From contig NZ_AP022598.1 in assembly GCF_010725485.1 (NCBI RefSeq), forward strand, positions 124,001-188,000: a stretch of 64,000 nucleotides of DNA, in the 5' to 3' direction. The position numbers and the translations under genes are program-made. Every line of letters starts with the position of its first letter. Position 1 is the stretch's first letter. This document shows positions 1 through 64,000 of this stretch, piece after piece. The notes beneath the pieces were generated by a model, which saw only the letters and a list, made by a program, of their open reading frames with translations, searched no databases and was not told where the DNA came from. Origin of the DNA: Mycolicibacterium parafortuitum (lineage in GTDB: Bacteria > Actinomycetota > Actinomycetes > Mycobacteriales > Mycobacteriaceae).

Positions 1-900
1 AAGATCAAGGACCGGCAGTGGGCACTGGCCGACATCGACTGGAATGCTCCCGGCGCGGAGATGATCACCGAGGAGCAGCGTCCGAAGCTCAAGGCCTTCA
101 TGGCCGACCTGTGCTGGATCGAGAACATCGGCGCGCGCGGTTTCGCCGCACTCGCCAAGAAGGCGCCCACCCCGACGATCGCCGAGATCTACCGCTACTT
201 CCACGCCGAGGAGCAACGCCACGCCAACGCCGAACTGGCACTGATGAAACGGTGGGGCATGCTCGACGACGGGTTGGATCCCGAACCCCCGGAACCCAAC
301 GTGAACATCCGGTTGGCGATGGACTGGCTGGACAGCTACGCCGACGACATGTCGTTGTCGGTGCTCGGCACCGTCATCCCGATGCTTGAGGTCGCCCTCG
401 ACGGGGCACTGCTGAAGTTCCTCCTGGAGGAGGTCGACGACCCGGTCTGCCATCAGGTGTTCGAGAAGATCAACAACGACGAATCCCGGCACATCGCCGT
501 CGATTTCGAGGTGCTGAACATGGTCGGGCACGCCGACCTGCGCCGGCTGGCGATCGAGTTCGTCGCAACCGTCGCCAGCCCCGGACTGATCATCGGGGCG
601 ATCATGTACATCCCGCTGCTCAACCGGATCCGCAACGAGATCGTCGGCATGGGCCTGGAACCCGAACGCCTCTACAACGCGGTGAAGCGCTTCCAAACCC
701 TGGGTGAGCGAGGCGAATTCACTCACCGGGTGCCCACCTACCAGGTACTCAAGCGGCACGCCGCCGCCGTGGTGAACCCGGGCCATCCCTACCATCTGCT
801 CGCCAATTCCCTGGTCTGGGTCTCCGAGCGCTATCCCAGGAAACTGCTCAGGCCGATCCCGAGCTGGTTCAACGAACTCACCCACGAACCGGCAGCCTGA
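1..900 (+). CDS. ferritin-like diiron protein, 5' truncated by the window edge
   Basis: The frame is open from base 1 through the first internal Met at 61, and the codons before that Met read like protein (KIKDRQWALADIDW), so the true start lies upstream. Counting from the Met at 61, two ExxH motifs, EQRH (about residues 51-54) and ESRH (141-144), sit in a helical protein with further conserved Glu residues. This is the pattern of a ferritin-like four-helix diiron domain, found in oxidases, hydroxylases and desaturase-like proteins. The substrate cannot be read. The stop is followed one base later by the ATG of a truncated monooxygenase and then by a MerR regulator, so the three look like one transcription unit, perhaps redox or xenobiotic related. 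Function beyond diiron binding is inference. Confidence 0.75.
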   Translation, partial: KIKDRQWALADIDWNAPGAEMITEEQRPKLKAFMADLCWIENIGARGFAALAKKAPTPTIAEIYRYFHAEEQRHANAELALMKRWGMLDDGLDPEPPEPNVNIRLAMDWLDSYADDMSLSVLGTVIPMLEVALDGALLKFLLEEVDDPVCHQVFEKINNDESRHIAVDFEVLNMVGHADLRRLAIEFVATVASPGLIIGAIMYIPLLNRIRNEIVGMGLEPERLYNAVKRFQTLGERGEFTHRVPTYQVLKRHAAAVVNPGHPYHLLANSLVWVSERYPRKLLRPIPSWFNELTHEPAA

Positions 901-901
901 C

Positions 902-1426
902 ATGACCGCGTCGGACCTGCGCGGCGTCGACACCTACCGGGGCGACCGGATCCGCGTCGAATCCTGGCACCAGGGTTACGATTTCGCCGGCAAGCGGGTC
1001 GCGGTCGTCGGTACCGACTCGCACACCGTGCGGATCGTCCCCGAACTGACAGGCATCGCCGCATTCGTCAAGGTCTTCCAGTGCGCGCCACGCTGGATCT
1101 TGCCCTATCCGGTCCCCGCGGAGTTCACCAAAGCGCCGGTGCTGCAGTGGGGTATCGCCCGCCTGGCCCAGGCACATCTACGCACCCAGGTGGCAGATCC
1201 GTGGCTTCGCCGCCAGCTGACCCCGGACCATCCGCTCGAGGCGGCCGAGATGCTGGTGTCCAGCGATTACTACCCTGCCTTACAACAAGCCGACTGCAAG
1301 CTGATCGACTGGCCGATCGCCACGTTCAGCCCGGTCGGTGTCCGCACCAGCGACGGCGTGGAGCACCATGTGGACACCATCGTCTTCGGCGATGCCCGCG
1401 GCCGCGATGCGCGATATCTTCGCTGA
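902..1426 (+). CDS. truncated flavin monooxygenase-like protein
   Basis: A 174-residue protein resembling the NADPH-binding middle part of Baeyer-Villiger or flavin-containing monooxygenases: GKRVAVVGTDSHTVRIVPEL followed by a VFQ..P segment, where full enzymes have GTGASA..IVPEI..VFQRTP. The N-terminal FAD-binding Rossmann domain of a normal enzyme of about 500 residues is absent. The glycine-rich turn is degenerate (GTDSH for GTGAS), so catalysis on its own is unlikely. The ATG lies one base after the upstream stop and the stop lies one base before the likely start of the MerR gene, so it is translated as part of a coupled operon. It is either a decayed remnant or a small accessory domain. 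Confidence 0.55.
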   Translation: MTASDLRGVDTYRGDRIRVESWHQGYDFAGKRVAVVGTDSHTVRIVPELTGIAAFVKVFQCAPRWILPYPVPAEFTKAPVLQWGIARLAQAHLRTQVADPWLRRQLTPDHPLEAAEMLVSSDYYPALQQADCKLIDWPIATFSPVGVRTSDGVEHHVDTIVFGDARGRDARYLR

Positions 1427-1427
1427 T

Positions 1428-2291
1428 ATGTCCGGCCCGATCCAGACCATCTTGCGCCGGCTGCGCCGCGGCTCCCGCGATGTGGTCGAGAGCGCGGTGT
1501 CGCAGTTGTTCGACGCCGCGGTCAAGCCGCACGGCGGCGCCGAATCCGGTGAGTACCGGATCGAGGAGCTTGCGCGGCTGGCGGGCACAACGACCCGCAA
1601 CATCCGGGTGTACCGGGACCGCGGGCTGCTGCATCCGCCACTGCGGGTGGGGCGCATCGCGTTGTTCAACGACACGCATGTGACCCGGCTGCGGCTCATC
1701 ACGTCGATGCTCGACCGCGGCTACAACATCGCCCACGTCAAAGAGATGCTGACGGCGTGGGAGCAGGGCAAGGATCTGGGTGACATGCTCGGCCTGGAGT
1801 CCGCGATCGCGGGAAGCTGGGCCACCGAGAAACCGCAGCGGATGCTGATCTCCCAGGCGCGCAGGCTGATCGACGACCAGGCCGGCTTCGACCGGCTGGT
1901 CGGTCTCGGGATCATCCGGCTCGACCACGACCACGCCACCATCGTGCGGCCCACCCTGGTGGAGGCGTTCATCGAGATCCGGCAGTACGGCATGGCCCTC
2001 GACAAGGTGATCGACGTCCACGAGCAGGTGAGCCCGCTGCTGGATCAGATCAGTGCGATCCTGGTGCAGGCAGGCCTCGACGAAGTGGTGGACAAGATCA
2101 ACCCGGGTGCGGCGATGCCCGATGACGTCGAAGTCGCCGAGCTGATAACGACGTTGGTGCGCTTCCGCACCCAGGCGGTCTCCGCCGTCGGTGCCACGCT
2201 GGCGTTTTCGATCGAGTCGGCAGTCGAATCGGTCGTCGCCCGACTCCTGGGTGACCTGATCACCCGCGATGCCGAAGCCGCGGGCGAGTAG
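1428..2291 (+). CDS. MerR-family transcriptional regulator
   Basis: 287 residues. Near residues 40-110 there is a MerR winged-helix: YRIEELARLAGTTTRNIRVY then RDRGLLHPP and a segment containing FNDTHVTRLRLI, the standard helix-turn-helix plus wing. The C-terminal half is helical with no recognisable metal site or ligand domain. The start ATG at 1428 directly follows the preceding stop; an in-frame ATG at 1407 would overlap that gene. The 3' end abuts guaA: its TAG ends at 2291 and the convergent guaA stop begins at 2292. It probably regulates the diiron/monooxygenase operon it belongs to, which is inference from position. Confidence 0.8.
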   Translation: MSGPIQTILRRLRRGSRDVVESAVSQLFDAAVKPHGGAESGEYRIEELARLAGTTTRNIRVYRDRGLLHPPLRVGRIALFNDTHVTRLRLITSMLDRGYNIAHVKEMLTAWEQGKDLGDMLGLESAIAGSWATEKPQRMLISQARRLIDDQAGFDRLVGLGIIRLDHDHATIVRPTLVEAFIEIRQYGMALDKVIDVHEQVSPLLDQISAILVQAGLDEVVDKINPGAAMPDDVEVAELITTLVRFRTQAVSAVGATLAFSIESAVESVVARLLGDLITRDAEAAGE

Positions 2292-3851
2292 TCACTCCCA
2301 CTCGATGGTGCCCGGCGGCTTGCTCGTGATGTCGAGCACGACCCGATTCACCTCGGGCACCTCGTTGGTGATCCGGGTCGAAATCCGTTCCAGCACTTCA
2401 TAGGGCACCCGGGTCCAATCCGCGGTCATGGCGTCCTCGCTGGACACCGGCCGCAGCACGATGGGGTGTCCATAGGTGCGTCCGTCACCCTGCACACCCA
2501 CCGACCTGACGTCGGCGAGCAGGACCACCGGGCACTGCCAGATCTGGTGATCCAGACCCGCCGAGGTGAGCTCCTCGCGGGCGATCGCGTCGGCGCGGCG
2601 CAGGGTGTCGAGCCGATCGGCGGTCACCTCCCCGATGATCCGGATACCGAGGCCCGGCCCCGGGAAGGGTTGCCGCGCAACGATTTCCTCCGGAAGTCCG
2701 AGTTCCCGGCCGACAGCGCGGACCTCGTCCTTGAACAGCAGCCGCAGCGGTTCGACGAGGGAGAACTTCAGGTCGTCGGGCAGTCCGCCGACGTTGTGAT
2801 GGCTCTTGATGTTCGCCGTGCCGCTTCCCCCGCCGGACTCCACCACATCCGGGTACAGAGTGCCCTGTACGAGGAACTCGACCTCACCGTCAGCCGCGCC
2901 CAGGGTGTCGCGCACCGCGCCCTCGAAGGCACGGATGAACTCCCGGCCGATGATCTTGCGCTTGCCTTCGGGGTTGGTCACCCCTGACAGGGCTTCCAGG
3001 AACCGGTCGGCGACGTCGACGGTCACCAGGTTGGCACCGGTGGCGGCGACGAAATCGCGCTGCACCTGTGCCCGCTCACCGGCACGCAGCAGCCCGTGAT
3101 CGACGAACACGCAGGTGAGCCTGTCGCCGATGGCGCGCTGTACCAGCGCTGCGGCCACCGCGGAATCGACACCCCCGGACAACCCGCAGATCGCGCGCCC
3201 GTCGCCGATCTGGGTGCGCACCTGCTCGATGAGGGCGTCGGCGATGTTGGCCGGAGTCCACGTCGCGTCGATGCCGGCGAAGTCGTGCAGAAAGCGGCTC
3301 AGCACCTGCTGTCCGTGCGGGCTGTGCAGAACCTCCGGGTGGTACTGCACACCGGCCAGCCGCCGGGCGCGGTTCTCGAAGGCGGCGACCGGGGCGCCGC
3401 TGCTGGTGGCCACCACGTCGAAACCCTCGGGCGCCGCGGTGACCGCGTCGCCGTGGCTCATCCAGACCGGTTGGACCGCGGGCAGGTCGGCATGCAGTTC
3501 TCCGCCGGCGACGTTCAGCTCGGTGCGGCCGTACTCGCTGGTCCCGGTACGTGCCACCGTGCCGCCGAGCGCCTGCGCCATCGCCTGAAACCCGTAGCAG
3601 ATACCGAACACCGGGATGTCGAGGTCGAACAGCGCCGGGTCGAGTTGCGGCGCCCCGTCGGCGTACACGCTGGACGGACCGCCGGACAGCACGATGGCCC
3701 GCGGGTTGCGCGCCTTGATCTCGTCGACTCCGGCGGTGTGCGGGACGACCTCGGAGAAGACTCTCGCCTCGCGGACGCGTCGCGCGATGAGCTGCGCGTA
3801 CTGCGCGCCGAAGTCGACGATCAACACAGGGCGGGGAGCTGCAGAATCCAC
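2292..3851 (-). CDS. guaA: GMP synthase (glutamine-hydrolysing)
   Basis: Converts XMP to GMP using ATP and glutamine in the cytosol, the last step of guanylate synthesis. The 519 residues match the family length. The N-terminal class I glutamine amidotransferase domain has the nucleophile Cys85 in GICYGFQ and the His171/Glu173 pair in QYHPEVLHS. The ATP pyrophosphatase P-loop SGGVDS is at about 225-230. The C-terminal dimerisation domain ends in the typical KPPGTIEWE. Translation starts at GTG. It is a single gene here, with guaB2 and guaB3 of the same pathway 7-10 kb away. Confidence 0.98.
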
Positions 3852-3919
3852 CGGGACAGTCTAGTGAGGTGTGGGCCTCGGTGACGTCGGTGGGCGATGT
3901 GGCCACCGGAGCGCCCGGC

Positions 3920-3950
3920 GGTTCGGCGCACCCCCCTTGTCCGCCGAACC
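3920..3950. terminator. inverted repeat between response regulator and guaA
   Basis: Perfect 9-base arms GGTTCGGCG (3920-3928) and CGCCGAACC (3942-3950) around a 13-base loop, in the 196-base gap downstream of the minus-strand response regulator and upstream of guaA. No clear U-tract. It is a possible weak terminator or leader structure; nothing else was recognised in the gap. Confidence 0.3.
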
Positions 3951-4047
3951 ACCGGACCGCATCCGGCGACCACATCGGCTCCCCCGAGCACAGCAGATGT
4001 TATGGGCCGCGCCGCGCCGGCGTCTGTCGGCCGAACGGACGATTTCG

Positions 4048-4728
4048 CTAGTAGAGATCCTTCAAGCTCAGGATCCCGTCTTCGATGGCGCGCGCGAGCA
4101 GCGCGGACTTGGTCGACGCCGGCCGCCCGGCTGCGGCGTACTTGGCCCTGGCCCGTTGCAGGTGGGTGCGCACGGTCGTCGGTGCGATGTACAACCGCTC
4201 GGCGACGAGGTCCTTGCTCTCGGTCTGGAACCACGCCACCAGCACCTGTTTCTCGCGCTCGGTCAGCTTGATCCGACCGACGGTGTCGTCGTTCAGCATC
4301 GCCTTGCCCATCCGCGGGCCGACGTAGGGCGTGGCGGAGTGTGCCGAGTGGATCGCGTCGATGAGGTGGCGTTTTCCCTCGGACTTCACCAGATAGGTCA
4401 CCGCGCCGAGTTCCAGACAGGTCAGGATGACCTCGTCGGTCGTGATGTGCGAGTACACGATCACGCGCCGACCCGCTGCGGTGAGTTCGGCCAGCGCGTC
4501 GAAGTCCGGCCGGTTGCCCTCGATCTGCAGATCCAGCAGCACCACGTCGATGTCGTCGGCCTCGCCGGAATAGGTGATGAAGAACTCCGCAGGCCGCATG
4601 AAGCTCTCCACGAGCTCGATCGGCGGGTCCGCCTCCGCACACCACGCCTGGATCCCGGCGTGCACCACGTCGTGGTCGTCGATGGTCACGATTCGGACCG
4701 ACTTCTGCGCTGCGCCCTCGCGGGACAT
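4048..4728 (-). CDS. NarL/LuxR-family response regulator
   Basis: 226 residues. A receiver domain occupies about residues 10-130, with an acidic pocket (IDDHD), phospho-acceptor Asp66 in VVLLDLQ and conserved Lys115 in YLVKS. A LuxR-type helix-turn-helix follows at about 155-215 (LTEREKQVLVAWF ... APTTVRTHLQRARAKY). A GGGGGAGG ribosome site precedes the ATG. The gene is divergent from a sensor kinase starting 235 bases away, its probable partner, so phospho-Asp66 should drive DNA binding. Targets are unknown; autoregulation of the shared intergenic region is plausible. Confidence 0.88.
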   Translation of the reverse strand: MSREGAAQKSVRIVTIDDHDVVHAGIQAWCAEADPPIELVESFMRPAEFFITYSGEADDIDVVLLDLQIEGNRPDFDALAELTAAGRRVIVYSHITTDEVILTCLELGAVTYLVKSEGKRHLIDAIHSAHSATPYVGPRMGKAMLNDDTVGRIKLTEREKQVLVAWFQTESKDLVAERLYIAPTTVRTHLQRARAKYAAAGRPASTKSALLARAIEDGILSLKDLY

Positions 4729-4963
4729 CCCCCGATGCCTCCCCCGTCAGATCTCTTCGGCAGATACCTGCCCCCCGCCCGGTATTTAAACTCAGCCCGG
4801 AACATGGCGCGACAGAAAGTCCGCGCATCGTTGCTGAATATGTCAATTTGTGATCAGCGGCCGCCGGCGGCCGAGAATTCATACGTTCGACCGACGTCAC
4901 CGCGCCTCGTGCCGACACCTGTCCCGACTAGGTTGACACTCACGAGGTTCGCTGGGGAGGGCC

Positions 4964-7147
4964 GTGGCGACAAACGGGGGCGGCCGGGAACCGACGGCGC
5001 GGCATCAGCTGACGACCCGGGCCGCCGACATCGGCCTGTTGATGCGCAACACCGTCAACCTCGGCGTGTCGCTGGTCGCGCTCGCCGATCCGCTCTCCGT
5101 CGTGCTGCCGGCGGGCAGGTACCTGTTGGCCGTGCTTGCGGTGTGGTCGCTGTACCGCCTCGTGACCCGCTCGCAGTCCACCGCGCTGTTGGCCGCCGAC
5201 TTCGGGGCGGTGCTGGCGGTCTGCCTGGCCATCCCGGTGCTGACGCCCACCGCGGACTTCTACACGTTCAACACCGCACCGCAGGCCATCGCGGGAACGG
5301 CCGTGGTGAGCCTGTCGGTGTCGGTGTCGGTGGTCGCCAGCATCCCGATGACGCTGGCGATCGCGGCAGCCTACGCGGCCGGCGCCGCCCAGGTCACGGG
5401 CTGGGAGGAGGTTTCGTCGATCGATGCGCTGTACTACTTCGCCGTCCAGTGCGCCACCGCCTCGATCATCCGGTTCATGCTGTTGCACGTCGCAGGAGCT
5501 GTGGACCGAGCCCGCGACGACCGCGCGGAAGCCGAAGTCGCCGAACGGGTCACGCATGCGGTCCGCGATTACGAACGCGAACAACTCGCCCTGCTCCACG
5601 ACACCGCCGCCTCGACCCTGCTGATGGTCGGCCAGGGCACCTCGCTACCCCCCGAGCGACTTGCCGCCCAGGCGAGTCGAGATCTGCACCTGCTCAACGA
5701 GAACCACTGGGAGGCGCCGCCGCCACGGATGGACATCGTTGCGGCCCTGCACGAGTGTGCCGGGCATCTGTCGACAGCGGTGGCCTTCGACGGAGTGGAC
5801 CGGTTGTGGTTACCGGGTGCGACCGCGTATCCGGTGATCTCCGCGGCACGGGAGGCCATGACCAACGTCGACCGGCACGCCGGCGCCACCATGCTGCACA
5901 TCACCGTGTCCGGCAACGCGATCCGGCTGACCGATGACGGTGTCGGATTCGACCCCGATGCGCCCCGCCGCGGCCACGGCGTCGACGAGTCGATCGTCGG
6001 GCGGATGACCCGCGCCGGCGGCCGGGCCCGCATCACGTCGGCACCCGGCGCGGGCACCGTCGTCGAGCTGACATGGACACCGACGCCCCCGCCGAACGTT
6101 CCCGACGCCGCCGACCCTGACCGGCTCATCGACCGAACCCGGACCCGGTTCGGTCTGGCCCTCACCGTCTACGCGGTGGTGAACCTCGCCATCACCGTGC
6201 CGCAGGCAGACGCCGCCCTCGGATTTTTCGCCGCGTTCGGCGCACTCGCCGCCATCCCCGGAATCCTCTGGCGGCGTTGGGGTCTCGCATGGCCCGCCGC
6301 CGCAGCGGTGTTGGCTGTCGCCATCGCCCAACCCGCGCTGCTGCCCGCCGACCAGGTCGTCGGCTACGCACACTGGGCACAGGGCGCGATCGGATGGTGC
6401 GTCGTCCCGCTGCTGCTCGCACTGCCCACCCGTACGGGCGCGGCTGTCGTCACCGGATACTGGCTCGTCAACAGCGCGGTGCTCGTCTTCCGCGACCCGT
6501 CTGCCGAGACGTTCGTCAACATCGGCCTCGGAACCGCAAGCATCCTCGCCGTTCAGGTGTTCGCGCTGGTGTTCAACGGACTGATGCGCGAGGCCGCCAC
6601 CGTCGTCGCGGTCGAGAATCAGACCCGGCAGCGGCTTGTGACCCGGGAACGCGTCTCACAGGCGCTGCGCGCCGAATATCAACGCCGGTATGCCGATATC
6701 GTCGCCAACGTCGTCCCACTGCTGGAGGAGCTGACCCGCGGCGAACCGGTGGATACGGACATGCAGTTGCGCGCCCGCGCCGAATGCCGGCGGCTGCGCA
6801 CGTTGTTCGATCAGGCCGGCACTTTCGACCATCCGTTGATGCAGCAGATCCGGCCGCTGATCGACGCCGCCGAGGACCGCCGCATCGATGTCGTCATCGA
6901 CGTCTGCGGCACGCTCCCGGACCTCACGCAGGAGCAGATCGCGACGCTCACCACGCCGTTGCGCGACGTGTTGCGCCGCGCATCGAATTCGGCGCGCATC
7001 GTGGTCACCGCGACGGGCGGCGAGGTCGAGGTCAGCGCGGTGGTCGACACCGCGGACGACGGCGCCGAGCCGGCCGGGCTGGACGGTGCCGAGGTGATCG
7101 TTCTCGGACGTGAACTCTGGTGCCTGATCGTCAGCGGGGCGCGGTGA
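4964..7147 (+). CDS. NarL-type sensor histidine kinase with a second, degenerate kinase module
   Basis: 727 residues, GTG start with GGGGAGG just upstream. Residues 25-180 hold several membrane helices. A HisKA_3 phospho-acceptor follows (EQLALLHDTAAST, His212), then an ATPase N-box (REAMTNVDRHA, Asn301) and G-boxes (TDDGVGFD near 323-330). Unusually, residues 385-545 form a second hydrophobic block and 560-727 resemble a second dimerisation/ATPase half that lacks the phospho-acceptor His and clear N and G boxes. The protein therefore looks like two fused kinase modules with only the first active. It pairs with the divergent response regulator. The last 17 bases overlap the convergent downstream gene. 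Confidence 0.85.
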   Translation: MATNGGGREPTARHQLTTRAADIGLLMRNTVNLGVSLVALADPLSVVLPAGRYLLAVLAVWSLYRLVTRSQSTALLAADFGAVLAVCLAIPVLTPTADFYTFNTAPQAIAGTAVVSLSVSVSVVASIPMTLAIAAAYAAGAAQVTGWEEVSSIDALYYFAVQCATASIIRFMLLHVAGAVDRARDDRAEAEVAERVTHAVRDYEREQLALLHDTAASTLLMVGQGTSLPPERLAAQASRDLHLLNENHWEAPPPRMDIVAALHECAGHLSTAVAFDGVDRLWLPGATAYPVISAAREAMTNVDRHAGATMLHITVSGNAIRLTDDGVGFDPDAPRRGHGVDESIVGRMTRAGGRARITSAPGAGTVVELTWTPTPPPNVPDAADPDRLIDRTRTRFGLALTVYAVVNLAITVPQADAALGFFAAFGALAAIPGILWRRWGLAWPAAAAVLAVAIAQPALLPADQVVGYAHWAQGAIGWCVVPLLLALPTRTGAAVVTGYWLVNSAVLVFRDPSAETFVNIGLGTASILAVQVFALVFNGLMREAATVVAVENQTRQRLVTRERVSQALRAEYQRRYADIVANVVPLLEELTRGEPVDTDMQLRARAECRRLRTLFDQAGTFDHPLMQQIRPLIDAAEDRRIDVVIDVCGTLPDLTQEQIATLTTPLRDVLRRASNSARIVVTATGGEVEVSAVVDTADDGAEPAGLDGAEVIVLGRELWCLIVSGAR

Positions 7148-7814
7148 CGACGAGCTCGTGATCCCCGGTGGCCCAGGCCGTCGTGAAGGTGTCGATGCTG
7201 ACCTGCTCGCCGCGGGTGTCATCGGCTCCGCTGTCACCGAGGTAGACGATGTCGTTGTCGAAGTCGATGGCCGCCACCGTGACCATGTGGTCACACTCGG
7301 TGCGGTCGTCGTCGGTGTCCCAGATGGTCGCGGCGTTCACGCACACCAGCGCTTGCCGCCCAGCACCCAGATAGCCCGCCAGCGCGTCGATTCCGGTGGC
7401 CTGTCCCCCGCTGCTCGCTTCGTCGTCGTTGGTGTAGTCGGCATTGATCCCGTAGTGCCTGAGCAACAGGACGAGATCGTCGGTGCAGGTACCGTGGCCG
7501 GTTCCACCGTCGGACGGGTCGATACTCTCGTCGTAGACCGGCTGTCCCGGGGTGCATTCGCTCGGTGTGCTGGCGGCGAGGTCGATGATCTCGCGTTCGG
7601 TCGGCGGCGCTCCGGTGAGTTCACCGATCACCGTCCGGGCGGCCAACAGACCGCAGTCGCTTTCGGTCTGGGGTTCCCAATAGCGGGTCGCCGCTTCCGG
7701 ATCTCCGTACAGGCCGTCGGTCACCGGCGCGGCGGAACTCGGTGCCGCACCGAGAACCGACGCCGCGGCGACCACGACCGCACCGAACGACGCTGCTACC
7801 ACGCGGCTGTTCAC
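7131..7814 (-). CDS. secreted C39-like peptidase domain protein
   Basis: 227 residues with an N-terminal signal peptide (hydrophobic core residues 5-22, Ala-rich cleavage region near 28). The mature part has QTESDCGLLAARTVIGELTG with Cys54, then DHMVTVAA (His176) and YLGDSG (Asp194). This Cys-His-Asp order is that of C39-like papain-fold domains, so an exported cysteine peptidase or bacteriocin-processing-like fold is likely; the substrate is unknown. GTG start. The 3' end overlaps the convergent histidine kinase by 17 bases. No export partner or peptide substrate gene is adjacent. Confidence 0.75.
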   Translation of the reverse strand: MNSRVVAASFGAVVVAAASVLGAAPSSAAPVTDGLYGDPEAATRYWEPQTESDCGLLAARTVIGELTGAPPTEREIIDLAASTPSECTPGQPVYDESIDPSDGGTGHGTCTDDLVLLLRHYGINADYTNDDEASSGGQATGIDALAGYLGAGRQALVCVNAATIWDTDDDRTECDHMVTVAAIDFDNDIVYLGDSGADDTRGEQVSIDTFTTAWATGDHELVVTAPR

Positions 7815-7828
7815 AGCGCGAAGCTAGC

Positions 7829-7852
7829 AGGCTCCCAGCGACCTGGGAGCCT
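7829..7852. terminator. hairpin downstream of choD
   Basis: Perfect 10-base arms AGGCTCCCAG and CTGGGAGCCT around a 4-base loop, 13 bases beyond the choD stop and just before the start of the secreted C39-like gene. The U-tract is weak, as is usual for mycobacteria. Confidence 0.6.
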
Positions 7853-7864
7853 GTTCGCGGCAAT

Positions 7865-9601
7865 CTATCCGGTGGAGCTGACCGGTTCGATCGGGATCCT
7901 GCGCAGCGCCGCGGGCGCGTCGGCCGGAACCACCGGGTGCTTCGGTGCGACCGGCTCCAGCCGCCGGTACGGCTGTCCTTGCGCAGGCCGCAGGTCGTCT
8001 TCCCCCTTGTTCGGCCACAGCGCCGCCGCCCGCTCGGCCTGCGCGGTGATCGAAAGTGACGGATTCACACCGAGGTTCGCCGAGATCGCGGCACCGTCCA
8101 TCACCGAGAGCGTCGGATAGTTCCACACCCGCTGGTACGGATCGATGACGCCACGCTCGGGCGAGCCCGCGATCGCGGCACCGCCGAGGAAGTGTGCGGT
8201 GAGCGGAATGTTGAACAGCTCGCCCCATGTGCCGCCCGCGACGCCGTCGATCTTCTTCGCGATGCGCCGGGTGACCTCGTTGCCGGCCGGGATCCAGCTC
8301 GGGTTGGGTTCGCCGTGGCCCTGCTTGCTGTCGAGCATCCGGAAGCCGAACTTGGTCTTGCGGGTGTAGGTCGTGATCGAGTTGTCCAGGTGCTGCATCA
8401 CCAGCGCGATCATGGTGCGTTCGCTCCACCGGCGCGGGTTGAGCAGCCGCAGTGTGCCCTTCGGGTCCTCGCGCGCGGTCTCGACGAGCTGACGCCACCG
8501 CGGGGTGTCGGTGCCACCGGGCCCGGTGCCGTCGGTCATCAGGGTCTGCAGCAGACCCATCGCATTCGAACCCTTGCCGTAGCGCACCGGCTCGACGTGG
8601 GTGTCCTCGGTCGGGTGGATCGACGAGGTGATCGCGACGCCGTGGGTCAGGTTCAGGTCGTCGCCGACCTTCAAACGTCCTGCGCCGACGATGGATTCGG
8701 AGTTGGTGCGGGTCAGCACACCGAGCCGGTCGGAGAGCTTCGGAAGTTTGCCGCGGTCGCGCATCTTGAACAGCAGCTTCTGGGTGCCGTAGGTGCCGGC
8801 GGCCAGGATCAGATGTTCGGCCGTGAAGGTCTTGCGACGGCGCCGCAGCTTGCCGCCGGTGCGCACGGTGTGCACTTCCCACAGGCCGTCGGGGCGCTGC
8901 TCGAATCCGGTCACCATCGTCAGCGAATGCACCTGGGCGCCGGCCCGTTCGGCGAGGCCGAGATAGTTCTTCAGCAGCGTGTTCTTGGCGCCGTACCGGC
9001 ATCCGGTCATACAGGATCCGCATTCGATGCAGCCGGTGCGATCGGGGCCTGCGCCGCCGAAGTACGGGTCCGCGACGGTCTTGCCCGGCGTCTTCTCGCC
9101 GTCCGGGCCGAAGAACACGCCGACGGGGGTGGGGACGAACGTGTCGCCGACGCCCATGTCCTCGGCGACCTCCTTCATGATGCGGTCGGCGTCGGTGAAC
9201 GTCGGATTGGTCACCACGCCGAGCATCCGCTGCGCCTGGTCGTAGTGCGACATCAACTCGGCGCGCCAGTCGGTGATGTCGCGCCACTGCGCGTCGTTGA
9301 AGAACGGCTCCGGCGGCACGTACAGGGTGTTCGCGTAGTTCAGCGACCCGCCCCCGACACCCGCGCCGGCGAGGATCATCACGTTGCGCAGCAGGTGGAT
9401 GCGCTGGATGCCGTACATGCCGAACTGCGGCGCCCAAAGAAACTTGCGCAGGTTCCACGACGTCTTGGCGAACTCGTCGTCGGCGTAGCGGCGGCCCGCC
9501 TCCAGCACACCGACGCGGTAGCCCTTCTCGGTCAGCCGCAGCGCGCTCACGCTGCCGCCGAACCCCGAGCCGATGATCAGCACGTCATAGTCAGGCGTCA
9601 T
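7865..9601 (-). CDS. choD: GMC-type oxidoreductase, ChoD (cholesterol oxidase-like)
   Basis: 578 residues, the length of mycobacterial ChoD (Rv3409c). The N-terminal FAD-binding Rossmann motif is DVLIIGSGFGGSVSALRL, followed by LEAGRRY. A GMC signature lies near residues 75-95 (AGAGVGGGSLNYAN) and a Cys-rich segment (CIECGSCMTGC) is near 192-202, as in this ChoD subfamily. The family is annotated as cholesterol oxidase, but activity of this branch on cholesterol is debated, so the substrate should be considered open. The gene is divergent from a TetR gene and shares a 52-base intergenic region with a TetR-type operator. guaB3 and guaB2 lie beyond that TetR gene, as in M. tuberculosis. Confidence 0.88.
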   Translation of the reverse strand: MTPDYDVLIIGSGFGGSVSALRLTEKGYRVGVLEAGRRYADDEFAKTSWNLRKFLWAPQFGMYGIQRIHLLRNVMILAGAGVGGGSLNYANTLYVPPEPFFNDAQWRDITDWRAELMSHYDQAQRMLGVVTNPTFTDADRIMKEVAEDMGVGDTFVPTPVGVFFGPDGEKTPGKTVADPYFGGAGPDRTGCIECGSCMTGCRYGAKNTLLKNYLGLAERAGAQVHSLTMVTGFEQRPDGLWEVHTVRTGGKLRRRRKTFTAEHLILAAGTYGTQKLLFKMRDRGKLPKLSDRLGVLTRTNSESIVGAGRLKVGDDLNLTHGVAITSSIHPTEDTHVEPVRYGKGSNAMGLLQTLMTDGTGPGGTDTPRWRQLVETAREDPKGTLRLLNPRRWSERTMIALVMQHLDNSITTYTRKTKFGFRMLDSKQGHGEPNPSWIPAGNEVTRRIAKKIDGVAGGTWGELFNIPLTAHFLGGAAIAGSPERGVIDPYQRVWNYPTLSVMDGAAISANLGVNPSLSITAQAERAAALWPNKGEDDLRPAQGQPYRRLEPVAPKHPVVPADAPAALRRIPIEPVSSTG

Positions 9602-9613
9602 AGGACAAGTATG

Positions 9614-9633
9614 AACTTACCGGTCGGTAACTT
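9614..9633. promoter_or_regulatory. TetR-type operator between choD and tetR
   Basis: Near-perfect palindrome with core TTACCG-GT-CGGTAA (9617-9630), arms matching 8 of 9 when extended by three bases. It sits 13 bases from the choD start and about 20 bases before the TetR start, so a bound repressor would cover both promoters. Mycobacterial TetR/KstR-like operators commonly contain ACCG/CGGT half sites. Confidence 0.75.
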
Positions 9634-9653
9634 GCTAGGGAGGCGACCCTAAC

Positions 9654-10277
9654 GTGAGATTTTCGTCCTCGTCTACTGTCGTCGGAGTGGCGGACGGGAT
9701 CACGGCTCGCGAGGCGAAGCGGCTGCAGACCAGGGAACGGCTGTTGGGGGCGGCCATCGCCGAGTTCAAACGGTCGGGCATGGCCGACGCCGACGTCGCC
9801 GCGATCGTCGCCGCCGCGGGCGTTGCTCACGGCACGTTCTTCTTCCACTTTCCGACCAAGGAACACGTGCTTCTTGAGCTCGAGCGCCGCGAGGAGGACC
9901 GCATCGCCAAGCGGTTCGCGACGTTCGCCAAGACCCACGACGATCTGGCGTCCACGCTGCGCGAGGCGGCCGATCTGGTGATGGGGCTGGAACGCCGGCT
10001 CGGGGCGGTGCTGTTCAAGGACTTCCTGGCACTGCACTTCTCCCCGACGCGCCCGCCGGCCGAGCACGGCGGCGATCATCCGGTGATCGTGCTGGTCGCG
10101 GCCCAGATCGAGAACGCCCGGCAGCGCGGGGAGATCGCCGAGGACGTACAGCCGATGAACAGCGCGATCTACTTCCTACTCGGCCTGTACGCGCTGTTGA
10201 TCACCACCGACAAGTCCACCGGCAGGTCGGAGCTCGTGGACGACTACCTGACCCGGACGCTGCGCAGCCTGCGGTGA
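9654..10277 (+). CDS. TetR-family transcriptional regulator
   Basis: 207 residues. The DNA-binding domain spans about residues 18-70 (TRERLLGAAIAEFKRSG, then a helix-turn-helix ending in GTFFFHFPTKEHVL). The C-terminal ligand domain has no recognisable signature. The GTG start at 9654 has GGGAGG 10 bases upstream; another GTG at 9687 is possible. It is divergent from choD with a TTACCG/CGGTAA operator between them, so it most likely represses itself and choD and responds to a lipid or sterol-like ligand. Ligand identity is inference. Confidence 0.85.
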   Translation: MRFSSSSTVVGVADGITAREAKRLQTRERLLGAAIAEFKRSGMADADVAAIVAAAGVAHGTFFFHFPTKEHVLLELERREEDRIAKRFATFAKTHDDLASTLREAADLVMGLERRLGAVLFKDFLALHFSPTRPPAEHGGDHPVIVLVAAQIENARQRGEIAEDVQPMNSAIYFLLGLYALLITTDKSTGRSELVDDYLTRTLRSLR

Positions 10278-10280
10278 CCG

Positions 10281-11429
10281 TCAGCGTCCGACGGTCAGCC
10301 CGACCTTCTGGAATTCCTTGAGGTCGCAGTAGCCGGCCTTGGCCATCGAGCGGGCCAGCCCGCCGACCAGGTTCAGCGATCCGAACGGGTCGTCGGAAGG
10401 CCCGTTGAGCACCTGCGCCAGCGACGGCCGGTCCTCGTCGACCACCTGCAGCAGCGAACCGCGCGGTAGCGACGGGTGCGCGGCGGCGGCCGGCCAGAAC
10501 CAGCCTCCGCCGAGCGCCTCGGCCGAGATGGCCAGCGGGGTGCCGAGCACGACGGCGTCGGCACCGCACGCGATTGCCTTGGCGAGGTCGCCGGAGGTGT
10601 GGATGTCGCCGTCGGCAAGGACGTGGACGTACCGCCCGCCGGTCTCGTCGAGGTACTCCCGGCGAGCCGCGGCGGCGTCGGCGATCGCGGTGGCCATCGG
10701 CACGCTGATCCCGAGCACCTCGTCGGAGGTGGTGACGCCTTCGGTCGATCCGTAGCCGACGATCACGCCAGCCGCCCCGGTGCGCATCAGGTGCAACGCG
10801 GTGCGGTGGTCGAGCACGCCGCCGGCGACCACCGGCACGTCGAGCTCGGAGATGAACGTCTTCAGGTTCAGCGGCTCGCCCGCGCCGTCGTGGTCCTTGG
10901 CGACCCGCTCGGCGGAGATGATGGTGCCCTGGATGACCAGCAGGTCGATGCCGGCCTGGACCAGTGTCGGCGTCAGCGCCTGCGCGTTCTGCGGGCTGAC
11001 GCGCACCGCGGTGGTGACGCCGGCCTCACGGATCCGCGCGACCGCGGCACCGAGCAGTTCCGGGTCCAGCGGTGCGGAGTGCAGCCGCTGCAGCAGACGG
11101 GTGGCCGCGGCGGGATCGGGATCCTTCTCGGCGACCTCGAGGACCTGCGCGATCTTGTCCTCGACGTCGGCGTGCCTGCCGATCAGGCCCTCGCCGTTGA
11201 GCACGCCGAGCCCGCCGAGCCGGCCGAGCTCGATCGCGAACTCGACCGACACCAGCGCGTCGGTCGGATGCGATACGACCGGGATCTCGAACCGGTACGC
11301 GTCGAGCTGCCAGGCGGTCGACACGTCCTTCGAGGAACGCGTGCGCCGCGACGGCACGATGTTGATGTCGCTGAGCTCGTAGGTGCGACGGGCGGTCCGG
11401 CCCATGCCGATTTCCACCATGTCTCGCAT
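10281..11429 (-). CDS. guaB3: GuaB3 family IMP dehydrogenase-related protein
   Basis: 382 residues, beginning MRDMVEIGMGRTARRTYELS; AGGGGAG five bases before ATG 11429 favours this start over the Met three codons later. It has the IMPDH TIM barrel (AGGVLDHRTALHLM, VIVGYGS) but no CBS domains and no canonical SICTT catalytic Cys loop. This matches actinobacterial GuaB3, whose activity has been doubted and later linked to GMP reductase-type chemistry in related proteins. It lies 29 bases downstream of guaB2 in the same direction, so the two are probably co-transcribed. Confidence 0.93.
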   Translation of the reverse strand: MRDMVEIGMGRTARRTYELSDINIVPSRRTRSSKDVSTAWQLDAYRFEIPVVSHPTDALVSVEFAIELGRLGGLGVLNGEGLIGRHADVEDKIAQVLEVAEKDPDPAAATRLLQRLHSAPLDPELLGAAVARIREAGVTTAVRVSPQNAQALTPTLVQAGIDLLVIQGTIISAERVAKDHDGAGEPLNLKTFISELDVPVVAGGVLDHRTALHLMRTGAAGVIVGYGSTEGVTTSDEVLGISVPMATAIADAAAARREYLDETGGRYVHVLADGDIHTSGDLAKAIACGADAVVLGTPLAISAEALGGGWFWPAAAAHPSLPRGSLLQVVDEDRPSLAQVLNGPSDDPFGSLNLVGGLARSMAKAGYCDLKEFQKVGLTVGR

Positions 11430-11458
11430 GTTGACTCCCCTGTTTGGCCCCGTAGACC

Positions 11459-13048
<1,590 letters not shown>

Positions 13049-13115
13049 TTATCGGCACGGCGACCTGCCCGATGAGCGCTGGCGCGATACCTGGGGGGCT
13101 GCGTAGTCTGGGGAC

Positions 13116-13520
13116 GTGCGAGACCACCTGCCCCCAGGACTGCCGCCTGACCCGTTCGCCGACGATCCGAGCGATCCGTCGGCGGCGCTCGACGCCCTGG
13201 AACCGGGGCAGCCGCTGGATCCCCAGGAACGCATCGCCGTCGAGGCCGACCTGGCCGACCTCGCGGTCTACGAGGCCCTGTTGGCGCACAAGGGAATTCG
13301 CGGGCTCGTCGTCTGCTGTGACGAATGCCAGCAGGATCACTACCACGACTGGGACATGCTGCGCGCCAACCTGCTGCAGCTGCTGGTCGACGGCACCGTC
13401 CGTCCGCATGAGCCCGCCTACGACCCCGAGCCCGACTCCTACGTCACGTGGGACTACTGCCGGGGTTATGCCGATGCGTCGCTCAACGAAGCCGCGTCGG
13501 AATCCGACGGCTATCGCTGA
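13116..13520 (+). CDS. DUF5319 protein (Rv3412-like)
   Basis: 134 residues, GTG start. Acidic, with a Pro/Asp-rich N-terminus and a conserved cluster VVCCDECQQDHYHDWDML around residues 66-83. The CCxxC plus H-x-H residues could bind a metal such as zinc. No function is known for this mycobacterial family. It is divergent from guaB2 and convergent with rsdA (19-base gap), the same position as Rv3412 in M. tuberculosis. Cytosolic; no signal or membrane segment. Confidence 0.8.
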   Translation: MRDHLPPGLPPDPFADDPSDPSAALDALEPGQPLDPQERIAVEADLADLAVYEALLAHKGIRGLVVCCDECQQDHYHDWDMLRANLLQLLVDGTVRPHEPAYDPEPDSYVTWDYCRGYADASLNEAASESDGYR

Positions 13521-13539
13521 CAGCCGAATTCGACTTCTC

Positions 13540-14748
13540 CTACTCACCCACTCCCGGGAGCAACACCGGCGTCGTCGTCGTCGGAACCACCGCCGTCGGT
13601 ACCGCAGTCGTCGGTGACGGTGCGGGCTCCTCGGCCGCGGCCGGTGCGCTGGTCTGCGCGGGCGCGACCGCGGCAGACGTCGTCGCAACCGTCGTGCTCG
13701 GTGACGGCGCCTGTGACGGCGTGCTCGGTGACGACACGGTCGTCGACTGACGCACCACCGTGGTCGACGTCGGTGGCGCGGTCGTCGGTGGCACGGTCGT
13801 GGAGGAGGGCGGGACAGCTGTCGAGGACGGTGGCACGGTCGTCGACGACCGGGTCGCACCCACCGACGAGGACGGTGTGGCCGTCGTAGGCGCGGTCGTC
13901 ACCGACGAGGGTGCGGTCGTCACCGACGAGGGTGCGGTCGTCCCCGACGAGGGTGCCGTGGTTGCGGAAGAAGGCGCGGTCGTCTCCGACGAGGGTGCCG
14001 TCGTCTCCGAAGAAGGCGCCGTCGTCTCCGACGAGGGTGCAGTGGTCTCCGACGAGGTCGTGCCGGGTTCGAGCAACACCGCCGGCAACTCGGGGAACGT
14101 GGGCAACGGGGCGCCGGGCGGCACCGTCGCGACCGGGTCCTGGGCCTCGACCTTGACCGTCAGCTCCTGCCACTGAGCGATCAGCTCTTCCTTCTGGTCG
14201 ACGTCACCGACGGTCGCGACCGTCGTGGTGACCGCCTCCAGCTTGGCCTGCGCGCCCTGCCAGTCGCCCTGCTCGATGAGCTGCTGGACCTGCTGCATCT
14301 CGGTCTGGGCGGCCAGTATCACCGCGTCGTCACGGGTCTGGGTCTGCTCACCGAACAGCATCGTGCGCATCCCGTACAGCGCGTCGCCAGGGCCGGACCC
14401 CGCGACCACCGCACCGAACCCGCCGATGGCCAGCACCGCTGCCGCGGCCGAGCCGACGAGGGCGAGGGAGAACCGGCGACCGGGACCGGACGGCTTCGCG
14501 GTCGGCGTGCGGTACAGCGCCGCCTCGGCCTGCTGCGGGGTCGCGACGTGCCCCATCGGGGTCTCGCGCACGTCGTCGCGCCAGCCGGCCAGCAGTTGGG
14601 CCAGCTCGGCCTCGGCGTGGTCGGTGACGTACGGCTGCTGCTGGGCGCCCAGGGCGTCGAGCATCTGGTCGATGCGGTTGATCTCGTGCAGCGACGGATC
14701 GCCGCCGCTGTTCCCGCGTCCGAAGTCAGGTCGTCCGAAGTCAGGCAT
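13540..14748 (-). CDS. rsdA: anti-sigma-D factor RsdA with a repeated Thr/Ser/Pro stalk
   Basis: 402 residues from ATG 14748 (a GTG at 14754 is possible), overlapping the end of sigD by 8 bases. The N-terminal 100 residues (ELAQLLAGWRDDVRE) are the cytosolic sigma-binding part. One membrane helix follows (SLALVGSAAAAVLAIGGFGA). The outer part has a helical segment (about 130-195) and then a long low-complexity stalk with about seven copies of TTAPSS(E/A/G/V) and further TTVPPSST repeats (DNA roughly 13,700-14,060). RsdA in M. tuberculosis is shorter. In the family the membrane anti-sigma is degraded by regulated proteolysis to free SigD. The repeat stretch probably spans the cell envelope. 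Confidence 0.88.
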   Translation of the reverse strand: MPDFGRPDFGRGNSGGDPSLHEINRIDQMLDALGAQQQPYVTDHAEAELAQLLAGWRDDVRETPMGHVATPQQAEAALYRTPTAKPSGPGRRFSLALVGSAAAAVLAIGGFGAVVAGSGPGDALYGMRTMLFGEQTQTRDDAVILAAQTEMQQVQQLIEQGDWQGAQAKLEAVTTTVATVGDVDQKEELIAQWQELTVKVEAQDPVATVPPGAPLPTFPELPAVLLEPGTTSSETTAPSSETTAPSSETTAPSSETTAPSSATTAPSSGTTAPSSVTTAPSSVTTAPTTATPSSSVGATRSSTTVPPSSTAVPPSSTTVPPTTAPPTSTTVVRQSTTVSSPSTPSQAPSPSTTVATTSAAVAPAQTSAPAAAEEPAPSPTTAVPTAVVPTTTTPVLLPGVGE

Positions 14749-15325
14749 AGTCACGCCCCTGCCCCGTCGCCGTGATCTCCGCCTTCAACCGGGTCAGCGC
14801 GCGGTGCTGCGCGACGCGGACCGCGCCGGCGGTACTACCCACCGCCACAGCCGTCTCCTCCGCGCTCATGCCGACGACGACACGCAGGATCAGGATCTCG
14901 CGCTGTTTCTCGGGGAGCACCTGAAGCAGCTCGGCCATCCGCGCCGAGGACTCGGAGTCGATGGCCATCTGCTCGGGCCCGGCTTCACCGGAATATCGCT
15001 CCGGGACCGCATCCATCGGATCGGCCCGGTTGCGACCAGCTGCCCGGTGCGCGTCAGCAACCTTGTGCGCTGCGATCCCGTACACGAAGGCCAGAAACGG
15101 TCGTCCCTGATCCTTGTAACGCGGCAGCGCCGTAATGGCGGCCAAGCACACCTCCTGAGCTACGTCATCAGCTGAGAGACCGCTTCGTTCCGCGGTTCCC
15201 ACCCGTGCCCGGCAGTACCGGACAACGAGGGGGCGGATGGTCTCCAGCACCTCCCGGAGTGCATCCCGATCGCCGGCCACTGCTGCAGCAACGACATCAT
15301 CGAGACGTTCTCCCGAAATTGTCAT
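14741..15325 (-). CDS. sigD: ECF RNA polymerase sigma factor SigD
   Basis: 194 residues from ATG 15325 (GGAGAG 10 bases upstream); a GTG at 15364 gives a longer form without a ribosome site. Region 2 contains LREVLETIRPLVVRYCRARV and SADDVAQEVCLAA; region 4 contains LPEKQREILILRVVVGMSAE and GAVRVAQHRALTRLK. It is very similar to M. tuberculosis SigD, which directs lipid metabolism, chaperone and stationary-phase genes. It is co-transcribed and overlapping with rsdA, its membrane inhibitor. The 122-base upstream gap probably holds an autoregulated promoter. Confidence 0.94.
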   Translation of the reverse strand: MTISGERLDDVVAAAVAGDRDALREVLETIRPLVVRYCRARVGTAERSGLSADDVAQEVCLAAITALPRYKDQGRPFLAFVYGIAAHKVADAHRAAGRNRADPMDAVPERYSGEAGPEQMAIDSESSARMAELLQVLPEKQREILILRVVVGMSAEETAVAVGSTAGAVRVAQHRALTRLKAEITATGQGRDYA

Positions 15326-15447
15326 CGTGAGCAGGCTCTCCAGCGTTACGTCGGGGACACACACCCGGAGGGGAGGTGGCCTTATCTGCCGATACCAGTC
15401 GGTGCCGGCTCAGCTAAACAATAACGACAGTCATGGGCACAATCCGG

Positions 15448-16248
15448 TTAGCGCGGGCGCCACACGCCGCCCCATCTCACGACGGTCTCCGCACAGCCGT
15501 CCCGAACAGCCCGGATTTCGGTCTCCGGGCGGGTCTCGGACCCGATGTCGGCGAGCATCGACGCGATCGCCCACTGCAGCGGCACGAGACCGTGCCGCTG
15601 CGTCTCGGCCAAGGCCGCGTCGCCCTCCCGTCGCGCCGCGGCCAGGTCGCCGCTGCTGCACAGCGCGGCGGCCAGCACGATCTGAGACTTCACCCGGTGT
15701 CGCACCGACACCACTTCTGCGGCCAACTGCACCGCCCGCTCGGCATGACCGACCGCGGTGGCTCCGTCCCCGCGGAACATCGCGAGCTCGGCCGACACCC
15801 AGGCCAGCCTGACCGCCGGCCGGGGTGAGCCGGCCGCTCCGACCGGCTCCGCGGCACGGTCGAGCGCGCGCGCCGATGCGTCGAACCGGCCGACGCCCAG
15901 CGCGTCGGCGGCCAGCCCGACGAAAGCGTCGGCCGCCGCCTCGGCGGTGTCAGCCGCCGCAGCCGCACGCCCGTCCCACGACCGGGCAAGGTCGTGCCAG
16001 CCGAGCTGCCGCAGAAACGACGCGCGGGTGCTGAGCATCAGCGACGAGATAGCTGCCAGACGGGGGGTGCGGGCCAGCCGGTCGAGGTCGGCGAGGGCAC
16101 AGGCATAGCGGCCTTGGCCGCCGGCGGCGACCGCACGCAGCCAGAGCGCCTCGGCGCCGGTGGCCGCCGGGAGCGGCCACCGGCCGGGGTCGGAGCCGAA
16201 TGCCGCATCGGCGAGTTCGTTTGCGGAAATCGCAGCAGTGGTGTCCAT
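15448..16248 (-). CDS. Rv3415c-like helical repeat protein
   Basis: 266 residues, almost entirely alpha-helical with tetratricopeptide-like spacing (for example YACALADLDRLARTP, LGWHDLARSWDGRAAAAADT, AVGHAERAVQLAAEV, DLAAARREGDAALAETQ). No signal peptide, membrane segment or catalytic motif. The position between sigD and whiB3 matches M. tuberculosis Rv3415c, a conserved protein of unknown function. It is upstream of sigD in the same direction and may be read into it. The repeats suggest a protein-binding scaffold. Confidence 0.75.
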   Translation of the reverse strand: MDTTAAISANELADAAFGSDPGRWPLPAATGAEALWLRAVAAGGQGRYACALADLDRLARTPRLAAISSLMLSTRASFLRQLGWHDLARSWDGRAAAAADTAEAAADAFVGLAADALGVGRFDASARALDRAAEPVGAAGSPRPAVRLAWVSAELAMFRGDGATAVGHAERAVQLAAEVVSVRHRVKSQIVLAAALCSSGDLAAARREGDAALAETQRHGLVPLQWAIASMLADIGSETRPETEIRAVRDGCAETVVRWGGVWRPR

Positions 16249-16640
16249 CGGGGGGCGACGGTATCAATTCCGGCCTGGTTTTAACATTGCGTCAGTTAAC
16301 AGTTCGTGCACCCCGTGTTACCGCCATGTCAACGACGGGGCGGACAAAGGTGCACCGTTGTCAGTGTTTACTGAGAATTCGGCGCTGAAATGCCGGGTCA
16401 TCGACCGTGACGCCACGGCGCGTTATCACCAGTTCCGTTGGGCAAAAGTCACTTTGATGAACGTGATGTAAATTCTCGGCCCGCAGGTATGCACTTGCGC
16501 ACAGCACGGGGCTATTGACGGAAATTCTCAAGCCCTTCTACGTTGTGTGCACGAGTGGTCATCGGCGACTGTGCTCGGATTGGTTCCACGACTCACGCAT
16601 CCGACGCGACGCGTACCGAGTCCGAGGGAAAGGTTCTCCA
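16249..16640 (+). promoter_or_regulatory. whiB3 upstream region with sigma-A-like promoter
   Basis: A 392-base gene-free stretch. Near the gene it carries TTGACG (16515-16520), an 18-base spacer and TACGTT (16539-16544), a plausible sigma-A promoter giving a 5' leader of about 90 bases. The rest is AT-richer than its surroundings and holds no recognised gene; it probably also contains the divergent promoter of the Rv3415c-like gene. Confidence 0.45.
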
Positions 16641-16931
16641 TTGCCGCAGCCGCAACAACTTCCGGGTCCTAATGCTGACATCTGGGATTGGCAGATGCAG
16701 GGGGTTTGCCGGGGCGTCGACTCCGCGATGTTCTTCCATCCCGACGGGGAGCGTGGCCGCGCTCGCGCACAACGTGAGATGCGCGCCAAGGAGATGTGCC
16801 GGCGGTGCCCCGTGATCGCACAGTGCCGCTCGCACGCACTGGCCGTCGGTGAGCCCTACGGCATCTGGGGTGGATTGAGCGAGTCCGAACGCGAACTCCT
16901 GCTCAAGCGCGGGATCCGCCGCAGCGCCTGA
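16641..16931 (+). CDS. whiB3: WhiB3 iron-sulfur redox-sensing regulator
   Basis: 96 residues from TTG 16641, preceded by GAGGGAAAGG, starting PQPQQLPGPNADIW as in WhiB3 of M. tuberculosis. The open frame extends to 16515 but that part is not WhiB-like. Four cysteines (GVCRG, EMCRRC, AQCRSH) bind a [4Fe-4S] cluster, followed by the GIWGG turn and a basic C-terminus (LLKRGIRR) for DNA contact. WhiB3 senses oxygen, nitric oxide and redox state, and controls lipid anabolism and mycothiol-linked balance through sigma-A. It has its own promoter. Confidence 0.93.
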   Translation: MPQPQQLPGPNADIWDWQMQGVCRGVDSAMFFHPDGERGRARAQREMRAKEMCRRCPVIAQCRSHALAVGEPYGIWGGLSESERELLLKRGIRRSA

Positions 16932-17319
16932 TCGCAGCCAGGCCGGATCCACCGGCCACCAGGCCGTGATCTTGATCGTCGGCCGCTCACCCGTATCCCC
17001 TTGGCCCGCCTTGGGTTTGCAACGGCAGCGCCGCGGCGCGCCGGCTGGCCGCCGGACCCGCGGCGGCTATTGCCGCCGTCTGATTCGCGGTGCTAGCCTC
17101 GAAATGTTCGGCGCCTCGATCTCGACGAGCGAACTGCAGTGCTGTGCAGCGTGGGGGGCTTCGTTCGCAGAACGAAAAGTGCTGCTGCACTCGGTTTTCG
17201 CGGCAGCGTGAGTGGGCGGCCGGCAGCGGTCCGGTTGCCGTCGACGCTTGAGAGCCGCGCATCCACCAGCAGTACCGGAAAGGCCTTCCAATGGCCGGTA
17301 GCGCACGACATCTTCGATC
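16932..17319. other. gene-free region upstream of the thiocyanate hydrolase operon
   Basis: 388 bases without a convincing gene; short open frames here have no protein-like features. It must contain the promoter of the downstream operon. The only structured element recognised is the TTCGTTC/GAACGAA inverted repeat at 17160-17176, annotated separately. Confidence 0.5.
17160..17176. promoter_or_regulatory. inverted repeat, candidate operator
   Basis: Perfect 7-base arms TTCGTTC and GAACGAA around GCA, about 145 bases upstream of the thiocyanate hydrolase operon. It could be a regulator-binding site for that operon; no regulator gene is adjacent. Confidence 0.35.
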
Positions 17320-18156
17320 ATGAGCACGTCATCCGAGCGTGCCGAACAGTTGCACCTGGTATCCCGTCTGCGATCGGCGTTCCCCGAACTGCCCGACGCC
17401 CCGACGGCGGACATGCTCGACCACCCGCGCATCAAGGCCTACCTCAAACCAGTCCACGACGTCGTCGGCGAACCGGACGCCCCGCTCAAGTACGAGAACA
17501 AGCAGTACGAGCAGTGGGAAGAACTGACGTACATCATGTGCGAGGTTCTGGGGGCGCGCGGCATCTGGATGTCCGAGGAACGCCGCCGGATCGGCAACGT
17601 CGACGTCGGACGTGCCCAGTATCTGGGGTTGCCGTACTACGCGCGGTGGCTGATCGCGGTGGCGCGGGTGCTGGTGGAAAAGCACCTCGTCACCTTGGGC
17701 GAAGTCAGCGAGCGGATGGCCGAGGTGCAGGCGCGCTACGCCGGCGGCCTGGACGGCAAGAAGCTCGAGGCGCAACCGAAATCGGTGGGAGACGGGTCGG
17801 GGGTTGCCCGCAATTCGCATCACACGCGGGCCCAGGGCATCGGCGATCCGCAGATCTATGCAGGTAAAGCCGGCGAGCCGGCCTTCGCCGTGGGCGACAG
17901 CGTCGTGGTCCGCGACATCCCGGTCATCTTCTACACGCGCACGCCGGAGTACGTCCGCGGCGCGACCGGACGCATCGCCACGGTGGCCTATGAAAGCCCT
18001 GCCGCCGAGGACGAGACGTGGGGCCTCACCGATGCCCCGGCGGAATGGTTCTACATCGTCGAGTTCGATATGCCGACGCTCTGGTACGGCTACACGGGAG
18101 CCCCCGAAGACAAGCTCCGGACCGAGATCCCGCAGCGCTGGCTCGCCCCCGCCTGA
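17320..18156 (+). CDS. thiocyanate hydrolase-like fused beta-alpha subunit
   Basis: 278 residues. Residues 40-150 match the thiocyanate hydrolase beta subunit (VHDVVGEPDAPLKYENKQYE, EERRRIGNVDVG with the paired Arg that contact the metal-site cysteines, LPYYARWLIAVARVL). Residues 165-278 match the alpha subunit (HHTRAQGIGDPQIYAGKAG, FAVGDSVVVRDIPVIFYTRT, VRGATGRI, YESPAAEDE). In Thiobacillus thioparus these are two proteins; here one gene carries both, as in the single beta subunit of nitrile hydratase. With the downstream gamma-like gene it should form a cobalt enzyme hydrolysing thiocyanate to carbonyl sulfide and ammonia. A nitrile hydratase acting on another substrate is the alternative. 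Confidence 0.8.
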   Translation: MSTSSERAEQLHLVSRLRSAFPELPDAPTADMLDHPRIKAYLKPVHDVVGEPDAPLKYENKQYEQWEELTYIMCEVLGARGIWMSEERRRIGNVDVGRAQYLGLPYYARWLIAVARVLVEKHLVTLGEVSERMAEVQARYAGGLDGKKLEAQPKSVGDGSGVARNSHHTRAQGIGDPQIYAGKAGEPAFAVGDSVVVRDIPVIFYTRTPEYVRGATGRIATVAYESPAAEDETWGLTDAPAEWFYIVEFDMPTLWYGYTGAPEDKLRTEIPQRWLAPA

Positions 18157-18189
18157 CTGAAACTTCCTGCTGCAGAAAGGGGTTCGACG

Positions 18190-18891
18190 ATGAGCCACCA
18201 CGATCATGACCATGACCATGACCGCACGGTGAAACCGATGGTCGACGAGATCACCGACTTCGAAGTTCTGGAGATCGCGCTGCGCGAACTGTGCATCGAG
18301 AAGGGCCTCTTCACCGCAGAGGACCACCGCCATTTCACGGAGTTCTCCGAACAGATCGGCCCCACACCGGCGGCGCGTCTGGTTGCGAGGTCCTGGCTGG
18401 ACCCCGATTTCAAGCAGTTGGCCCTGACCGACGCGCTGGCCGCCAGCAAGGAGGTCGGTGTGGACTGGCTGGAGCCCACGGGTTTCGGCACACCGAGCGA
18501 CTTCACGGCCTTCACGGTTCTCGAGGACACCCCGACGCTGCACAACGTCATCGTCTGCGGGCTGTGTTCGTGCTACCCGCGCCCCATCCTGGGCAACTCA
18601 CCGGAGTGGTACCGCACGCCCAATTATCGGCGGCGCCTCCCCCGGTGGCCGCGCGAGGTGCTCGCCGAGTTCGGCCTCTACCTACCCGCCGAAGTCGCTG
18701 TGCGGGTGGAGGATTCGAATCAGAAGCACCGGTTCATGGTGATGCCCATGCGACCGGAGGGTACCGACGGGTGGAGCGAGGACCAGCTCACCGAGATCCT
18801 CACCCGGGACTGCCTGATCGGCGTGGCGCTGCCGAAACCCGGCGTGACCTCCAACGTCATCACCGACACTCGCCCGGCCGTCCATCCGTAG
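18190..18891 (+). CDS. scnC: thiocyanate hydrolase gamma-like / nitrile hydratase alpha-like subunit
   Basis: 233 residues. The N-terminus MSHHDHDHDHD is a His/Asp metal-binding tail like that of ScnC of Thiobacillus. Residues 20-120 follow the ScnC pattern (FEVLEIALRELCIEKGLF, FGTPSDF). The metal site is VCGLCSC with Cys123, Cys126, Ser127 and Cys128; Cys126 and Cys128 would be oxidised to sulfinate and sulfenate around cobalt. The second site position is Gly where cobalt enzymes have Thr and iron enzymes Ser. The following YPRPILG, SPEWYRTPNYRRRL and MRPEGTDGW are thiocyanate-hydrolase-like. GAAAGGGG precedes the ATG. Second gene of the operon. Confidence 0.82.
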   Translation: MSHHDHDHDHDRTVKPMVDEITDFEVLEIALRELCIEKGLFTAEDHRHFTEFSEQIGPTPAARLVARSWLDPDFKQLALTDALAASKEVGVDWLEPTGFGTPSDFTAFTVLEDTPTLHNVIVCGLCSCYPRPILGNSPEWYRTPNYRRRLPRWPREVLAEFGLYLPAEVAVRVEDSNQKHRFMVMPMRPEGTDGWSEDQLTEILTRDCLIGVALPKPGVTSNVITDTRPAVHP

Positions 18892-18900
18892 GGAAACGCC

Positions 18901-19272
18901 ATGACCACCAGAGACCAATCGCCGTCGGTCGAGTCGGTCGAAAGCCCGACGCTGAACGCGATCGTCGAACGCAACCACGTCTGGCCCGTGATGGCGGCGA
19001 AGTACGGCGTCGAGAACCCGGTTCCGCCTTGGAAGACCAGCCTGGACGGGCTCTGCGACGCACTGGACCGCGCCACTTGCGAGGCCGATGTGCCCGACTT
19101 CAAGCGGCGCCGGGACGAAGAGGACCTACTGTCGGCGACACGCTATGCCGACCTCCCCTACCCGGAGAACCAACTGGTCGCGCTCGCGCACTCCCTGCTG
19201 GCGCGCGGAGTGATCAGCGAGGACGACCTGCGCCGCCGGATGGCCGGCATCCGCACCCGCCTGGAGGCGTGA
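18901..19272 (+). CDS. P15K-like thiocyanate hydrolase/nitrile hydratase activator
   Basis: 123 residues, nine bases after the gamma-like gene. It resembles the helical N-terminal domain of the beta subunit (LPYPENQLVALAHSLLARGV and a segment containing EDDLRRRMAGI), the fold shared by nitrile hydratase activators and the P15K protein encoded just after scnC in Thiobacillus. Such proteins load cobalt and help oxidise the active-site cysteines. Last gene of the operon; it converges with aroG 10 bases away. The activator role is inferred from order and fold. Confidence 0.68.
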   Translation: MTTRDQSPSVESVESPTLNAIVERNHVWPVMAAKYGVENPVPPWKTSLDGLCDALDRATCEADVPDFKRRRDEEDLLSATRYADLPYPENQLVALAHSLLARGVISEDDLRRRMAGIRTRLEA

Positions 19273-19282
19273 ACCCCGTCGC

Positions 19283-20362
19283 TCAGCCGCGCGTACCCGT
19301 GGTGCGGTCCCCGGCCGCGGCCGCGAGTTCCCGCAGCACCCGGTCCGTGGCGTCCCAGTCCATGCACTTGTCGGTGACCGACTGGCCGTAGGTGAGCGGA
19401 CGGGCCTCAGGGGCCTGTGCGCCACCGACGAGGAAGCTCTCCAGCATCACACCGCTGACCGGCAGCCCGTCACGCACCAGCTGGGCGACCTCGGCGCCGA
19501 CCTGGGCTTGGCGCAGGTGGTCCTTGCCGGAGTTGGCGTGGCTGCAGTCGATGACGACCCGTCCCGGCAGGCCCGCCTTGACGAGCTTGTCGGCGGTGCC
19601 GGCGACGGAGTCCGCGTCGCAGTTGGGTCCGTCGGTGCCACCGCGCAGGATCACGTGGCAGTCCTCGTTGCCGAGGGTGCTGACGAGGGCCCCGCGGCCG
19701 AGGTCGTTCATCCCGAAGAAGACGTGTGGCGCGGCCGCGGCCTTCACGCCGTCGACCGCCACCTGGATGTTGCCGTCGGTGCCGTTCTTGAAGCCGACGG
19801 GCATCGACAAGCCGGACGCGAGCTGGCGGTGCACCTGCGATTCCGTGGTGCGGGCACCGATGGCACCCCACGCGACGGCGTCGGCGATGTACTGCGGGCT
19901 GGTGGGCTCGAGGAACTCGCACCCGACCGGCAGGCCGATGTCGATGATGTCGAGCAGCAGTTGACGCGCGAGCCGCAGACCGCGGGCCACGTCGAACGTG
20001 CCGTCCATCCCGGGATCGTTGATCAGGCCTTTCCAGCCGATCGTGGTGCGCGGCTTCTCGAAGTACACCCGCATCACGATCTTGAGGCGGTCGCTGAGCT
20101 GATCGGCCACCTTGACGAGCCTGCTGGCGTAGTCGAGCGCGGCGGCCGGATCGTGCACGGAGCACGGGCCCACCACGACCAGCAGCCGGTCGTCGCGTCC
20201 GGCGAGGATGTCGGCGATCTCGTCGCGGTCGCGGGCCACCCGGTCGGCCCGGCGGGCGCCCAGCGGGAACTCGCTGAGCACGTCGTGCGGGCTGGGGATG
20301 TCGCTGAAGCGTAGGACGCGCCGGTCAGAGGTGTTCTGAGAGGCGATCTGCTCCATGTTCAC
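19283..20362 (-). CDS. aroG: 3-deoxy-7-phosphoheptulonate synthase, type I (AroG-like)
   Basis: Condenses phosphoenolpyruvate and erythrose 4-phosphate, the first shikimate-pathway step. 359 residues of the E. coli AroF/G/H type: VVGPCSVHDPAAALDYA, MRVYFEKPRTTIGWKG, INDPGMDGTFD, RTTESQVHRQLASGLSMPVG, DCSHANSGK, all lining the PEP and metal site. Slow-growing mycobacteria rely on an unrelated type II enzyme, so this may be an extra, differently regulated isozyme. GTG start with AGGAAAGG seven bases upstream. A leader peptide and attenuator-like hairpins precede it, indicating control by aromatic amino acid supply. Confidence 0.93.
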   Translation of the reverse strand: MNMEQIASQNTSDRRVLRFSDIPSPHDVLSEFPLGARRADRVARDRDEIADILAGRDDRLLVVVGPCSVHDPAAALDYASRLVKVADQLSDRLKIVMRVYFEKPRTTIGWKGLINDPGMDGTFDVARGLRLARQLLLDIIDIGLPVGCEFLEPTSPQYIADAVAWGAIGARTTESQVHRQLASGLSMPVGFKNGTDGNIQVAVDGVKAAAAPHVFFGMNDLGRGALVSTLGNEDCHVILRGGTDGPNCDADSVAGTADKLVKAGLPGRVVIDCSHANSGKDHLRQAQVGAEVAQLVRDGLPVSGVMLESFLVGGAQAPEARPLTYGQSVTDKCMDWDATDRVLRELAAAAGDRTTGTRG

Positions 20363-20410
20363 GGTGGTGCCTTTCCTGGTATGGGCACCTGGGTGATGGT
20401 CCGGCGCCCT

Positions 20411-20447
20411 TTAATGACGAAAGGCAGCGACCTGATGGTCACTGCCT
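20411..20447 (-). terminator. attenuator terminator hairpin before aroG
   Basis: On the minus strand AGGCAGTGACC (20447-20437) and GGTCGCTGCCT (20432-20422) form an 11-base stem with one G-U pair and a 4-base loop, followed by TTCGTCATT. It lies between the leader peptide stop and the aroG ribosome site, so it can stop transcription before the gene. Confidence 0.65.
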
Positions 20448-20468
20448 GGGCTCCGGGAGGATGCGTGC

Positions 20469-20540
20469 TTAACGCTGCGCTTTATCGGCTCCGCCCGGAG
20501 CCTCGATAAAGCGCCAGTAGTCGGCACGCTGGATGTTCAC
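20469..20540 (-). CDS. aroG leader peptide (Tyr-Trp-Phe rich)
   Basis: A 23-codon frame on the aroG strand, GTG start and TAA stop, reading MNIQRADYWRF at its start. TAC TGG CGC TTT encode Tyr-Trp-Arg-Phe, that is all three aromatic amino acids within four codons, directly at the base of the upstream hairpin. A TATACC box ends nine bases before the GTG, so the message is nearly leaderless, which suits a gene with no visible ribosome site. A ribosome stalled for lack of charged Tyr, Trp or Phe tRNA would open the first hairpin. This is the classic arrangement of amino acid attenuation. Confidence 0.72.
   Translation of the reverse strand: MNIQRADYWRFIEAPGGADKAQR
20477..20514 (-). promoter_or_regulatory. 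leader-peptide hairpin (region 1:2) of the aroG attenuator
   Basis: On the minus strand GCGCTTTATCG and CGATAAAGCGC pair perfectly (11 bases), with an inner GCTCCG/CGGAGC stem (6 bases), a 2-base bulge and 2-base loop. The left arm includes the Phe codon and lies just after Tyr-Trp. The segment GGCTCCGGG within it (20502-20494) can instead pair with CCCGGAGCC at 20457-20449, giving a mutually exclusive fold. Confidence 0.65.
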
Positions 20541-20549
20541 GTCGACGAG

Positions 20550-20577
20550 GGTATACCGGCTCCGTCGTGCGGGCAAA
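20550..20577 (-). promoter_or_regulatory. aroG leader promoter
   Basis: On the minus strand a -10 box TATACC (20555-20550) and a -35-like TTTGCC (20577-20572) are 16 bases apart. The leader peptide GTG follows nine bases after the -10. Confidence 0.55.
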
Positions 20578-20607
20578 CCGCTCGCTGCCGGGGGCCGGCA
20601 AACCGGG

Positions 20608-20976
20608 CTAAGGAACGCGCACCCAGGGTGCGCAATTCCGCGATTCGAAGGCCTTCACCGTCGAGTTGATGTTCGCGTACATCGGACCCATCGAGATGTT
20701 CGTCGAGACGACGTTGTCCTTGTTGGTGTCCGGGGTGCTGTAGGTGAACCACAGGCACATCGAATCCTGGGTCGGCACGTCGTTGATCCAGACACCGAAG
20801 ACCGATGCCGTCCCGTCCGTCCGGTAGAGCCCGGGGCTGATGTCCGGACCCACGAGGAAGAACCCGTTACCCGGAATCGGATCGATCGGGGCGGCGCCGG
20901 CCTGCGGCACGGGTGCACCCACAACCGCGACGGCGCACAGAGAAACAATTGCGTGACAGCGTCGCGATCCGGTCAT
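20608..20976 (-). CDS. small secreted protein of unknown function
   Basis: 122 residues with a clear signal peptide (hydrophobic residues 9-22, Ala-rich cleavage region near AGAAP). The mature part contains GNGFFLVGPDISPGLYRT, a motif frequent in secreted mycobacterial proteins whose members have two Cys (here SMCLWF and RNCAPW), probably forming a disulfide. No catalytic motif. Preceded in the same direction by another small exported protein. Function unknown. Confidence 0.7.
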   Translation of the reverse strand: MTGSRRCHAIVSLCAVAVVGAPVPQAGAAPIDPIPGNGFFLVGPDISPGLYRTDGTASVFGVWINDVPTQDSMCLWFTYSTPDTNKDNVVSTNISMGPMYANINSTVKAFESRNCAPWVRVP

Positions 20977-21027
20977 GCCTGCTCACCTGCCTGTGCGATC
21001 TCACACGCAGGTTAGGCGTTTCGGCGG

Positions 21028-21321
21028 CTAGATACAGACGAATCCGCTGACCAGACCACTGGGATCGGTCGCGGTGACGCATGCATCGACGCTGCGGTTG
21101 AAGTCGGCTCCCGCCCACTTGCCGACGGGTCCGTGCCCGGGGCCGCGTCCCCAGTGTTTCCAATCGTCGTGATGAGGCTTGTCGGTGCTGATGTCGACAC
21201 CCGGAGTAATGGGCGCCGCGTTCGCCACAGCCGCTCCTACCCCGCTCCCCAGCCCGAGCCCGATTGCCAGTACCGCACCAGCAAAAAGCCGACCCCGATT
21301 CGTGATCCTCTTTTCTCCCAT
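21028..21321 (-). CDS. small secreted protein, His/Gly rich
   Basis: 97 residues. Signal peptide residues 1-36 (RLFAGAVLAIGLGLGSGVGA core, cleavage near ANA-AP). The mature 60 residues start APITPGVDIST and include HHDDWKHWGRGPGHGP and a Cys pair (DACVTAT, GFVCI). The His and Asp content could bind metal, but no family is recognised. It lies 51 bases upstream of the other small secreted gene, same direction. Confidence 0.65.
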   Translation of the reverse strand: MGEKRITNRGRLFAGAVLAIGLGLGSGVGAAVANAAPITPGVDISTDKPHHDDWKHWGRGPGHGPVGKWAGADFNRSVDACVTATDPSGLVSGFVCI

Positions 21322-21652
21322 AACGTTTCAGCCTACTGCTTAAGCAAGTTAATTTCATCGACCGCTAATTGACGTGCGCGGCAATGAAATTGGAGCTCTC
21401 TAAGGTCTGTTCTCAATCATGTTGTAGCGCAATCGCTTCGACGTCCGGCGGCTTATCCGGTCGGCGAGGTCCGGTGCCCGATCTTGTCCGGCGTCTCCAG
21501 CGGCACCCTGGTGCGACGTTCAGGAACAGGCTGAACCATCCGATGGTGACGATGTACTTACGGGTGAGCGTGGGCCCGAATCGGACCAGCAGAGCCTGCA
21601 GCGTGTCGTCGATCAGGGTCGCGCGTGATGGCCATGGCCGTCATCCTCGGGT
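21322..21652. other. intergenic region with a possible transporter-gene remnant
   Basis: 331 bases without a complete gene. On the minus strand around 21,500-21,620 a frame reads TLIDDTLQALLVRFGP and then KYIVTIGWFSLFLNVAP, which looks like a membrane transporter fragment but has no start and is closed by a stop shortly before. The remainder shows nothing recognisable. Confidence 0.35.
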
Positions 21653-24391
21653 TCATCCCCTTGGATGCCGCCTCAGCTCGCGCCGAGAGGACACTCCGAG
21701 TTTGGCGAAGATCTTGCTCAGGTGCCATTCCACTGTCCGGGGACTGATGAACAGGTGGCTGGCGATCTCGGAGTTGCTATAGCCGTCTCCCGCCAGTCTC
21801 GCGATGTAGCTTTCCTGCGTCGTCAGGGTCACCGTCGACGTGCTGCCACGCTCGTCCTGCATGGGCTCGCCTGCTGCCGCGAGTTCGCGGCGCGTCCGCT
21901 CGGCGAAGCCGTCGGCCCCCATATCGGTGAAAATCTCGTGAGCGATGCGCAACTGCCGGCGGGCGTCGGTTCGCCGGTTCTGACGTCGCAGCCACTCGCC
22001 GTAGACGAGGTGCGTGCGGGCGCAATACACGACGACGGGGCTACGCCGCAGGTTCGCTACTGCTACTTCGTACTCGGCTCCGGCGTTCTGACCATCATCG
22101 ATGAGTGCCCTGCAACGGGCCGCGAGACCCAATGCGCTGTCCGAGCCACTGGCCTCCGCCCGCTCCGCGAGTTCGTCGAGCGCCGCTTCGGCCGCACCAC
22201 GCTGGCCGCATCTGATCGCCGCCTCGACCATCTCGACCAGGATGTAGCCGCGCAGCGCGATATCGTCGTACTCCAACGCCGAGCTACATGCGGCGAATGC
22301 CTTGTCGTACTGGCGAAGTCCGGTGTGAAGGATCGCCGATGCGAAGTGTGCCTGGGCAATTGCACTGCCCTCGCCGCGTTCGGTCGCCTCCTTGACCGTC
22401 GCCTGCACGATCTCCCCGCACAGCCGCTCCTGTCCGCGGTATGCGGCGAGATACGCCTCGACCGAGCGGTGGGGTGGCGTGCCCGTCGCTTCGGCTATGG
22501 ACCTGGACTGCTCGACCAGCGCAGCGGCCTGCTCGAAGTCGCCAGTGTTGACACATGCGCCCGCGTTGGTGGTCAGAACGTTGGGAAGGGCCGTCAATTC
22601 ACCTGCCGCGGTCAGCAATTCAAGCTGACGGCGGCTCAAGGCGTTATAGGTGGCCTCTTCGAATCGTTCCAGCAGGACACGCAGTGCGATCAGATGCCAT
22701 CGCGGATCGGCAGTGCCCGCCTTGTCGTCGTCCAGGTACGCGGTGATGGCACGCTTCAGCATCGGAGCCGCGGCGACATATCCTTCGGTGAGTCTGACCA
22801 CCGTCCCGTCCAGCAACAGGTCGACCGCTCTGGGCGGTCCTGACAACCTGGGGGCGTTGCGCGCTGCCTCCGCAACGGCTACCGCTGTGGAGAACCGGCC
22901 GACGATCGCCGCCGCCATCAGGGCTTCGAGATAGGTCTCCCGCGCGAGCGCGGGATCGAGGTCGCGAAGTCGTTCAGCAGCCGCCAGCAGTAACGGGGGC
23001 GCGTCGCTGCCACGGTTGGTGGCGAAGGCGATCTTGGCGCGCACCAGATCCGCTCGCACACCGAGTAGTTCGTCATCAGCGCCGGTTACCGCCTCCAGTA
23101 GTCGGGCTGCGGCCTCTGGGTCACCCGCCTCCAGCTTGGACAGGGCCGCCGCCAGTGCCCGCTCGGCACGACGGACAGGGTCCGGTGTGAGTTCGACGGC
23201 ATATGCCAAGAACGCTGCCGCCGCGGCACTTCCACCCCGGCGCCGCGCCCGCTCCGCTGATTGCACCAGCTCCACGGCCACACCTTCGCTGGGTGCCTCT
23301 GTGGCATGGGCGTGGTGCCAGGCGCGATGCTCATCCGCAAGCCGGCCCGAGATCACGTCGGCCAGTGCCGCGTGCGCCTGCCGCCGCTGCGATGGGACGG
23401 CGTCGCGATATATCGCCGAACGCACGAGCGGATGGCGAAATCGGAGTCTGGTGTCTACGCTCACCAGGCCGCTCCGCTCCGCCGGGACACCGGCGTCCGC
23501 TCCGATTCCGAGCCGCGCGGCGGCGGCCCACAACCATGATGGTTCCCCGGTGGGCTCGGCGGCTGCCAGGAGCAGAAGCATCCGCGTCTGCGACGGCAGT
23601 TCGCGCAGCCGCTGACCGTAGGTCTGCTCGATCCGCGCCGCCAGGGGCTTGGCCGCCGTGAGTCCGTACCCGCCCGCCAACTGTGCCCGCGGCAGCGCAC
23701 GGTTCAATTCGAGCAGCGCCAGCGGATTGCCGTCCGCTTCGGACAATATGTTGTCGCGAACGATGTCGTCGAGGCGGGCGGGCATCATCGAGGAGAGCAG
23801 TACCCGGGCATCGGCATCGGTGAGGCCGCCGAGATGCATTTGGGGCAGCGCGGCCAGCTCCTGCTCGGCCTGCAGGTCACGCGCGGCGAAGATCATCGCA
23901 ACGGGGTCGGCGGAGAGTCGGCGTCCGGCGAACGCGAGCGCCTGGAGCGAGGCGCGATCAACCCACTGCGCGTCGTCGATAAGGCAGATCGTGGGCCGCT
24001 GCGCCCCCGCGTCTGCGAGCAGCGATAACACCGCCAGACTCACCATGAGACGATCCGGTGCCGCGCCGTCACGAAGACCGAATGCCACCTGAAGCGCGTT
24101 CTTCTGTGGGCCGGGTAACCGGTCGAGAGAACCCAGCAGTGGGGCACACAGTTGCTGAACCCCGGCGTAGGCGAGTTCCATCTCTGATTCGGCACCGCTG
24201 AGCGTGATGACGCGCAGGTCTGCGGCTCGATCGCGGACGTCCCGCAGCAACGCGGTCTTGCCGATACCGGCTGCACCCCGAAGGACCAGAACCGCGCTTC
24301 CGCCGCCGCGGACGCGGTCGATCAATGCGGCGAGCTGCTGCTGCTCGGCGCGCCGACCCACCAGTGTGTCGCGTCCGGCGTCGCCGACCAT
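21653..24391 (-). CDS. large ATP-binding LuxR regulator (LAL/MalT-like)
   Basis: 912 residues from ATG 24391; the frame runs further upstream but that part is not protein-like. An AAA/STAND ATPase domain lies at the N-terminus, with Walker A GAAGIGKTALL near 43 and Walker B ICLIDDAQW. A long helical TPR-like sensor region covers about 330-840. A C-terminal LuxR helix-turn-helix (LTTQESYIARLAGDGYSNSE, then FISPRTVEWHLSKIFAKLG) follows. Such proteins switch on catabolic genes when an inducer and ATP bind. It is divergent from the benzoylformate decarboxylase gene 173 bases away, its most likely target. Confidence 0.85.
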   Translation of the reverse strand: MVGDAGRDTLVGRRAEQQQLAALIDRVRGGGSAVLVLRGAAGIGKTALLRDVRDRAADLRVITLSGAESEMELAYAGVQQLCAPLLGSLDRLPGPQKNALQVAFGLRDGAAPDRLMVSLAVLSLLADAGAQRPTICLIDDAQWVDRASLQALAFAGRRLSADPVAMIFAARDLQAEQELAALPQMHLGGLTDADARVLLSSMMPARLDDIVRDNILSEADGNPLALLELNRALPRAQLAGGYGLTAAKPLAARIEQTYGQRLRELPSQTRMLLLLAAAEPTGEPSWLWAAAARLGIGADAGVPAERSGLVSVDTRLRFRHPLVRSAIYRDAVPSQRRQAHAALADVISGRLADEHRAWHHAHATEAPSEGVAVELVQSAERARRRGGSAAAAAFLAYAVELTPDPVRRAERALAAALSKLEAGDPEAAARLLEAVTGADDELLGVRADLVRAKIAFATNRGSDAPPLLLAAAERLRDLDPALARETYLEALMAAAIVGRFSTAVAVAEAARNAPRLSGPPRAVDLLLDGTVVRLTEGYVAAAPMLKRAITAYLDDDKAGTADPRWHLIALRVLLERFEEATYNALSRRQLELLTAAGELTALPNVLTTNAGACVNTGDFEQAAALVEQSRSIAEATGTPPHRSVEAYLAAYRGQERLCGEIVQATVKEATERGEGSAIAQAHFASAILHTGLRQYDKAFAACSSALEYDDIALRGYILVEMVEAAIRCGQRGAAEAALDELAERAEASGSDSALGLAARCRALIDDGQNAGAEYEVAVANLRRSPVVVYCARTHLVYGEWLRRQNRRTDARRQLRIAHEIFTDMGADGFAERTRRELAAAGEPMQDERGSTSTVTLTTQESYIARLAGDGYSNSEIASHLFISPRTVEWHLSKIFAKLGVSSRRELRRHPRG

Positions 24392-24564
24392 GCGGTGATC
24401 TTGACATGGCGACTCGACCACGGCAGCCGAAGTGCCCTGCGGCTTTGCACCGACCCCGTGCTCCCGGGTGTTCACCGACCCGTGGTTTGTACGGGGTGAG
24501 CATCGCCGGCCGTGGGATGGGATGTGGGCAGAAGTCCGCAGCGATATTCCGAAGGGTTGTGAAG

Positions 24565-26181
24565 ATGGCCGATAACAAGTCCGTCCATGAGGTGACGTAT
24601 GACTTGCTCCGCTCACTGGGGTTGACCACGGTGTTCGGCAATCCCGGGTCGACCGAGCAGACCTTCCTGCAGAACTTCCCCGACGACTTCACCTACGTTC
24701 TGGGATTGCAGGAAGCCTCGGTGCTGGCGATGGCCGACGGCTTCGCCCAGTCCACCGGCAAGCCGGCACTGGTGAATCTGCACACCGCCGCAGGCACAGG
24801 CAACGCCATGGGCAGCCTGGTAGCGGCCTACCGGGCCAACACTCCGCTGATCGTCACCGCAGGTCAGCAGACCCGCGAGATGTCGATCGTCGACCCCTAC
24901 CTGAACAACCCGGATGCGACGGTGCTGCCTCAGCCGTGGGTGAAGTGGGCTTATGAGCCGTCCCGCGCCGAGGATGTCCCCGCGGCATTCATGCGGGCCT
25001 ACGCGGTGGCGATGCAACCGCCGACCGGTCCGGTGTTTCTGTCCATCCCGCTGGACGACTGGAACAAGCCGGCGCTCGGACCGGCCGTGGTCCGGTCGGT
25101 GAGCCACCGCGTGCAGCCGGATGCCGAGCGGTTGCGCGAGTTCGCCGCGCGGATCAGTCGGGCGCAGCGACCCATGTTGGTCCTCGGTCCCGAGGTTGAT
25201 CGCGCCGGCGCCTGGGATGCCGGTGTCGCTTTCGCCGAGAAGCTGCGCGCACCGGTGCGCGGCGGCCCGTTGGCGCCACGGTGCTCGTTTCCGGAGGATC
25301 ACCCCCTCTACGCCGGCCCACTGCCCCTGACGATCGCCGGTGTCAGCCAGGCCGTGGAGGGCTTCGATCTCGTCATCGTCATTGGCGCGCAGGTCTTCAG
25401 TTACTACCCGTACGTCGCGGGCGATTATCTGCCGGCGGGAACCGACCTTTTGCAGATCACCGTCGATCCGCACCTCGCCGCGGTCGCGCCGGTAGGCGAC
25501 AGCCTGGTCGGCGACATGAAGACCGTCCTGGAGCAACTCCTCGACCTCGTTGAGGTGCCGGCCGACCGGCACGCCCCACAGGGACTGAGTCGAGATTTCA
25601 GCGCCGAGCTGCCCGTGGCGTCCGCTCCGCTGCTGCCCAACGACGTCTACGCGGTACTGAGCTCGGTCAAACCGGATGACGCGGCGGTCGTCATGGAGTC
25701 CACCTCCACCTTGGCGGACCTCATCCAGTGGTGGCCCACCCGGCGCACGGGCAGCTTCTTCGCCACCGGAAGCGGAGGTATCGGCTGGGGTGTCCCCGCA
25801 GCAGTCGGTATCGCCCTCGGCGACCGGGCTCGCGGCATGCAGCGACCCATCGTCGCCTCGATAGGCGACGGTTCGTTCCAGTACTCCATTCAGGCGATCT
25901 GGACTGCTGCACAGCACAAACTTCCGATCGTTTTCGTGGTCCAGCGCAACGGCGAGTACTGCGTGTTGAAGTCCTTCGCCCTTCTCGAGGAGACGCCCAA
26001 TGTCCCCGGTCTCGACCTGCCGGATCTCGACATAGCAGCGCTGACAAAGGGTTTCGGGTGCCGGACGGCCACGGTAAGCAGCACAGGAGAGCTCGCCCAG
26101 GAGTTCAAGGCCGCCCTGGAAGCCGACGGGCCCACGGTCCTCGTCGTGCCGACACAGCCACACCTGCCGGTTCTGGGCTGA
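24565..26181 (+). CDS. mdlC: benzoylformate decarboxylase-like ThDP enzyme
   Basis: 538 residues, similar along the whole length to MdlC of Pseudomonas putida. It has the ThDP-activating Glu50 (GLQEASVLAMADGF), His73 in NLHTAAGTGNAMG, TAGQQTREM, WVKWAYEP and DDWNKPA. The ThDP/Mg motif begins GDGS at 434-437 and ends at Asn462. MdlC decarboxylates benzoylformate to benzaldehyde. GAAGGG precedes the ATG. First of three genes with spacings of 3 and -8 bases. Exact 2-oxo acid preference cannot be read; other aryl- or alkyl-glyoxylates are possible. Confidence 0.85.
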   Translation: MADNKSVHEVTYDLLRSLGLTTVFGNPGSTEQTFLQNFPDDFTYVLGLQEASVLAMADGFAQSTGKPALVNLHTAAGTGNAMGSLVAAYRANTPLIVTAGQQTREMSIVDPYLNNPDATVLPQPWVKWAYEPSRAEDVPAAFMRAYAVAMQPPTGPVFLSIPLDDWNKPALGPAVVRSVSHRVQPDAERLREFAARISRAQRPMLVLGPEVDRAGAWDAGVAFAEKLRAPVRGGPLAPRCSFPEDHPLYAGPLPLTIAGVSQAVEGFDLVIVIGAQVFSYYPYVAGDYLPAGTDLLQITVDPHLAAVAPVGDSLVGDMKTVLEQLLDLVEVPADRHAPQGLSRDFSAELPVASAPLLPNDVYAVLSSVKPDDAAVVMESTSTLADLIQWWPTRRTGSFFATGSGGIGWGVPAAVGIALGDRARGMQRPIVASIGDGSFQYSIQAIWTAAQHKLPIVFVVQRNGEYCVLKSFALLEETPNVPGLDLPDLDIAALTKGFGCRTATVSSTGELAQEFKAALEADGPTVLVVPTQPHLPVLG

Positions 26182-26184
26182 GCG

Positions 26185-26589
26185 ATGCCGGTCTACACGT
26201 GCACCACCGTGCAGTCGGCACTGAGCGCCGACACCAAGGCTGATCTGGCCGCAGAGGTGACCCGAATCCACTCGATGATCAACCACGTTCCCGGCACGTA
26301 TGTGAACGTCGTCTTCCATGAATTGCCGTTGGACGACGTCTACACCGACGGGCAGCCTGCACAACCGCTGTTGATCAACGGTTGGGTGCGCACCGGACAT
26401 CCGGAAGCCCAAAGTAGCCAACTGGTCGCCGAAGTCGCCGCGGCGGCGTCACGGATAACCGGCATCCCTGCCAAGCGGGTCCTCGTCGTCATTCAGAACA
26501 GCCCCGCTCATCTGGCCATCGAAGGCGGCCGGGTGCTGCCGGCCCCCGGGGAAGAAGAAGCATGGTTACGAGAGCACAACGATGACTGA
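26185..26589 (+). CDS. tautomerase-superfamily protein (Pro1, cis-CaaD-like size)
   Basis: 134 residues beginning M-P-V-Y-T-C, so that Met removal exposes the catalytic Pro1. It has two beta-alpha-beta halves (for example TYVNVVFHELPLDDVYTDGQ and AKRVLVVIQNSPAHLAIEGG), the 4-oxalocrotonate tautomerase fold in the long form typical of cis-3-chloroacrylate dehalogenase-like proteins. Enol-keto isomerisation of a 2-oxo acid in the same pathway is the most natural role, since it sits between a 2-oxo acid decarboxylase and a hydroxyacid dehydrogenase. This role is inference. Confidence 0.78.
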   Translation: MPVYTCTTVQSALSADTKADLAAEVTRIHSMINHVPGTYVNVVFHELPLDDVYTDGQPAQPLLINGWVRTGHPEAQSSQLVAEVAAAASRITGIPAKRVLVVIQNSPAHLAIEGGRVLPAPGEEEAWLREHNDD

Positions 26590-28435
26590 GATATCTACGC
26601 GCACTGGGCAAGTCGAGGATTTCGCCGCAGCGGTCGCCGCGCATGGCGACATCACCACCGACGAGGGCGTCCTCACCGAACGCGGCCGCGACTACTGGGG
26701 CGACGGAGGAATGGCGAGCCTGCTGGTGCGTCCCCACGGCCGCGACGACGTTGCCGCGATCATGCGCCTGGCCTCCGAGCACGGCGTCGCGGTTGTGCCA
26801 CGCGGCGGCGCGTCGAACTGCTCTGGCGGAATGATGCCTGCCGCAGGCAGGGTACTGCTGGATCTCACCGGCCTGAATCAGATCCTCGACATCGACGCCG
26901 AGAATCGCCGCGCCCGGGTCGAAACCGGTGTTGTCAATTCCGATCTGCAAACGGCCTTGGCTCCGCACGGGTTGTGTTTCTCACCCGATCCGGTCTCGGC
27001 GCACCTGGCGACCATCGGCGGGAACATCATCGAAAACGCCGGTGGCCCCCACGCGCTGAAGTACGGCGTCACGTATAACCATGTCCTGAGCGTCAACGTG
27101 GTCCTGCCCGACGGATCGACGGTCACCTTCAGCGCCGACGACGAAGGCCCAGACCTCCTCGGTGTCCTGATCGGATCAGAAGGGACGCTTGGAATCATCA
27201 CCGAGGCAACCGTCGCCCTGCGCCCGATCGCCGACGTCACGCACAGCCTGATGGGTGCGTTCGCCTCCGCGCGGGAGGCCGCCGACACCATCGCTGCAGT
27301 GATCGCCACCGGCGTGGTGCCGGCAGCCGTCGAGTGGTTGGACCGCGCAGGTATCGCAGGGCTGCAGCAGTTCTATGACACCGGCTATCCGCTGGACGCC
27401 GATTCAATAGTGCTCATCGACGTGGACGGAACAGCAGCGGAGGTGGAGCGAGATCAGGCCATCGTGGAACGGGTGTTAGGCGAGCGGGCGACCGAGGTCC
27501 GAGTCGCCGAGGACGACAAAGACCGCGCCGCATTGTGGTACGGCCGCCTCAACGCCCCCAACTCAGTGGTGCAGAGCGGCAAGGGCTTCTTCATCGGGGA
27601 TGTCACCGTGCCCCGCGACCGGATACCCGAGATGCAAGAAGCCATTCAGTCCATCGCCGCACGCCATTCCGACGGCCTCCTGTTCATTGCGGTATGCGGC
27701 CACGCGGGCGACGGCGACCTGCACCCCACGACGTTTTACGACAAGGAGAATCCACTGGCGGCATCCGCTCTGGAAGCGGCGAACAACGAGATCATCGACG
27801 CCGCACTCGATCTGGGCGGCACCATCACCGGTGAGCACGGCGTCGGCACCGAAAAGATCCCGTTCATGACAAAACGCTTCACCTCAGTGGAGATTGCCGC
27901 ACAACGGTCGATCAAGAAGGCGTTCGATCCTGCCGGACTGCTCAACCCCGGCATCATGCTGCCCGACGTATCCGACGAAGAGCCCGATACCGCCATCTTC
28001 GGCGCCGCCGTGCGCGACGCCCTGACGCGAAGCATCACTTTCGATCCGAACGCCGCGCTCACCGTCGGTGACAACACCGACGTCACCATCAACCTCGGCA
28101 ACCTGAGTCTTGTCGTCGGCGCAGACACCACCATTGAGGCACTCAACCGCCACCTGGACGAGCATGGGGTGACGTGCCCTGCCGTGCCGACCGCCGGCCC
28201 GGAACGGACCATCGGAGAACTCGTCGCGACCGCGACCGGGACCGAACGAGAGGGCATCAGGCACGCCCTACTCGGCGCCGACGTGACCATCATCGACGGA
28301 CAAACTCGCGCGCGCGTCGGCGCCGAAACCATGAAAGATGTTGCCGGATACGACACCAAACGGCTTTACATCAGCGCCCGCGGCGCCTTCGGCGCACTCG
28401 AAACCCTCATATTCAAGATCTCGGTAAAAGCGTGA
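26582..28435 (+). CDS. FAD-linked 2-hydroxyacid dehydrogenase, GlcD-GlcE fusion
   Basis: 617 residues, overlapping the tautomerase gene by 8 bases. Residues 40-450 are GlcD-like: an FAD-binding part (AVVPRGGASNCSGGMMPAAG, DPVSAHLATIGGNI, LIGSEGTLGI) and a C-terminal oxidase part with CGHAGDGDLHP, TGEHGVGTEK and FDPAGLLNPG. Residues 500-617 form an extra half domain like GlcE of glycolate oxidase, ending GAETMKDVAGYDTKRLY. GlcD and GlcE are normally separate. In this cluster it may oxidise a D-2-hydroxyacid such as D-mandelate to the substrate of the decarboxylase. No iron-sulfur GlcF partner is nearby, so the electron acceptor is unknown. Confidence 0.83.
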   Translation: MTEISTRTGQVEDFAAAVAAHGDITTDEGVLTERGRDYWGDGGMASLLVRPHGRDDVAAIMRLASEHGVAVVPRGGASNCSGGMMPAAGRVLLDLTGLNQILDIDAENRRARVETGVVNSDLQTALAPHGLCFSPDPVSAHLATIGGNIIENAGGPHALKYGVTYNHVLSVNVVLPDGSTVTFSADDEGPDLLGVLIGSEGTLGIITEATVALRPIADVTHSLMGAFASAREAADTIAAVIATGVVPAAVEWLDRAGIAGLQQFYDTGYPLDADSIVLIDVDGTAAEVERDQAIVERVLGERATEVRVAEDDKDRAALWYGRLNAPNSVVQSGKGFFIGDVTVPRDRIPEMQEAIQSIAARHSDGLLFIAVCGHAGDGDLHPTTFYDKENPLAASALEAANNEIIDAALDLGGTITGEHGVGTEKIPFMTKRFTSVEIAAQRSIKKAFDPAGLLNPGIMLPDVSDEEPDTAIFGAAVRDALTRSITFDPNAALTVGDNTDVTINLGNLSLVVGADTTIEALNRHLDEHGVTCPAVPTAGPERTIGELVATATGTEREGIRHALLGADVTIIDGQTRARVGAETMKDVAGYDTKRLYISARGAFGALETLIFKISVKA

Positions 28436-28508
28436 TCCGAAACGCCAAGGACGCTGCCGCGTTTCGTCCCGACAACCGTGGCGAGGCGCCGCCGCCCTAG
28501 CACGGAAT

Positions 28509-28537
28509 CACCCCCGGTGAAGTTCTCACCGGGGGTG
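28509..28537. terminator. shared terminator hairpin between convergent units
   Basis: Perfect 12-base arms CACCCCCGGTGA and TCACCGGGGGTG with a 5-base loop, between the stop of the flavoprotein gene (28435) and the stop of groEL1 (28554). It can serve both strands. Confidence 0.75.
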
Positions 28538-28553
28538 TTCCATTCAGCACTTC

Positions 28554-30191
<1,638 letters not shown>

Positions 30192-30217
30192 CTAGGGACG
30201 GGTGGGTGGAACGCGCA

Positions 30218-30260
30218 CCGCCCCGGACATCACCCGTATGTACGGGAACGTCCGGGGCGG
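30218..30260 (-). promoter_or_regulatory. stem-loop between groES and groEL1
   Basis: Arms CCGCCCCGGAC (30218-30228) and GTCCGGGGCGG (30250-30260) pair perfectly, with an inner CCCGTA-TG-TACGGG stem. It fills the groES-groEL1 gap and could act as an RNA-processing site or partial terminator setting the relative amounts of the two products. Confidence 0.6.
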
Positions 30261-30273
30261 AACACGATTCGCT

Positions 30274-30576
30274 CTACTTGGAGACGACAGCCAGCACGTC
30301 GCGGGCCGACAGGATCAGGTACTCCTCGCCGTTGTACTTGATCTCGGTGCCGCCGTACTTGCTGTAGATGACCACGTCGCCCTCCGACACGTCCAGAGGA
30401 ATCCGCTTCTCGCCATCCTCATCCCAGCGGCCGGGGCCAACTGCGACGACGGTGCCTTCCTGCGGCTTCTCCTTGGCGGTGTCGGGGATGACCAGACCGG
30501 AAGCGGTCGTGGTCTCGGCCTCGTTGGCCTGAACGAGGATCTTGTCCTCGAGTGGCTTGATGTTCACGCTCGCCAC
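30274..30576 (-). CDS. groES: 10 kDa co-chaperonin GroES
   Basis: 100 residues: [20 protein letters not shown], the mobile loop [20 protein letters not shown] that binds GroEL, then [15 protein letters not shown] and [20 protein letters not shown]. Caps the GroEL ring during ATP-driven folding. First gene of the operon, with a CIRCE operator about 103 bases upstream, so HrcA repression relieved by heat or unfolded protein is expected. Confidence 0.98.
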
Positions 30577-30933
30577 GATGGAGCCCCTTCACTCGATTTA
30601 GGTGTGTGTACTCGGTGGCCGACTCTTCCCTCGCGCCGTCGTCGCGGGTGCCGACACGGGGGTGGACCGACCTGCCGCCTAGCACTCTATACAGGAGAGT
30701 GCTAGCACTCAAGGCTGGGGTGGCACACTTCTTCCGTCAGCGAACATTCCCGCTGGCTATCCGCGCAGCGAATATCAGTCTCGCGCCGCGTGCCGATCCC
30801 CAGTGTGCGGTGTCGGATGCGGTCGACGCCAGGGAATCGGCGGCTTCGGGTCGGTTATCCACACATCCGAATCGATCCCCCACCGGGGTTTTCGGGTCCG
30901 GAGATGTCACCCCGCCCCGGTAATATCGCACAC
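30577..30933. promoter_or_regulatory. intergenic region between groES and the DUF222 gene
   Basis: 357 bases without a gene. It contains the CIRCE operator and heat-shock promoter of groES (annotated separately) and upstream sequence for the divergent DUF222/HNH gene. Nothing else was recognised. Confidence 0.6.
30679..30705 (-). promoter_or_regulatory. CIRCE operator (HrcA site)
   Basis: TAGCACTC-N9-GAGTGCTA, an exact CIRCE inverted repeat, about 103 bases upstream of groES. On the minus strand TATAGA (30691-30686) lies inside it with TTGAGT upstream at 30712-30707, so HrcA binding would block the promoter. Confidence 0.92.
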
Positions 30934-32712
30934 ATGTTCGAAGTGTCGGTGGCCGAGCCCGAGAGTCTTGCCGGGCTCTCCGATGCCGACCTGATCGACG
31001 CGGCGCGGGCAGCGGGCCGGGCCGAGAATGCGGTGTGCGCACGCAAGCTGGCGGTGATGGCCGAACTGTTCGGCCGCCGGGTCGACCTCGCCCCGGAGGA
31101 GCGGCTGTACTGGTGGATCGATCCGCAGGCCGCGGTCACCGCCGAGATCGCCGCGGCGTATCGGATCACCCAAAGCTTGGCGCTGCACCAGACCTACCGC
31201 GCCGTCGTCCTCCGGGACCGGCTGCCGCGGGTGGGGGCGCTGTTTCTGGCCGGGACGATCGGCGAGATGCTGGTGCGCGCGATCATCACCCGCACCGACC
31301 TGATCACCGACCCGGCCCTGATCGCCGCCGTCGATGCCGAACTCGCCGAGGCGGTCACCGGGTGGGGGCCGTTGTCGGTGAAAGCCACCCAAGCCCACAT
31401 CGACGAGATCGTCGAACGCCACGACCCGGACGCGGTACGCAAATCCCGCGACGCCGAGATCGGACCAGCCCTGGAATTCGGTGCCCCCACCGACGCGCCC
31501 GGGTTCACCACCATCTGGTCGCGGGTCTTCGACGGCGACGCCGCCGCCGGCTGGCGCACCCTGACCGCAATGGCCTACAGCGTCTGCGACGCCGACCCCC
31601 GCACCCTCGACCAGCGCCGCAAGGACGCCTGGGCCGCGCTGCTGCACGGCATCACCAGCCTGGCCTGTCGCTGCGGCAACACCGACTGTGAAGCCGCCAT
31701 CAACCCCCGGCCCGTCCCCGAAGTCATCGTCTACGCCCTCACCGACCACACCACCACAAACACCGAACCCGCGGCGCGTGCCGAACTGCGCGACGATCCG
31801 CCCGCCGACACCGAGGGTGACGAGCCGCAGCCCGAGGAAGCCGTTCGGGCCGAAGTGCCACGGGAAGGCGATGACGCCGACGCCGATGAGCGGCCGGAGC
31901 CCGACCAGCCCGCAGCACTGGACCGTCCCGCCCCGCCCGCCGACGAGCCGAGCGTCGAGGAAACCACCCCGTCCAAGGAGTCGAGGGAAGGCGCAGACAC
32001 CGACAGCGGCGCCGCGGCCGACGAGCAGCCCGCCCCGCCCGCTCAGCCCTCCCCGCCCGCGCCCGCGCCGCGGCGCAGCGCCCCGGTCCTGCTGCCCGGC
32101 CGGTCGGGCTATGTCTTCGGGTCCGGGTTCCTACCCGCCCCGTTCTTCGACACCATGCTCAACAGCGCCAAGATCCGCGAAATCATCCACCCCGGCCACA
32201 CCGCACCAGAGCCGCGCTACACCCCCTCAGCCGCCCTCGCCGAGTTCGTCCGCTGCCGCGACCTGACCTGTCGCTTCCCCGGCTGCGACAAACCCGCCAC
32301 CACCGCCGACATCGACCACACCGTCCCCCACCCGGTCGGGCCCACCCACGCCTCAAACCTGAAGACACTGTGCCGTTTCCACCATTTGCTGAAGACTTTC
32401 TGGGCCGGGCCCGGCGGTTGGAAAGACCGCCAACACCCCGACGGCACCATCGTGTGGACCTCACCAACCGGACACACCTACACCACCCACCCCGGCAGCC
32501 GACTCCTGTTCCCGGCACTGTGCAAACCCACCGGCACCCTCTGGACCGGCGACCCACCCCACGTGCCACACAGCGACAACCGCGCAGCGATGATGCCGCG
32601 CCGCACCCGCACACGCGCACAAAGCCGCACCGCCTACATCACCCGCGAACGCCAACACAACGCCGACCAACGCGGTGACACACCCCGCGGCAACGACCCA
32701 CCACCCTTCTGA
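30934..32712 (+). CDS. DUF222 / HNH endonuclease domain protein (13E12 repeat family)
   Basis: 592 residues from ATG 30934. The N-terminal DUF222 region has EERLYWWIDPQAAVTAEIAA and RLPRVGALFLAGTIGEML. A long acidic and Pro-rich linker covers about residues 280-385. A C-terminal HNH motif at about 440-490 (CRFPGCDKPATTADIDHTVP, NLKTLCRFHHLLKT) has paired Cys and the catalytic His. Mycobacteria carry many paralogues of this family, some as mobile-like repeats; a role in DNA cleavage is presumed but unproven. The gene stands alone and converges with tsaD. Confidence 0.85.
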   Translation: MFEVSVAEPESLAGLSDADLIDAARAAGRAENAVCARKLAVMAELFGRRVDLAPEERLYWWIDPQAAVTAEIAAAYRITQSLALHQTYRAVVLRDRLPRVGALFLAGTIGEMLVRAIITRTDLITDPALIAAVDAELAEAVTGWGPLSVKATQAHIDEIVERHDPDAVRKSRDAEIGPALEFGAPTDAPGFTTIWSRVFDGDAAAGWRTLTAMAYSVCDADPRTLDQRRKDAWAALLHGITSLACRCGNTDCEAAINPRPVPEVIVYALTDHTTTNTEPAARAELRDDPPADTEGDEPQPEEAVRAEVPREGDDADADERPEPDQPAALDRPAPPADEPSVEETTPSKESREGADTDSGAAADEQPAPPAQPSPPAPAPRRSAPVLLPGRSGYVFGSGFLPAPFFDTMLNSAKIREIIHPGHTAPEPRYTPSAALAEFVRCRDLTCRFPGCDKPATTADIDHTVPHPVGPTHASNLKTLCRFHHLLKTFWAGPGGWKDRQHPDGTIVWTSPTGHTYTTHPGSRLLFPALCKPTGTLWTGDPPHVPHSDNRAAMMPRRTRTRAQSRTAYITRERQHNADQRGDTPRGNDPPPF

Positions 32713-32719
32713 CGGGCGG

Positions 32720-33742
32720 TCAGGCGACCTGGCCCTGCACCACCGGAAGACCGGGATCACTTGCCGCGTCCAACGGAGACGGTGCGGCGCCTGCCGCGAT
32801 CAGATGCGCGGCGAACGAGGCGATCATCGCGCCGTTGTCGGTACACAGCCGGGGCCGCGGAATCCGTAACGTCATCCCGGCCTCCTGGCACCGCTGCTCC
32901 GCCAGTTCGCGCAGCCGCGAATTCGCCGCCACACCACCGGCGATCAACAGCGTCGACACGCCCAGATCCTTCGCCGCCCGAACGGCCTTCGCCGTCAGCA
33001 CATCGGCCACCGCCTCCTGGAAACCCGCCGCGACATCAGCCTGCGACGCCTCCGGATGGCTCTCCACATACCGCGCCACCGCCGTCTTCAGCCCCGAGAA
33101 ACTGAACGCATACGGATCGTCTCGCGGACCTGTCATCCCGCGCGGGAACACGATCGCCTTCGGATCCCCTTCGCGCGCAAGCTCGTCCAGCACCCGGCCG
33201 CCCGGATACCCGAGCCCCAGCAGCCGCGCGATCTTGTCGTACGCCTCACCGGCCGCATCATCGACCGTCGACCCCAACTCCACGATCGGCTCCCCCAGCG
33301 ACCGGACATGCAGCAGGTTCGTGTGCCCGCCCGAGACAAGCAAGCCGATACTCTCCGGCAGCGGACCATGGTCGTACACGTCTGCCGCCAGATGCCCGCC
33401 CAGATGGTTCACCGCATAGAACGGCACCTGCCACGCGGCCGAATAGGCCTTCGCCGCAGCCACTCCCACCAACAGCGCCCCGGCCAGACCTGGCCCGATC
33501 GTCGCCGCGACCACGTCCGGCCTCTCGATTCCGGCCGTGTCCAGCGCGCGTCGCATCGTCGGCCCCAGCGCCTCCAGATGCGCCCTCGACGCGATCTCCG
33601 GAACCACCCCGCCGAAGCGCGCGTGTTCGTCCACACTCGAGGCGACCTCATCGGCCAGCAACCTCACCGAACCGTCGTCGCCCAACTCGGCGATACCGAC
33701 TCCCGTTTCGTCACAGGAACTCTCGATGGCAAGGATGATCAT
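32720..33742 (-). CDS. tsaD: tRNA N6-threonylcarbamoyltransferase TsaD
   Basis: 340 residues. Transfers the threonylcarbamoyl group to A37 of ANN-decoding tRNAs. Metal-binding motif NHLGGH (about residues 107-112), ASKHA-family signatures [46 protein letters not shown] and [10 protein letters not shown]. It overlaps rimI by 4 bases (ATGA) in the same operon as tsaB and tsaE, which form the rest of the complex. Confidence 0.97.
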
Positions 33743-34191
33743 CGCCGCTCCCGCTTCATCGTGTACGCATCCGCGCCGCTGACTCGGTAGTACCGCTTGC
33801 GAACGCCCATCTTCTCGAAACCTTCACTCTCGTACAGCGCGATCGCCGCCGCGTTGTCGGTCCGCACCTCAAGGAAGATCGCGCCGTGGTCGGCGTAATC
33901 GAAAAGTCGGTGCAGCAGCTGCCTGCCGATCCCGTGCCCCTGATACGCCGGATCGACACCGATCGTGTGGACCTCGTACTCGTACGGCTTGAATCGCCCC
34001 AACCGCGCGATCCCCGCGTACCCCACCAGCTTGTCGTCAACCCGAGCGCCGACATAGTGGTTGTGTTTCGCCGCGAGTTCCGCCAGGAATGCCCGCTCCG
34101 GCCATGGATCGTCCCCATCGAACAGCTGGGATTCCAGTTCCGCGCATCGTGCCGCATCGGCCGGCCTCAGCGGTCCGTACTCAACATTCAC
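33739..34191 (-). CDS. rimI: ribosomal protein S18-alanine N-acetyltransferase RimI
   Basis: 150 residues from GTG 34191, whose GTGA overlaps the tsaB stop; a longer frame to 34269 lies inside tsaB. GNAT fold with the acetyl-CoA loop [19 protein letters not shown], preceding strand EVHTIG, and [19 protein letters not shown] near the C-terminus. RimI acetylates ribosomal and other N-termini. In actinobacteria it is often next to the tsa genes, as here. Confidence 0.93.
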
Positions 34192-34820
34192 CGCTTCACC
34201 GCCTGCGACGGCTTCGCATCGGGACGGCGTAGATACAGCGGTACGAGCGGCTCCGGCTCGGCGGACCAATCCGCCACGGCGGCAACCAGTCCCGCGGTGG
34301 TCGGGTAGACCGGTGCCAGCCTCGGCAGGTCGAACAGCGCAGCGTGGTCGATCGATCCCGCGACCGCTTCCGCCCCGGCGGGCACATCGCCCGGCGCGTT
34401 GACCGCGGGCCCGTCGAATCGGCGCCCGTCCCGATACCGCGCCCAGTACACCTCGCGACGACGGGCATCGGTCACCACCAGCACGTCACCGGTGGTCCCC
34501 ACAGCGATGGCGTCCAGGCTGCACACACCGTGCACCGGAAGGCCCAGCGCGTGTCCGAACGCCGCCGCCGTCGCCATCCCGACCCGCAACCCGGTGAACG
34601 GGCCCGGCCCGCACCCGACCACCACCGCGTCGAGCTGCTCTACCCCGACACCCGCCTCACCCAGCGCCCCGACGATGTTCGGGGTCAGCTGTTCGGCGTG
34701 GGCGCGCGCGTCCACCGTGACGTGCTCGGCAAGCACCGCGAGTGCATCGTCGTCGACGCGGACCACGCCTGCCGTCACCGCCGGCGTCGCGGTGTCCAGC
34801 GCCAGCACCAGCCGCGTCAC
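34188..34820 (-). CDS. tsaB: tRNA threonylcarbamoyladenosine biosynthesis protein TsaB
   Basis: 210 residues from GTG 34820, which overlaps the tsaE stop as GTGA. Motifs: RLVLALDTATPAVTAGVV, AHAEQLTPNI, VVVGCGPGPFTGLRVGMATA. TsaB is an inactive ASKHA homologue that scaffolds TsaD and TsaE. The C-terminal region is shorter than in TsaD and lacks the metal His pair. Second of three tsa genes in a coupled string. Confidence 0.95.
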   Translation of the reverse strand: MTRLVLALDTATPAVTAGVVRVDDDALAVLAEHVTVDARAHAEQLTPNIVGALGEAGVGVEQLDAVVVGCGPGPFTGLRVGMATAAAFGHALGLPVHGVCSLDAIAVGTTGDVLVVTDARRREVYWARYRDGRRFDGPAVNAPGDVPAGAEAVAGSIDHAALFDLPRLAPVYPTTAGLVAAVADWSAEPEPLVPLYLRRPDAKPSQAVKR

Positions 34821-35281
34821 GGCCGGCTCCACTGCCAGATCGCGGTGCGCGCGTCCGTGTCGGCGCAGCGCTCCAGCCGGATGTCGAGATGGTTGTCCGA
34901 CAGCCGCTCGGCCACACCCTCACCCCATTCGACGACCACGACCGCGTCGTCCAGATCGGTATCCAGATCAAGTGAGTCCAGTTCGGCCAGCAGGTCCACC
35001 GAGGACTCGTCGAGCAGCCGGTACAGGTCGACGTGCACCATCGCCGGTGCCCCCTCCCGTCGGGCGCGATGCACCCGCGCCAGCACGAACGTCGGCGAGA
35101 CCACCGGGCCCTCGACGTCGAGCGCCTGAGCGATCCCCTTGGCCAGCACAGTTTTCCCCGCGCCCAGCGGGCCTGAGAGCACGACGACGTCCCCGGCGCG
35201 CAGCTCCCGGCCCAACGAGTCGCCGAGCGCGATCGTGTCCTCGGGGGTGAGCAGTTCGGCGGTGCCGCTGCGATCAGCCAT
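34817..35281 (-). CDS. tsaE: tRNA threonylcarbamoyladenosine biosynthesis ATPase TsaE
   Basis: 154 residues. P-loop VVLSGPLGAGKTVLAKGIAQ (about 33-52), SPTFVLARVH, HVDLYRL and VVVVEWGEGV are the TsaE signatures. It supplies ATP hydrolysis to reset the TsaBD complex. The start overlaps the end of the alpha/beta hydrolase gene by 8 bases. Confidence 0.96.
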   Translation of the reverse strand: MADRSGTAELLTPEDTIALGDSLGRELRAGDVVVLSGPLGAGKTVLAKGIAQALDVEGPVVSPTFVLARVHRARREGAPAMVHVDLYRLLDESSVDLLAELDSLDLDTDLDDAVVVVEWGEGVAERLSDNHLDIRLERCADTDARTAIWQWSRP

Positions 35282-36362
35282 TCGACCGCACCCGCTCTTT
35301 GACCCGGCGGGTCAGCGCGACCAGTTTCGACGGCGTCGCCCGCTCCACCAACCGCACCAGCGCGTCGTCGATCAGGTCGGGGTGCTCCAGTTGGACGAGA
35401 TGTCCTGCGCCGCCGACGATCACGAGTTCACACTTGTCCAACGCATCGGCCATCTCCTGTGAGTATTCCATCGGTGTCAGCAGGTCGCGGTCGCCGCACG
35501 CCACCATGGTCGGAATCTTGTTCAACGTCTCCAGCCCGGCGGTCTCGTCGTGCACCTCGAGGGCGTGGAGGAACTCGACGAGCGTGGTGATCGGAGTGTC
35601 GTGCATCATCCGTTCGGAGAACGCGACCACACTCGGGCTGATCTTCTCGTCCCCGTAGGACGCCGCGCGCAGGATCGGCCCGATGACGGAGCGGGCCGCG
35701 CCACGCCCCCGGTGCATCATCCTCGGCGCGTATCGGGCTCCGAACCGCACCGCCTCCAGCGCGGGGTTCTTCAGGATCTCGCCCAGCGGGGAGCGCGAAA
35801 CACCTTCGGCCGCCGAGGAGATGAGTGCGGCGCCGACGATACGGGTCGGGTAGCGCTTCGGGTACTGCCGCGCATGCGAGAGCACGGTCATTCCGCCCAT
35901 CGAGTGGCCGACCAGCACCACCGGACCCTTCGGCGCCATCACCGCGAGCACGCTCTCCAGGTCCTGGCCGAGTTGTTCGACCGTGTAGGTCTCCGGTGGC
36001 GCCTCACCCGACTGACCGTGCCCGCGCTGGTCGTAGAACACCATGCGGACCTGATCGCCCCACTGCTCGGTGAGGCGGGCGCGCTGGAAATGGAACGACC
36101 CCATCCGAAGACAGAACCCGTGCGCGAAGACCACGGTCAGCGGCGCCTCCTGCGGCCCCACCTCGCGCACCGCCAGCGGCACCCCGTCGGGTGTGGTCAC
36201 CACGCAGCTGCGGTCGGCGTCGAGCAGCTCGAAATCCTCGTCCCGGTAGGGGTCGTCCTCGGTGAGCCTGCGCCGCAACGACCGCGCCGCCGTCACCCCG
36301 GCAGCTGAGCCGACCGCTACCACACCCGCCGCCCCGGCCAGCCATCCCGCGCCGCGGCTCAC
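35274..36362 (-). CDS. alpha/beta hydrolase with N-terminal membrane anchor
   Basis: 362 residues. N-terminal hydrophobic helix ([20 protein letters not shown], about 6-25) anchors or exports it. Alpha/beta hydrolase fold: oxyanion region [17 protein letters not shown], nucleophile elbow [12 protein letters not shown] with the Ser near 155, acid CGDRDLLTP and catalytic His in [11 protein letters not shown] lipase or esterase is likely; substrate unknown. It overlaps alr by 4 bases and tsaE by 8, a placement also seen in other fast-growing mycobacteria. Confidence 0.88.
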
Positions 36363-37513
36363 GGCTGCCCACCTCCGACGTACCGGCGCACGATCCGTCC
36401 GCGCGGGCTCGTCACCACCTCATAGTTGATGGTGCCCAACACATCCGCCCAATCCTGCGCGGTCGGCTCACCGTCGGCACCGGGCCCGAACAGGATCGCG
36501 TCGTCGCCCTCGGAGACGTCCGTCGCGCCAGGTCCGAGGTCCACGACGAACTGGTCCATGCACACCCGCCCGACGTTCGGGTAACGCCTGCCGTTGATCG
36601 CCACCTCGAACCGGTTGCTCAACAGCCGGAACACCCCGTCGGCGTAGCCCGCGGGGATCACCGCCAAGGTGGTGTCACGGTCGGCGATCCAGGTGTGCCC
36701 GTACGAGACCCCGTCTCCGGCATGCACCGAACGGACCTTCGCGACAGGGCATTTCAGCGTCATCGCCGGCCGCAGACCCATGTCGCCGCGCTCCGGGATC
36801 GGCGTCTGCCCGTACACCGCGATACCGGGGCGCACCATGTCGAACGCCAGATCCGGCCTGGTCAACGCCGCCGGCGAATTGCACAGGTGCACAACGTCGT
36901 ACGCGATACCCGCACCCCGGGCCGTGGCGGCCATCTCGGTCAAGCGACGGGCCTGCTCGTCGTTGAACGGATGATCCGGCACGTCGCCGTGCGCGAGGTG
37001 CGACATCAGGCCGCGCACCGTCACCGCACCGTCGCGCAGGGCGCGCGCCAACGCGGCCAGGACGTCCGGGTATTCGTCCGGGCTGACGCCGTTGCGACTC
37101 AGACCGGTGTCTGCTTTGACGGTCACCACCGCGGTGCGGCCGGTGCGTGCCGCGGCATCGAGCAGGTCGTGCACCTGCCGCAGGGACGACACCGCGACCT
37201 CGATGTCGGCCTGCAACGCGGGCGCGAAGTCGGTGCCGGGCGGATGCAGCCAGCACAGGATCGGCGCGGTGATCCCGTCCCGGCGCAGTGCGAGCGCCTC
37301 GTCGACCGTGACGACCCCGAGAGCGGCGGCTCCCGCGGCCAGCGCGGCCCGGGCCACCGGGGCGGCGCCGTGGCCGTAACCGTCGGCCTTGACCACGGCC
37401 ATCACCGCGGCCGAACCCACGCTGTCGCGCACCACACCCACGTTGTGGGCGATGGCGTCGAGGTCGATCACCGCGCTGGGTGTGTTCATGAGCCTGTTCT
37501 CGGTAGTGGTCAC
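36359..37513 (-). CDS. alr: alanine racemase
   Basis: 384 residues from GTG 37513 (GGGGGCG upstream; ATG 37489 is the alternative). Makes D-alanine for peptidoglycan. PLP Lys42 in [19 protein letters not shown], the catalytic Tyr in [10 protein letters not shown] and [15 protein letters not shown]. Target of cycloserine in the family. First gene of the alr-hydrolase-tsaE-tsaB-rimI-tsaD string with overlaps throughout. Confidence 0.96.
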
Positions 37514-37539
37514 CGCCCCCGATTGTCCCAGGCGCACGT

Positions 37540-38934
37540 TCAGTGGGCGAAATGCTCCTCGTCGGCGAACCCGCCGATGCCCACCTTCTCGAGTTTGCCC
37601 AGCACCTCCACCAGATCGTCGCGCAGCGCACGGGCCAGGTTGGCCGAGAAACCCTCACGCACGACAATGCGCAGTACAGAGACGTCGGTGGCGTCGTCGG
37701 GCATCGTGTAGGCGGGCACCTGCCAGCCGTAGCTGCGCAACAGCGACGAGATGTCGAACACGGTGAACTTCGCGCCGTCGACCAGCTTGAACGCGACCAC
37801 CGGGATGGCCGATCCGTCGGTGATCACCTCGAACAGCGGCTTGCGGTCGGGTCCCGTGATCCCCTCCAACTCGTGCGACAGCCATTGCGCGGTCTCGGAC
37901 AGCGTGCGCATGACCTGGGTGTACCCGTCCCGCCCGAGGCGCAGGAAGTTGTAGTACTGCCCCACCACCTGATTGCCGGGCCGGGAGAAGTTCAGCGTGA
38001 ACGTCGGCATGTCACCACCGAGGTAGTTGACCCGGAACACCAGTTCCTCGGGCAGGTGCTCGGCGTTGCGCCACACCACGAACCCGATGCCCGGGTAGGT
38101 CAGCCCGTACTTGTGCCCGCTGACGTTGATGGACACCACCCGGGGCAGTCGGAAGTCCCACACCACGTCGGGGTGCAGGAACGGCACCACGAACCCGCCG
38201 CTGGCCGCGTCAACGTGCACCGGCACGTCGTGACCGCCGGTGGCGGCCAGCTTGTCGAGCGCCGCGCAGATCTCGCCGACGGGCTCCAGCTCGCCGGTGT
38301 ACGTCGTCCCCAGGATCGCGACCACACCGATGGTGTCCTCGTCGACGGCGTCGACCACCTGTTCGGGGGTGATGACGTAGCGGCCGTTCTCCATCGGCAG
38401 GTAGCGCGGCTCGACGTCGAAGTAGCGGCAGAACTTCTCCCACACCACCTGCACGTTCGACCCCATCACCAGATTCGGGGTCCTGGTCTTCCAGTCCTTG
38501 CCGACCTTCGCCCGCCAGCGCCACTTCATCGCCAGGCCGGCCAGCATCACGGCCTCGCTGGAGCCCACGGTGGAGACCCCGATCGCGGTGGACGGGTCGT
38601 CGTCGCGCAGGTTCTCGGCGTGGAACAGGTCAGCCACCATGCACACGCAGCGCTGCTCGATGGCCGCGGTGACCGGGTACTCGTCCTTGTCGATCATGTT
38701 CTTGTCGAACGTCTCCGACATCAGCTGGCCCGCTTCGGGATCCATCCACGTCGTGACGAACGTCGCGAGATTCAGCCGCGAGCTGCCGTCGAGCATCAGC
38801 TCGTCGTGGATGTAGCGGTAGGTCAGCTCCGATTCCATCGACTCGTCGGGCAGGCGCAGCGCCGGGATCGGAGAGGAGGACAGCCGGCCGGTGTAAGCGG
38901 GGGTCAGCGACGAATGACGCGAAACGTTGGGCAT
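37540..38934 (-). CDS. gadB: glutamate decarboxylase
   Basis: 464 residues. PLP enzyme converting glutamate to GABA with proton uptake. PLP Lys in [13 protein letters not shown] (near 277), [10 protein letters not shown], and the helical [18 protein letters not shown] segment. The C-terminus ends EEHFAH. As in M. tuberculosis it sits between alr and the NAD(P)HX repair gene; no antiporter gene (gadC) is nearby, so a role in a GABA shunt is as likely as acid resistance. Confidence 0.95.
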
Positions 38935-38943
38935 GTGTCCTTT

Positions 38944-40356
38944 CTAGAGGATCGAGGCCAGCGCGGGTCGCAGATGGGTCAGGATGCGCGACGCCGATGT
39001 CGGGGCGGCGGCCGGACCGGGGTCGCGCGCGGACAGATCCGCGGCGCGCGCGTGCACGAACGCCGCCGCGGCCGCGGCCTCCCCCGGCGCGGCCCCGGCT
39101 GCCAGAAGCGCGCCGATCACACCGGACAGCACGTCGCCGGAACCGGCGGTGGCCGCCCACGCGTTGCCCGCCACATTGAGGCGCACGGGGCCGTCGGGTT
39201 CGGCGACGACGGTGACGTTGCCTTTGAGAAGCACGGTGACGCCGAGGCGGTCGGCGAGCCGGCGGGTGTCGGCGATGCGGTCGTCGCCCGGCGGCGCACC
39301 GGCCAGCCGCGCGAACTCGCCGGCGTGCGGCGTCAGCACCGTGGGGGCACGGCGGCCCTGGACGATCTCGGGGTGGGCGGACAGGATGGTCAGCCCGTCG
39401 GCGTCGACGATCACCGGCAGGTCGGTTTCCAGCGCGAACACCAGTGCGGCGGCCGAGGTCTCGTCGGTGCCGAAGCCGGGACCGACGACCCACGCCTGCA
39501 CGCGTCCGGCGCTCGCGTGACTCGAGGTGGCGATCACCTCGGGCCAGTGCGAAACCACCTCCGCGGCAGCGGTTCCCGCGTAGCGGACCATGCCGGACGT
39601 GGCGGCCACGGCCGCACCGGTACACAGGATGGCCGCACCGGGATAGGTGGCCGAACCGGCCATGACGCCGGTGACGCCCTGGGTGTACTTGTCGTCCTTC
39701 GGCCCCGGCACCGGCCACAGCGCGGCGACGTCTTCGGCCTCGAGGGCGCCGACGTCGCTGGGCGCGAGGTCCAGGCCGATGTCGACGAGTTCGACCCGGC
39801 CGCAGCGACCGAGGGCGTGGACCGGTTTGAGCCCGCCGAACGTGACGGTCAGGGCGGGTTCCACATGGGGACCGTCGGCGGTTCCGGTGGCGACGTCGAC
39901 ACCGCTGGGCAAGTCCACGGCGACGACCGGGATACCGGCGGCCGACACCGCGTCGAAAACGGCGGCGGCGTCGGGCCGCAGCGGACCCGAGCCGGAGATG
40001 CCGACCACCCCGTCGATCACCAGATCTGTTGCCGCAGGCACTGTTTCGACGATGCGGCCACCGGCGCGCCGGAAAGCGGCCAACGCCTTCGGATGCGCCC
40101 GTTCGGGGTTGAGCAGCACCGCGGACGCGCCCGCCCCGCGGCGACGCAGGAACGTGGCCGCCCACAGCGCGTCGCCGCCGTTGTCCCCGGAGCCGACGAC
40201 CGCGCACACGGTCTTGCCCGAGACGGTGCCCAGGTCCTCGGCGATGGCGGTGGCGAGCCCGAACGCGGCCCGGCGCATCAGTACGCCGTCGGGCAGCGAG
40301 GCCAGCAGGGGCGCTTCGGCGTCGCGGATCGCCTCGGCGCTGTAGAAGTACCGCAT
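38944..40356 (-). CDS. nnr: bifunctional NAD(P)HX epimerase/dehydratase
   Basis: 470 residues from ATG 40356 (MRYFYSAEAIRDAEA; another ATG at 40362). The N-terminal epimerase domain has CAVVGSGDNGGDALWAATFL. The C-terminal ADP-dependent dehydratase domain has KYTQGVTGVMAGSATYPGAA, GPGFGT, LTPHAGEFARL, LLKGNVTVV and AGSGDVLSGVIGAL. It repairs hydrated NADH and NADPH. It lies 9 bases upstream of gadB in the same direction. Orthologue of Rv3433c. Confidence 0.95.
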   Translation of the reverse strand: MRYFYSAEAIRDAEAPLLASLPDGVLMRRAAFGLATAIAEDLGTVSGKTVCAVVGSGDNGGDALWAATFLRRRGAGASAVLLNPERAHPKALAAFRRAGGRIVETVPAATDLVIDGVVGISGSGPLRPDAAAVFDAVSAAGIPVVAVDLPSGVDVATGTADGPHVEPALTVTFGGLKPVHALGRCGRVELVDIGLDLAPSDVGALEAEDVAALWPVPGPKDDKYTQGVTGVMAGSATYPGAAILCTGAAVAATSGMVRYAGTAAAEVVSHWPEVIATSSHASAGRVQAWVVGPGFGTDETSAAALVFALETDLPVIVDADGLTILSAHPEIVQGRRAPTVLTPHAGEFARLAGAPPGDDRIADTRRLADRLGVTVLLKGNVTVVAEPDGPVRLNVAGNAWAATAGSGDVLSGVIGALLAAGAAPGEAAAAAAFVHARAADLSARDPGPAAAPTSASRILTHLRPALASIL

Positions 40357-40387
40357 TCGCATAACGGTACGTGGGTACTCGGTGCCC

Positions 40388-40780
40388 ATGGCTCTGCACG
40401 ACGAACTCCTCGAACTCGAACACGCCGGCTGGAAGTCGCTGTGCGACGGCACCGGCGACACGTTCTACGGTGGCCTGATGACCGACGACGCGGTCATGGT
40501 GCTCGCCAACGGCATGGTGATGGACCGCGACGCCGTCGTGTCCGCCCTCGGCCAGTCACCGCCGTGGGCGCGCTACGAGATCAGCGACGTCCGGGTGGTC
40601 CCGATCGACGACGACACCGCGGCCCTGGTGTACACCGGCACGGGCTGGCGCGACGGCGCGGACGACCCCTCTGAGAAACCCTTCGTCGGCGCGATGTCGT
40701 CGGTGTATCACCGCACCGCGCAGGGTTGGGCCCTGGCGCTGTATCAGCAGTCGCCGGTCGCCTCCGCCAACGACGGATAG
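40388..40780 (+). CDS. SnoaL/DUF4440-like protein
   Basis: 130 residues from ATG 40388 (GTG 40382 also possible). Cone-shaped NTF2-like fold: ELEHAGWKSLCDGTGDTFYG, MTDDAVMVLANGMVMDRDAVVSAL, then YEISDVRVVPIDDDTAALVYTGTGW and a final strand GWALALYQQSP. No catalytic residues are diagnostic; these proteins may be isomerases, hydrolases or ligand binders. It is divergent from nnr and overlaps the convergent STAS gene by 37 bases. Confidence 0.78.
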   Translation: MALHDELLELEHAGWKSLCDGTGDTFYGGLMTDDAVMVLANGMVMDRDAVVSALGQSPPWARYEISDVRVVPIDDDTAALVYTGTGWRDGADDPSEKPFVGAMSSVYHRTAQGWALALYQQSPVASANDG

Positions 40781-41109
40781 AGGTCGATCACCTCGTCGAT
40801 GCGCATCATCCGCAGCGGCCGACTGGTCGCGGGTCCGTCGGCGACCACGCGCAGGGAGATTCCGCCGCGCTCGGTCAGCCGGTGCGTCTCGACCAGCAGC
40901 CCGATGCCCGCCGACGACAGGAACGTCACGTCGGTGATGTCGACGATCACCACCGCGGGTGCGGAGGCGAGGCCGATGTCGAGGTAGGTGCTCAGTGTGG
41001 GCGCGGTCAGCACGTCCAGATCGCCGCGCGCGTGCAGAACCAGGATCTCCCCGTCCCTGCGCGGCGTCACGGTGAACCTGCCGCTACGCGTCTGTTCCAT
41101 TGCGTTCAT
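40744..41109 (-). CDS. STAS-domain anti-sigma factor antagonist
   Basis: 121 residues from ATG 41109 (GGGGGA upstream). Single STAS domain: ILVLHARGDLDVLTAPTLS and VDITDVTFLSSAGIGLLVE, where Ser65/Ser66 correspond to the phosphorylated Ser of SpoIIAA-type proteins. It would bind an anti-sigma kinase when unphosphorylated and free a sigma factor such as a SigF-type factor. No kinase or sigma gene is adjacent. Its 3' end overlaps the SnoaL-like gene on the other strand. Confidence 0.87.
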   Translation of the reverse strand: MNAMEQTRSGRFTVTPRRDGEILVLHARGDLDVLTAPTLSTYLDIGLASAPAVVIVDITDVTFLSSAGIGLLVETHRLTERGGISLRVVADGPATSRPLRMMRIDEVIDLYPSLAEATGDC

Positions 41110-41285
41110 TGCCGTCCCCCGGCCTGTTTCTGCAGCAAGACGCATGTGTACGTGTTCGCGAGTCCGCTCGGTGATCGGCGACGTGATGACGTCGCACGGC
41201 GGCGCCGGCCATTGCTGCACAGCGGTTAATTACCCGGTATATCGGGCAATCCACCTCGAGTGTTTCACCGATCGCCGGAATTCTT

Positions 41286-41318
41286 TGCTAGGTGGGCTAA
41301 AAGTCAGCCACCCTAGCA
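41286..41318 (-). terminator. glmS terminator hairpin
   Basis: Arms TGCTAGGTGGGCT and AGCCACCCTAGCA (13 bases with a 2-base internal mismatch) around a 7-base loop, ending exactly at the glmS stop codon. No U-tract. Confidence 0.55.
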
Positions 41319-43187
41319 TTATTCGACGGTGACCGACTTCGCCAGATTGCGTGGCTTGTCCACGTCGTAGCCGCGCGCCTGCGCCACGCCCGCCGAGAAC
41401 AGCTGCATCGGGATGGTCGACAGCAGCGGCTGGAAAAGCGTTGACACGGCTGGGATCTCGATCAGGTGATCGGCGTAGGGCCGCACCGTGTCGTCGCCTT
41501 CCTCGGCGATGACGATCGTGATCGCGCCGCGCGCCTGGATCTCGCGGATGTTCGACAGCAGCTTGGAGTGCAGCGTCGCGGAGTTCTTCGGCGACGGCAT
41601 CACCACGATGACCGGCAGATCGTCCTCGATCAGCGCGATCGGGCCGTGCTTGAGCTCACCGGCGGCGAAGCCCTCGGCGTGCATGTACGCCAGCTCCTTG
41701 AGCTTGAGCGCGCCCTCCAGCGCCACCGGATACCCGACGTGGCGGCCCAGGAACAGCACCGTCTGCGACGACGCGAACTGCTTGGCCAGTTGCACCACCG
41801 GCTCCGACGACGCCAGCACCCGGGCGATCATCTCGGGCATGGCTTCCAGATCGTGGTACTCGCGGGCCACCTCGTCGGGGTACTTGGTACCGCGAGCCTG
41901 CGCAAGCGCAAGCCCGACAAGGTAATTCGCGGCCACCTGGGCCAGGAACGTCTTGGTCGACGCGACGCCGATCTCCGGCCCGGCGCGGGTGTAGAGCACC
42001 GCGTCGCATTCGCGCGGGATCTGGCTGCCGTTGGTGTTGCAGATGGCCAGCACCTTGGCCTTCTGCTCCTTGGCGTGCCGGACCGCCTCCAGCGTGTCCG
42101 CGGTCTCGCCGGACTGCGAGATCGCGACGACGAGGGTGTGGCTGTCCAGCACCGGGTCGCGGTAGCGGAACTCGCTGGCCAGCTCGACCTCGACGGGCAG
42201 GCGGGTCCAGTGCTCGATCGCGTACTTGGCCAGCAGCCCGGAGTGGTACGCGGTGCCGCATGCGACCACGAAGACCTTGTCGATGTCGCGCAGTTCCTGA
42301 TCGGACAGGCGCTGCTCGTCGAGCACGATCCGGTTGTTGACGAAGTGCCCCAGCAGGGTGTCGGACACCGCGGAGGGCTGCTCGGCGATCTCCTTGAGCA
42401 TGAAGTACTCGTAGCCGCCCTTCTCGGCGGCCGACAGATCCCAGTCGATGTGGAACGGGCGAGCGCTGGCGGAGTCGTCGTTGCCGTAGAAGTCCGTGAC
42501 ACGGTAGCCGTCCGCGGTGACGACGACGGCCTGATCCTGGCCTAACTCGACGGCGTCGCGGGTGTGCTCGATGAACGCCGCGACGTCCGAGCCGACGAAC
42601 ATCTCGCCGTCACCGACACCGAGCACCAGCGGCGTCGAGCGGCGGGCCGCCACGATCGTGCCGGGATCGTCGGCGTTGGCGAACACCAGCGTGAAGTGCC
42701 CCTCCAGCCGGGGCAGCACCGCGAAGACCGACTCGGCGAAGTTCCCCGCGGTCCTGCCGTGCAGGTACTCGCGAGCGACCAAGTGCACCGCGGCCTCGGT
42801 GTCGGTGTCGCTGGCGAACTCGACGCCGTCGGCCTCCAGTTCGGCGCGCAGCGCCGCGAAGTTCTCGATGATGCCGTTGTGGACCACGGCGATCTTGCCG
42901 GACGCATCGCAGTGCGGGTGCGCGTTGCGGTCGGTGGGCCTGCCGTGGGTCGCCCACCGGGTGTGCCCCAGCCCTGTCGCACCGGCAGGGCTCTCCGCCC
43001 CGCTCTCGGCCAGGGCCGCCTCCAGATTGGCCAGTCGCCCCGCCTTGCGGCGGACCGTGAGGCCGCCGTGTCCGTCGAGTAGCGCCACACCGGACGAGTC
43101 GTACCCCCGGTATTCCATCCGGCGAAGCGCGTCGACGACGATGTCGCAGGCAGGGCGCTGCCCGACGTAGCCGACGATTCCACACAT
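41319..43187 (-). CDS. glmS: glutamine-fructose-6-phosphate aminotransferase
   Basis: 622 residues from ATG 43187, chosen because the catalytic Cys must directly follow the initiator Met (M-CGIVGYVG); an ATG two codons earlier exists. N-terminal glutaminase domain (TRWATHG, HNGIIENF), then two SIS sugar-isomerase domains (ISQSGETADTL, CNTNGSQIPRE, FLGRHVGYPVALEGALKLKE), ending PRNLAKSVTVE. Makes glucosamine 6-phosphate, the entry to UDP-GlcNAc. glmM of the same pathway is 6 kb away on the same strand. Confidence 0.97.
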   Translation of the reverse strand: MCGIVGYVGQRPACDIVVDALRRMEYRGYDSSGVALLDGHGGLTVRRKAGRLANLEAALAESGAESPAGATGLGHTRWATHGRPTDRNAHPHCDASGKIAVVHNGIIENFAALRAELEADGVEFASDTDTEAAVHLVAREYLHGRTAGNFAESVFAVLPRLEGHFTLVFANADDPGTIVAARRSTPLVLGVGDGEMFVGSDVAAFIEHTRDAVELGQDQAVVVTADGYRVTDFYGNDDSASARPFHIDWDLSAAEKGGYEYFMLKEIAEQPSAVSDTLLGHFVNNRIVLDEQRLSDQELRDIDKVFVVACGTAYHSGLLAKYAIEHWTRLPVEVELASEFRYRDPVLDSHTLVVAISQSGETADTLEAVRHAKEQKAKVLAICNTNGSQIPRECDAVLYTRAGPEIGVASTKTFLAQVAANYLVGLALAQARGTKYPDEVAREYHDLEAMPEMIARVLASSEPVVQLAKQFASSQTVLFLGRHVGYPVALEGALKLKELAYMHAEGFAAGELKHGPIALIEDDLPVIVVMPSPKNSATLHSKLLSNIREIQARGAITIVIAEEGDDTVRPYADHLIEIPAVSTLFQPLLSTIPMQLFSAGVAQARGYDVDKPRNLAKSVTVE

Positions 43188-43243
43188 AGGCATCCAGGGT
43201 ACGGCAGCGGACGCCCTGAACCCGGTTGGGCTACGGTCATCAG

Positions 43244-44089
43244 GTGGCCAGCACGAAGAAGCTCTTTGCCGCGTTGACCCGTCGCGGACCGCACCGCGTT
43301 CTCCGCGGTGACCTGGCCTTTGCCGGCCAGCCGGGCGTCGTCTACACGCCCGCGGAAGGCAAGAATCTGCCCGGTGTCGCGTTCGCTCACGATTGGATCA
43401 CATCGGCCGGGCGCTACCACGGGACGCTGGAACACCTGGCGTCGTGGGGCATCGTCGCCGCGGCGCCCAACACCGAGACGGGCCTGGCCCCGTCGGTGCT
43501 GAATCTGGCGTTCGACCTGGGCACGACGCTCGACATCATCACCGGCGTGCGGTTGGGCGAAGGTGCCATCAGCGTGCATCCGGGCAAGCTGGGACTGGCC
43601 GGACACGGTTTCGGCGCATCGGCGGTGGTGTTCGCGGCAGCGGGCCTGCCGGTCAAGCCGAAGGCCGTGGTCGCCGCCTATCCGACCGTCTCCAGCCCTG
43701 CGGCCGAGGATCCGGCGGCCGGGCTGACCGTGCCGGGGCTGATCCTGACCGATCCCGGCGACCCGATGTCGCTGCGGTCGAACGCCGTCGAGTTGGCGCG
43801 GGCGTGGAAGACCGCGACCCTGCGCGCGACCTCGAAGACCAAGTCCGGCGGCCTGGTCGAGGGGCGCGGGCTGGCCAAGGTCGTCGGCCTGCCCGGCGCG
43901 GACCGCGGCACCCAGAAGATCGTGCGTGCGCTGATGACCGGATACCTGCTGCATCTGCTCACCGGCGACAAGACCTACCGCGACTTCGCCGACGCCGAGA
44001 CCGAACTGCCCAAGGCGCCGGTGATGGACCCGTTCGCCGGCGATCCGGTGGACCTGGAGAACAAGGTCATTGCTCTTTTGAAACCCTGA
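43244..44089 (+). CDS. alpha/beta hydrolase-fold protein lacking the nucleophile (Rv3438-like)
   Basis: 281 residues from GTG 43244; TACGGT ends six bases before it, suggesting leaderless transcription. It resembles dienelactone hydrolase or chlorophyllase-like folds: GVAFAHDWITSAGRYHGTLE, then the elbow LGLAGHGFGASAVVFAAAG. The elbow reads G-H-G-F-G, so the usual Ser or Cys nucleophile is Gly, and no late catalytic His is evident. It is probably a non-enzymatic or altered member. Divergent from glmS, as Rv3438 is from glmS in M. tuberculosis. Confidence 0.75.
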   Translation: MASTKKLFAALTRRGPHRVLRGDLAFAGQPGVVYTPAEGKNLPGVAFAHDWITSAGRYHGTLEHLASWGIVAAAPNTETGLAPSVLNLAFDLGTTLDIITGVRLGEGAISVHPGKLGLAGHGFGASAVVFAAAGLPVKPKAVVAAYPTVSSPAAEDPAAGLTVPGLILTDPGDPMSLRSNAVELARAWKTATLRATSKTKSGGLVEGRGLAKVVGLPGADRGTQKIVRALMTGYLLHLLTGDKTYRDFADAETELPKAPVMDPFAGDPVDLENKVIALLKP

Positions 44090-44118
44090 GCTCCACTGAA
44101 GCCCCAGGACTTTCCCAA

Positions 44119-44146
44119 CCAACCGGTTGGCTGCTATACCTGTGCT
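44119..44146 (+). promoter_or_regulatory. leaderless promoter with palindromic operator
   Basis: Perfect 12-base palindrome CCAACCGGTTGG (44119-44130), followed by the -10 box TATACC (44135-44140) six bases before the GTG of the F420-type oxidoreductase. A repressor bound to the palindrome would block this promoter. The nearby TetR protein is a candidate. Confidence 0.6.
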
Positions 44147-45196
44147 GTGACGACTTCGATGCGGACCGGGATGTTCCTCAGCTACGCCGGCGGTTTTCTG
44201 GAAGCGGTCGACGAGGTCGTCGAGTGCGAGAAGCTCGGCGTCGACATCGCGCTGGTCGCCGAGGCGTACTCCTACGACGCGATCAGCCAGCTCGGCTTCC
44301 TGGCGGCCAGGACGTCGCGGATCGAGCTCGGCACCGGCGTCGTCCCGATCTACACCCGCACCCCCGCGCTGATGGCGATGACGGCGGCCGGGGTCGACTA
44401 CGTCTCCGACGGCCGGTTCCGGCTCGGACTGGGCACGTCGGGACCGCAGGTGATCGAGGGCTTCCACGGCCTTCCGTTCGACGCGCCGCTGGGCCGCACC
44501 CGCGAGGTTGTCGAGATCTGCCGGCAGGTCTGGCGCCGCGAGCGGCTCAGCTACGAGGGCAAGTACTACCAGCTGCCGCTGCCGGCCGAGCGCGGCACCG
44601 GGCTCGGCAAGCCGCTGAAGCTGATCAACCATCCTGTGCGCGAACGCATCCCGATCACCATCGCCGCGCTGGGTCCGAAGAACGTCGAGCTCACCGCCGA
44701 GATCGCCGAGGGCTGGCAGCCGGTGTTCTTCTACCCCGAGAAGGCCGACGACGTCTGGGGTGACGCGTTGCGCGCCGGTGCGTCACGGCGTGACCCGGAA
44801 CTTGGCCCGCTGGACGTGATGGTCAGCGCGACGCTGGCGATCGGTGACGACGTCGAAGACCGATTGGCTTGGGCCAAACCGCAATTGGCGCTCTACATCG
44901 GCGGCATGGGTGCGCGGGGCAAGAACTTCTACCACAACCTGGCCACCCGGTACGGCTTCGGCGAGGTCGCCGACCACATCCAGGACCTCTACCTGGCCGG
45001 CAAGAAGGCCGAGGCGATCGACGCGGTCCCCGACGATCTGGTCCGCAAGGTGTCGCTGGTCGGGCCGAAGGGCTATGTCAAAGAACGGCTCGCGGCATTC
45101 GCCGAGGCCGGTGTCACCACGATGCTGCTGCACCCGATGGGCGTCGACGCCGCCGAGCGGATCAAGTTCGTCGAAGAGTTGCAGGCGCTCGTCTGA
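44147..45196 (+). CDS. LLM-class F420-dependent oxidoreductase
   Basis: 349 residues, GTG start, leaderless. Luciferase-like TIM barrel: LGVDIALVAEAYSYDAISQL, RIELGTGVVPIYTRTP, GRFRLGLGTSGPQVIEGFHG, ITIAALGPKNVELTAEIAEG and WQPVFFYPEKA. In mycobacteria such proteins use coenzyme F420 more often than FMN. The substrate is unknown. It stands before a convergent TetR gene, and an acyl-CoA dehydrogenase gene lies beyond that. Confidence 0.86.
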   Translation: MTTSMRTGMFLSYAGGFLEAVDEVVECEKLGVDIALVAEAYSYDAISQLGFLAARTSRIELGTGVVPIYTRTPALMAMTAAGVDYVSDGRFRLGLGTSGPQVIEGFHGLPFDAPLGRTREVVEICRQVWRRERLSYEGKYYQLPLPAERGTGLGKPLKLINHPVRERIPITIAALGPKNVELTAEIAEGWQPVFFYPEKADDVWGDALRAGASRRDPELGPLDVMVSATLAIGDDVEDRLAWAKPQLALYIGGMGARGKNFYHNLATRYGFGEVADHIQDLYLAGKKAEAIDAVPDDLVRKVSLVGPKGYVKERLAAFAEAGVTTMLLHPMGVDAAERIKFVEELQALV

Positions 45197-45202
45197 CCCC
45201 GG

Positions 45203-45778
45203 TCAGGCCTGGATGCCGCCGGTGAGGATCGCGGCGAGCTCACGGTAGGCATCGGCGTCGTCGAGTCCGGTGTTGGCGCGCACCGTGCGCTGCTGGATCC
45301 GCACCATCACCGCCGCCACCAGGTCGGCGGCGAATGCGGCGTGCACATCCCGGAAGTCGCCGGCGGCAACGCCTTCGGCGATCAGCGCCTGCACCCTGCG
45401 TGCCGCGATCCGGGTGTTCCTCTCGTAGACGGCCCGGGCCGGTGCGAACGCATCGAGATCGGCCATGAACTGGTCGGAGGCCGGGTCCAGCGCGGCGCCG
45501 ACGGCGGCGAGGTAGGCCGCGATCCGGTCCCGGGCCCCCGACACCGCGTTCACCCGCGATTCGACCGCGTCGGTCGCGGTGCGGAAGAAGTGCACCGTCG
45601 CGGCCTGCACGAGTTGCTCCTTGCTGGGGGCCAGCGCGTACAACGTGGACTTCGAGCACCGCAGCCGCGCGGCGATCTCGTCGAGCGTCAGGTGCGCGAA
45701 GCCGTCCGCCAGAAACAGCGCCACCAACGCGTCGAAGAGTTCGGTCTGCCGTGTGGTCGCGAAGGCGGGCCTGGTCAT
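45203..45778 (-). CDS. TetR-family transcriptional regulator
   Basis: 191 residues from ATG 45778. Helix-turn-helix near residues 25-50 (LTLDEIAARLRCSKSTLYAL). The C-terminal region is of the broad TetR ligand-binding type without a recognisable specificity. Divergent from the acyl-CoA dehydrogenase gene with 43 bases between them that hold two TAGTACTG repeats, so it likely controls itself and that gene, and perhaps also the F420-type gene on its other side. Confidence 0.87.
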   Translation of the reverse strand: MTRPAFATTRQTELFDALVALFLADGFAHLTLDEIAARLRCSKSTLYALAPSKEQLVQAATVHFFRTATDAVESRVNAVSGARDRIAAYLAAVGAALDPASDQFMADLDAFAPARAVYERNTRIAARRVQALIAEGVAAGDFRDVHAAFAADLVAAVMVRIQQRTVRANTGLDDADAYRELAAILTGGIQA

Positions 45779-45785
45779 GAGCCGA

Positions 45786-45813
45786 TAGTACTGAAAAGAG
45801 TCCTGTAGTACTG
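45786..45813. promoter_or_regulatory. repeated TAGTACTG elements, candidate TetR operator
   Basis: TAGTACTG occurs at 45786-45793 and 45806-45813, a 20-base period; each contains the palindrome AGTACT. They fill the TetR/acyl-CoA dehydrogenase gap, next to both start codons. Confidence 0.55.
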
Positions 45814-45821
45814 TGCGGCGT

Positions 45822-46964
45822 ATGGCTGTGGACCGTCTTCTCCCGTCCGACGACGCACGCGACTTGGTCGATCTGGCCCGCCAGATCGCCGACAAGGTGC
45901 TCGACCCGATCGTCGACCAGCATGAGAAGGACGAGACGTATCCCGACGGGGTCTTCGCGACGCTCGGTGAGGCTGGGCTTCTGAGCCTGCCGTACCCCGA
46001 GGAGTGGGGTGGCGGCGGTCAGTCCTATGAGGTGTACCTGCAGGTGCTCGAAGAACTCGCCGCGCGGTGGGCGGCCGTCGCGGTGGCCGTCAGCGTGCAC
46101 AGCCTGTCGTGTCATCCGCTGATGGCGTTCGGCACCGACGAGCAGAAACAGCGCTGGCTGCCCGAGATGCTGGGTGGGTCGACGATCGGCGCCTACAGCC
46201 TGTCCGAACCGCAGGCCGGTTCCGATGCGGCGGCGCTGTCGTGCAAGGCGACCCCGGTCGACGGCGGCTACCGCATCACCGGATCCAAGGCGTGGATCAC
46301 CCACGGCGGCATCGCCGACTTCTACAACCTGTTCGCCCGCACCGGCGAGGGCTCACAAGGCATTTCCTGCTTCCTGGTCCCCAAGGACACCGACGGCCTG
46401 ACGTTCGGCAAGCCCGAGGAGAAGATGGGGCTGCACGCGGTGCCGACCACCGCCGCGCATTACGACGATGCGTTCCTCGACGCGGACCGGCGCATCGGCG
46501 CCGAAGGTCAGGGGCTGCAGATCGCGTTCAGCGCACTGGATTCCGGCCGGCTCGGGATCGCGGCCGTCGCCGTCGGGCTCGCTCAGGCCGCGCTCGACGC
46601 GGCTGTCGCCTACAGCCAGGAGCGAACGACGTTCGGCCGCAAGATCATCGACCACCAGGGGTTGGCATTCCTGCTGGCCGATATGGCCGCCGCGGTGGAT
46701 TCCGCGCGCGCGACCTACCTCGACGCGGCGCGGCGCCGCGACGCGGGTCTGCCGTACTCCCGCAACGCGTCGGTGGCCAAACTGGTCGCCACCGACGCCG
46801 CGATGAAGGTGACCACCGATGCCGTGCAGGTGTTGGGCGGCGCCGGATACACCCGCGACTACCGGGTGGAGCGGTACATGCGCGAAGCCAAGATCACCCA
46901 GATCTTCGAGGGCACCAACCAGATTCAACGACTGGTGATCAGTCGGCACCTGGCCCGCGGTTGA
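45822..46964 (+). CDS. acyl-CoA dehydrogenase
   Basis: 380 residues from ATG 45822. FAD flavoprotein introducing a 2,3 double bond in acyl-CoA. GAYSLSEPQAGSDAAALSCK and ITGSKAWITHGG form the FAD and substrate region; RTTFGRKIIDHQ and YMREAKITQIFEGTNQIQ carry the catalytic Glu in EGTNQIQ, at the usual position near 365. The acyl chain cannot be predicted. Divergent from the TetR gene; its last 26 bases overlap the convergent Insig-like gene. Confidence 0.92.
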   Translation: MAVDRLLPSDDARDLVDLARQIADKVLDPIVDQHEKDETYPDGVFATLGEAGLLSLPYPEEWGGGGQSYEVYLQVLEELAARWAAVAVAVSVHSLSCHPLMAFGTDEQKQRWLPEMLGGSTIGAYSLSEPQAGSDAAALSCKATPVDGGYRITGSKAWITHGGIADFYNLFARTGEGSQGISCFLVPKDTDGLTFGKPEEKMGLHAVPTTAAHYDDAFLDADRRIGAEGQGLQIAFSALDSGRLGIAAVAVGLAQAALDAAVAYSQERTTFGRKIIDHQGLAFLLADMAAAVDSARATYLDAARRRDAGLPYSRNASVAKLVATDAAMKVTTDAVQVLGGAGYTRDYRVERYMREAKITQIFEGTNQIQRLVISRHLARG

Positions 46965-47553
46965 GCGTGTCGCACACCGGGTCGGCGTTGCGCGGCCTGC
47001 GAGCGACGGTGAGCTCCCCGATCAGCGCAGCGACGACGCCGAACGCGAAGTACAGCGGCACCAGGAACGGTGCGACGCCGAACAGTTGATCCGCATCGGG
47101 GCTGTAGGCGAACACGTCGAGCTGCACCAGGGCGATCTCGACCGCGGGGCCGATCATCGCGATCACCGCGCCACATGCCACCGCCGGACCGTCACCGAGC
47201 GCGCACCACACGATGACGGCCCCGGCCGCGATCAGCGCGGTGACGGGGACGACCGGCCCGGTGTGCGTCAGAGCCGTCGTCACGTACAGACCCACGACGG
47301 CGGCGACACCGGCCAGCGCCTGCCTGGCGGTGACACCGTCGCGCAGCCCGGGAAAGTGCAGCCGTAGTTCGGCGAGGATCACCGTCGCGCCGCCGACGAG
47401 CACGGGGAACCAGAGCGGGCTGCTCCAGAGGAACGGCACGGCGTCGGTGTAGTAGACGGTGGTGCCGGTCGCGACATGGCTGTGGTCACCGATCAGCGCC
47501 GCGACCGCTCCGAGCAGGAACAGCGCCAAGGCTTCTGGGATACGCAGCTTCAC
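46939..47553 (-). CDS. Insig-like six-helix membrane protein
   Basis: 204 residues with six hydrophobic helices (about 8-28, 49-67, 76-97, 103-120, 125-150, 162-185). Several segments run parallel to human Insig: FLWSSPLWFPVLVGGATVI (Insig FSSAWWVP..GTASAVIG), a W in helix 4 followed by a short loop, VQLDVFAYSPDAD (Insig VYQYTSPDF) and FLVPLYFAFGVVAALIGE (Insig LPCIFFAGGITMGNIGRQ). Mycobacterial Insig homologues are known, including one from M. vanbaalenii with a solved structure. Bacteria lack the SREBP/Scap pathway, so its role is unknown; lipid or diacylglycerol binding is possible. It overlaps the acyl-CoA dehydrogenase 3' end by 26 bases. Confidence 0.7.
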   Translation of the reverse strand: MKLRIPEALALFLLGAVAALIGDHSHVATGTTVYYTDAVPFLWSSPLWFPVLVGGATVILAELRLHFPGLRDGVTARQALAGVAAVVGLYVTTALTHTGPVVPVTALIAAGAVIVWCALGDGPAVACGAVIAMIGPAVEIALVQLDVFAYSPDADQLFGVAPFLVPLYFAFGVVAALIGELTVARRPRNADPVCDTLNRGPGAD

Positions 47554-47564
47554 ATCGCGTGACG

Positions 47565-48860
47565 CTACCCGTCGGCCTCGCCGACCTGCGGCACCTCCCC
47601 GGCGGCGATCTCACACGGCGTCTGCGGTTCGGCGACGGGCTCGGCGGGTGGCGGCGGTGGTGGCGGTGGCGGGGGTTCCGGTGCGGCGGGCGGGAGGTCC
47701 TCGGGCTGGGGCCCGGGCCCGGGCTCAGGCTCGGGCTCGGGCTCGGGTTCGGGTTCCTCGTCCGGTTCTTCCGGTTCTTCCTCGTCGTCGGGTTCTTCCG
47801 GTTCTTCCTCCTCGACGGGTTCTTCGTCGGGCTCTTCGTCAAGGTCCTCGATGTCCGGTGGGTCAGGGATCTCGGCGCCGACGCTGCCCCCGAGCAGCCC
47901 GCTCAGCGCGTCGGCGAACTGCTGACCGAGGCCCGACAGGCCTGCCCCGATATCGGGCAGCCCCGAACCCATCGATCCGAACGGCGGCGGCGGCGGTGGC
48001 TGCGGCGGTGCGACGGGCGCTGCGGGTGGAGCGGGTGCGGCGTCCAGCACCGGCGCGGGCGCAGGGGCCGGGGGCGGCGCGCTCCATGCCGCCGGGGCTG
48101 TCCACGCGGCCGGGGCCGCCGGCGCGACCGGGGCCGGGGACGCGCCCGGGCCGAGACCGCCGACCGGGCCCAGATCACCGGGGACGTCGAACACCGGCGG
48201 GGGCCCCGCATCGAGGGTGGCGATCGCACGCTGGTAGGCCTGGTTCACCGCACCCACCGCGTCGCGCATCGCGGCCAGCCAGTCGTCGCGAACAGCGCTG
48301 TCCACGAACGGCTTCACCGCCTGGTCGACGAGTTCACTGGCCGTCGCGACATCACCGGCCCCGGTCGTGACCGTCGTCGCCGCGGCCGACCAATCGGCCC
48401 TGGAACCGGCCGCGCGTCCGTCGACCTCGATGACGGCGTCGACCTTTCTGTCCACCGCGACCCACAGCTCGTCGCGCAGCGCGGCGACCGCGTCGGCGGC
48501 GGCATGGATCGCCGCGGCCACGGTGGCCGCGGAATCGCCGTGCCGCCGAAGGAAATCCCGCACGGCAGCGGCACCGGACCCCTGCCATGCCGCGGCGATC
48601 TCGGCGCGCTGACGGTCCTCGACATCCAACGCGTCGCGCACCGACCGGCCCGCACCCTCCAGCGCCGCACCACACCGCTGCAGCGCACCGAGATCCATCC
48701 CGTCCTCGGTGCCGTACCAGTCGGCCAACTGGCCCGGATGCATTGTGAGGTCGGCGTGCTCGTAGCCGAGTTGCTTGCACGCCCACACGTAGCGGGCGAT
48801 GGTGTCGACGGCGGACCGTCCCTGCGCCAACTGTGCTGCCACATCGGACCTCTCGGCCAT
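47565..48860 (-). CDS. WXG-type protein with acidic Pro-rich tail (Rv3439c-like)
   Basis: 431 residues from ATG 48860, four bases after the small EspC-like gene. Residues 1-110 are helical with AAAWQGSGAAAVRDFLRRHG (WxG turn between helices), as in ESX substrates. The middle region is helical to about 215. It is followed by a Pro/Ala-rich part, then an acidic stretch rich in EEPDEE repeats and EPEPEP, then PPPPPP. The order and composition match the Ala/Pro-rich protein Rv3439c next to glmM. A type VII secreted substrate or partner is inferred; the ESX-4 genes are about 10 kb away. Confidence 0.68.
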   Translation of the reverse strand: MAERSDVAAQLAQGRSAVDTIARYVWACKQLGYEHADLTMHPGQLADWYGTEDGMDLGALQRCGAALEGAGRSVRDALDVEDRQRAEIAAAWQGSGAAAVRDFLRRHGDSAATVAAAIHAAADAVAALRDELWVAVDRKVDAVIEVDGRAAGSRADWSAAATTVTTGAGDVATASELVDQAVKPFVDSAVRDDWLAAMRDAVGAVNQAYQRAIATLDAGPPPVFDVPGDLGPVGGLGPGASPAPVAPAAPAAWTAPAAWSAPPPAPAPAPVLDAAPAPPAAPVAPPQPPPPPPFGSMGSGLPDIGAGLSGLGQQFADALSGLLGGSVGAEIPDPPDIEDLDEEPDEEPVEEEEPEEPDDEEEPEEPDEEPEPEPEPEPEPGPGPQPEDLPPAAPEPPPPPPPPPPAEPVAEPQTPCEIAAGEVPQVGEADG

Positions 48861-48864
48861 CCCG

Positions 48865-49170
48865 CTACCCCACCAGCCCGGCCGCGCGTGCGTCGGCGTC
48901 CTCGTAGCGATCGGCGGCGGCACGCAGGGCCACCGAGATCTCGGTCGCCGCGCGGGACCATTGCCGCAGCGAAACCGCCAGGCCGGCAAGGGCTTCCCGG
49001 ACCGCATCGCCGTGAGCGGCGTAGGCGCGCCCGGCCGAGGACGCGCCGAACTCGACCTCGCCGAGATGACGGTGCACCACCTCATCGACGATCGCGGCGA
49101 CCGTGTCGTATTCCCGCGCGATCGCGCGGACCGCAGCCGTGTCGACGCGTGCCGCGCTCACCGTTCCCAT
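48865..49170 (-). CDS. EspC-like type VII secretion target (Rv3440c-like)
   Basis: 101 residues, helical hairpin, no Cys. Near the C-terminus ADRYEDADARAAGLVG contains Y-x-x-x-D, the general type VII secretion signal. It resembles the EspC family and matches Rv3440c in position, upstream of the Rv3439c-like gene. It likely forms a heterodimer with its WXG-containing neighbour, as EspA/EspC or EsxA/EsxB do. Not tied to a particular ESX system by sequence. Confidence 0.68.
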   Translation of the reverse strand: MGTVSAARVDTAAVRAIAREYDTVAAIVDEVVHRHLGEVEFGASSAGRAYAAHGDAVREALAGLAVSLRQWSRAATEISVALRAAADRYEDADARAAGLVG

Positions 49171-49206
49171 ACCAGGTAGGACGCAGCGGCGCGCCGTCCG
49201 GTTCCG

Positions 49207-50544
49207 TCAGCTTTCGGCGGTGACCGAATCCGCGACGCGGACCGCCATCTGGCGAGCGGTGTCCTCGTCGGCGGCCTCCACCATCACCCGGACCACCTGT
49301 TCGGTACCCGAGGGACGCAACAGGATTCGTCCGGAGTCCCCCAGTTCGGCCTCGACCTGCGCGACAGCGTCACGCACGGACGGGGCGTCGGCAACCGTGG
49401 TCTTGTCGTTGACCTCGACGTTGATCAGGACCTGCGGCAGGGTCTGCATCGGTTCGGCCAACTGAGCGAGGCTGCGCCCCGTCTGCGCCATCCGGGCCAT
49501 CAGCCGCAGCCCGGTGACGATTCCGTCGCCGGTGGTGCCGAACGACGGCAGCACGATGTGCCCGGACTGCTCTCCACCGAGGGCGAACCCTCCGGACCGC
49601 AGCTCCTCGAGCACGTACCGGTCCCCGACGCCGGTGGTGCGCACCTCGATGCCGGCCGCGCGCATCGCCAGGTGCAGGCCCATGTTGCTCATCACGGTCG
49701 CGACCAGGGTGTTGTCCGCCAGCTCTCCGGCGTCCTGCATCGCCAATGCGAGCACGACCATGATGGCGTCACCGTCGATGACGCGCCCGTGGGCGTCCAC
49801 CGCCAGGCACCGGTCGGCGTCGCCGTCGTGCGCCAGCCCCAGATCCGCGCCGTAGGACACCACCGCGGACCGCAGCGAGTCCATGTGCGTCGAACCGCAG
49901 CCGTCGTTGATGTTCAGACCGTCGGGGGCGGCGTGGATCGGGATGACGTTCGCTCCGGCGGCCCGGTAGGCCCGGGGTGCGGCCAGCGACGCGGCGCCGT
50001 GCGCGCAGTCGACGACCACCGTCAACGCGTCCAGCCGGGTGGTGGCCGCTTTACCGACGTGGCGCAGATAGCGTTCCAGCGCATCCTCGGCGTCGACGAC
50101 CCGGCCGATGCCGGCGCCGATCGGGCGTGCGCCGGGCCCCTGCTGGACCAGTTCCTCGATGCGGTCCTCGGTGGCGTCGTCGAGCTTGTGGCCACCGGGA
50201 CCGAAGATCTTGATCCCGTTGTCGGGCATCGGATTGTGCGACGCCGAGATCATCACCCCGAAGTCGGCGTCGTAGGCACTGGTCAGGTACGCGACCGCGG
50301 GGGTCGGCAGGATGCCGACGCGCAGCGTGTCGACGCCCTCGCTGGCGATACCGGCGATCACGGCGGCTTCGAGCATCTCGCCGCTGGCGCGGGGGTCGCG
50401 GCCGACGACGGCGATCCGCCGCCCGGTGCCCGTGGTTCGCGTCAGCCGGCGCGCCGCGGCCGACCCCAGCGCTGTCGCCAGTTCGGGAGAGAGTTCCTGA
50501 TTGGCGACACCGCGCACTCCGTCGGTGCCGAACAGTCGAGCCAT
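49207..50544 (-). CDS. glmM: phosphoglucosamine mutase
   Basis: 445 residues. Converts glucosamine 6-phosphate to the 1-phosphate for UDP-GlcNAc. [14 protein letters not shown] at the N-terminus, phospho-acceptor Ser102 in [15 protein letters not shown], metal loop DGDADRC, sugar-binding GGEQSGH, and phosphate-binding [14 protein letters not shown]. Orthologue of MrsA/Rv3441c. It belongs to the cell-wall precursor route with glmS on the same strand. Confidence 0.97.
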
Positions 50545-50597
50545 CGTGACAACCTCTCACACCCGGGGCCCACGAGCCAATTTGCGCACCCGCGCCG

Positions 50598-50620
50598 ATT
50601 ATGGCCCTTACGGGCCGTAA
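50598..50620 (-). promoter_or_regulatory. glmM promoter with inverted repeat
   Basis: On the minus strand a -10-like CATAAT (50603-50598) lies next to the palindrome TTACGG-G-CCGTAA (50608-50620), which would sit in the spacer. A candidate operator for glmM; no regulator is assigned. Confidence 0.35.
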
Positions 50621-50625
50621 AACGG

Positions 50626-50664
50626 CTCACCGCCCGCACCCCGGCGTGGGGTACGGGCGGTGAG
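50626..50664 (-). terminator. intrinsic terminator after the small secreted gene
   Basis: Perfect 11-base arms CTCACCGCCCG and CGGGCGGTGAG with an inner CCCC/GGGG stem, 22 bases past the stop of the secreted protein gene. On the minus strand CCGTTTT follows directly. It insulates glmM. Confidence 0.75.
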
Positions 50665-50686
50665 TTCCAGCTGAGTCAGGGCTCAA

Positions 50687-51112
50687 TTACCCTTCGCTGT
50701 TGGACTCCTCTTCGGAGCCGGCCGGGCTCTGGGTGGCGGTTGTGCTCTCACTGCTTCCGCTCTCGCTGTCGTCAGCGGTGCCCTCTTCCGCCGACGCCGC
50801 CGACGAGGTGTTCTGGGCGACCACCAGGTCGCCGCCGGGCAGGCCCGAGCACACGGTCTGCGCGTTGCCCTCGTCGTCGACCTGGCTGGCCAGCGCGCTG
50901 ACATCGGTGGGCTCGACGCCGCACAGGGCGCTGGCCGCGGTCGCGGCGGTGTCAGCGGTGACGCCCTGCAGCAGGGTCACGTCGCCGACCGAAAGATTCA
51001 CCAGACCATCCGGAGCGTCCACAGGCTGCGCCTGCGCCATTCCGAGTCCGGCGGTGAAAAGCAGGGATCCACCGAGGACAGCACCCGCTGCGGCGTTCTT
51101 GACGAAGCTCAT
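50687..51112 (-). CDS. small secreted protein with acidic Ser-rich tail
   Basis: 141 residues from ATG 51112. Signal peptide (AAAGAVLGGSLLFTAGLGMA, cleavage near AQA). The mature start VDAPDGLVNLSVGDVTLLQG and the following ALCGVEPTDVSALASQVD, with two Cys, belong to a family of small actinobacterial exported proteins related to chaplin-like repeats. The last 45 residues are Ser/Glu/Thr-rich (DDSESGSSESTT). Function unknown; cell-surface location likely. It has its own terminator before glmM. Confidence 0.75.
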   Translation of the reverse strand: MSFVKNAAAGAVLGGSLLFTAGLGMAQAQPVDAPDGLVNLSVGDVTLLQGVTADTAATAASALCGVEPTDVSALASQVDDEGNAQTVCSGLPGGDLVVAQNTSSAASAEEGTADDSESGSSESTTATQSPAGSEEESNSEG

Positions 51113-51366
51113 CAATCACTCCTTTGCAGTTCATGAAGCCATGAGGCAGGAACGGCCTGCCGACGCTGAAACACGCGTCCTGGCTTCGAATTCGAGGGTT
51201 GCCCAGTTCGGTGAGCGAATACAACCCCGAACCCCCGAGAAGGCCGGTACAGCGAATTCACCTAATTAACTATCGACGCCTTTCCCCTGTGCACAGCGCC
51301 GAACGAATTCCCTGAATTCGCGCTGTGTCACGGGCCACATTCGTCGATTCGACCCGAGAACGCCGA

Positions 51367-51399
51367 ACGCCCGGCGGCTCGCGAGGAGCCACCGGGCGT
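51367..51399 (-). terminator. rpsI terminator hairpin
   Basis: Arms ACGCCCGG and CCGGGCGT with an inner GGCTC/GAGCC stem and one mismatch, 16 bases beyond the rpsI stop; the minus strand continues TTCGGCGTTCTC. The rest of the 302-base gap to the secreted gene (51113-51414) holds only that gene's promoter region, with nothing further recognised. Confidence 0.65.
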
Positions 51400-51414
51400 C
51401 GGGAGGTGAAGCGA

Positions 51415-51924
51415 TCAGCGCTTGCTGTACTGAGGCGCCTTGCGGGCCTTCTTGAGTCCGTACTTCTTGCGCTCGATGGCTCGCGGGTCGCGGGTCAGGA
51501 AGCCGGCCTTCTTCAGTGCGGGCCGGTCTTCCGGCTGCACCAGGATCAGGGCGCGGGCGATGGCCAGACGCAGGGCGCCGGCCTGGCCCGACGGGCCGCC
51601 ACCATCGAGATGGGCGAAGATGTCGAACTGCTCGAGGCGGTCGACGGTGACCAGCGGGGCCTTGATGAGCTGCTGGTGCACCTTGTTCGGGAAGTAGTTC
51701 TCCAGCGTGCGGCCGTCCAGGTTGAACTGGCCGGTGCCGGGAACCAGGCGCACCCGGACGACGGCTTCCTTGCGGCGGCCGACGGTCTGGATGGGACGGT
51801 CGATCAGGACCGGCTCGCGCGGGGCCTCGTACTCGGCGTCGCTGTAGGCCTCGGTCTCGGTCTCGGCACCGATGGCCTCGGCCACCTCGGTGCCCTCGAC
51901 GTCGGTGTATTCAGCTTCGGTCAC
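51415..51924 (-). CDS. rpsI: 30S ribosomal protein S9
   Basis: 169 residues. The universal core begins at about residue 45 ([19 protein letters not shown]) and ends with the conserved [20 protein letters not shown] and YSKR tail that reaches the P site. The acidic 40-residue N-terminal extension is normal in mycobacteria. Its ATG overlaps the rplM stop (ATGA), the standard rplM-rpsI operon. Confidence 0.98.
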
Positions 51925-52364
51925 TGGGCCACCTGCTTGATCTCGAACGGAATCGGCTGCTGCGCGGCGTGCGGATGCTCCGGACCCGCGTAGACCTTCA
52001 GCTTCTTCTGGACCTGACGGCTCAGCTTGGTGTGCGGAAGCATGCCGATGATCGCGTTCTCAACGACGCGGGTCGGGTGCTTGGCCAGCAGATCGCCGAT
52101 CGTGCGCTTGCGCAGACCGCCGGGGTAACCCGAGTGGCTGTAGGCGAACTTCTTGGTGAGCTTGTCGCCGCTGAGGGCGATCTTCTCGGCGTTGATGATG
52201 ACGACGAAATCGCCGCTGTCGACATTGGGCGTGAACGTCGGCTTGTGCTTGCCGCGCAGCAGCTTGGCTGCTTCCGCGGCGAGCCGGCCGAGCACCACGT
52301 CCGTGGCGTCGATGACGTACCACGAACGCGTGGTGTCACCCGCCTTCGGCGTGTACGTAGACAC
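51921..52364 (-). CDS. rplM: 50S ribosomal protein L13
   Basis: 147 residues from GTG 52364, with AGAGG upstream; this equals the M. tuberculosis length. Motifs [77 protein letters not shown]. First gene of the rplM-rpsI operon. Confidence 0.98.
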
Positions 52365-52515
52365 AGCGCTACCTCTATCTCTGTTCGAGCATCTGCTCGG
52401 GTGTGTGATCCCGGTGGCCCGGGTGCCGGTCAAGCGTGTGCTGCAAGAATGCCTCGGCGACCGGCGGGGACCCGAGGCGACCGAAGGCCCGAAGGCCGGC
52501 GCACGCCAACGACGC

Positions 52516-52545
52516 AGCTTACCTACTGATATCCGCGCAGGTCAA
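52516..52545 (-). promoter_or_regulatory. rplM promoter
   Basis: Minus strand TTGACC (52545-52540), an 18-base spacer and TAAGCT (52521-52516), a good sigma-A type promoter. It leaves a 5' leader of about 145 bases before rplM containing a short CGAGCA-GA-TGCTCG hairpin. Confidence 0.6.
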
Positions 52546-52552
52546 AACGCGC

Positions 52553-54370
52553 TCAGGCGCCGTTGCCGGACGTCCCGTCGTTGCCTCGGGCGCCGTCCGC
52601 ACCGCGGTCGGCGGTAGCCCCCGACACACCGTCGGCGCCACGGGTTCCCGACGCACCGTCGGATCCGCGTTGCCCGTCCTGCCCGTCGACTCCACGCACA
52701 CCCGGTTGGCCGCTGCCCCCGGATACCCCGTCGGAGCCGCTGTCCCCGCGCGATCCGAACAGCCCACTTGATCCGGCACGGCCTGCCTGCCCACCCTGAC
52801 CGCCCGCACCGCCGGTACCGCCGTCACCGCCGCGGCCCCCGGCACCGGCGTCGCCACCGTAACCGCCCTTACCCGCGTCGCCTCCGAGCCCGCCCGCCCC
52901 GGGTGCACCTGCGTCACCACCCGTACCGCCGGCACCGCCGAGGCCTCCGGCACCGCCGAGGCCGGGCTGGTCCAGGACACTGTTGTTCAGGCCGTCGGTG
53001 TTGCCGCCGTTTCCACCATTGCCACCATTCCCGCCGGCTGCGCCGTCGCCGCCTCGACCTGCGTCTCCGCCGTGTCCTCCGTTGCCTCCGTTGCCCCCGG
53101 CACCCCCATCGCCGCCATTGCCGCCGCCGCCTCCGGCGCCGCCTGCTCCCCCGGTTCCTCCGGTTCCGCCCGCACCGCCGTCGCCCGCCTTGCCGCCCCG
53201 TCCGAACAGTCCACCGGCGCCGCCGTTGCCGCCGTTGCCGCCCGCGACTCCGGTGCCACCGGTCGCGCCGGCGCCACCGTCACCGCCTCTGCCGCCCACC
53301 TGCCCGTTCCCACCGTCGGCGCCCGCCTCGCCGTTCCCGCCGTCACCACCGTCACCGCCGGTCGCGCCGGGCGCTCCGGCAGCGCCGTTGCCGCCGTCAC
53401 CCCCACGGCCGCCGGTCCCGCCGAGAAGGCTTATCAAGGTGTCTCCGCCGTTGCCTCCGTTGCCACCGGACGCGCCGTACCCCGCACCGTCGCCGCCGCG
53501 GCCGCCGTCGCCGGGGTCGATGAGCGGAAGACCCAGGATCGAGTGGCCTCCGGCCCCGCCATCGCCGCCGTTGCCACCGGGGTTGCCCGCACCGCCGGGC
53601 AGTCCCGGCGCACCGAGGGCGCCGGACTGCCCGTCGGAGCCCGGGGCTCCGGTGTCGTTGACTCCGGCCGCCCCGTCGGAACCGGCCGCTCCGTCGACCC
53701 CGTTCGCACCGTCATGTCCCCGCGCGCCGCCGGCCCCCGTCTCGCCCTGAGTGCCGGCGACTCCGGTCGCACCCGTGGCTCCGGCGTACCCGGCGCCACC
53801 GTCACCGCCGTTGCCGCCTTGCCCGAACAACGCCAAAAGCCCTGCGTCACCGCCATTTCCGCCGCGCGCGCCGAGGCCGCCGTGACCCCCGTCGCCGCCG
53901 TTGCCGCCGAAGAGTCCGCCGCGCCCGCCGTTTCCGCCGGCCACGCCGACCCCGATCCCGTCTGCGCCGCGCCCGCCGTTGCCGAACAGGAGTCCGCCGT
54001 TGCCGCCGTGACACGCCGCACCCACACATCCGGCGACGGCGTCCAGACCGTCGCCGATCAGCCAGCCGCCGGGTCCGAACATCGGCCGGAGACTCACCGC
54101 CGACGGGGTACCGGCCTGGCTCGATGTTTTCGGGTTGTCCGGTCGGGCGTTTTCCAGCCACCACCACGGCTCGCCCGCCACTGGGGCTGTTGGTGCATCA
54201 ACCGAGACCAGCGCTACTTCCAGCAAACTCTCTGACGACTCCGTGGACGTCGCCAGAACGAGCGCTGCGCTGACCATTGCCGCTCCGCCAACCCCTGCCA
54301 CCAAGGCTGTTCGAATCGATGCGACTCGCGGATTCGACTGGGCAGCAGGGAAATTGCGGGACTTGGACAC
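52553..54370 (-). CDS. PGRS-type glycine-rich exported protein without a PE domain
   Basis: 605 residues from GTG 54370 (GAAGGG upstream). N-terminal signal or anchor helix (TALVAGVGGAAMVSAALVLA, about 21-40), then a 50-residue segment (GEPWWWLENARPDNP). From about residue 98 the protein is made of GGxGGx repeats as in PE_PGRS proteins (GNGGRGADG, GGNGGDGG and many others). The last 100 residues change to collagen-like G-x-y triplets (GQPGVRGVDGQDGQRG). No PE domain precedes it, so export is by the signal peptide rather than ESX-5. Surface location and possible calcium binding are inferred from the repeats. Confidence 0.78.
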   Translation of the reverse strand: MSKSRNFPAAQSNPRVASIRTALVAGVGGAAMVSAALVLATSTESSESLLEVALVSVDAPTAPVAGEPWWWLENARPDNPKTSSQAGTPSAVSLRPMFGPGGWLIGDGLDAVAGCVGAACHGGNGGLLFGNGGRGADGIGVGVAGGNGGRGGLFGGNGGDGGHGGLGARGGNGGDAGLLALFGQGGNGGDGGAGYAGATGATGVAGTQGETGAGGARGHDGANGVDGAAGSDGAAGVNDTGAPGSDGQSGALGAPGLPGGAGNPGGNGGDGGAGGHSILGLPLIDPGDGGRGGDGAGYGASGGNGGNGGDTLISLLGGTGGRGGDGGNGAAGAPGATGGDGGDGGNGEAGADGGNGQVGGRGGDGGAGATGGTGVAGGNGGNGGAGGLFGRGGKAGDGGAGGTGGTGGAGGAGGGGGNGGDGGAGGNGGNGGHGGDAGRGGDGAAGGNGGNGGNGGNTDGLNNSVLDQPGLGGAGGLGGAGGTGGDAGAPGAGGLGGDAGKGGYGGDAGAGGRGGDGGTGGAGGQGGQAGRAGSSGLFGSRGDSGSDGVSGGSGQPGVRGVDGQDGQRGSDGASGTRGADGVSGATADRGADGARGNDGTSGNGA

Positions 54371-54388
54371 TGAGCGGCACCCTTCGAC

Positions 54389-54415
54389 GGAATTATTTGC
54401 GTTTGCAACAATTCC
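54389..54415. repeat. interrupted inverted repeat before the PGRS-type gene
   Basis: GGAATT (54389-54394) and AATTCC (54410-54415) with inner TTGC/GCAA arms. It is unusually AT-rich for this region, in the gap between the adh stop and the PGRS-type start. Could be an adh terminator or an operator. Confidence 0.35.
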
Positions 54416-54452
54416 GCACTATCGCAGATGCACGGGCGGCGCGTACTGCAAC

Positions 54453-55481
54453 TCAGCGAAAGTCGATGACGACCCGTCCGTCGATCTGACCGCGTTCCAT
54501 CCTGTCGAAGACGTCGTTGATGTCGTCCAGGCGCGTCGTCTGCACGGTCGGGTGCACGAGCCCGCGGGCGAAGAAGTCGATCGCCTCCACCATGTCCTGG
54601 CGGGTACCGACGATCGAACCGCGGATCGTCAGCCCCTTGAGCACGATGTCGAAGATCGGGGCCGGGAAATCGCCGGGCGGAAGGCCGACGAAGACGATGG
54701 TGCCGCCGCGCCGCGCCAGCCCGATCGCCTGACCGAAGGCCTCCCGGTGCACGGCCGTCACGAGCACACCGTGCGTCCCGCCGGTGGCCTGCTGCACCTC
54801 GGCGACCACATCCGCGGTGCGCGCGTTGACCACCACCTCCGCACCCAACCTCGTCGCGAGGTCGAGTTTGGAATCGTCGACGTCGATCGCCACCACCCGC
54901 AGACCCATCGCCCTGGCGTATTGCACCGCGACGTGGCCGAGGCCGCCGATCCCCGAGATCGCCACCCATTGACCGGGCCGCGTACCGGTGACCTTCAGCC
55001 CCTTGTACACGGTGACACCCGCGCACAGGATCGGGGCGACCTCGACCGGATCGACGCCGTCGGGGATCCGCGCGGCGAACGCCGCGTCGACGAGCATGTA
55101 GGTGCCGAAACTCCCGTCGACGCTGTAACCGCCGTTGCGCTGGCTCTCGCACAGCGTCTCCCACCCGGTGCGGCAGTACTCGCACACCCCGCAGGCCGAC
55201 CACAGCCAGGCGTTGCCGACCATGTCTCCCGGGGCCAGGTCCTCGACCCCGTCGCCGACAGCGACGACGGTGCCGAAGCCCTCGTGCCCGGGGATGAACG
55301 GCGGCGCCGGTTTGACGGGCCAATCACCGTGTGCTGCATGCAGATCGGTGTGACACACCCCGGAGGTCACGAGCTTCACCAGTGCCTCGCCCGGCCCTGG
55401 CGTGGGCAGAGCGCGGTCCTCGACCACCAGCGGTTCACCGAACGCCGTGACGACCGCGGCGCGCATCGTGTTGTCGGTCAT
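54453..55481 (-). CDS. zinc-dependent alcohol dehydrogenase (AdhP type)
   Basis: 342 residues of the MDR family. Catalytic zinc ligands Cys43 (GVCHTDLHAAHGDW), His66 in PGHEGFG and a Cys near 153 (PILCAG). Structural zinc Cys97, Cys100, Cys103 and Cys111 (CGVCEYCRTGWETLC). NAD-binding GIGGLGHVAVQYA with the following Asp (VVAIDVDD), so NAD is preferred. Oxidises primary alcohols to aldehydes. Four bases after the aldehyde dehydrogenase stop, so the two form an alcohol-to-acid operon. Confidence 0.92.
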   Translation of the reverse strand: MTDNTMRAAVVTAFGEPLVVEDRALPTPGPGEALVKLVTSGVCHTDLHAAHGDWPVKPAPPFIPGHEGFGTVVAVGDGVEDLAPGDMVGNAWLWSACGVCEYCRTGWETLCESQRNGGYSVDGSFGTYMLVDAAFAARIPDGVDPVEVAPILCAGVTVYKGLKVTGTRPGQWVAISGIGGLGHVAVQYARAMGLRVVAIDVDDSKLDLATRLGAEVVVNARTADVVAEVQQATGGTHGVLVTAVHREAFGQAIGLARRGGTIVFVGLPPGDFPAPIFDIVLKGLTIRGSIVGTRQDMVEAIDFFARGLVHPTVQTTRLDDINDVFDRMERGQIDGRVVIDFR

Positions 55482-55485
55482 CGGA

Positions 55486-57009
<1,524 letters not shown>

Positions 57010-57136
57010 GGGTCCTCCTGCGTGGTGTGGTCTGCGTCACCCAACGTACGCGCGTCACCGTTGCAGCACGGTTGCATCGTCGGCGAGAATCTCCGGCATC
57101 GCCGAACCACGCCGCAGACCCGCGGTGCTCAGGTTT

Positions 57137-58444
57137 TCAGCCGAGTTCGTGGTCGAGGCCCGCGAGGTGGCCGCGGGCCTGCGCGCGCGCCAGCGCGGTG
57201 ACACCGGCACTGTCGCGCAGCGCCTGCCAGCCGTCACGGTCGTCGCGCCCCTCGGGGAGCTCGAGCCAGCGGCGCAACAGGTCGGCCCGCCCCTGTGCGC
57301 TCTCGGCCAGCACCGCGGCGCGCAGCGTGACCGACAGCTGGGTGCGCAGTCGCGCGATCGCCGGGGACACCGACTGGGTCAGCAGCGGACCGGGATAGCG
57401 ATTCAGCGCGGTGTCGACGTCGGCGGCGTCCAGCGCGGCGAACACCTCGCCGAGGTCGCTGGTGATCGGTGTCCGCAGCCGGTACGGCCGCGACCCGAGA
57501 TGGTCGGCACCGATCACCTTGCGCAGCCGCGACATCTCGGCGCGCACGGTGACGACGTCGAGGTCCTTCTCGTCGAGCAGTACGGCGAGGTGGTCGGCGG
57601 ACAGCCCCTCGGGATGGCGGCTCAGCAGCACCAGGATGTCGGCGTGCCTGCCGGTCAGGTGGGTGGTCTGCAGATGGCCGTTGCCGTCGGTGGTGACCCA
57701 GCGGGGCCGGTCACCGCCCAGTACCACCAGGTGGGGTTTCCGGGTGGCCGGCTCGGCCCCGATCCCGGTGAGCCGCAGCAGTGCGAGGTGGTTCTCCACG
57801 GCCATGGCGGTGGCGCGGACCAGCGCGAGGGTCTGCCCGGTCGCGACGTCACTTCCGCCGGTCAGGTCGATGGCGCCCAACAGCGCACCGGTGGTCGGGT
57901 CGTGCACCGGGGCGGCGGTGCAACTCCACGGCTGGACGATGCGGGAGAAGTGTTCTGATCCGTGGATCTGCAACTCCCGGTCCACCGCCAGTGCGGTTCC
58001 CGGGGCGTTGGTGCCCGCGCCGCGTTCGCTCCAGTCGGCGCCGGGCACGAAGTTCATCGCCTCGGCCCGCCGGCATGCGGCGGGGTCTCCTTCGACCCAG
58101 AGCAGGGTGCCGTCGGCGGCGCTGACCGCGACGACGATGCCGGAGTCGACTGCGTCGTCGACGAGGAGCCTGCGGATGACCGGCAGCGCGGGGGCCAGCG
58201 GATGGGTCTGCCGCAGCCTGTCGACGGCGGCCGCGGCTCCGGCGGCGCGGGCACCGTCCAGATCGGGATCGACGCCGCCGGCCAGGCTGCGCTGCCAACT
58301 CTGTGCGACGACGGGACGAACGGCGACGGAGTCCAGATAGCCGGTGTCGACCTCGCCTGCGACGAACAACTCGTGCAGCGCGCGCAGCCGGGATGGCGAC
58401 GGCGCGCCGGGCGACCGTCCCGTCGAGCTTGTCGAAGTTGCCAC
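57137..58444 (-). CDS. GAF-domain transcriptional regulator (AcoR-like sensor, winged-helix output)
   Basis: 435 residues from GTG 58444 (GAGGGAA five bases upstream). Residues 20-220 are the AcoR/ThnR-type sensor: VAQSWQRSLAGGVDP, ERGAGTNAPGTALAV, QIHGSEHFSRIVQPWSCTAA and HDPTTGALLGAIDLTGG. There is no AAA+ domain or Fis helix as in AcoR. Instead, residues 260-340 look like an OmpR-type winged helix (ADILVLLSRHPEGLSADHLA, VTVRAEMSRLRKVIG), followed by a helical tail. This architecture regulates aldehyde dehydrogenase genes in actinobacteria, and here it lies upstream of the aldh-adh pair. Ligand unknown, probably an aldehyde or alcohol. Confidence 0.8.
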   Translation of the reverse strand: MATSTSSTGRSPGAPSPSRLRALHELFVAGEVDTGYLDSVAVRPVVAQSWQRSLAGGVDPDLDGARAAGAAAAVDRLRQTHPLAPALPVIRRLLVDDAVDSGIVVAVSAADGTLLWVEGDPAACRRAEAMNFVPGADWSERGAGTNAPGTALAVDRELQIHGSEHFSRIVQPWSCTAAPVHDPTTGALLGAIDLTGGSDVATGQTLALVRATAMAVENHLALLRLTGIGAEPATRKPHLVVLGGDRPRWVTTDGNGHLQTTHLTGRHADILVLLSRHPEGLSADHLAVLLDEKDLDVVTVRAEMSRLRKVIGADHLGSRPYRLRTPITSDLGEVFAALDAADVDTALNRYPGPLLTQSVSPAIARLRTQLSVTLRAAVLAESAQGRADLLRRWLELPEGRDDRDGWQALRDSAGVTALARAQARGHLAGLDHELG

Positions 58445-58549
58445 TGACGTTCCCTCTGTGTCCCGCACCACCCTAGCGCGTCGCGACCACTGTGCGGCCC
58501 CCGTTCGGCTCCCCTCCTCCCGGGGGCCGCACAGTGTCGGGGTGGGGCG

Positions 58550-58846
58550 TCAGGCGCCCCAGGCGTTGGCGGCTCTGCGGTCGGTCGCCGCGACATCGTC
58601 GGAACCCTCGCGCACCGCGTTGCCGAGGTTGATCAGGATGTCGTTCAACGCGGTGGCGGACTGTTCCCAGCGGGTCTGCTCGATCCGGTATGCCTCGGCG
58701 GCATCTGCCGTCCAGGTGGCCTGCAGCGGGGCGATCTGCGCGCGCAGATCCTCCAGCGCGGCGTTGAATCGTGAAGCGGTGGAATGGATCTCCTGGCGGA
58801 CCGCGTACTCGATCTCGCCGAAATCATAGGACAGGGTGTCGGTCAT
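58550..58846 (-). CDS. esxT: ESX-4 WXG100-family protein EsxT
   Basis: 98 residues. TDTLSYDFGEIEYAVRQEIH, FNAALEDLRAQIAPLQATWT, ALNDILINLGNAVREGSDDV and ending DRRAANAWGA are close to M. tuberculosis EsxT. The turn reads W-T-A rather than W-x-G, as in EsxT, where Trp is followed by two other residues. Partner of EsxU in a secreted helical heterodimer. Seven bases after esxU. Confidence 0.9.
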   Translation of the reverse strand: MTDTLSYDFGEIEYAVRQEIHSTASRFNAALEDLRAQIAPLQATWTADAAEAYRIEQTRWEQSATALNDILINLGNAVREGSDDVAATDRRAANAWGA

Positions 58847-58853
58847 CGCCGGC

Positions 58854-59183
58854 TCACAGACTCTGCGCGACCGCAGCGATGCGCTGCGAGTGGCTGTCGG
58901 TGGCCTCGCGCAGGACCCGTTCGTTGTCACGGATGGTCTGGGCGATGCGCTGCAGAGCGGAATGGAGTTTCGCCGACTCCGCGTTCCACCGCTCCATCAC
59001 CTCCCGGAAGCGCACCGCCGCGACCCCGCCCCACACCGACGGCGGCACACTGCTCATCGCGCCGATGAACTGCGCAAGCATCGCGCGGATCTCGTCGTTG
59101 CGGAGGTCGGTCTTATCGGCCACCGACACCATGAGCTCGAAATCGGTGGCCAGTGCGGGCCCGTGCGGACCTGACGGTGTCAT
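58854..59183 (-). CDS. esxU: ESX-4 WXG100-family protein EsxU
   Basis: 109 residues from ATG 59183. [40 protein letters not shown] with the WGG turn near residue 51, [13 protein letters not shown] and a C-terminal helix. Similar along its length to Rv3445c. Expected to pair with EsxT and to be exported by the ESX-4 membrane complex. It is transcribed in the direction eccC4, Rv3446c-like, esxU, esxT. Confidence 0.9.
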
Positions 59184-59259
59184 GGGTATCCTCTCGTCGT
59201 TTCCTGCATCTATAGAGTTGGACGCATCGCAGGCCAATACGGTTCCGTACGAGCTGAAT

Positions 59260-60381
59260 TCAGTTCACGGCATGCGCCGAGCGCACCGCGTCGACGCACT
59301 CCTGGGCGAATTGCTCACGGGCGGGTTCGTCCTGGCATCCGATCGCGATGCGTACCTCGCCGTCGGTCAGCACCGCCCAGCGTGTCACGGTGTCCGAACG
59401 TCGCTCGACGTACGTCACCGCCGATCGTCCTGCGCGTTCGCCCGCCGGGTCGAAGTCGGCGAACACGCCGTCGGGTTCGCGTTCGAGAGCCCGCCGCAGA
59501 GATGCGGCGACCTCCGGCAGTTCCACCGCGCCACCGACGGATTGCGTGATGTGCAGTGCCGGAAGCCCGTTCGGCGCGGCGACGCGCACCCGCGCCGACC
59601 CGGGACCGGTCGTCACGCGGTCGGCCGGCCAGCGGGCGGGTACACGAACGGCGACCCGCCCCTCCACGAGCAGCCGGGTGGCCTCCGACGGGGACGTGGT
59701 GTGCATCTCGGCGGCCCATCCACCGGCCACGGCCGCGGTCGTCACCGCGGCGCCGGTCAGCACCGCGGCCACCCGGGGCGATACGCGTAAACGCACCCGT
59801 GCGACGGGAACCGGTGACCGTCGGGTCAGCATCGCCACGGCGGCCGCCTCGACGAGTCGGGGGTTGCTGCGGCGCAGGACGATACCGCGGTGGCGTAGTT
59901 GCGCGACGAGGTCGGGGGACGGTTCCGCGACACCGGCGGGGATGTCGACGAGCACACAGCCCGCCGCAGGCAGGTGCTGAGCCAGATCCGGCGCGTCACG
60001 CGCCACCACGGCGGGATCGCAGGCCGGTGCCGTGATCACGGCATGGTCGGGCGCGAACTCCAGCACGGTGACGTCGTCGTCCTCGAGCAGCGACGCGCGC
60101 CGCACCACGACGGGGTCTGCGAAGACATCGCCGGCGGCGGTGGCGACGACGTCGACACGGCCGGCCGGCCACCAGGTCGGGACGACCACGACGACCGCCG
60201 ATGCGGTGCCCCCGCACGCGGTCCGCAGCACGTCACCCCACAGTTCGCGCACCGGCACGGCCTCGTCGCCGACCAGTGCGACGGGATCGTCGCCTCCGTC
60301 CAGCGCTGCGGCGACGAGCGATTCCGGGACGGGGTCCGGCCCGCGCAGGGTGTGCGGGCCGACCTCGACGATTGCTGTCAC
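59260..60381 (-). CDS. type VII secretion-associated protein (Rv3446c family)
   Basis: 373 residues from GTG 60381, which overlaps the eccC4 stop by 4 bases. The first 180 residues are a Val/Ala-rich domain ([40 protein letters not shown]) with an actin-like feel but no clear nucleotide motif. One membrane helix ([20 protein letters not shown], near 210) follows, then an exported C-terminal domain ([29 protein letters not shown]). Conserved in ESX-4 loci between eccC4 and esxU. Function unknown, presumably in assembly or secretion. Confidence 0.82.
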
Positions 60382-63300
60382 GGCGGATCCACCCACCCGA
60401 CCTGGATCAACTCGTCCGGCCGGCCCCGCACCACGAGCGTGCCGCGTCCGGCGGGCAGCCGGACAGGCCGGACGCCGCCCAGCAGCACACCGTCCTCGGC
60501 TGTGGCGCTCATCATCAACCCCGCGCACCCCATGTCGCGCATCCGGGCCAGCACCGGGTCGAACATCGCCCGCGCCGCTCCGCCGGATCGGCGCGCGACG
60601 ATGAGGTGCAGTCCGATGTCCTTGGCGTGCGGCAGGAACTCGGCGAGTGGGTTGAGCGGGTTCCCGGTCGCGCCCGCCACCATGTCGTAGTCGTCGACCA
60701 GCACGTACAGCTCGGGGCCCGACCACCAGGACCGGTCCCGCAGCTGCCGTTGCGTCACGCGTTCGTCGGGCATTCGCGCGGCCAGGGTTTCGGTCAGCGC
60801 GGCCAGCCGCGATGTCACCGCGGCGCCCGTCACGGCGTAGCCGGTCAGGCGCGCGGATTCGACGACGCCGAGCAGGGTGCGCCGGACATCGACGATCTCC
60901 AGCCGTAGATCGTGTTGGGCGGCTTCGAGTTCGGTGCACAACAGCCGCAGCGCCGCGGTCTTGCCGCACTCGTTCTCCCCGAGGATCAGCAGATGCGGGT
61001 GCTCGTCGAGATCGAGGGTCACCGGCGCCAGGTCGCGCTCCCCCAGGCCCAGCAGCACCTCGCGGGCGCGCGCGACGGCGGCGATGGACCGCCGGTCGAT
61101 ATGGGTGGGCAGCAGTTGCACCGGTGGGGCGGTGTGCTCGCTGGTGCGTACGGTGCGCAGGTCGGGTACCGCGATCGCCATCTCGCTGCCGCCTCGGGTG
61201 AGGCCGCGGCCCGCGGGCCGGTCGGCGATCTCCCGGGCGCGCCGGCGATCCATCTCGGATTCGGACGGATCCCCGAGCCGCAGTTCGATACGTGTGCCGA
61301 TCTGGTCTTTCAGCGCCGGGCGCAGGTCGGCCCACCGCGAGGCCGCGAGCACCACGTGCACGCCGTACGCCAGTCCCTGCACGGCAAGGGCGGTGATCGC
61401 CGGTTCCAGCCCGTCGAAGTCCTGCCGTACGGTCGCCCACCCGTCGACCACCAGGAAGACCTGCGTGTCCCGAACCGCGGCTTCCGACTCTCGTTGGCGC
61501 AGCACCGCTTCGACGTGAGCGACGGTACGCCGGGCGAGGTCCGCATCACGCCGTCCCGCCACCGCGCCGACATGCGGCAGGCCTTTCAGCCGGGCCAGCT
61601 CCCCACCGCCGAAGTCCAGACAGTAGAAATGCACCGCGCCGGCGTCGTGCGTGGCCGCCAGCGCGGTGATCATCGTCAGCAGGGTCGTCGACTTGCCCGT
61701 CCGCGGTGCTCCGACGACGGCGACATTGCCCGCCGCCGCGGACAGGTCGACGAGATGCGGTGTCTGGCGCTGCTCGAACGGGCGGTCCACGACACCGATC
61801 GGCACGGTCAGCAGCCGGGCGGGTGCGGCGGCCAGCAGCTCGGCCAGGCTGGGCGCGCGGCGCAGCGGCGGCAGCCACACCCGGTGAGCCTCCATGCCGC
61901 AGCCGGCCACCTGCGCGAGCACGGTGTCGATCAGCGACGCCGTCGCCTGCGGTTGCGGTGTGGGGTCACCGCCGGTGTCGAAGCGGGTGAAGCGTCGCAC
62001 CTCGACCGCGGGCTGCTGCGCCGGGGCCGTCGGGGTGTAGCCGCCGGAGACGAACGCGGTCTGGAAGCGGGTCAGCGCACCGGATGCGGTCTTCAGGTAG
62101 CCCGCGCCCGGCTCGGACGGCAACGCGTATGCATCCGGCACCCCGAGCACCGCCCGGGATTCGGCGGCCGAGAACGTCTTGAGGCAGATGCGGTAGGACA
62201 GGTGCGTCTCCAGGCCGCGCAGCCTGCCTTCGTCGAGGCGCTGACTGGCCAGGAGCAGGTGGATGCCCAGCGACCGGCCCAGGCGGCCGATCGCGACGAA
62301 CAGGTCGGCGAAATCGGGATGGCGGCTCAGCAATTCGGAGAACTCGTCGACGATGACGAACAGCGCGGGCAGCGGCGGCAGGCCGTCGCCGCGGGTCCGG
62401 GCCCGGGCGTACTCGCCGATGTTGGCCAGATTTCCCGCCGACCGCAGGGTCTCCTGCCTGCGGTTGATCTCCCCCGACAGCGCGTCCCGCATCCTCGACA
62501 CCAGTGGCGCCTCGTCGGCGAGGTTGGTGATCACCGCCGCGACGTGCCGGGCCTTCTCCAGACCGAGAAAGGTCGCACCCCCTTTGAAGTCGACCAGCAC
62601 CAGGTTGAGAAGCTCCGGCGGATGGTCGGTGATCATCCCCAGCACGAGGGTGCGCAGGAACTCCGATTTCCCCGAACCTGTTGCACCGACACATAATCCA
62701 TGGGGACCCAGGCCGCCGGCTGCGGACTCCTTGATGTCCAGCACGACGACCGAACCGTCTTCGGCCACCCCGATGGGCGCCCGTAGCCGGTCGGATTCCG
62801 GACGTGGCGCCCAACGTCTGCGCACATCGATCGAGGTGGGGTCGTCGATGCCGGTCAGCGCACACCAGTCCCGCCGACCGCGGGGCCGCGAGGTACCGTC
62901 GCGTCGCCGGCCGGCGATCCGGCGCGCGAAGGCCAGCGCATCGGCAGGTGACATCACGTCGTAGCCAGCCGCCACCGGATTGCCGTCGAGGCTGACCCGG
63001 ACCTCACCGGTGCCGCCGGCGACGGTGATCAACGCGCCGGGACCCGGTGGCGCGGTCGCGCCGTCGGCGACCACGACGCGAAGCCGGCAGGATCCCGAAT
63101 CCCGCTGATGCGGCAGCCATTTCACCCAGTCCCAGTCCCGCCCCGGCGGCGCCGACACGCACACCAGATCGGGGTGGTGCCACGCGCTGACCTGACACAC
63201 CATCGCCGAAACCACCGACCTCGCCGTGACCGGGTCGCCGGTGACGATGACCCGGGTACCCGCGCGCAACGGGATCGTCACCGGCACGTCGAGCACGACA

Positions 63301-63851
63301 GACCGATTGCCGATCATCCGGCGCACGGCGTCGGCGCTGACCGGGTCGGCGTGATCCCCGGAGCCGAGATCCGGTGCCACCGCGGTGATCGCACACGGTT
63401 GCGCACCGATTCCGATGCGGATCACGCCGAAGGCGCCGTCGTCCTCGGCGCGTTCCCACATCCGCGCCGAACCCGCCAGCGTCCACAGCGACGCGGGGTC
63501 GGGATGGGTGCAGTGCAGACGGCGGTGTTGTTCCTCGGCGCCGCGGGCGAGCAGATCGTCGATGGTGTCCAGATACCGCAGATACTCGGCGCGTTGCGCG
63601 GTCAGTTCGCCGGCGCGGCCCGCGCCCCGACCGCCGTAGGCGAGGGTGCCGATCAGCGAAACCACCATCATCACCGGGAAGAACAGGAACATCGGATTGC
63701 GCGTCGCGGTGTCGGTCGAGGTCATGTACAGCACGGTCATCCCGGCCATCGCGGCGATCATCGCCACGGGCATCAGCCGGGCCAGCGGGTTCGTCCGGTT
63801 CGGCTCCGGCGGGTCCGGGGGTGCGTCGATGACCAACCGGCCGGTGTCCAT
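60378..63851 (-). CDS. eccC4: ESX-4 secretion ATPase EccC4
   Basis: 1157 residues from ATG 63851. Two membrane helices (MPVAMIAAMAGMTVLYM and MFLFFPVMMVVSLIGTLAYG, residues 25-75), then three FtsK/SpoIIIE-like ATPase domains. Domain 1 has Walker A GATGSGKSEFLR near 385 and VLVDFKGGATF. Domain 2 has GAPRTGKSTTLLT near 710 and CLDFGGG. Domain 3 has GENECGKTAALRLL near 955 and LVDDYDMV. It is the motor of the type VII system that recognises EsxT/EsxU. A sigma-M-like promoter ends nine bases before the ATG, so the message may be leaderless. Confidence 0.95.
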   Translation of the reverse strand: MDTGRLVIDAPPDPPEPNRTNPLARLMPVAMIAAMAGMTVLYMTSTDTATRNPMFLFFPVMMVVSLIGTLAYGGRGAGRAGELTAQRAEYLRYLDTIDDLLARGAEEQHRRLHCTHPDPASLWTLAGSARMWERAEDDGAFGVIRIGIGAQPCAITAVAPDLGSGDHADPVSADAVRRMIGNRSVVLDVPVTIPLRAGTRVIVTGDPVTARSVVSAMVCQVSAWHHPDLVCVSAPPGRDWDWVKWLPHQRDSGSCRLRVVVADGATAPPGPGALITVAGGTGEVRVSLDGNPVAAGYDVMSPADALAFARRIAGRRRDGTSRPRGRRDWCALTGIDDPTSIDVRRRWAPRPESDRLRAPIGVAEDGSVVVLDIKESAAGGLGPHGLCVGATGSGKSEFLRTLVLGMITDHPPELLNLVLVDFKGGATFLGLEKARHVAAVITNLADEAPLVSRMRDALSGEINRRQETLRSAGNLANIGEYARARTRGDGLPPLPALFVIVDEFSELLSRHPDFADLFVAIGRLGRSLGIHLLLASQRLDEGRLRGLETHLSYRICLKTFSAAESRAVLGVPDAYALPSEPGAGYLKTASGALTRFQTAFVSGGYTPTAPAQQPAVEVRRFTRFDTGGDPTPQPQATASLIDTVLAQVAGCGMEAHRVWLPPLRRAPSLAELLAAAPARLLTVPIGVVDRPFEQRQTPHLVDLSAAAGNVAVVGAPRTGKSTTLLTMITALAATHDAGAVHFYCLDFGGGELARLKGLPHVGAVAGRRDADLARRTVAHVEAVLRQRESEAAVRDTQVFLVVDGWATVRQDFDGLEPAITALAVQGLAYGVHVVLAASRWADLRPALKDQIGTRIELRLGDPSESEMDRRRAREIADRPAGRGLTRGGSEMAIAVPDLRTVRTSEHTAPPVQLLPTHIDRRSIAAVARAREVLLGLGERDLAPVTLDLDEHPHLLILGENECGKTAALRLLCTELEAAQHDLRLEIVDVRRTLLGVVESARLTGYAVTGAAVTSRLAALTETLAARMPDERVTQRQLRDRSWWSGPELYVLVDDYDMVAGATGNPLNPLAEFLPHAKDIGLHLIVARRSGGAARAMFDPVLARMRDMGCAGLMMSATAEDGVLLGGVRPVRLPAGRGTLVVRGRPDELIQVGWVDPP

Positions 63852-63860
63852 ACAGGAGTA

Positions 63861-63886
63861 GACGCACCACGTCCGCGCGGCGTTCC
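63861..63886 (-). promoter_or_regulatory. sigma-M-like ECF promoter of the ESX-4 operon
   Basis: Minus strand GGAAC (63886-63882), 17-base spacer, CGTC (63864-63861), matching the GGAAC/CGTC consensus reported for mycobacterial SigM, a known activator of esxT and esxU. The ATG of eccC4 follows nine bases later. Confidence 0.62.
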
Positions 63887-63911
63887 ATGAAAAAGCGGCG
63901 TTCCATGAAAA
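63879..63911. repeat. tandem 15-base repeat in the eccC4/eccD4 intergenic region
   Basis: GGCGTTCCATGAAAA occurs at 63879-63893 and 63897-63911, an 18-base period. The copy nearest eccC4 provides the -35 element of the sigma-M-like promoter. Confidence 0.7.
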
Positions 63912-63953
63912 GTGGTGCACAGCGCCGGCACCGACCCGAGTTACGTTGATCCG

Positions 63954-64000
63954 GTGCCGGATACGCTGCGCAGGATCGTCGTCGAAGTCGCCGCGGAGGG
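63954..64000 (+). CDS. eccD4: EccD4 start, truncated by the window edge
   Basis: GTG at 63954 opens a frame reading MPDTLRRIVVEVAAEG to the window end. The N-terminus of EccD proteins is a ubiquitin-like domain beginning with a similar beta strand (M. tuberculosis EccD4 has LRRVTVHAG). The divergent position next to eccC4 matches ESX-4 loci. Only 15 codons are visible, so the assignment rests on synteny and this short match. Confidence 0.65.
   Translation, partial: MPDTLRRIVVEVAAE

Follow-up and report, generated by a model that had tools for sequence, protein, structure and literature searches.

The aroG leader region

The window, the whole 64,000-nucleotide stretch of Mycolicibacterium parafortuitum DNA that was analysed, carries on its minus strand a gene whose product matched TIGR00034 with 497.9 bits (cut-off 173.2), in agreement with the initial annotation of the gene as a type I aroG. 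Three open reading frames convergent to aroG (17320-19272, plus strand) resemble subunits of thiocyanate hydrolase or nitrile hydratase; the one at 18190-18891 matched thiocyanate hydrolase gamma with 386.8 bits (cut-off 291.45), and the other two matched nitrile hydratase beta below the cut-off. Just 5' of the aroG leader, on the same strand, a small protein with an Rv1352/Rv1906c domain is encoded (20608-20976, minus strand; 76.1 bits, cut-off 25). The features of the leader region and aroG are:

20548..20553, minus strand: -10-like box TACCCT, 7 nt 5' of the leader GTG
20469..20540, minus strand: leader open reading frame of 23 codons plus TAA, VNIQRADYWRFIEAPGGADKAQR, with a putative leaderless start
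20508..20519, minus strand: control codons TAC TGG CGC TTT (Tyr-Trp-Arg-Phe)
20477..20514, minus strand: hairpin H1, pairing 20514-20505 with 20486-20477 and 20502-20497 with 20492-20487; sequesters S1
20490..20502, minus strand: strand S1, the 5' strand of the alternative helix AT
20448..20461, minus strand: strand S2, partner of S1 (AT) or S3 (helix D)
20422..20447, minus strand: hairpin T, terminator-like, 11 bp, loop ATCA; two-sided changes at 10 of 11 pairs in alignment A1
20411..20421, minus strand: U-rich tail TTCGTCATTAA after T
20401..20409, minus strand: strand S3 (GGGCGCCGG); forms helix D with S2, enclosing T, or helix E with S4
20383..20389, minus strand: strand S4 (GGTGCCC); partner of S3 (E) or of S5 (helix F)
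20366..20371, minus strand: strand S5 (GGCACC), overlaps the 3' end of the Shine-Dalgarno stretch GGAAAGG (20376-20370)
19283..20362, minus strand: aroG, start codon GTG, encoding a type I DAHP synthase of 359 aa (TIGR00034)

By inspection of the sequence, all parts that the initial annotation had claimed were located on the minus strand. The leader frame runs from GTG at 20540 to TAA at 20471-20469, and its codons for Tyr (TAC, 20519-20517), Trp (TGG, 20516-20514) and Phe (TTT, 20510-20508) lie over a hairpin as described there. The length of this hairpin, H1, had been given as 17 bp and was corrected by manual count to 16 pairs (10 and 6 bp with a 2-nt bulge). The 11-bp downstream hairpin is present at 20447-20422, and its tail TTCGTCATT is U-rich yet poor. 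The alternative 9-base pairing, GGCTCCGGG with CCCGGAGCC, was found at 20502-20494 with 20457-20449, within helix AT (20502-20490 with 20461-20449), which is mutually exclusive with H1. A box just before the leader start also occurs, but TACCCT (20553-20548) is a better reading of it than the TATACC first proposed.

The 201-nt leader of the window folded with -94 kcal/mol (z -6.33), an energy that none of 200 shuffled sequences reached. The minimum-energy fold comprises H1, T, helix D around T, and helix F (S4:S5) beside the aroG ribosome site. Scans of 20300-20700 returned no promoter-like site and, for the strict terminator search, no terminator. A search of the window with the Rfam covariance models yielded only a chance-level Rothia-sucC row (18.8 bits versus 64.5, E 2.4), and six relatives gave no match at gathering scores. 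A T-box or another known riboregulator was ruled out by the absent Rfam match.

Conservation of the leader frame and its aromatic codons

For comparison, 192 upstream regions were collected, of which the motif test retained 124 (123 unique). The losses were mostly the 46 non-actinobacterial members of a set of 80 named loci, and also included Rhodococcus/Nocardia-type rows as well as L178 and L180. A start codon was found by rule in 120 sequences and in none of L024, L145 and L160. For alignment A1, 19 of the 120 were set aside (Dietzia-like, group g3 and several Gordonia-like sequences, L041, L042, L045 and L073), and removal of near-identical rows reduced the remaining 101 to 77. Of these, 70 were aligned, leaving out seven Gordonia-like rows (L034, L148, L149, L151, L153, L154, L155).

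An in-frame TANNNT-spacer-RTG arrangement was observed in 119 of the 120 sequences, with a spacer of 7 in 106; after shuffling the letters of each stretch once, TANNNT-spacer-start occurred in 5 of 120. This is the layout of a leaderless transcript, and transcription would thus start at or next to the leader GTG. Tyr-Trp-Arg-Phe is kept in 62 of the 70 aligned sequences, the other eight varying at Tyr, Trp or Arg, and TTT is kept in all 70. The distance from the Phe codon to S1 is 8 nt in 118 of 120 sequences, as in the window, where it was counted from the first base of TTT; that from the Trp codon is 14 nt in 110 and that from the Tyr codon 17 nt in 108. A distance of 8 nt roughly matches the mRNA entry point of the ribosome. 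Judging by this codon conservation, the leader appears to sense all three aromatic amino acids. Natural loss of one control codon was seen in L025, where Trp is replaced (Tyr-Arg-Arg-Phe), and in L142, where Tyr is replaced (His-Trp-Arg-Phe). In L027 an in-frame TAG stands two codons past Phe, at the edge of S1, and the remaining element is retained; the peptide past the control codons may be dispensable.

Pairing support for two mutually exclusive structures

In alignment A1, whose choice of rows favours the pair counts, the set H1, D, T and F was paired in 93.9% of 2853 cells (slid controls 35–45%), and two-sided changes occurred in 80 cells, compared to 19.8 in shuffles, none of 500 of which reached 80. 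The alternative set AT, T and E was paired in 92.7% of 2082 cells (slid controls 39–51%), with two-sided changes in 56 cells compared to 13.7 in shuffles (0 of 500 reaching 56); these counts are subject to the caveats of the counting tool on related sequences. Most of the covariation is carried by T (10 of 11 pairs). AT hardly varies: 92.5% of its cells are paired, 6 of 12 pairs never vary and 3 of 12 show two-sided changes. Such changes were found at 2 of 16 pairs in H1, 0 of 8 in D, 1 of 7 in E and 2 of 6 in F, the last being paired in only 84.5% of cells. H1 and AT share S1, are both conserved and exclude each other in folding, and so constitute two mutually exclusive pairings.

The strength of E exceeded that of shuffled sequences (p≤0.05) in 72 of 119 sequences, L073 being too short for this test; that of F did so in 46 of the 119, namely in 36 of 46 near-mycobacterial sequences and in 10 of the 73 others. 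D and E are supported mainly by conservation and position. S3 is a conserved third strand that pairs around T, and it resembles a near-copy of the leader strand. Although pairing alone would permit change, much of the T sequence is retained as well: at least 90% of the aligned 70 have GCAG.GA.

In the window AT ends 1 nt before T begins, and the spacing lies between -3 and +2 nt in 115 of the 120 sequences; the two overlap by 2–3 nt in 25 of 120, and not in the window. T covaries, but its tail is weak in the window, where the strict scan gave no site. The mean number of T residues in the 10 nt after the stem was 8.2 in Williamsia, 7.0 in groups g7/13/17/19 and Tsukamurella, 6.1 in near mycobacteria, 4.0 in groups g14/21/25/26 and 3.3 in Dietzia-like sequences. 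It was also considered whether an antiterminator might overlap T in its 3' arm, with GCAGCG of the H1 3' arm pairing with CGCTGC in the window; this was rejected, as by eye no such pairing was noticed in Tsukamurella and Dietzia sequences.

Distribution of the element

The gene was found in 43 of the 118 genomes sampled for the genus and in 323 of the 401 sampled for the family. A covariance model built from 49 of the 70 aligned relatives matched 5' of aroG in all 43 congeneric genomes with the gene (weakest E 1.7e-19), 20 of which are among the model's 49 sequences and match by construction. Class-wide, the model matched 50 of 394 genomes and 18 of 137 genera at E≤0.01. Among the 80 named loci, which were chosen by AroG similarity and of which 34 are actinobacterial by manual count, all 28 rows at E≤1 fall in actinobacterial records. 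A forward-strand row 5' of the gene was obtained for 21 of these 34 loci and none for 13, while 0 of the 46 non-actinobacterial loci had a row. Genera with the element before aroG include Mycobacterium, Mycolicibacterium, Gordonia, Williamsia, Tsukamurella, Dietzia, Catellatospora, Glycomyces and others. No convincing second copy was found in the window's genome, the other four of five rows having E 0.17 or worse. A chance origin of the element was ruled out by pair conservation, presence upstream of aroG in relatives, promoter spacing and the folding z-score.

Elements before other genes

The downstream genes of 31 class-wide loci were examined. Nineteen loci precede a DAHP synthase like that of the window (60–65% identity), and seven of the remaining 12 were scanned for protein families. 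L227-L230 and L234 matched DAHP-synthase and chorismate-mutase families far below the cut-off, L238 matched chorismate mutase below the cut-off, and L237 matched tyrosine--tRNA ligase with 260 bits (cut-off 113.8). The leader codons are Phe in L227-L230 and L234 (in L227 also Tyr), Tyr and Phe in L238, and Tyr in L237. L237 and L247 are the same place in genome G824, where an element with one Tyr codon stands before a tyrosyl-tRNA synthetase gene; this single case (E 0.0056) could be a chance match, yet it shows S1, S2 and T as well as the promoter spacing.

In scans of two families, 8 of 24 genomes of one and 15 of 41 of the other had a match at E≤0.05. Of the 21 corresponding loci, L251 looks like chance and L252 is wrongly positioned; the other 19 carry aromatic codons before S1. 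Not all leaders hold three aromatic residues: L243 lacks Phe but has Trp and Tyr, and Phe is the only one in several leaders of family f19. At L225-L230, L232, L234 and L255-L263, an element with Phe codons precedes short DAHP-synthase/chorismate-mutase-like genes (family f19; L227 f22), the gene families being scanned for five of these loci and judged from the first residues in the others.

Predicted folding in different ribosome states

Folding was predicted with a mask that represents the RNA covered by a halted ribosome and begins at the first base of the A-site codon. For the window transcript cut at T, the probability of AT was 0.01 without a ribosome. With an 8-nt mask it was 1.00 at Tyr, Trp and Phe; with a 13-nt mask it was 1.00 at Tyr, 1.00 at Trp and 0.20 at Phe. 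A ribosome at the stop codon gave 1.00 (8 nt) or 0.90 (13 nt). In the full-length transcript of the window, a 15-nt mask resulted in 0.99 at Tyr, 0.94 at Trp, 0.01 at Phe, 0.31 at the stop codon and 0.00 without a ribosome, and an 8-nt mask in 0.28, 0.99 and 0.99 at Tyr, Trp and Phe. The predicted AT outcome is therefore dependent on mask size. T had a folding probability of 1.00 in the window in every ribosome state, with means of 0.95–1.00 over the relatives.

In the relatives, cut at T, AT exceeded 0.5 in 81 of 119 sequences without a ribosome, and there H1 would have to act kinetically. With the ribosome at Phe, AT exceeded 0.5 in 119 of 119 (8 nt) or 66 of 119 (13 nt) sequences; with both masks it did so in 110 of 117 at Trp and 116 of 116 at Tyr. 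At the stop codon the numbers were 114 of 118 (8 nt) and 108 of 118 (13 nt), in predictions by a program that ignores the bulk of the ribosome sitting inside the AT loop.

Comparison with known leader systems

An attenuator formed by aroR-aroF of Corynebacterium glutamicum was reportedly described by Neshat et al. in 2014 (J Biotechnol 190:55-63). Excerpts of two further papers present the attenuator of aroF with the Phe-Tyr-Phe leader aroR (PMC11802643, PMC4046766); according to those of the former, Phe limitation raises aroF transcription and Tyr availability is irrelevant (PMC11802643). An excerpt of a third paper terms the control by AroR translational (PMC7356990). As far as these excerpts go, aroR-aroF and the window both have a short leader with aromatic codons 5' of a type I DAHP synthase, and they differ in that the window has Tyr-Trp-Arg-Phe instead of Phe-Tyr-Phe. 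Our own comparison was made with the genomes of group g3, which we infer to be Corynebacterium, and not with C. glutamicum itself. All five g3 genomes (L177-L181) have Phe-Tyr-Phe leaders over the same layout, and the window element was therefore taken as probably homologous; AT and T were computed for L177, L179 and L181. A further difference from aroR-aroF is that in the window H1 is long and the strands of D, E and F are clear. A Trp codon is not peculiar to the window, as three of the five g3 leaders (L177, L179, L181) carry one just before Phe-Tyr-Phe.

At C. glutamicum ilvBNC, studied by mutation, the terminator and the antiterminator adjoin and overlap by one trinucleotide, according to the sections seen of PMC11857589. 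The descriptions of ilvBNC and the ilvB-II motif in such sections (PMC11857589, PMC10272879) resemble the window in having a uORF, an H1-like anti-antiterminator, and an antiterminator beside the terminator with minimal overlap. Unlike the window, they have branched-chain codons and another gene. The partly available account of the uORFC-13-1 motif before aroF of Acholeplasma likewise places a uORF before a DAHP synthase with a terminator, but phylum and structure are different and the residue named is Phe (PMC8632094). In mycobacteria, uORF attenuators are described in extracts on ilvB1 and cysteine (PMC13236596, PMC4633059), which act on other amino acids and genes than the window. The main text of PMC13236596 has no occurrence of 'aro', and among the open-licence papers listed we found no description of a mycobacterial aromatic attenuator. 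A 2005 survey states, in the part available, that no conserved RNA regulatory structures precede Phe/Tyr operons in Actinobacteria (PMC1262725); one conserved element before the first enzyme of the pathway contrasts with this negative result.

Proposed mechanism and alternative explanations

Judged by its sequence, the element is conserved, attenuator-like and very likely functional. It is of a known kind and varies it in that it would read three aromatic amino acids, has its antiterminator almost next to the terminator and contains the extra strand S3. We consider it probable that it works like a ribosome-mediated transcription attenuator and is apparently homologous to aroR-aroF of C. glutamicum; we write 'works like' and not 'is a member' since in the window AT and T lie 1 nt apart, compared to the 3-nt overlap in ilvBNC. 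The transcript would begin at or beside the leader GTG. With plentiful charged tRNA-Tyr, -Trp and -Phe, the ribosome would clear the leader, H1 would lock S1, and T would stop transcription before aroG. If any of the three were scarce, the ribosome would halt at the Tyr, Trp or Phe codon and cover the 5' arm of H1, and S1 would pair with S2, the conserved alternative that folding predicts. AT would then abut the base of T and hinder its last base pairs, as the precedent of the adjoining hairpins of ilvBNC suggests, and RNA polymerase would read into aroG. How AT defeats T is the more conjectural step, since T is predicted in all ribosome states.

This reading is supported by the codon conservation, the presence of the element before aroG in 43 of 43 genomes, the covariation of T, the conservation and folding of AT, the fitting codons at tyrS and chorismate-mutase-like genes, and the precedents of C. 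glutamicum aroF and ilvBNC. Against it stand the lacking AT/T overlap, T in all states, the weak tail, the mask dependence, AT formed already without a ribosome in 81 of 119 sequences, and the word translational for AroR in the excerpt of PMC7356990. AT at the stop codon also counts against it, as no AT is expected with plentiful amino acids. The initial annotation had spoken of a complete attenuation layout. The parts are there, but 'complete' is too strong: AT excludes H1 and does not overlap T in the window, T folds in every ribosome state, and the conserved strands S3 and S4 were missing from the earlier list. A lack of conservation of the codons and hairpins in relatives had been named beforehand as refuting; the idea survived this test.

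Control could instead be translational or mixed, with a chain S1:S2, S2:S3, S3:S4, S4:S5 that is flipped by a stall and frees the Shine-Dalgarno region of aroG, T being mainly a spacer. The minimum-energy fold of the window with H1, T, D and F agrees with such a chain, as do the support for E in 72 and for F in 46 of 119 sequences (36 near-mycobacterial), the retention of D where the tail of T is poor, and the wording on AroR in PMC7356990, as excerpted. With stalls placed at fixed distances from S1 (8, 14 and 17 nt), a Trp stall in the window switched D from 1.00 to 0.01, E from 0.00 to 0.97 and F from 1.00 to 0.03. However, the unpaired fraction from the Shine-Dalgarno stretch to the start rose only from 0.45 to 0.49, and that of the Shine-Dalgarno stretch itself fell from 0.78 to 0.59. 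The mean change in opening was 0.03 in 45 near relatives (up in 15) and 0.015 in 73 others (up in 29). For F, the near relatives gave 0.75 in the absence of a ribosome, 0.60 with one at the Phe position, 0.73 at Trp and 0.77 at Tyr, and only 10 of the 73 others support this helix. Since the start region of aroG opens hardly any further, a translational cascade has little support; we downgraded it as the main mechanism after this folding and regard it as unlikely.

We hold it for very improbable that AT is the off state, and that a ribosome halted at Phe covers S1, prevents AT and raises aroG expression. A 15-nt mask at Phe does lower AT to a mean of 0.04, ribosomes at Tyr, Trp or the stop codon favour AT, and in 81 of 119 sequences AT is above 0.5 even when no ribosome is present, but the conserved Tyr and Trp codons would be left without a task and there is no reason for a free S2 to defeat T. 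The chances are slimmer still that the leader exerts no starvation control and is a conserved peptide or RNA with another role, for example regulator binding or mRNA stability. Nucleotide conservation goes beyond codon needs, and we found no expression test for these species among the open-licence papers listed; yet the codons suit the downstream gene (Tyr before tyrS in one case, Phe before chorismate-mutase-like genes), and the similar layout of C. glutamicum responds to Phe as excerpted from PMC11802643.

If the element works as an attenuator as proposed, a single leader would sense Tyr, Trp and Phe, which would be useful for tuning aromatic production, and it would make testable how a helix merely abutting a terminator prevents termination. 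The switch recurs in many actinobacteria and would extend one known from Corynebacterium. A wider reading is tentative and, on balance, doubtful. It holds that the element represents a widespread actinobacterial family outside Rfam in which a leaderless uORF reads three aromatic amino acids and the antiterminator abuts the terminator. S3, the near-copy of the leader strand 3' of the terminator, would relay the decision so that one stall sets both transcription and translation, and the module would have moved to tyrS and chorismate-mutase-like genes with adapted codons.

Divergent leaders and a second DAHP synthase

By eye, a divergent version of the element was seen in Rhodococcus, Nocardia and Antrihabitans (L056, L059, L064, L071, L083, L085, L090). 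Its leaders have Tyr-Phe-Trp-Phe, or Tyr-Trp-Phe in L083, the hairpin after the leader lacks a U tail, and close to the ribosome site there is a stretch resembling the 3' arm of the leader hairpin. The mechanism of this version may differ. The genome of the window also encodes a type II DAHP synthase at G000:C1:3721548-3722846 (L242; PF01474, 636.3 bits), and the attenuated copy may therefore be the adjustable one.
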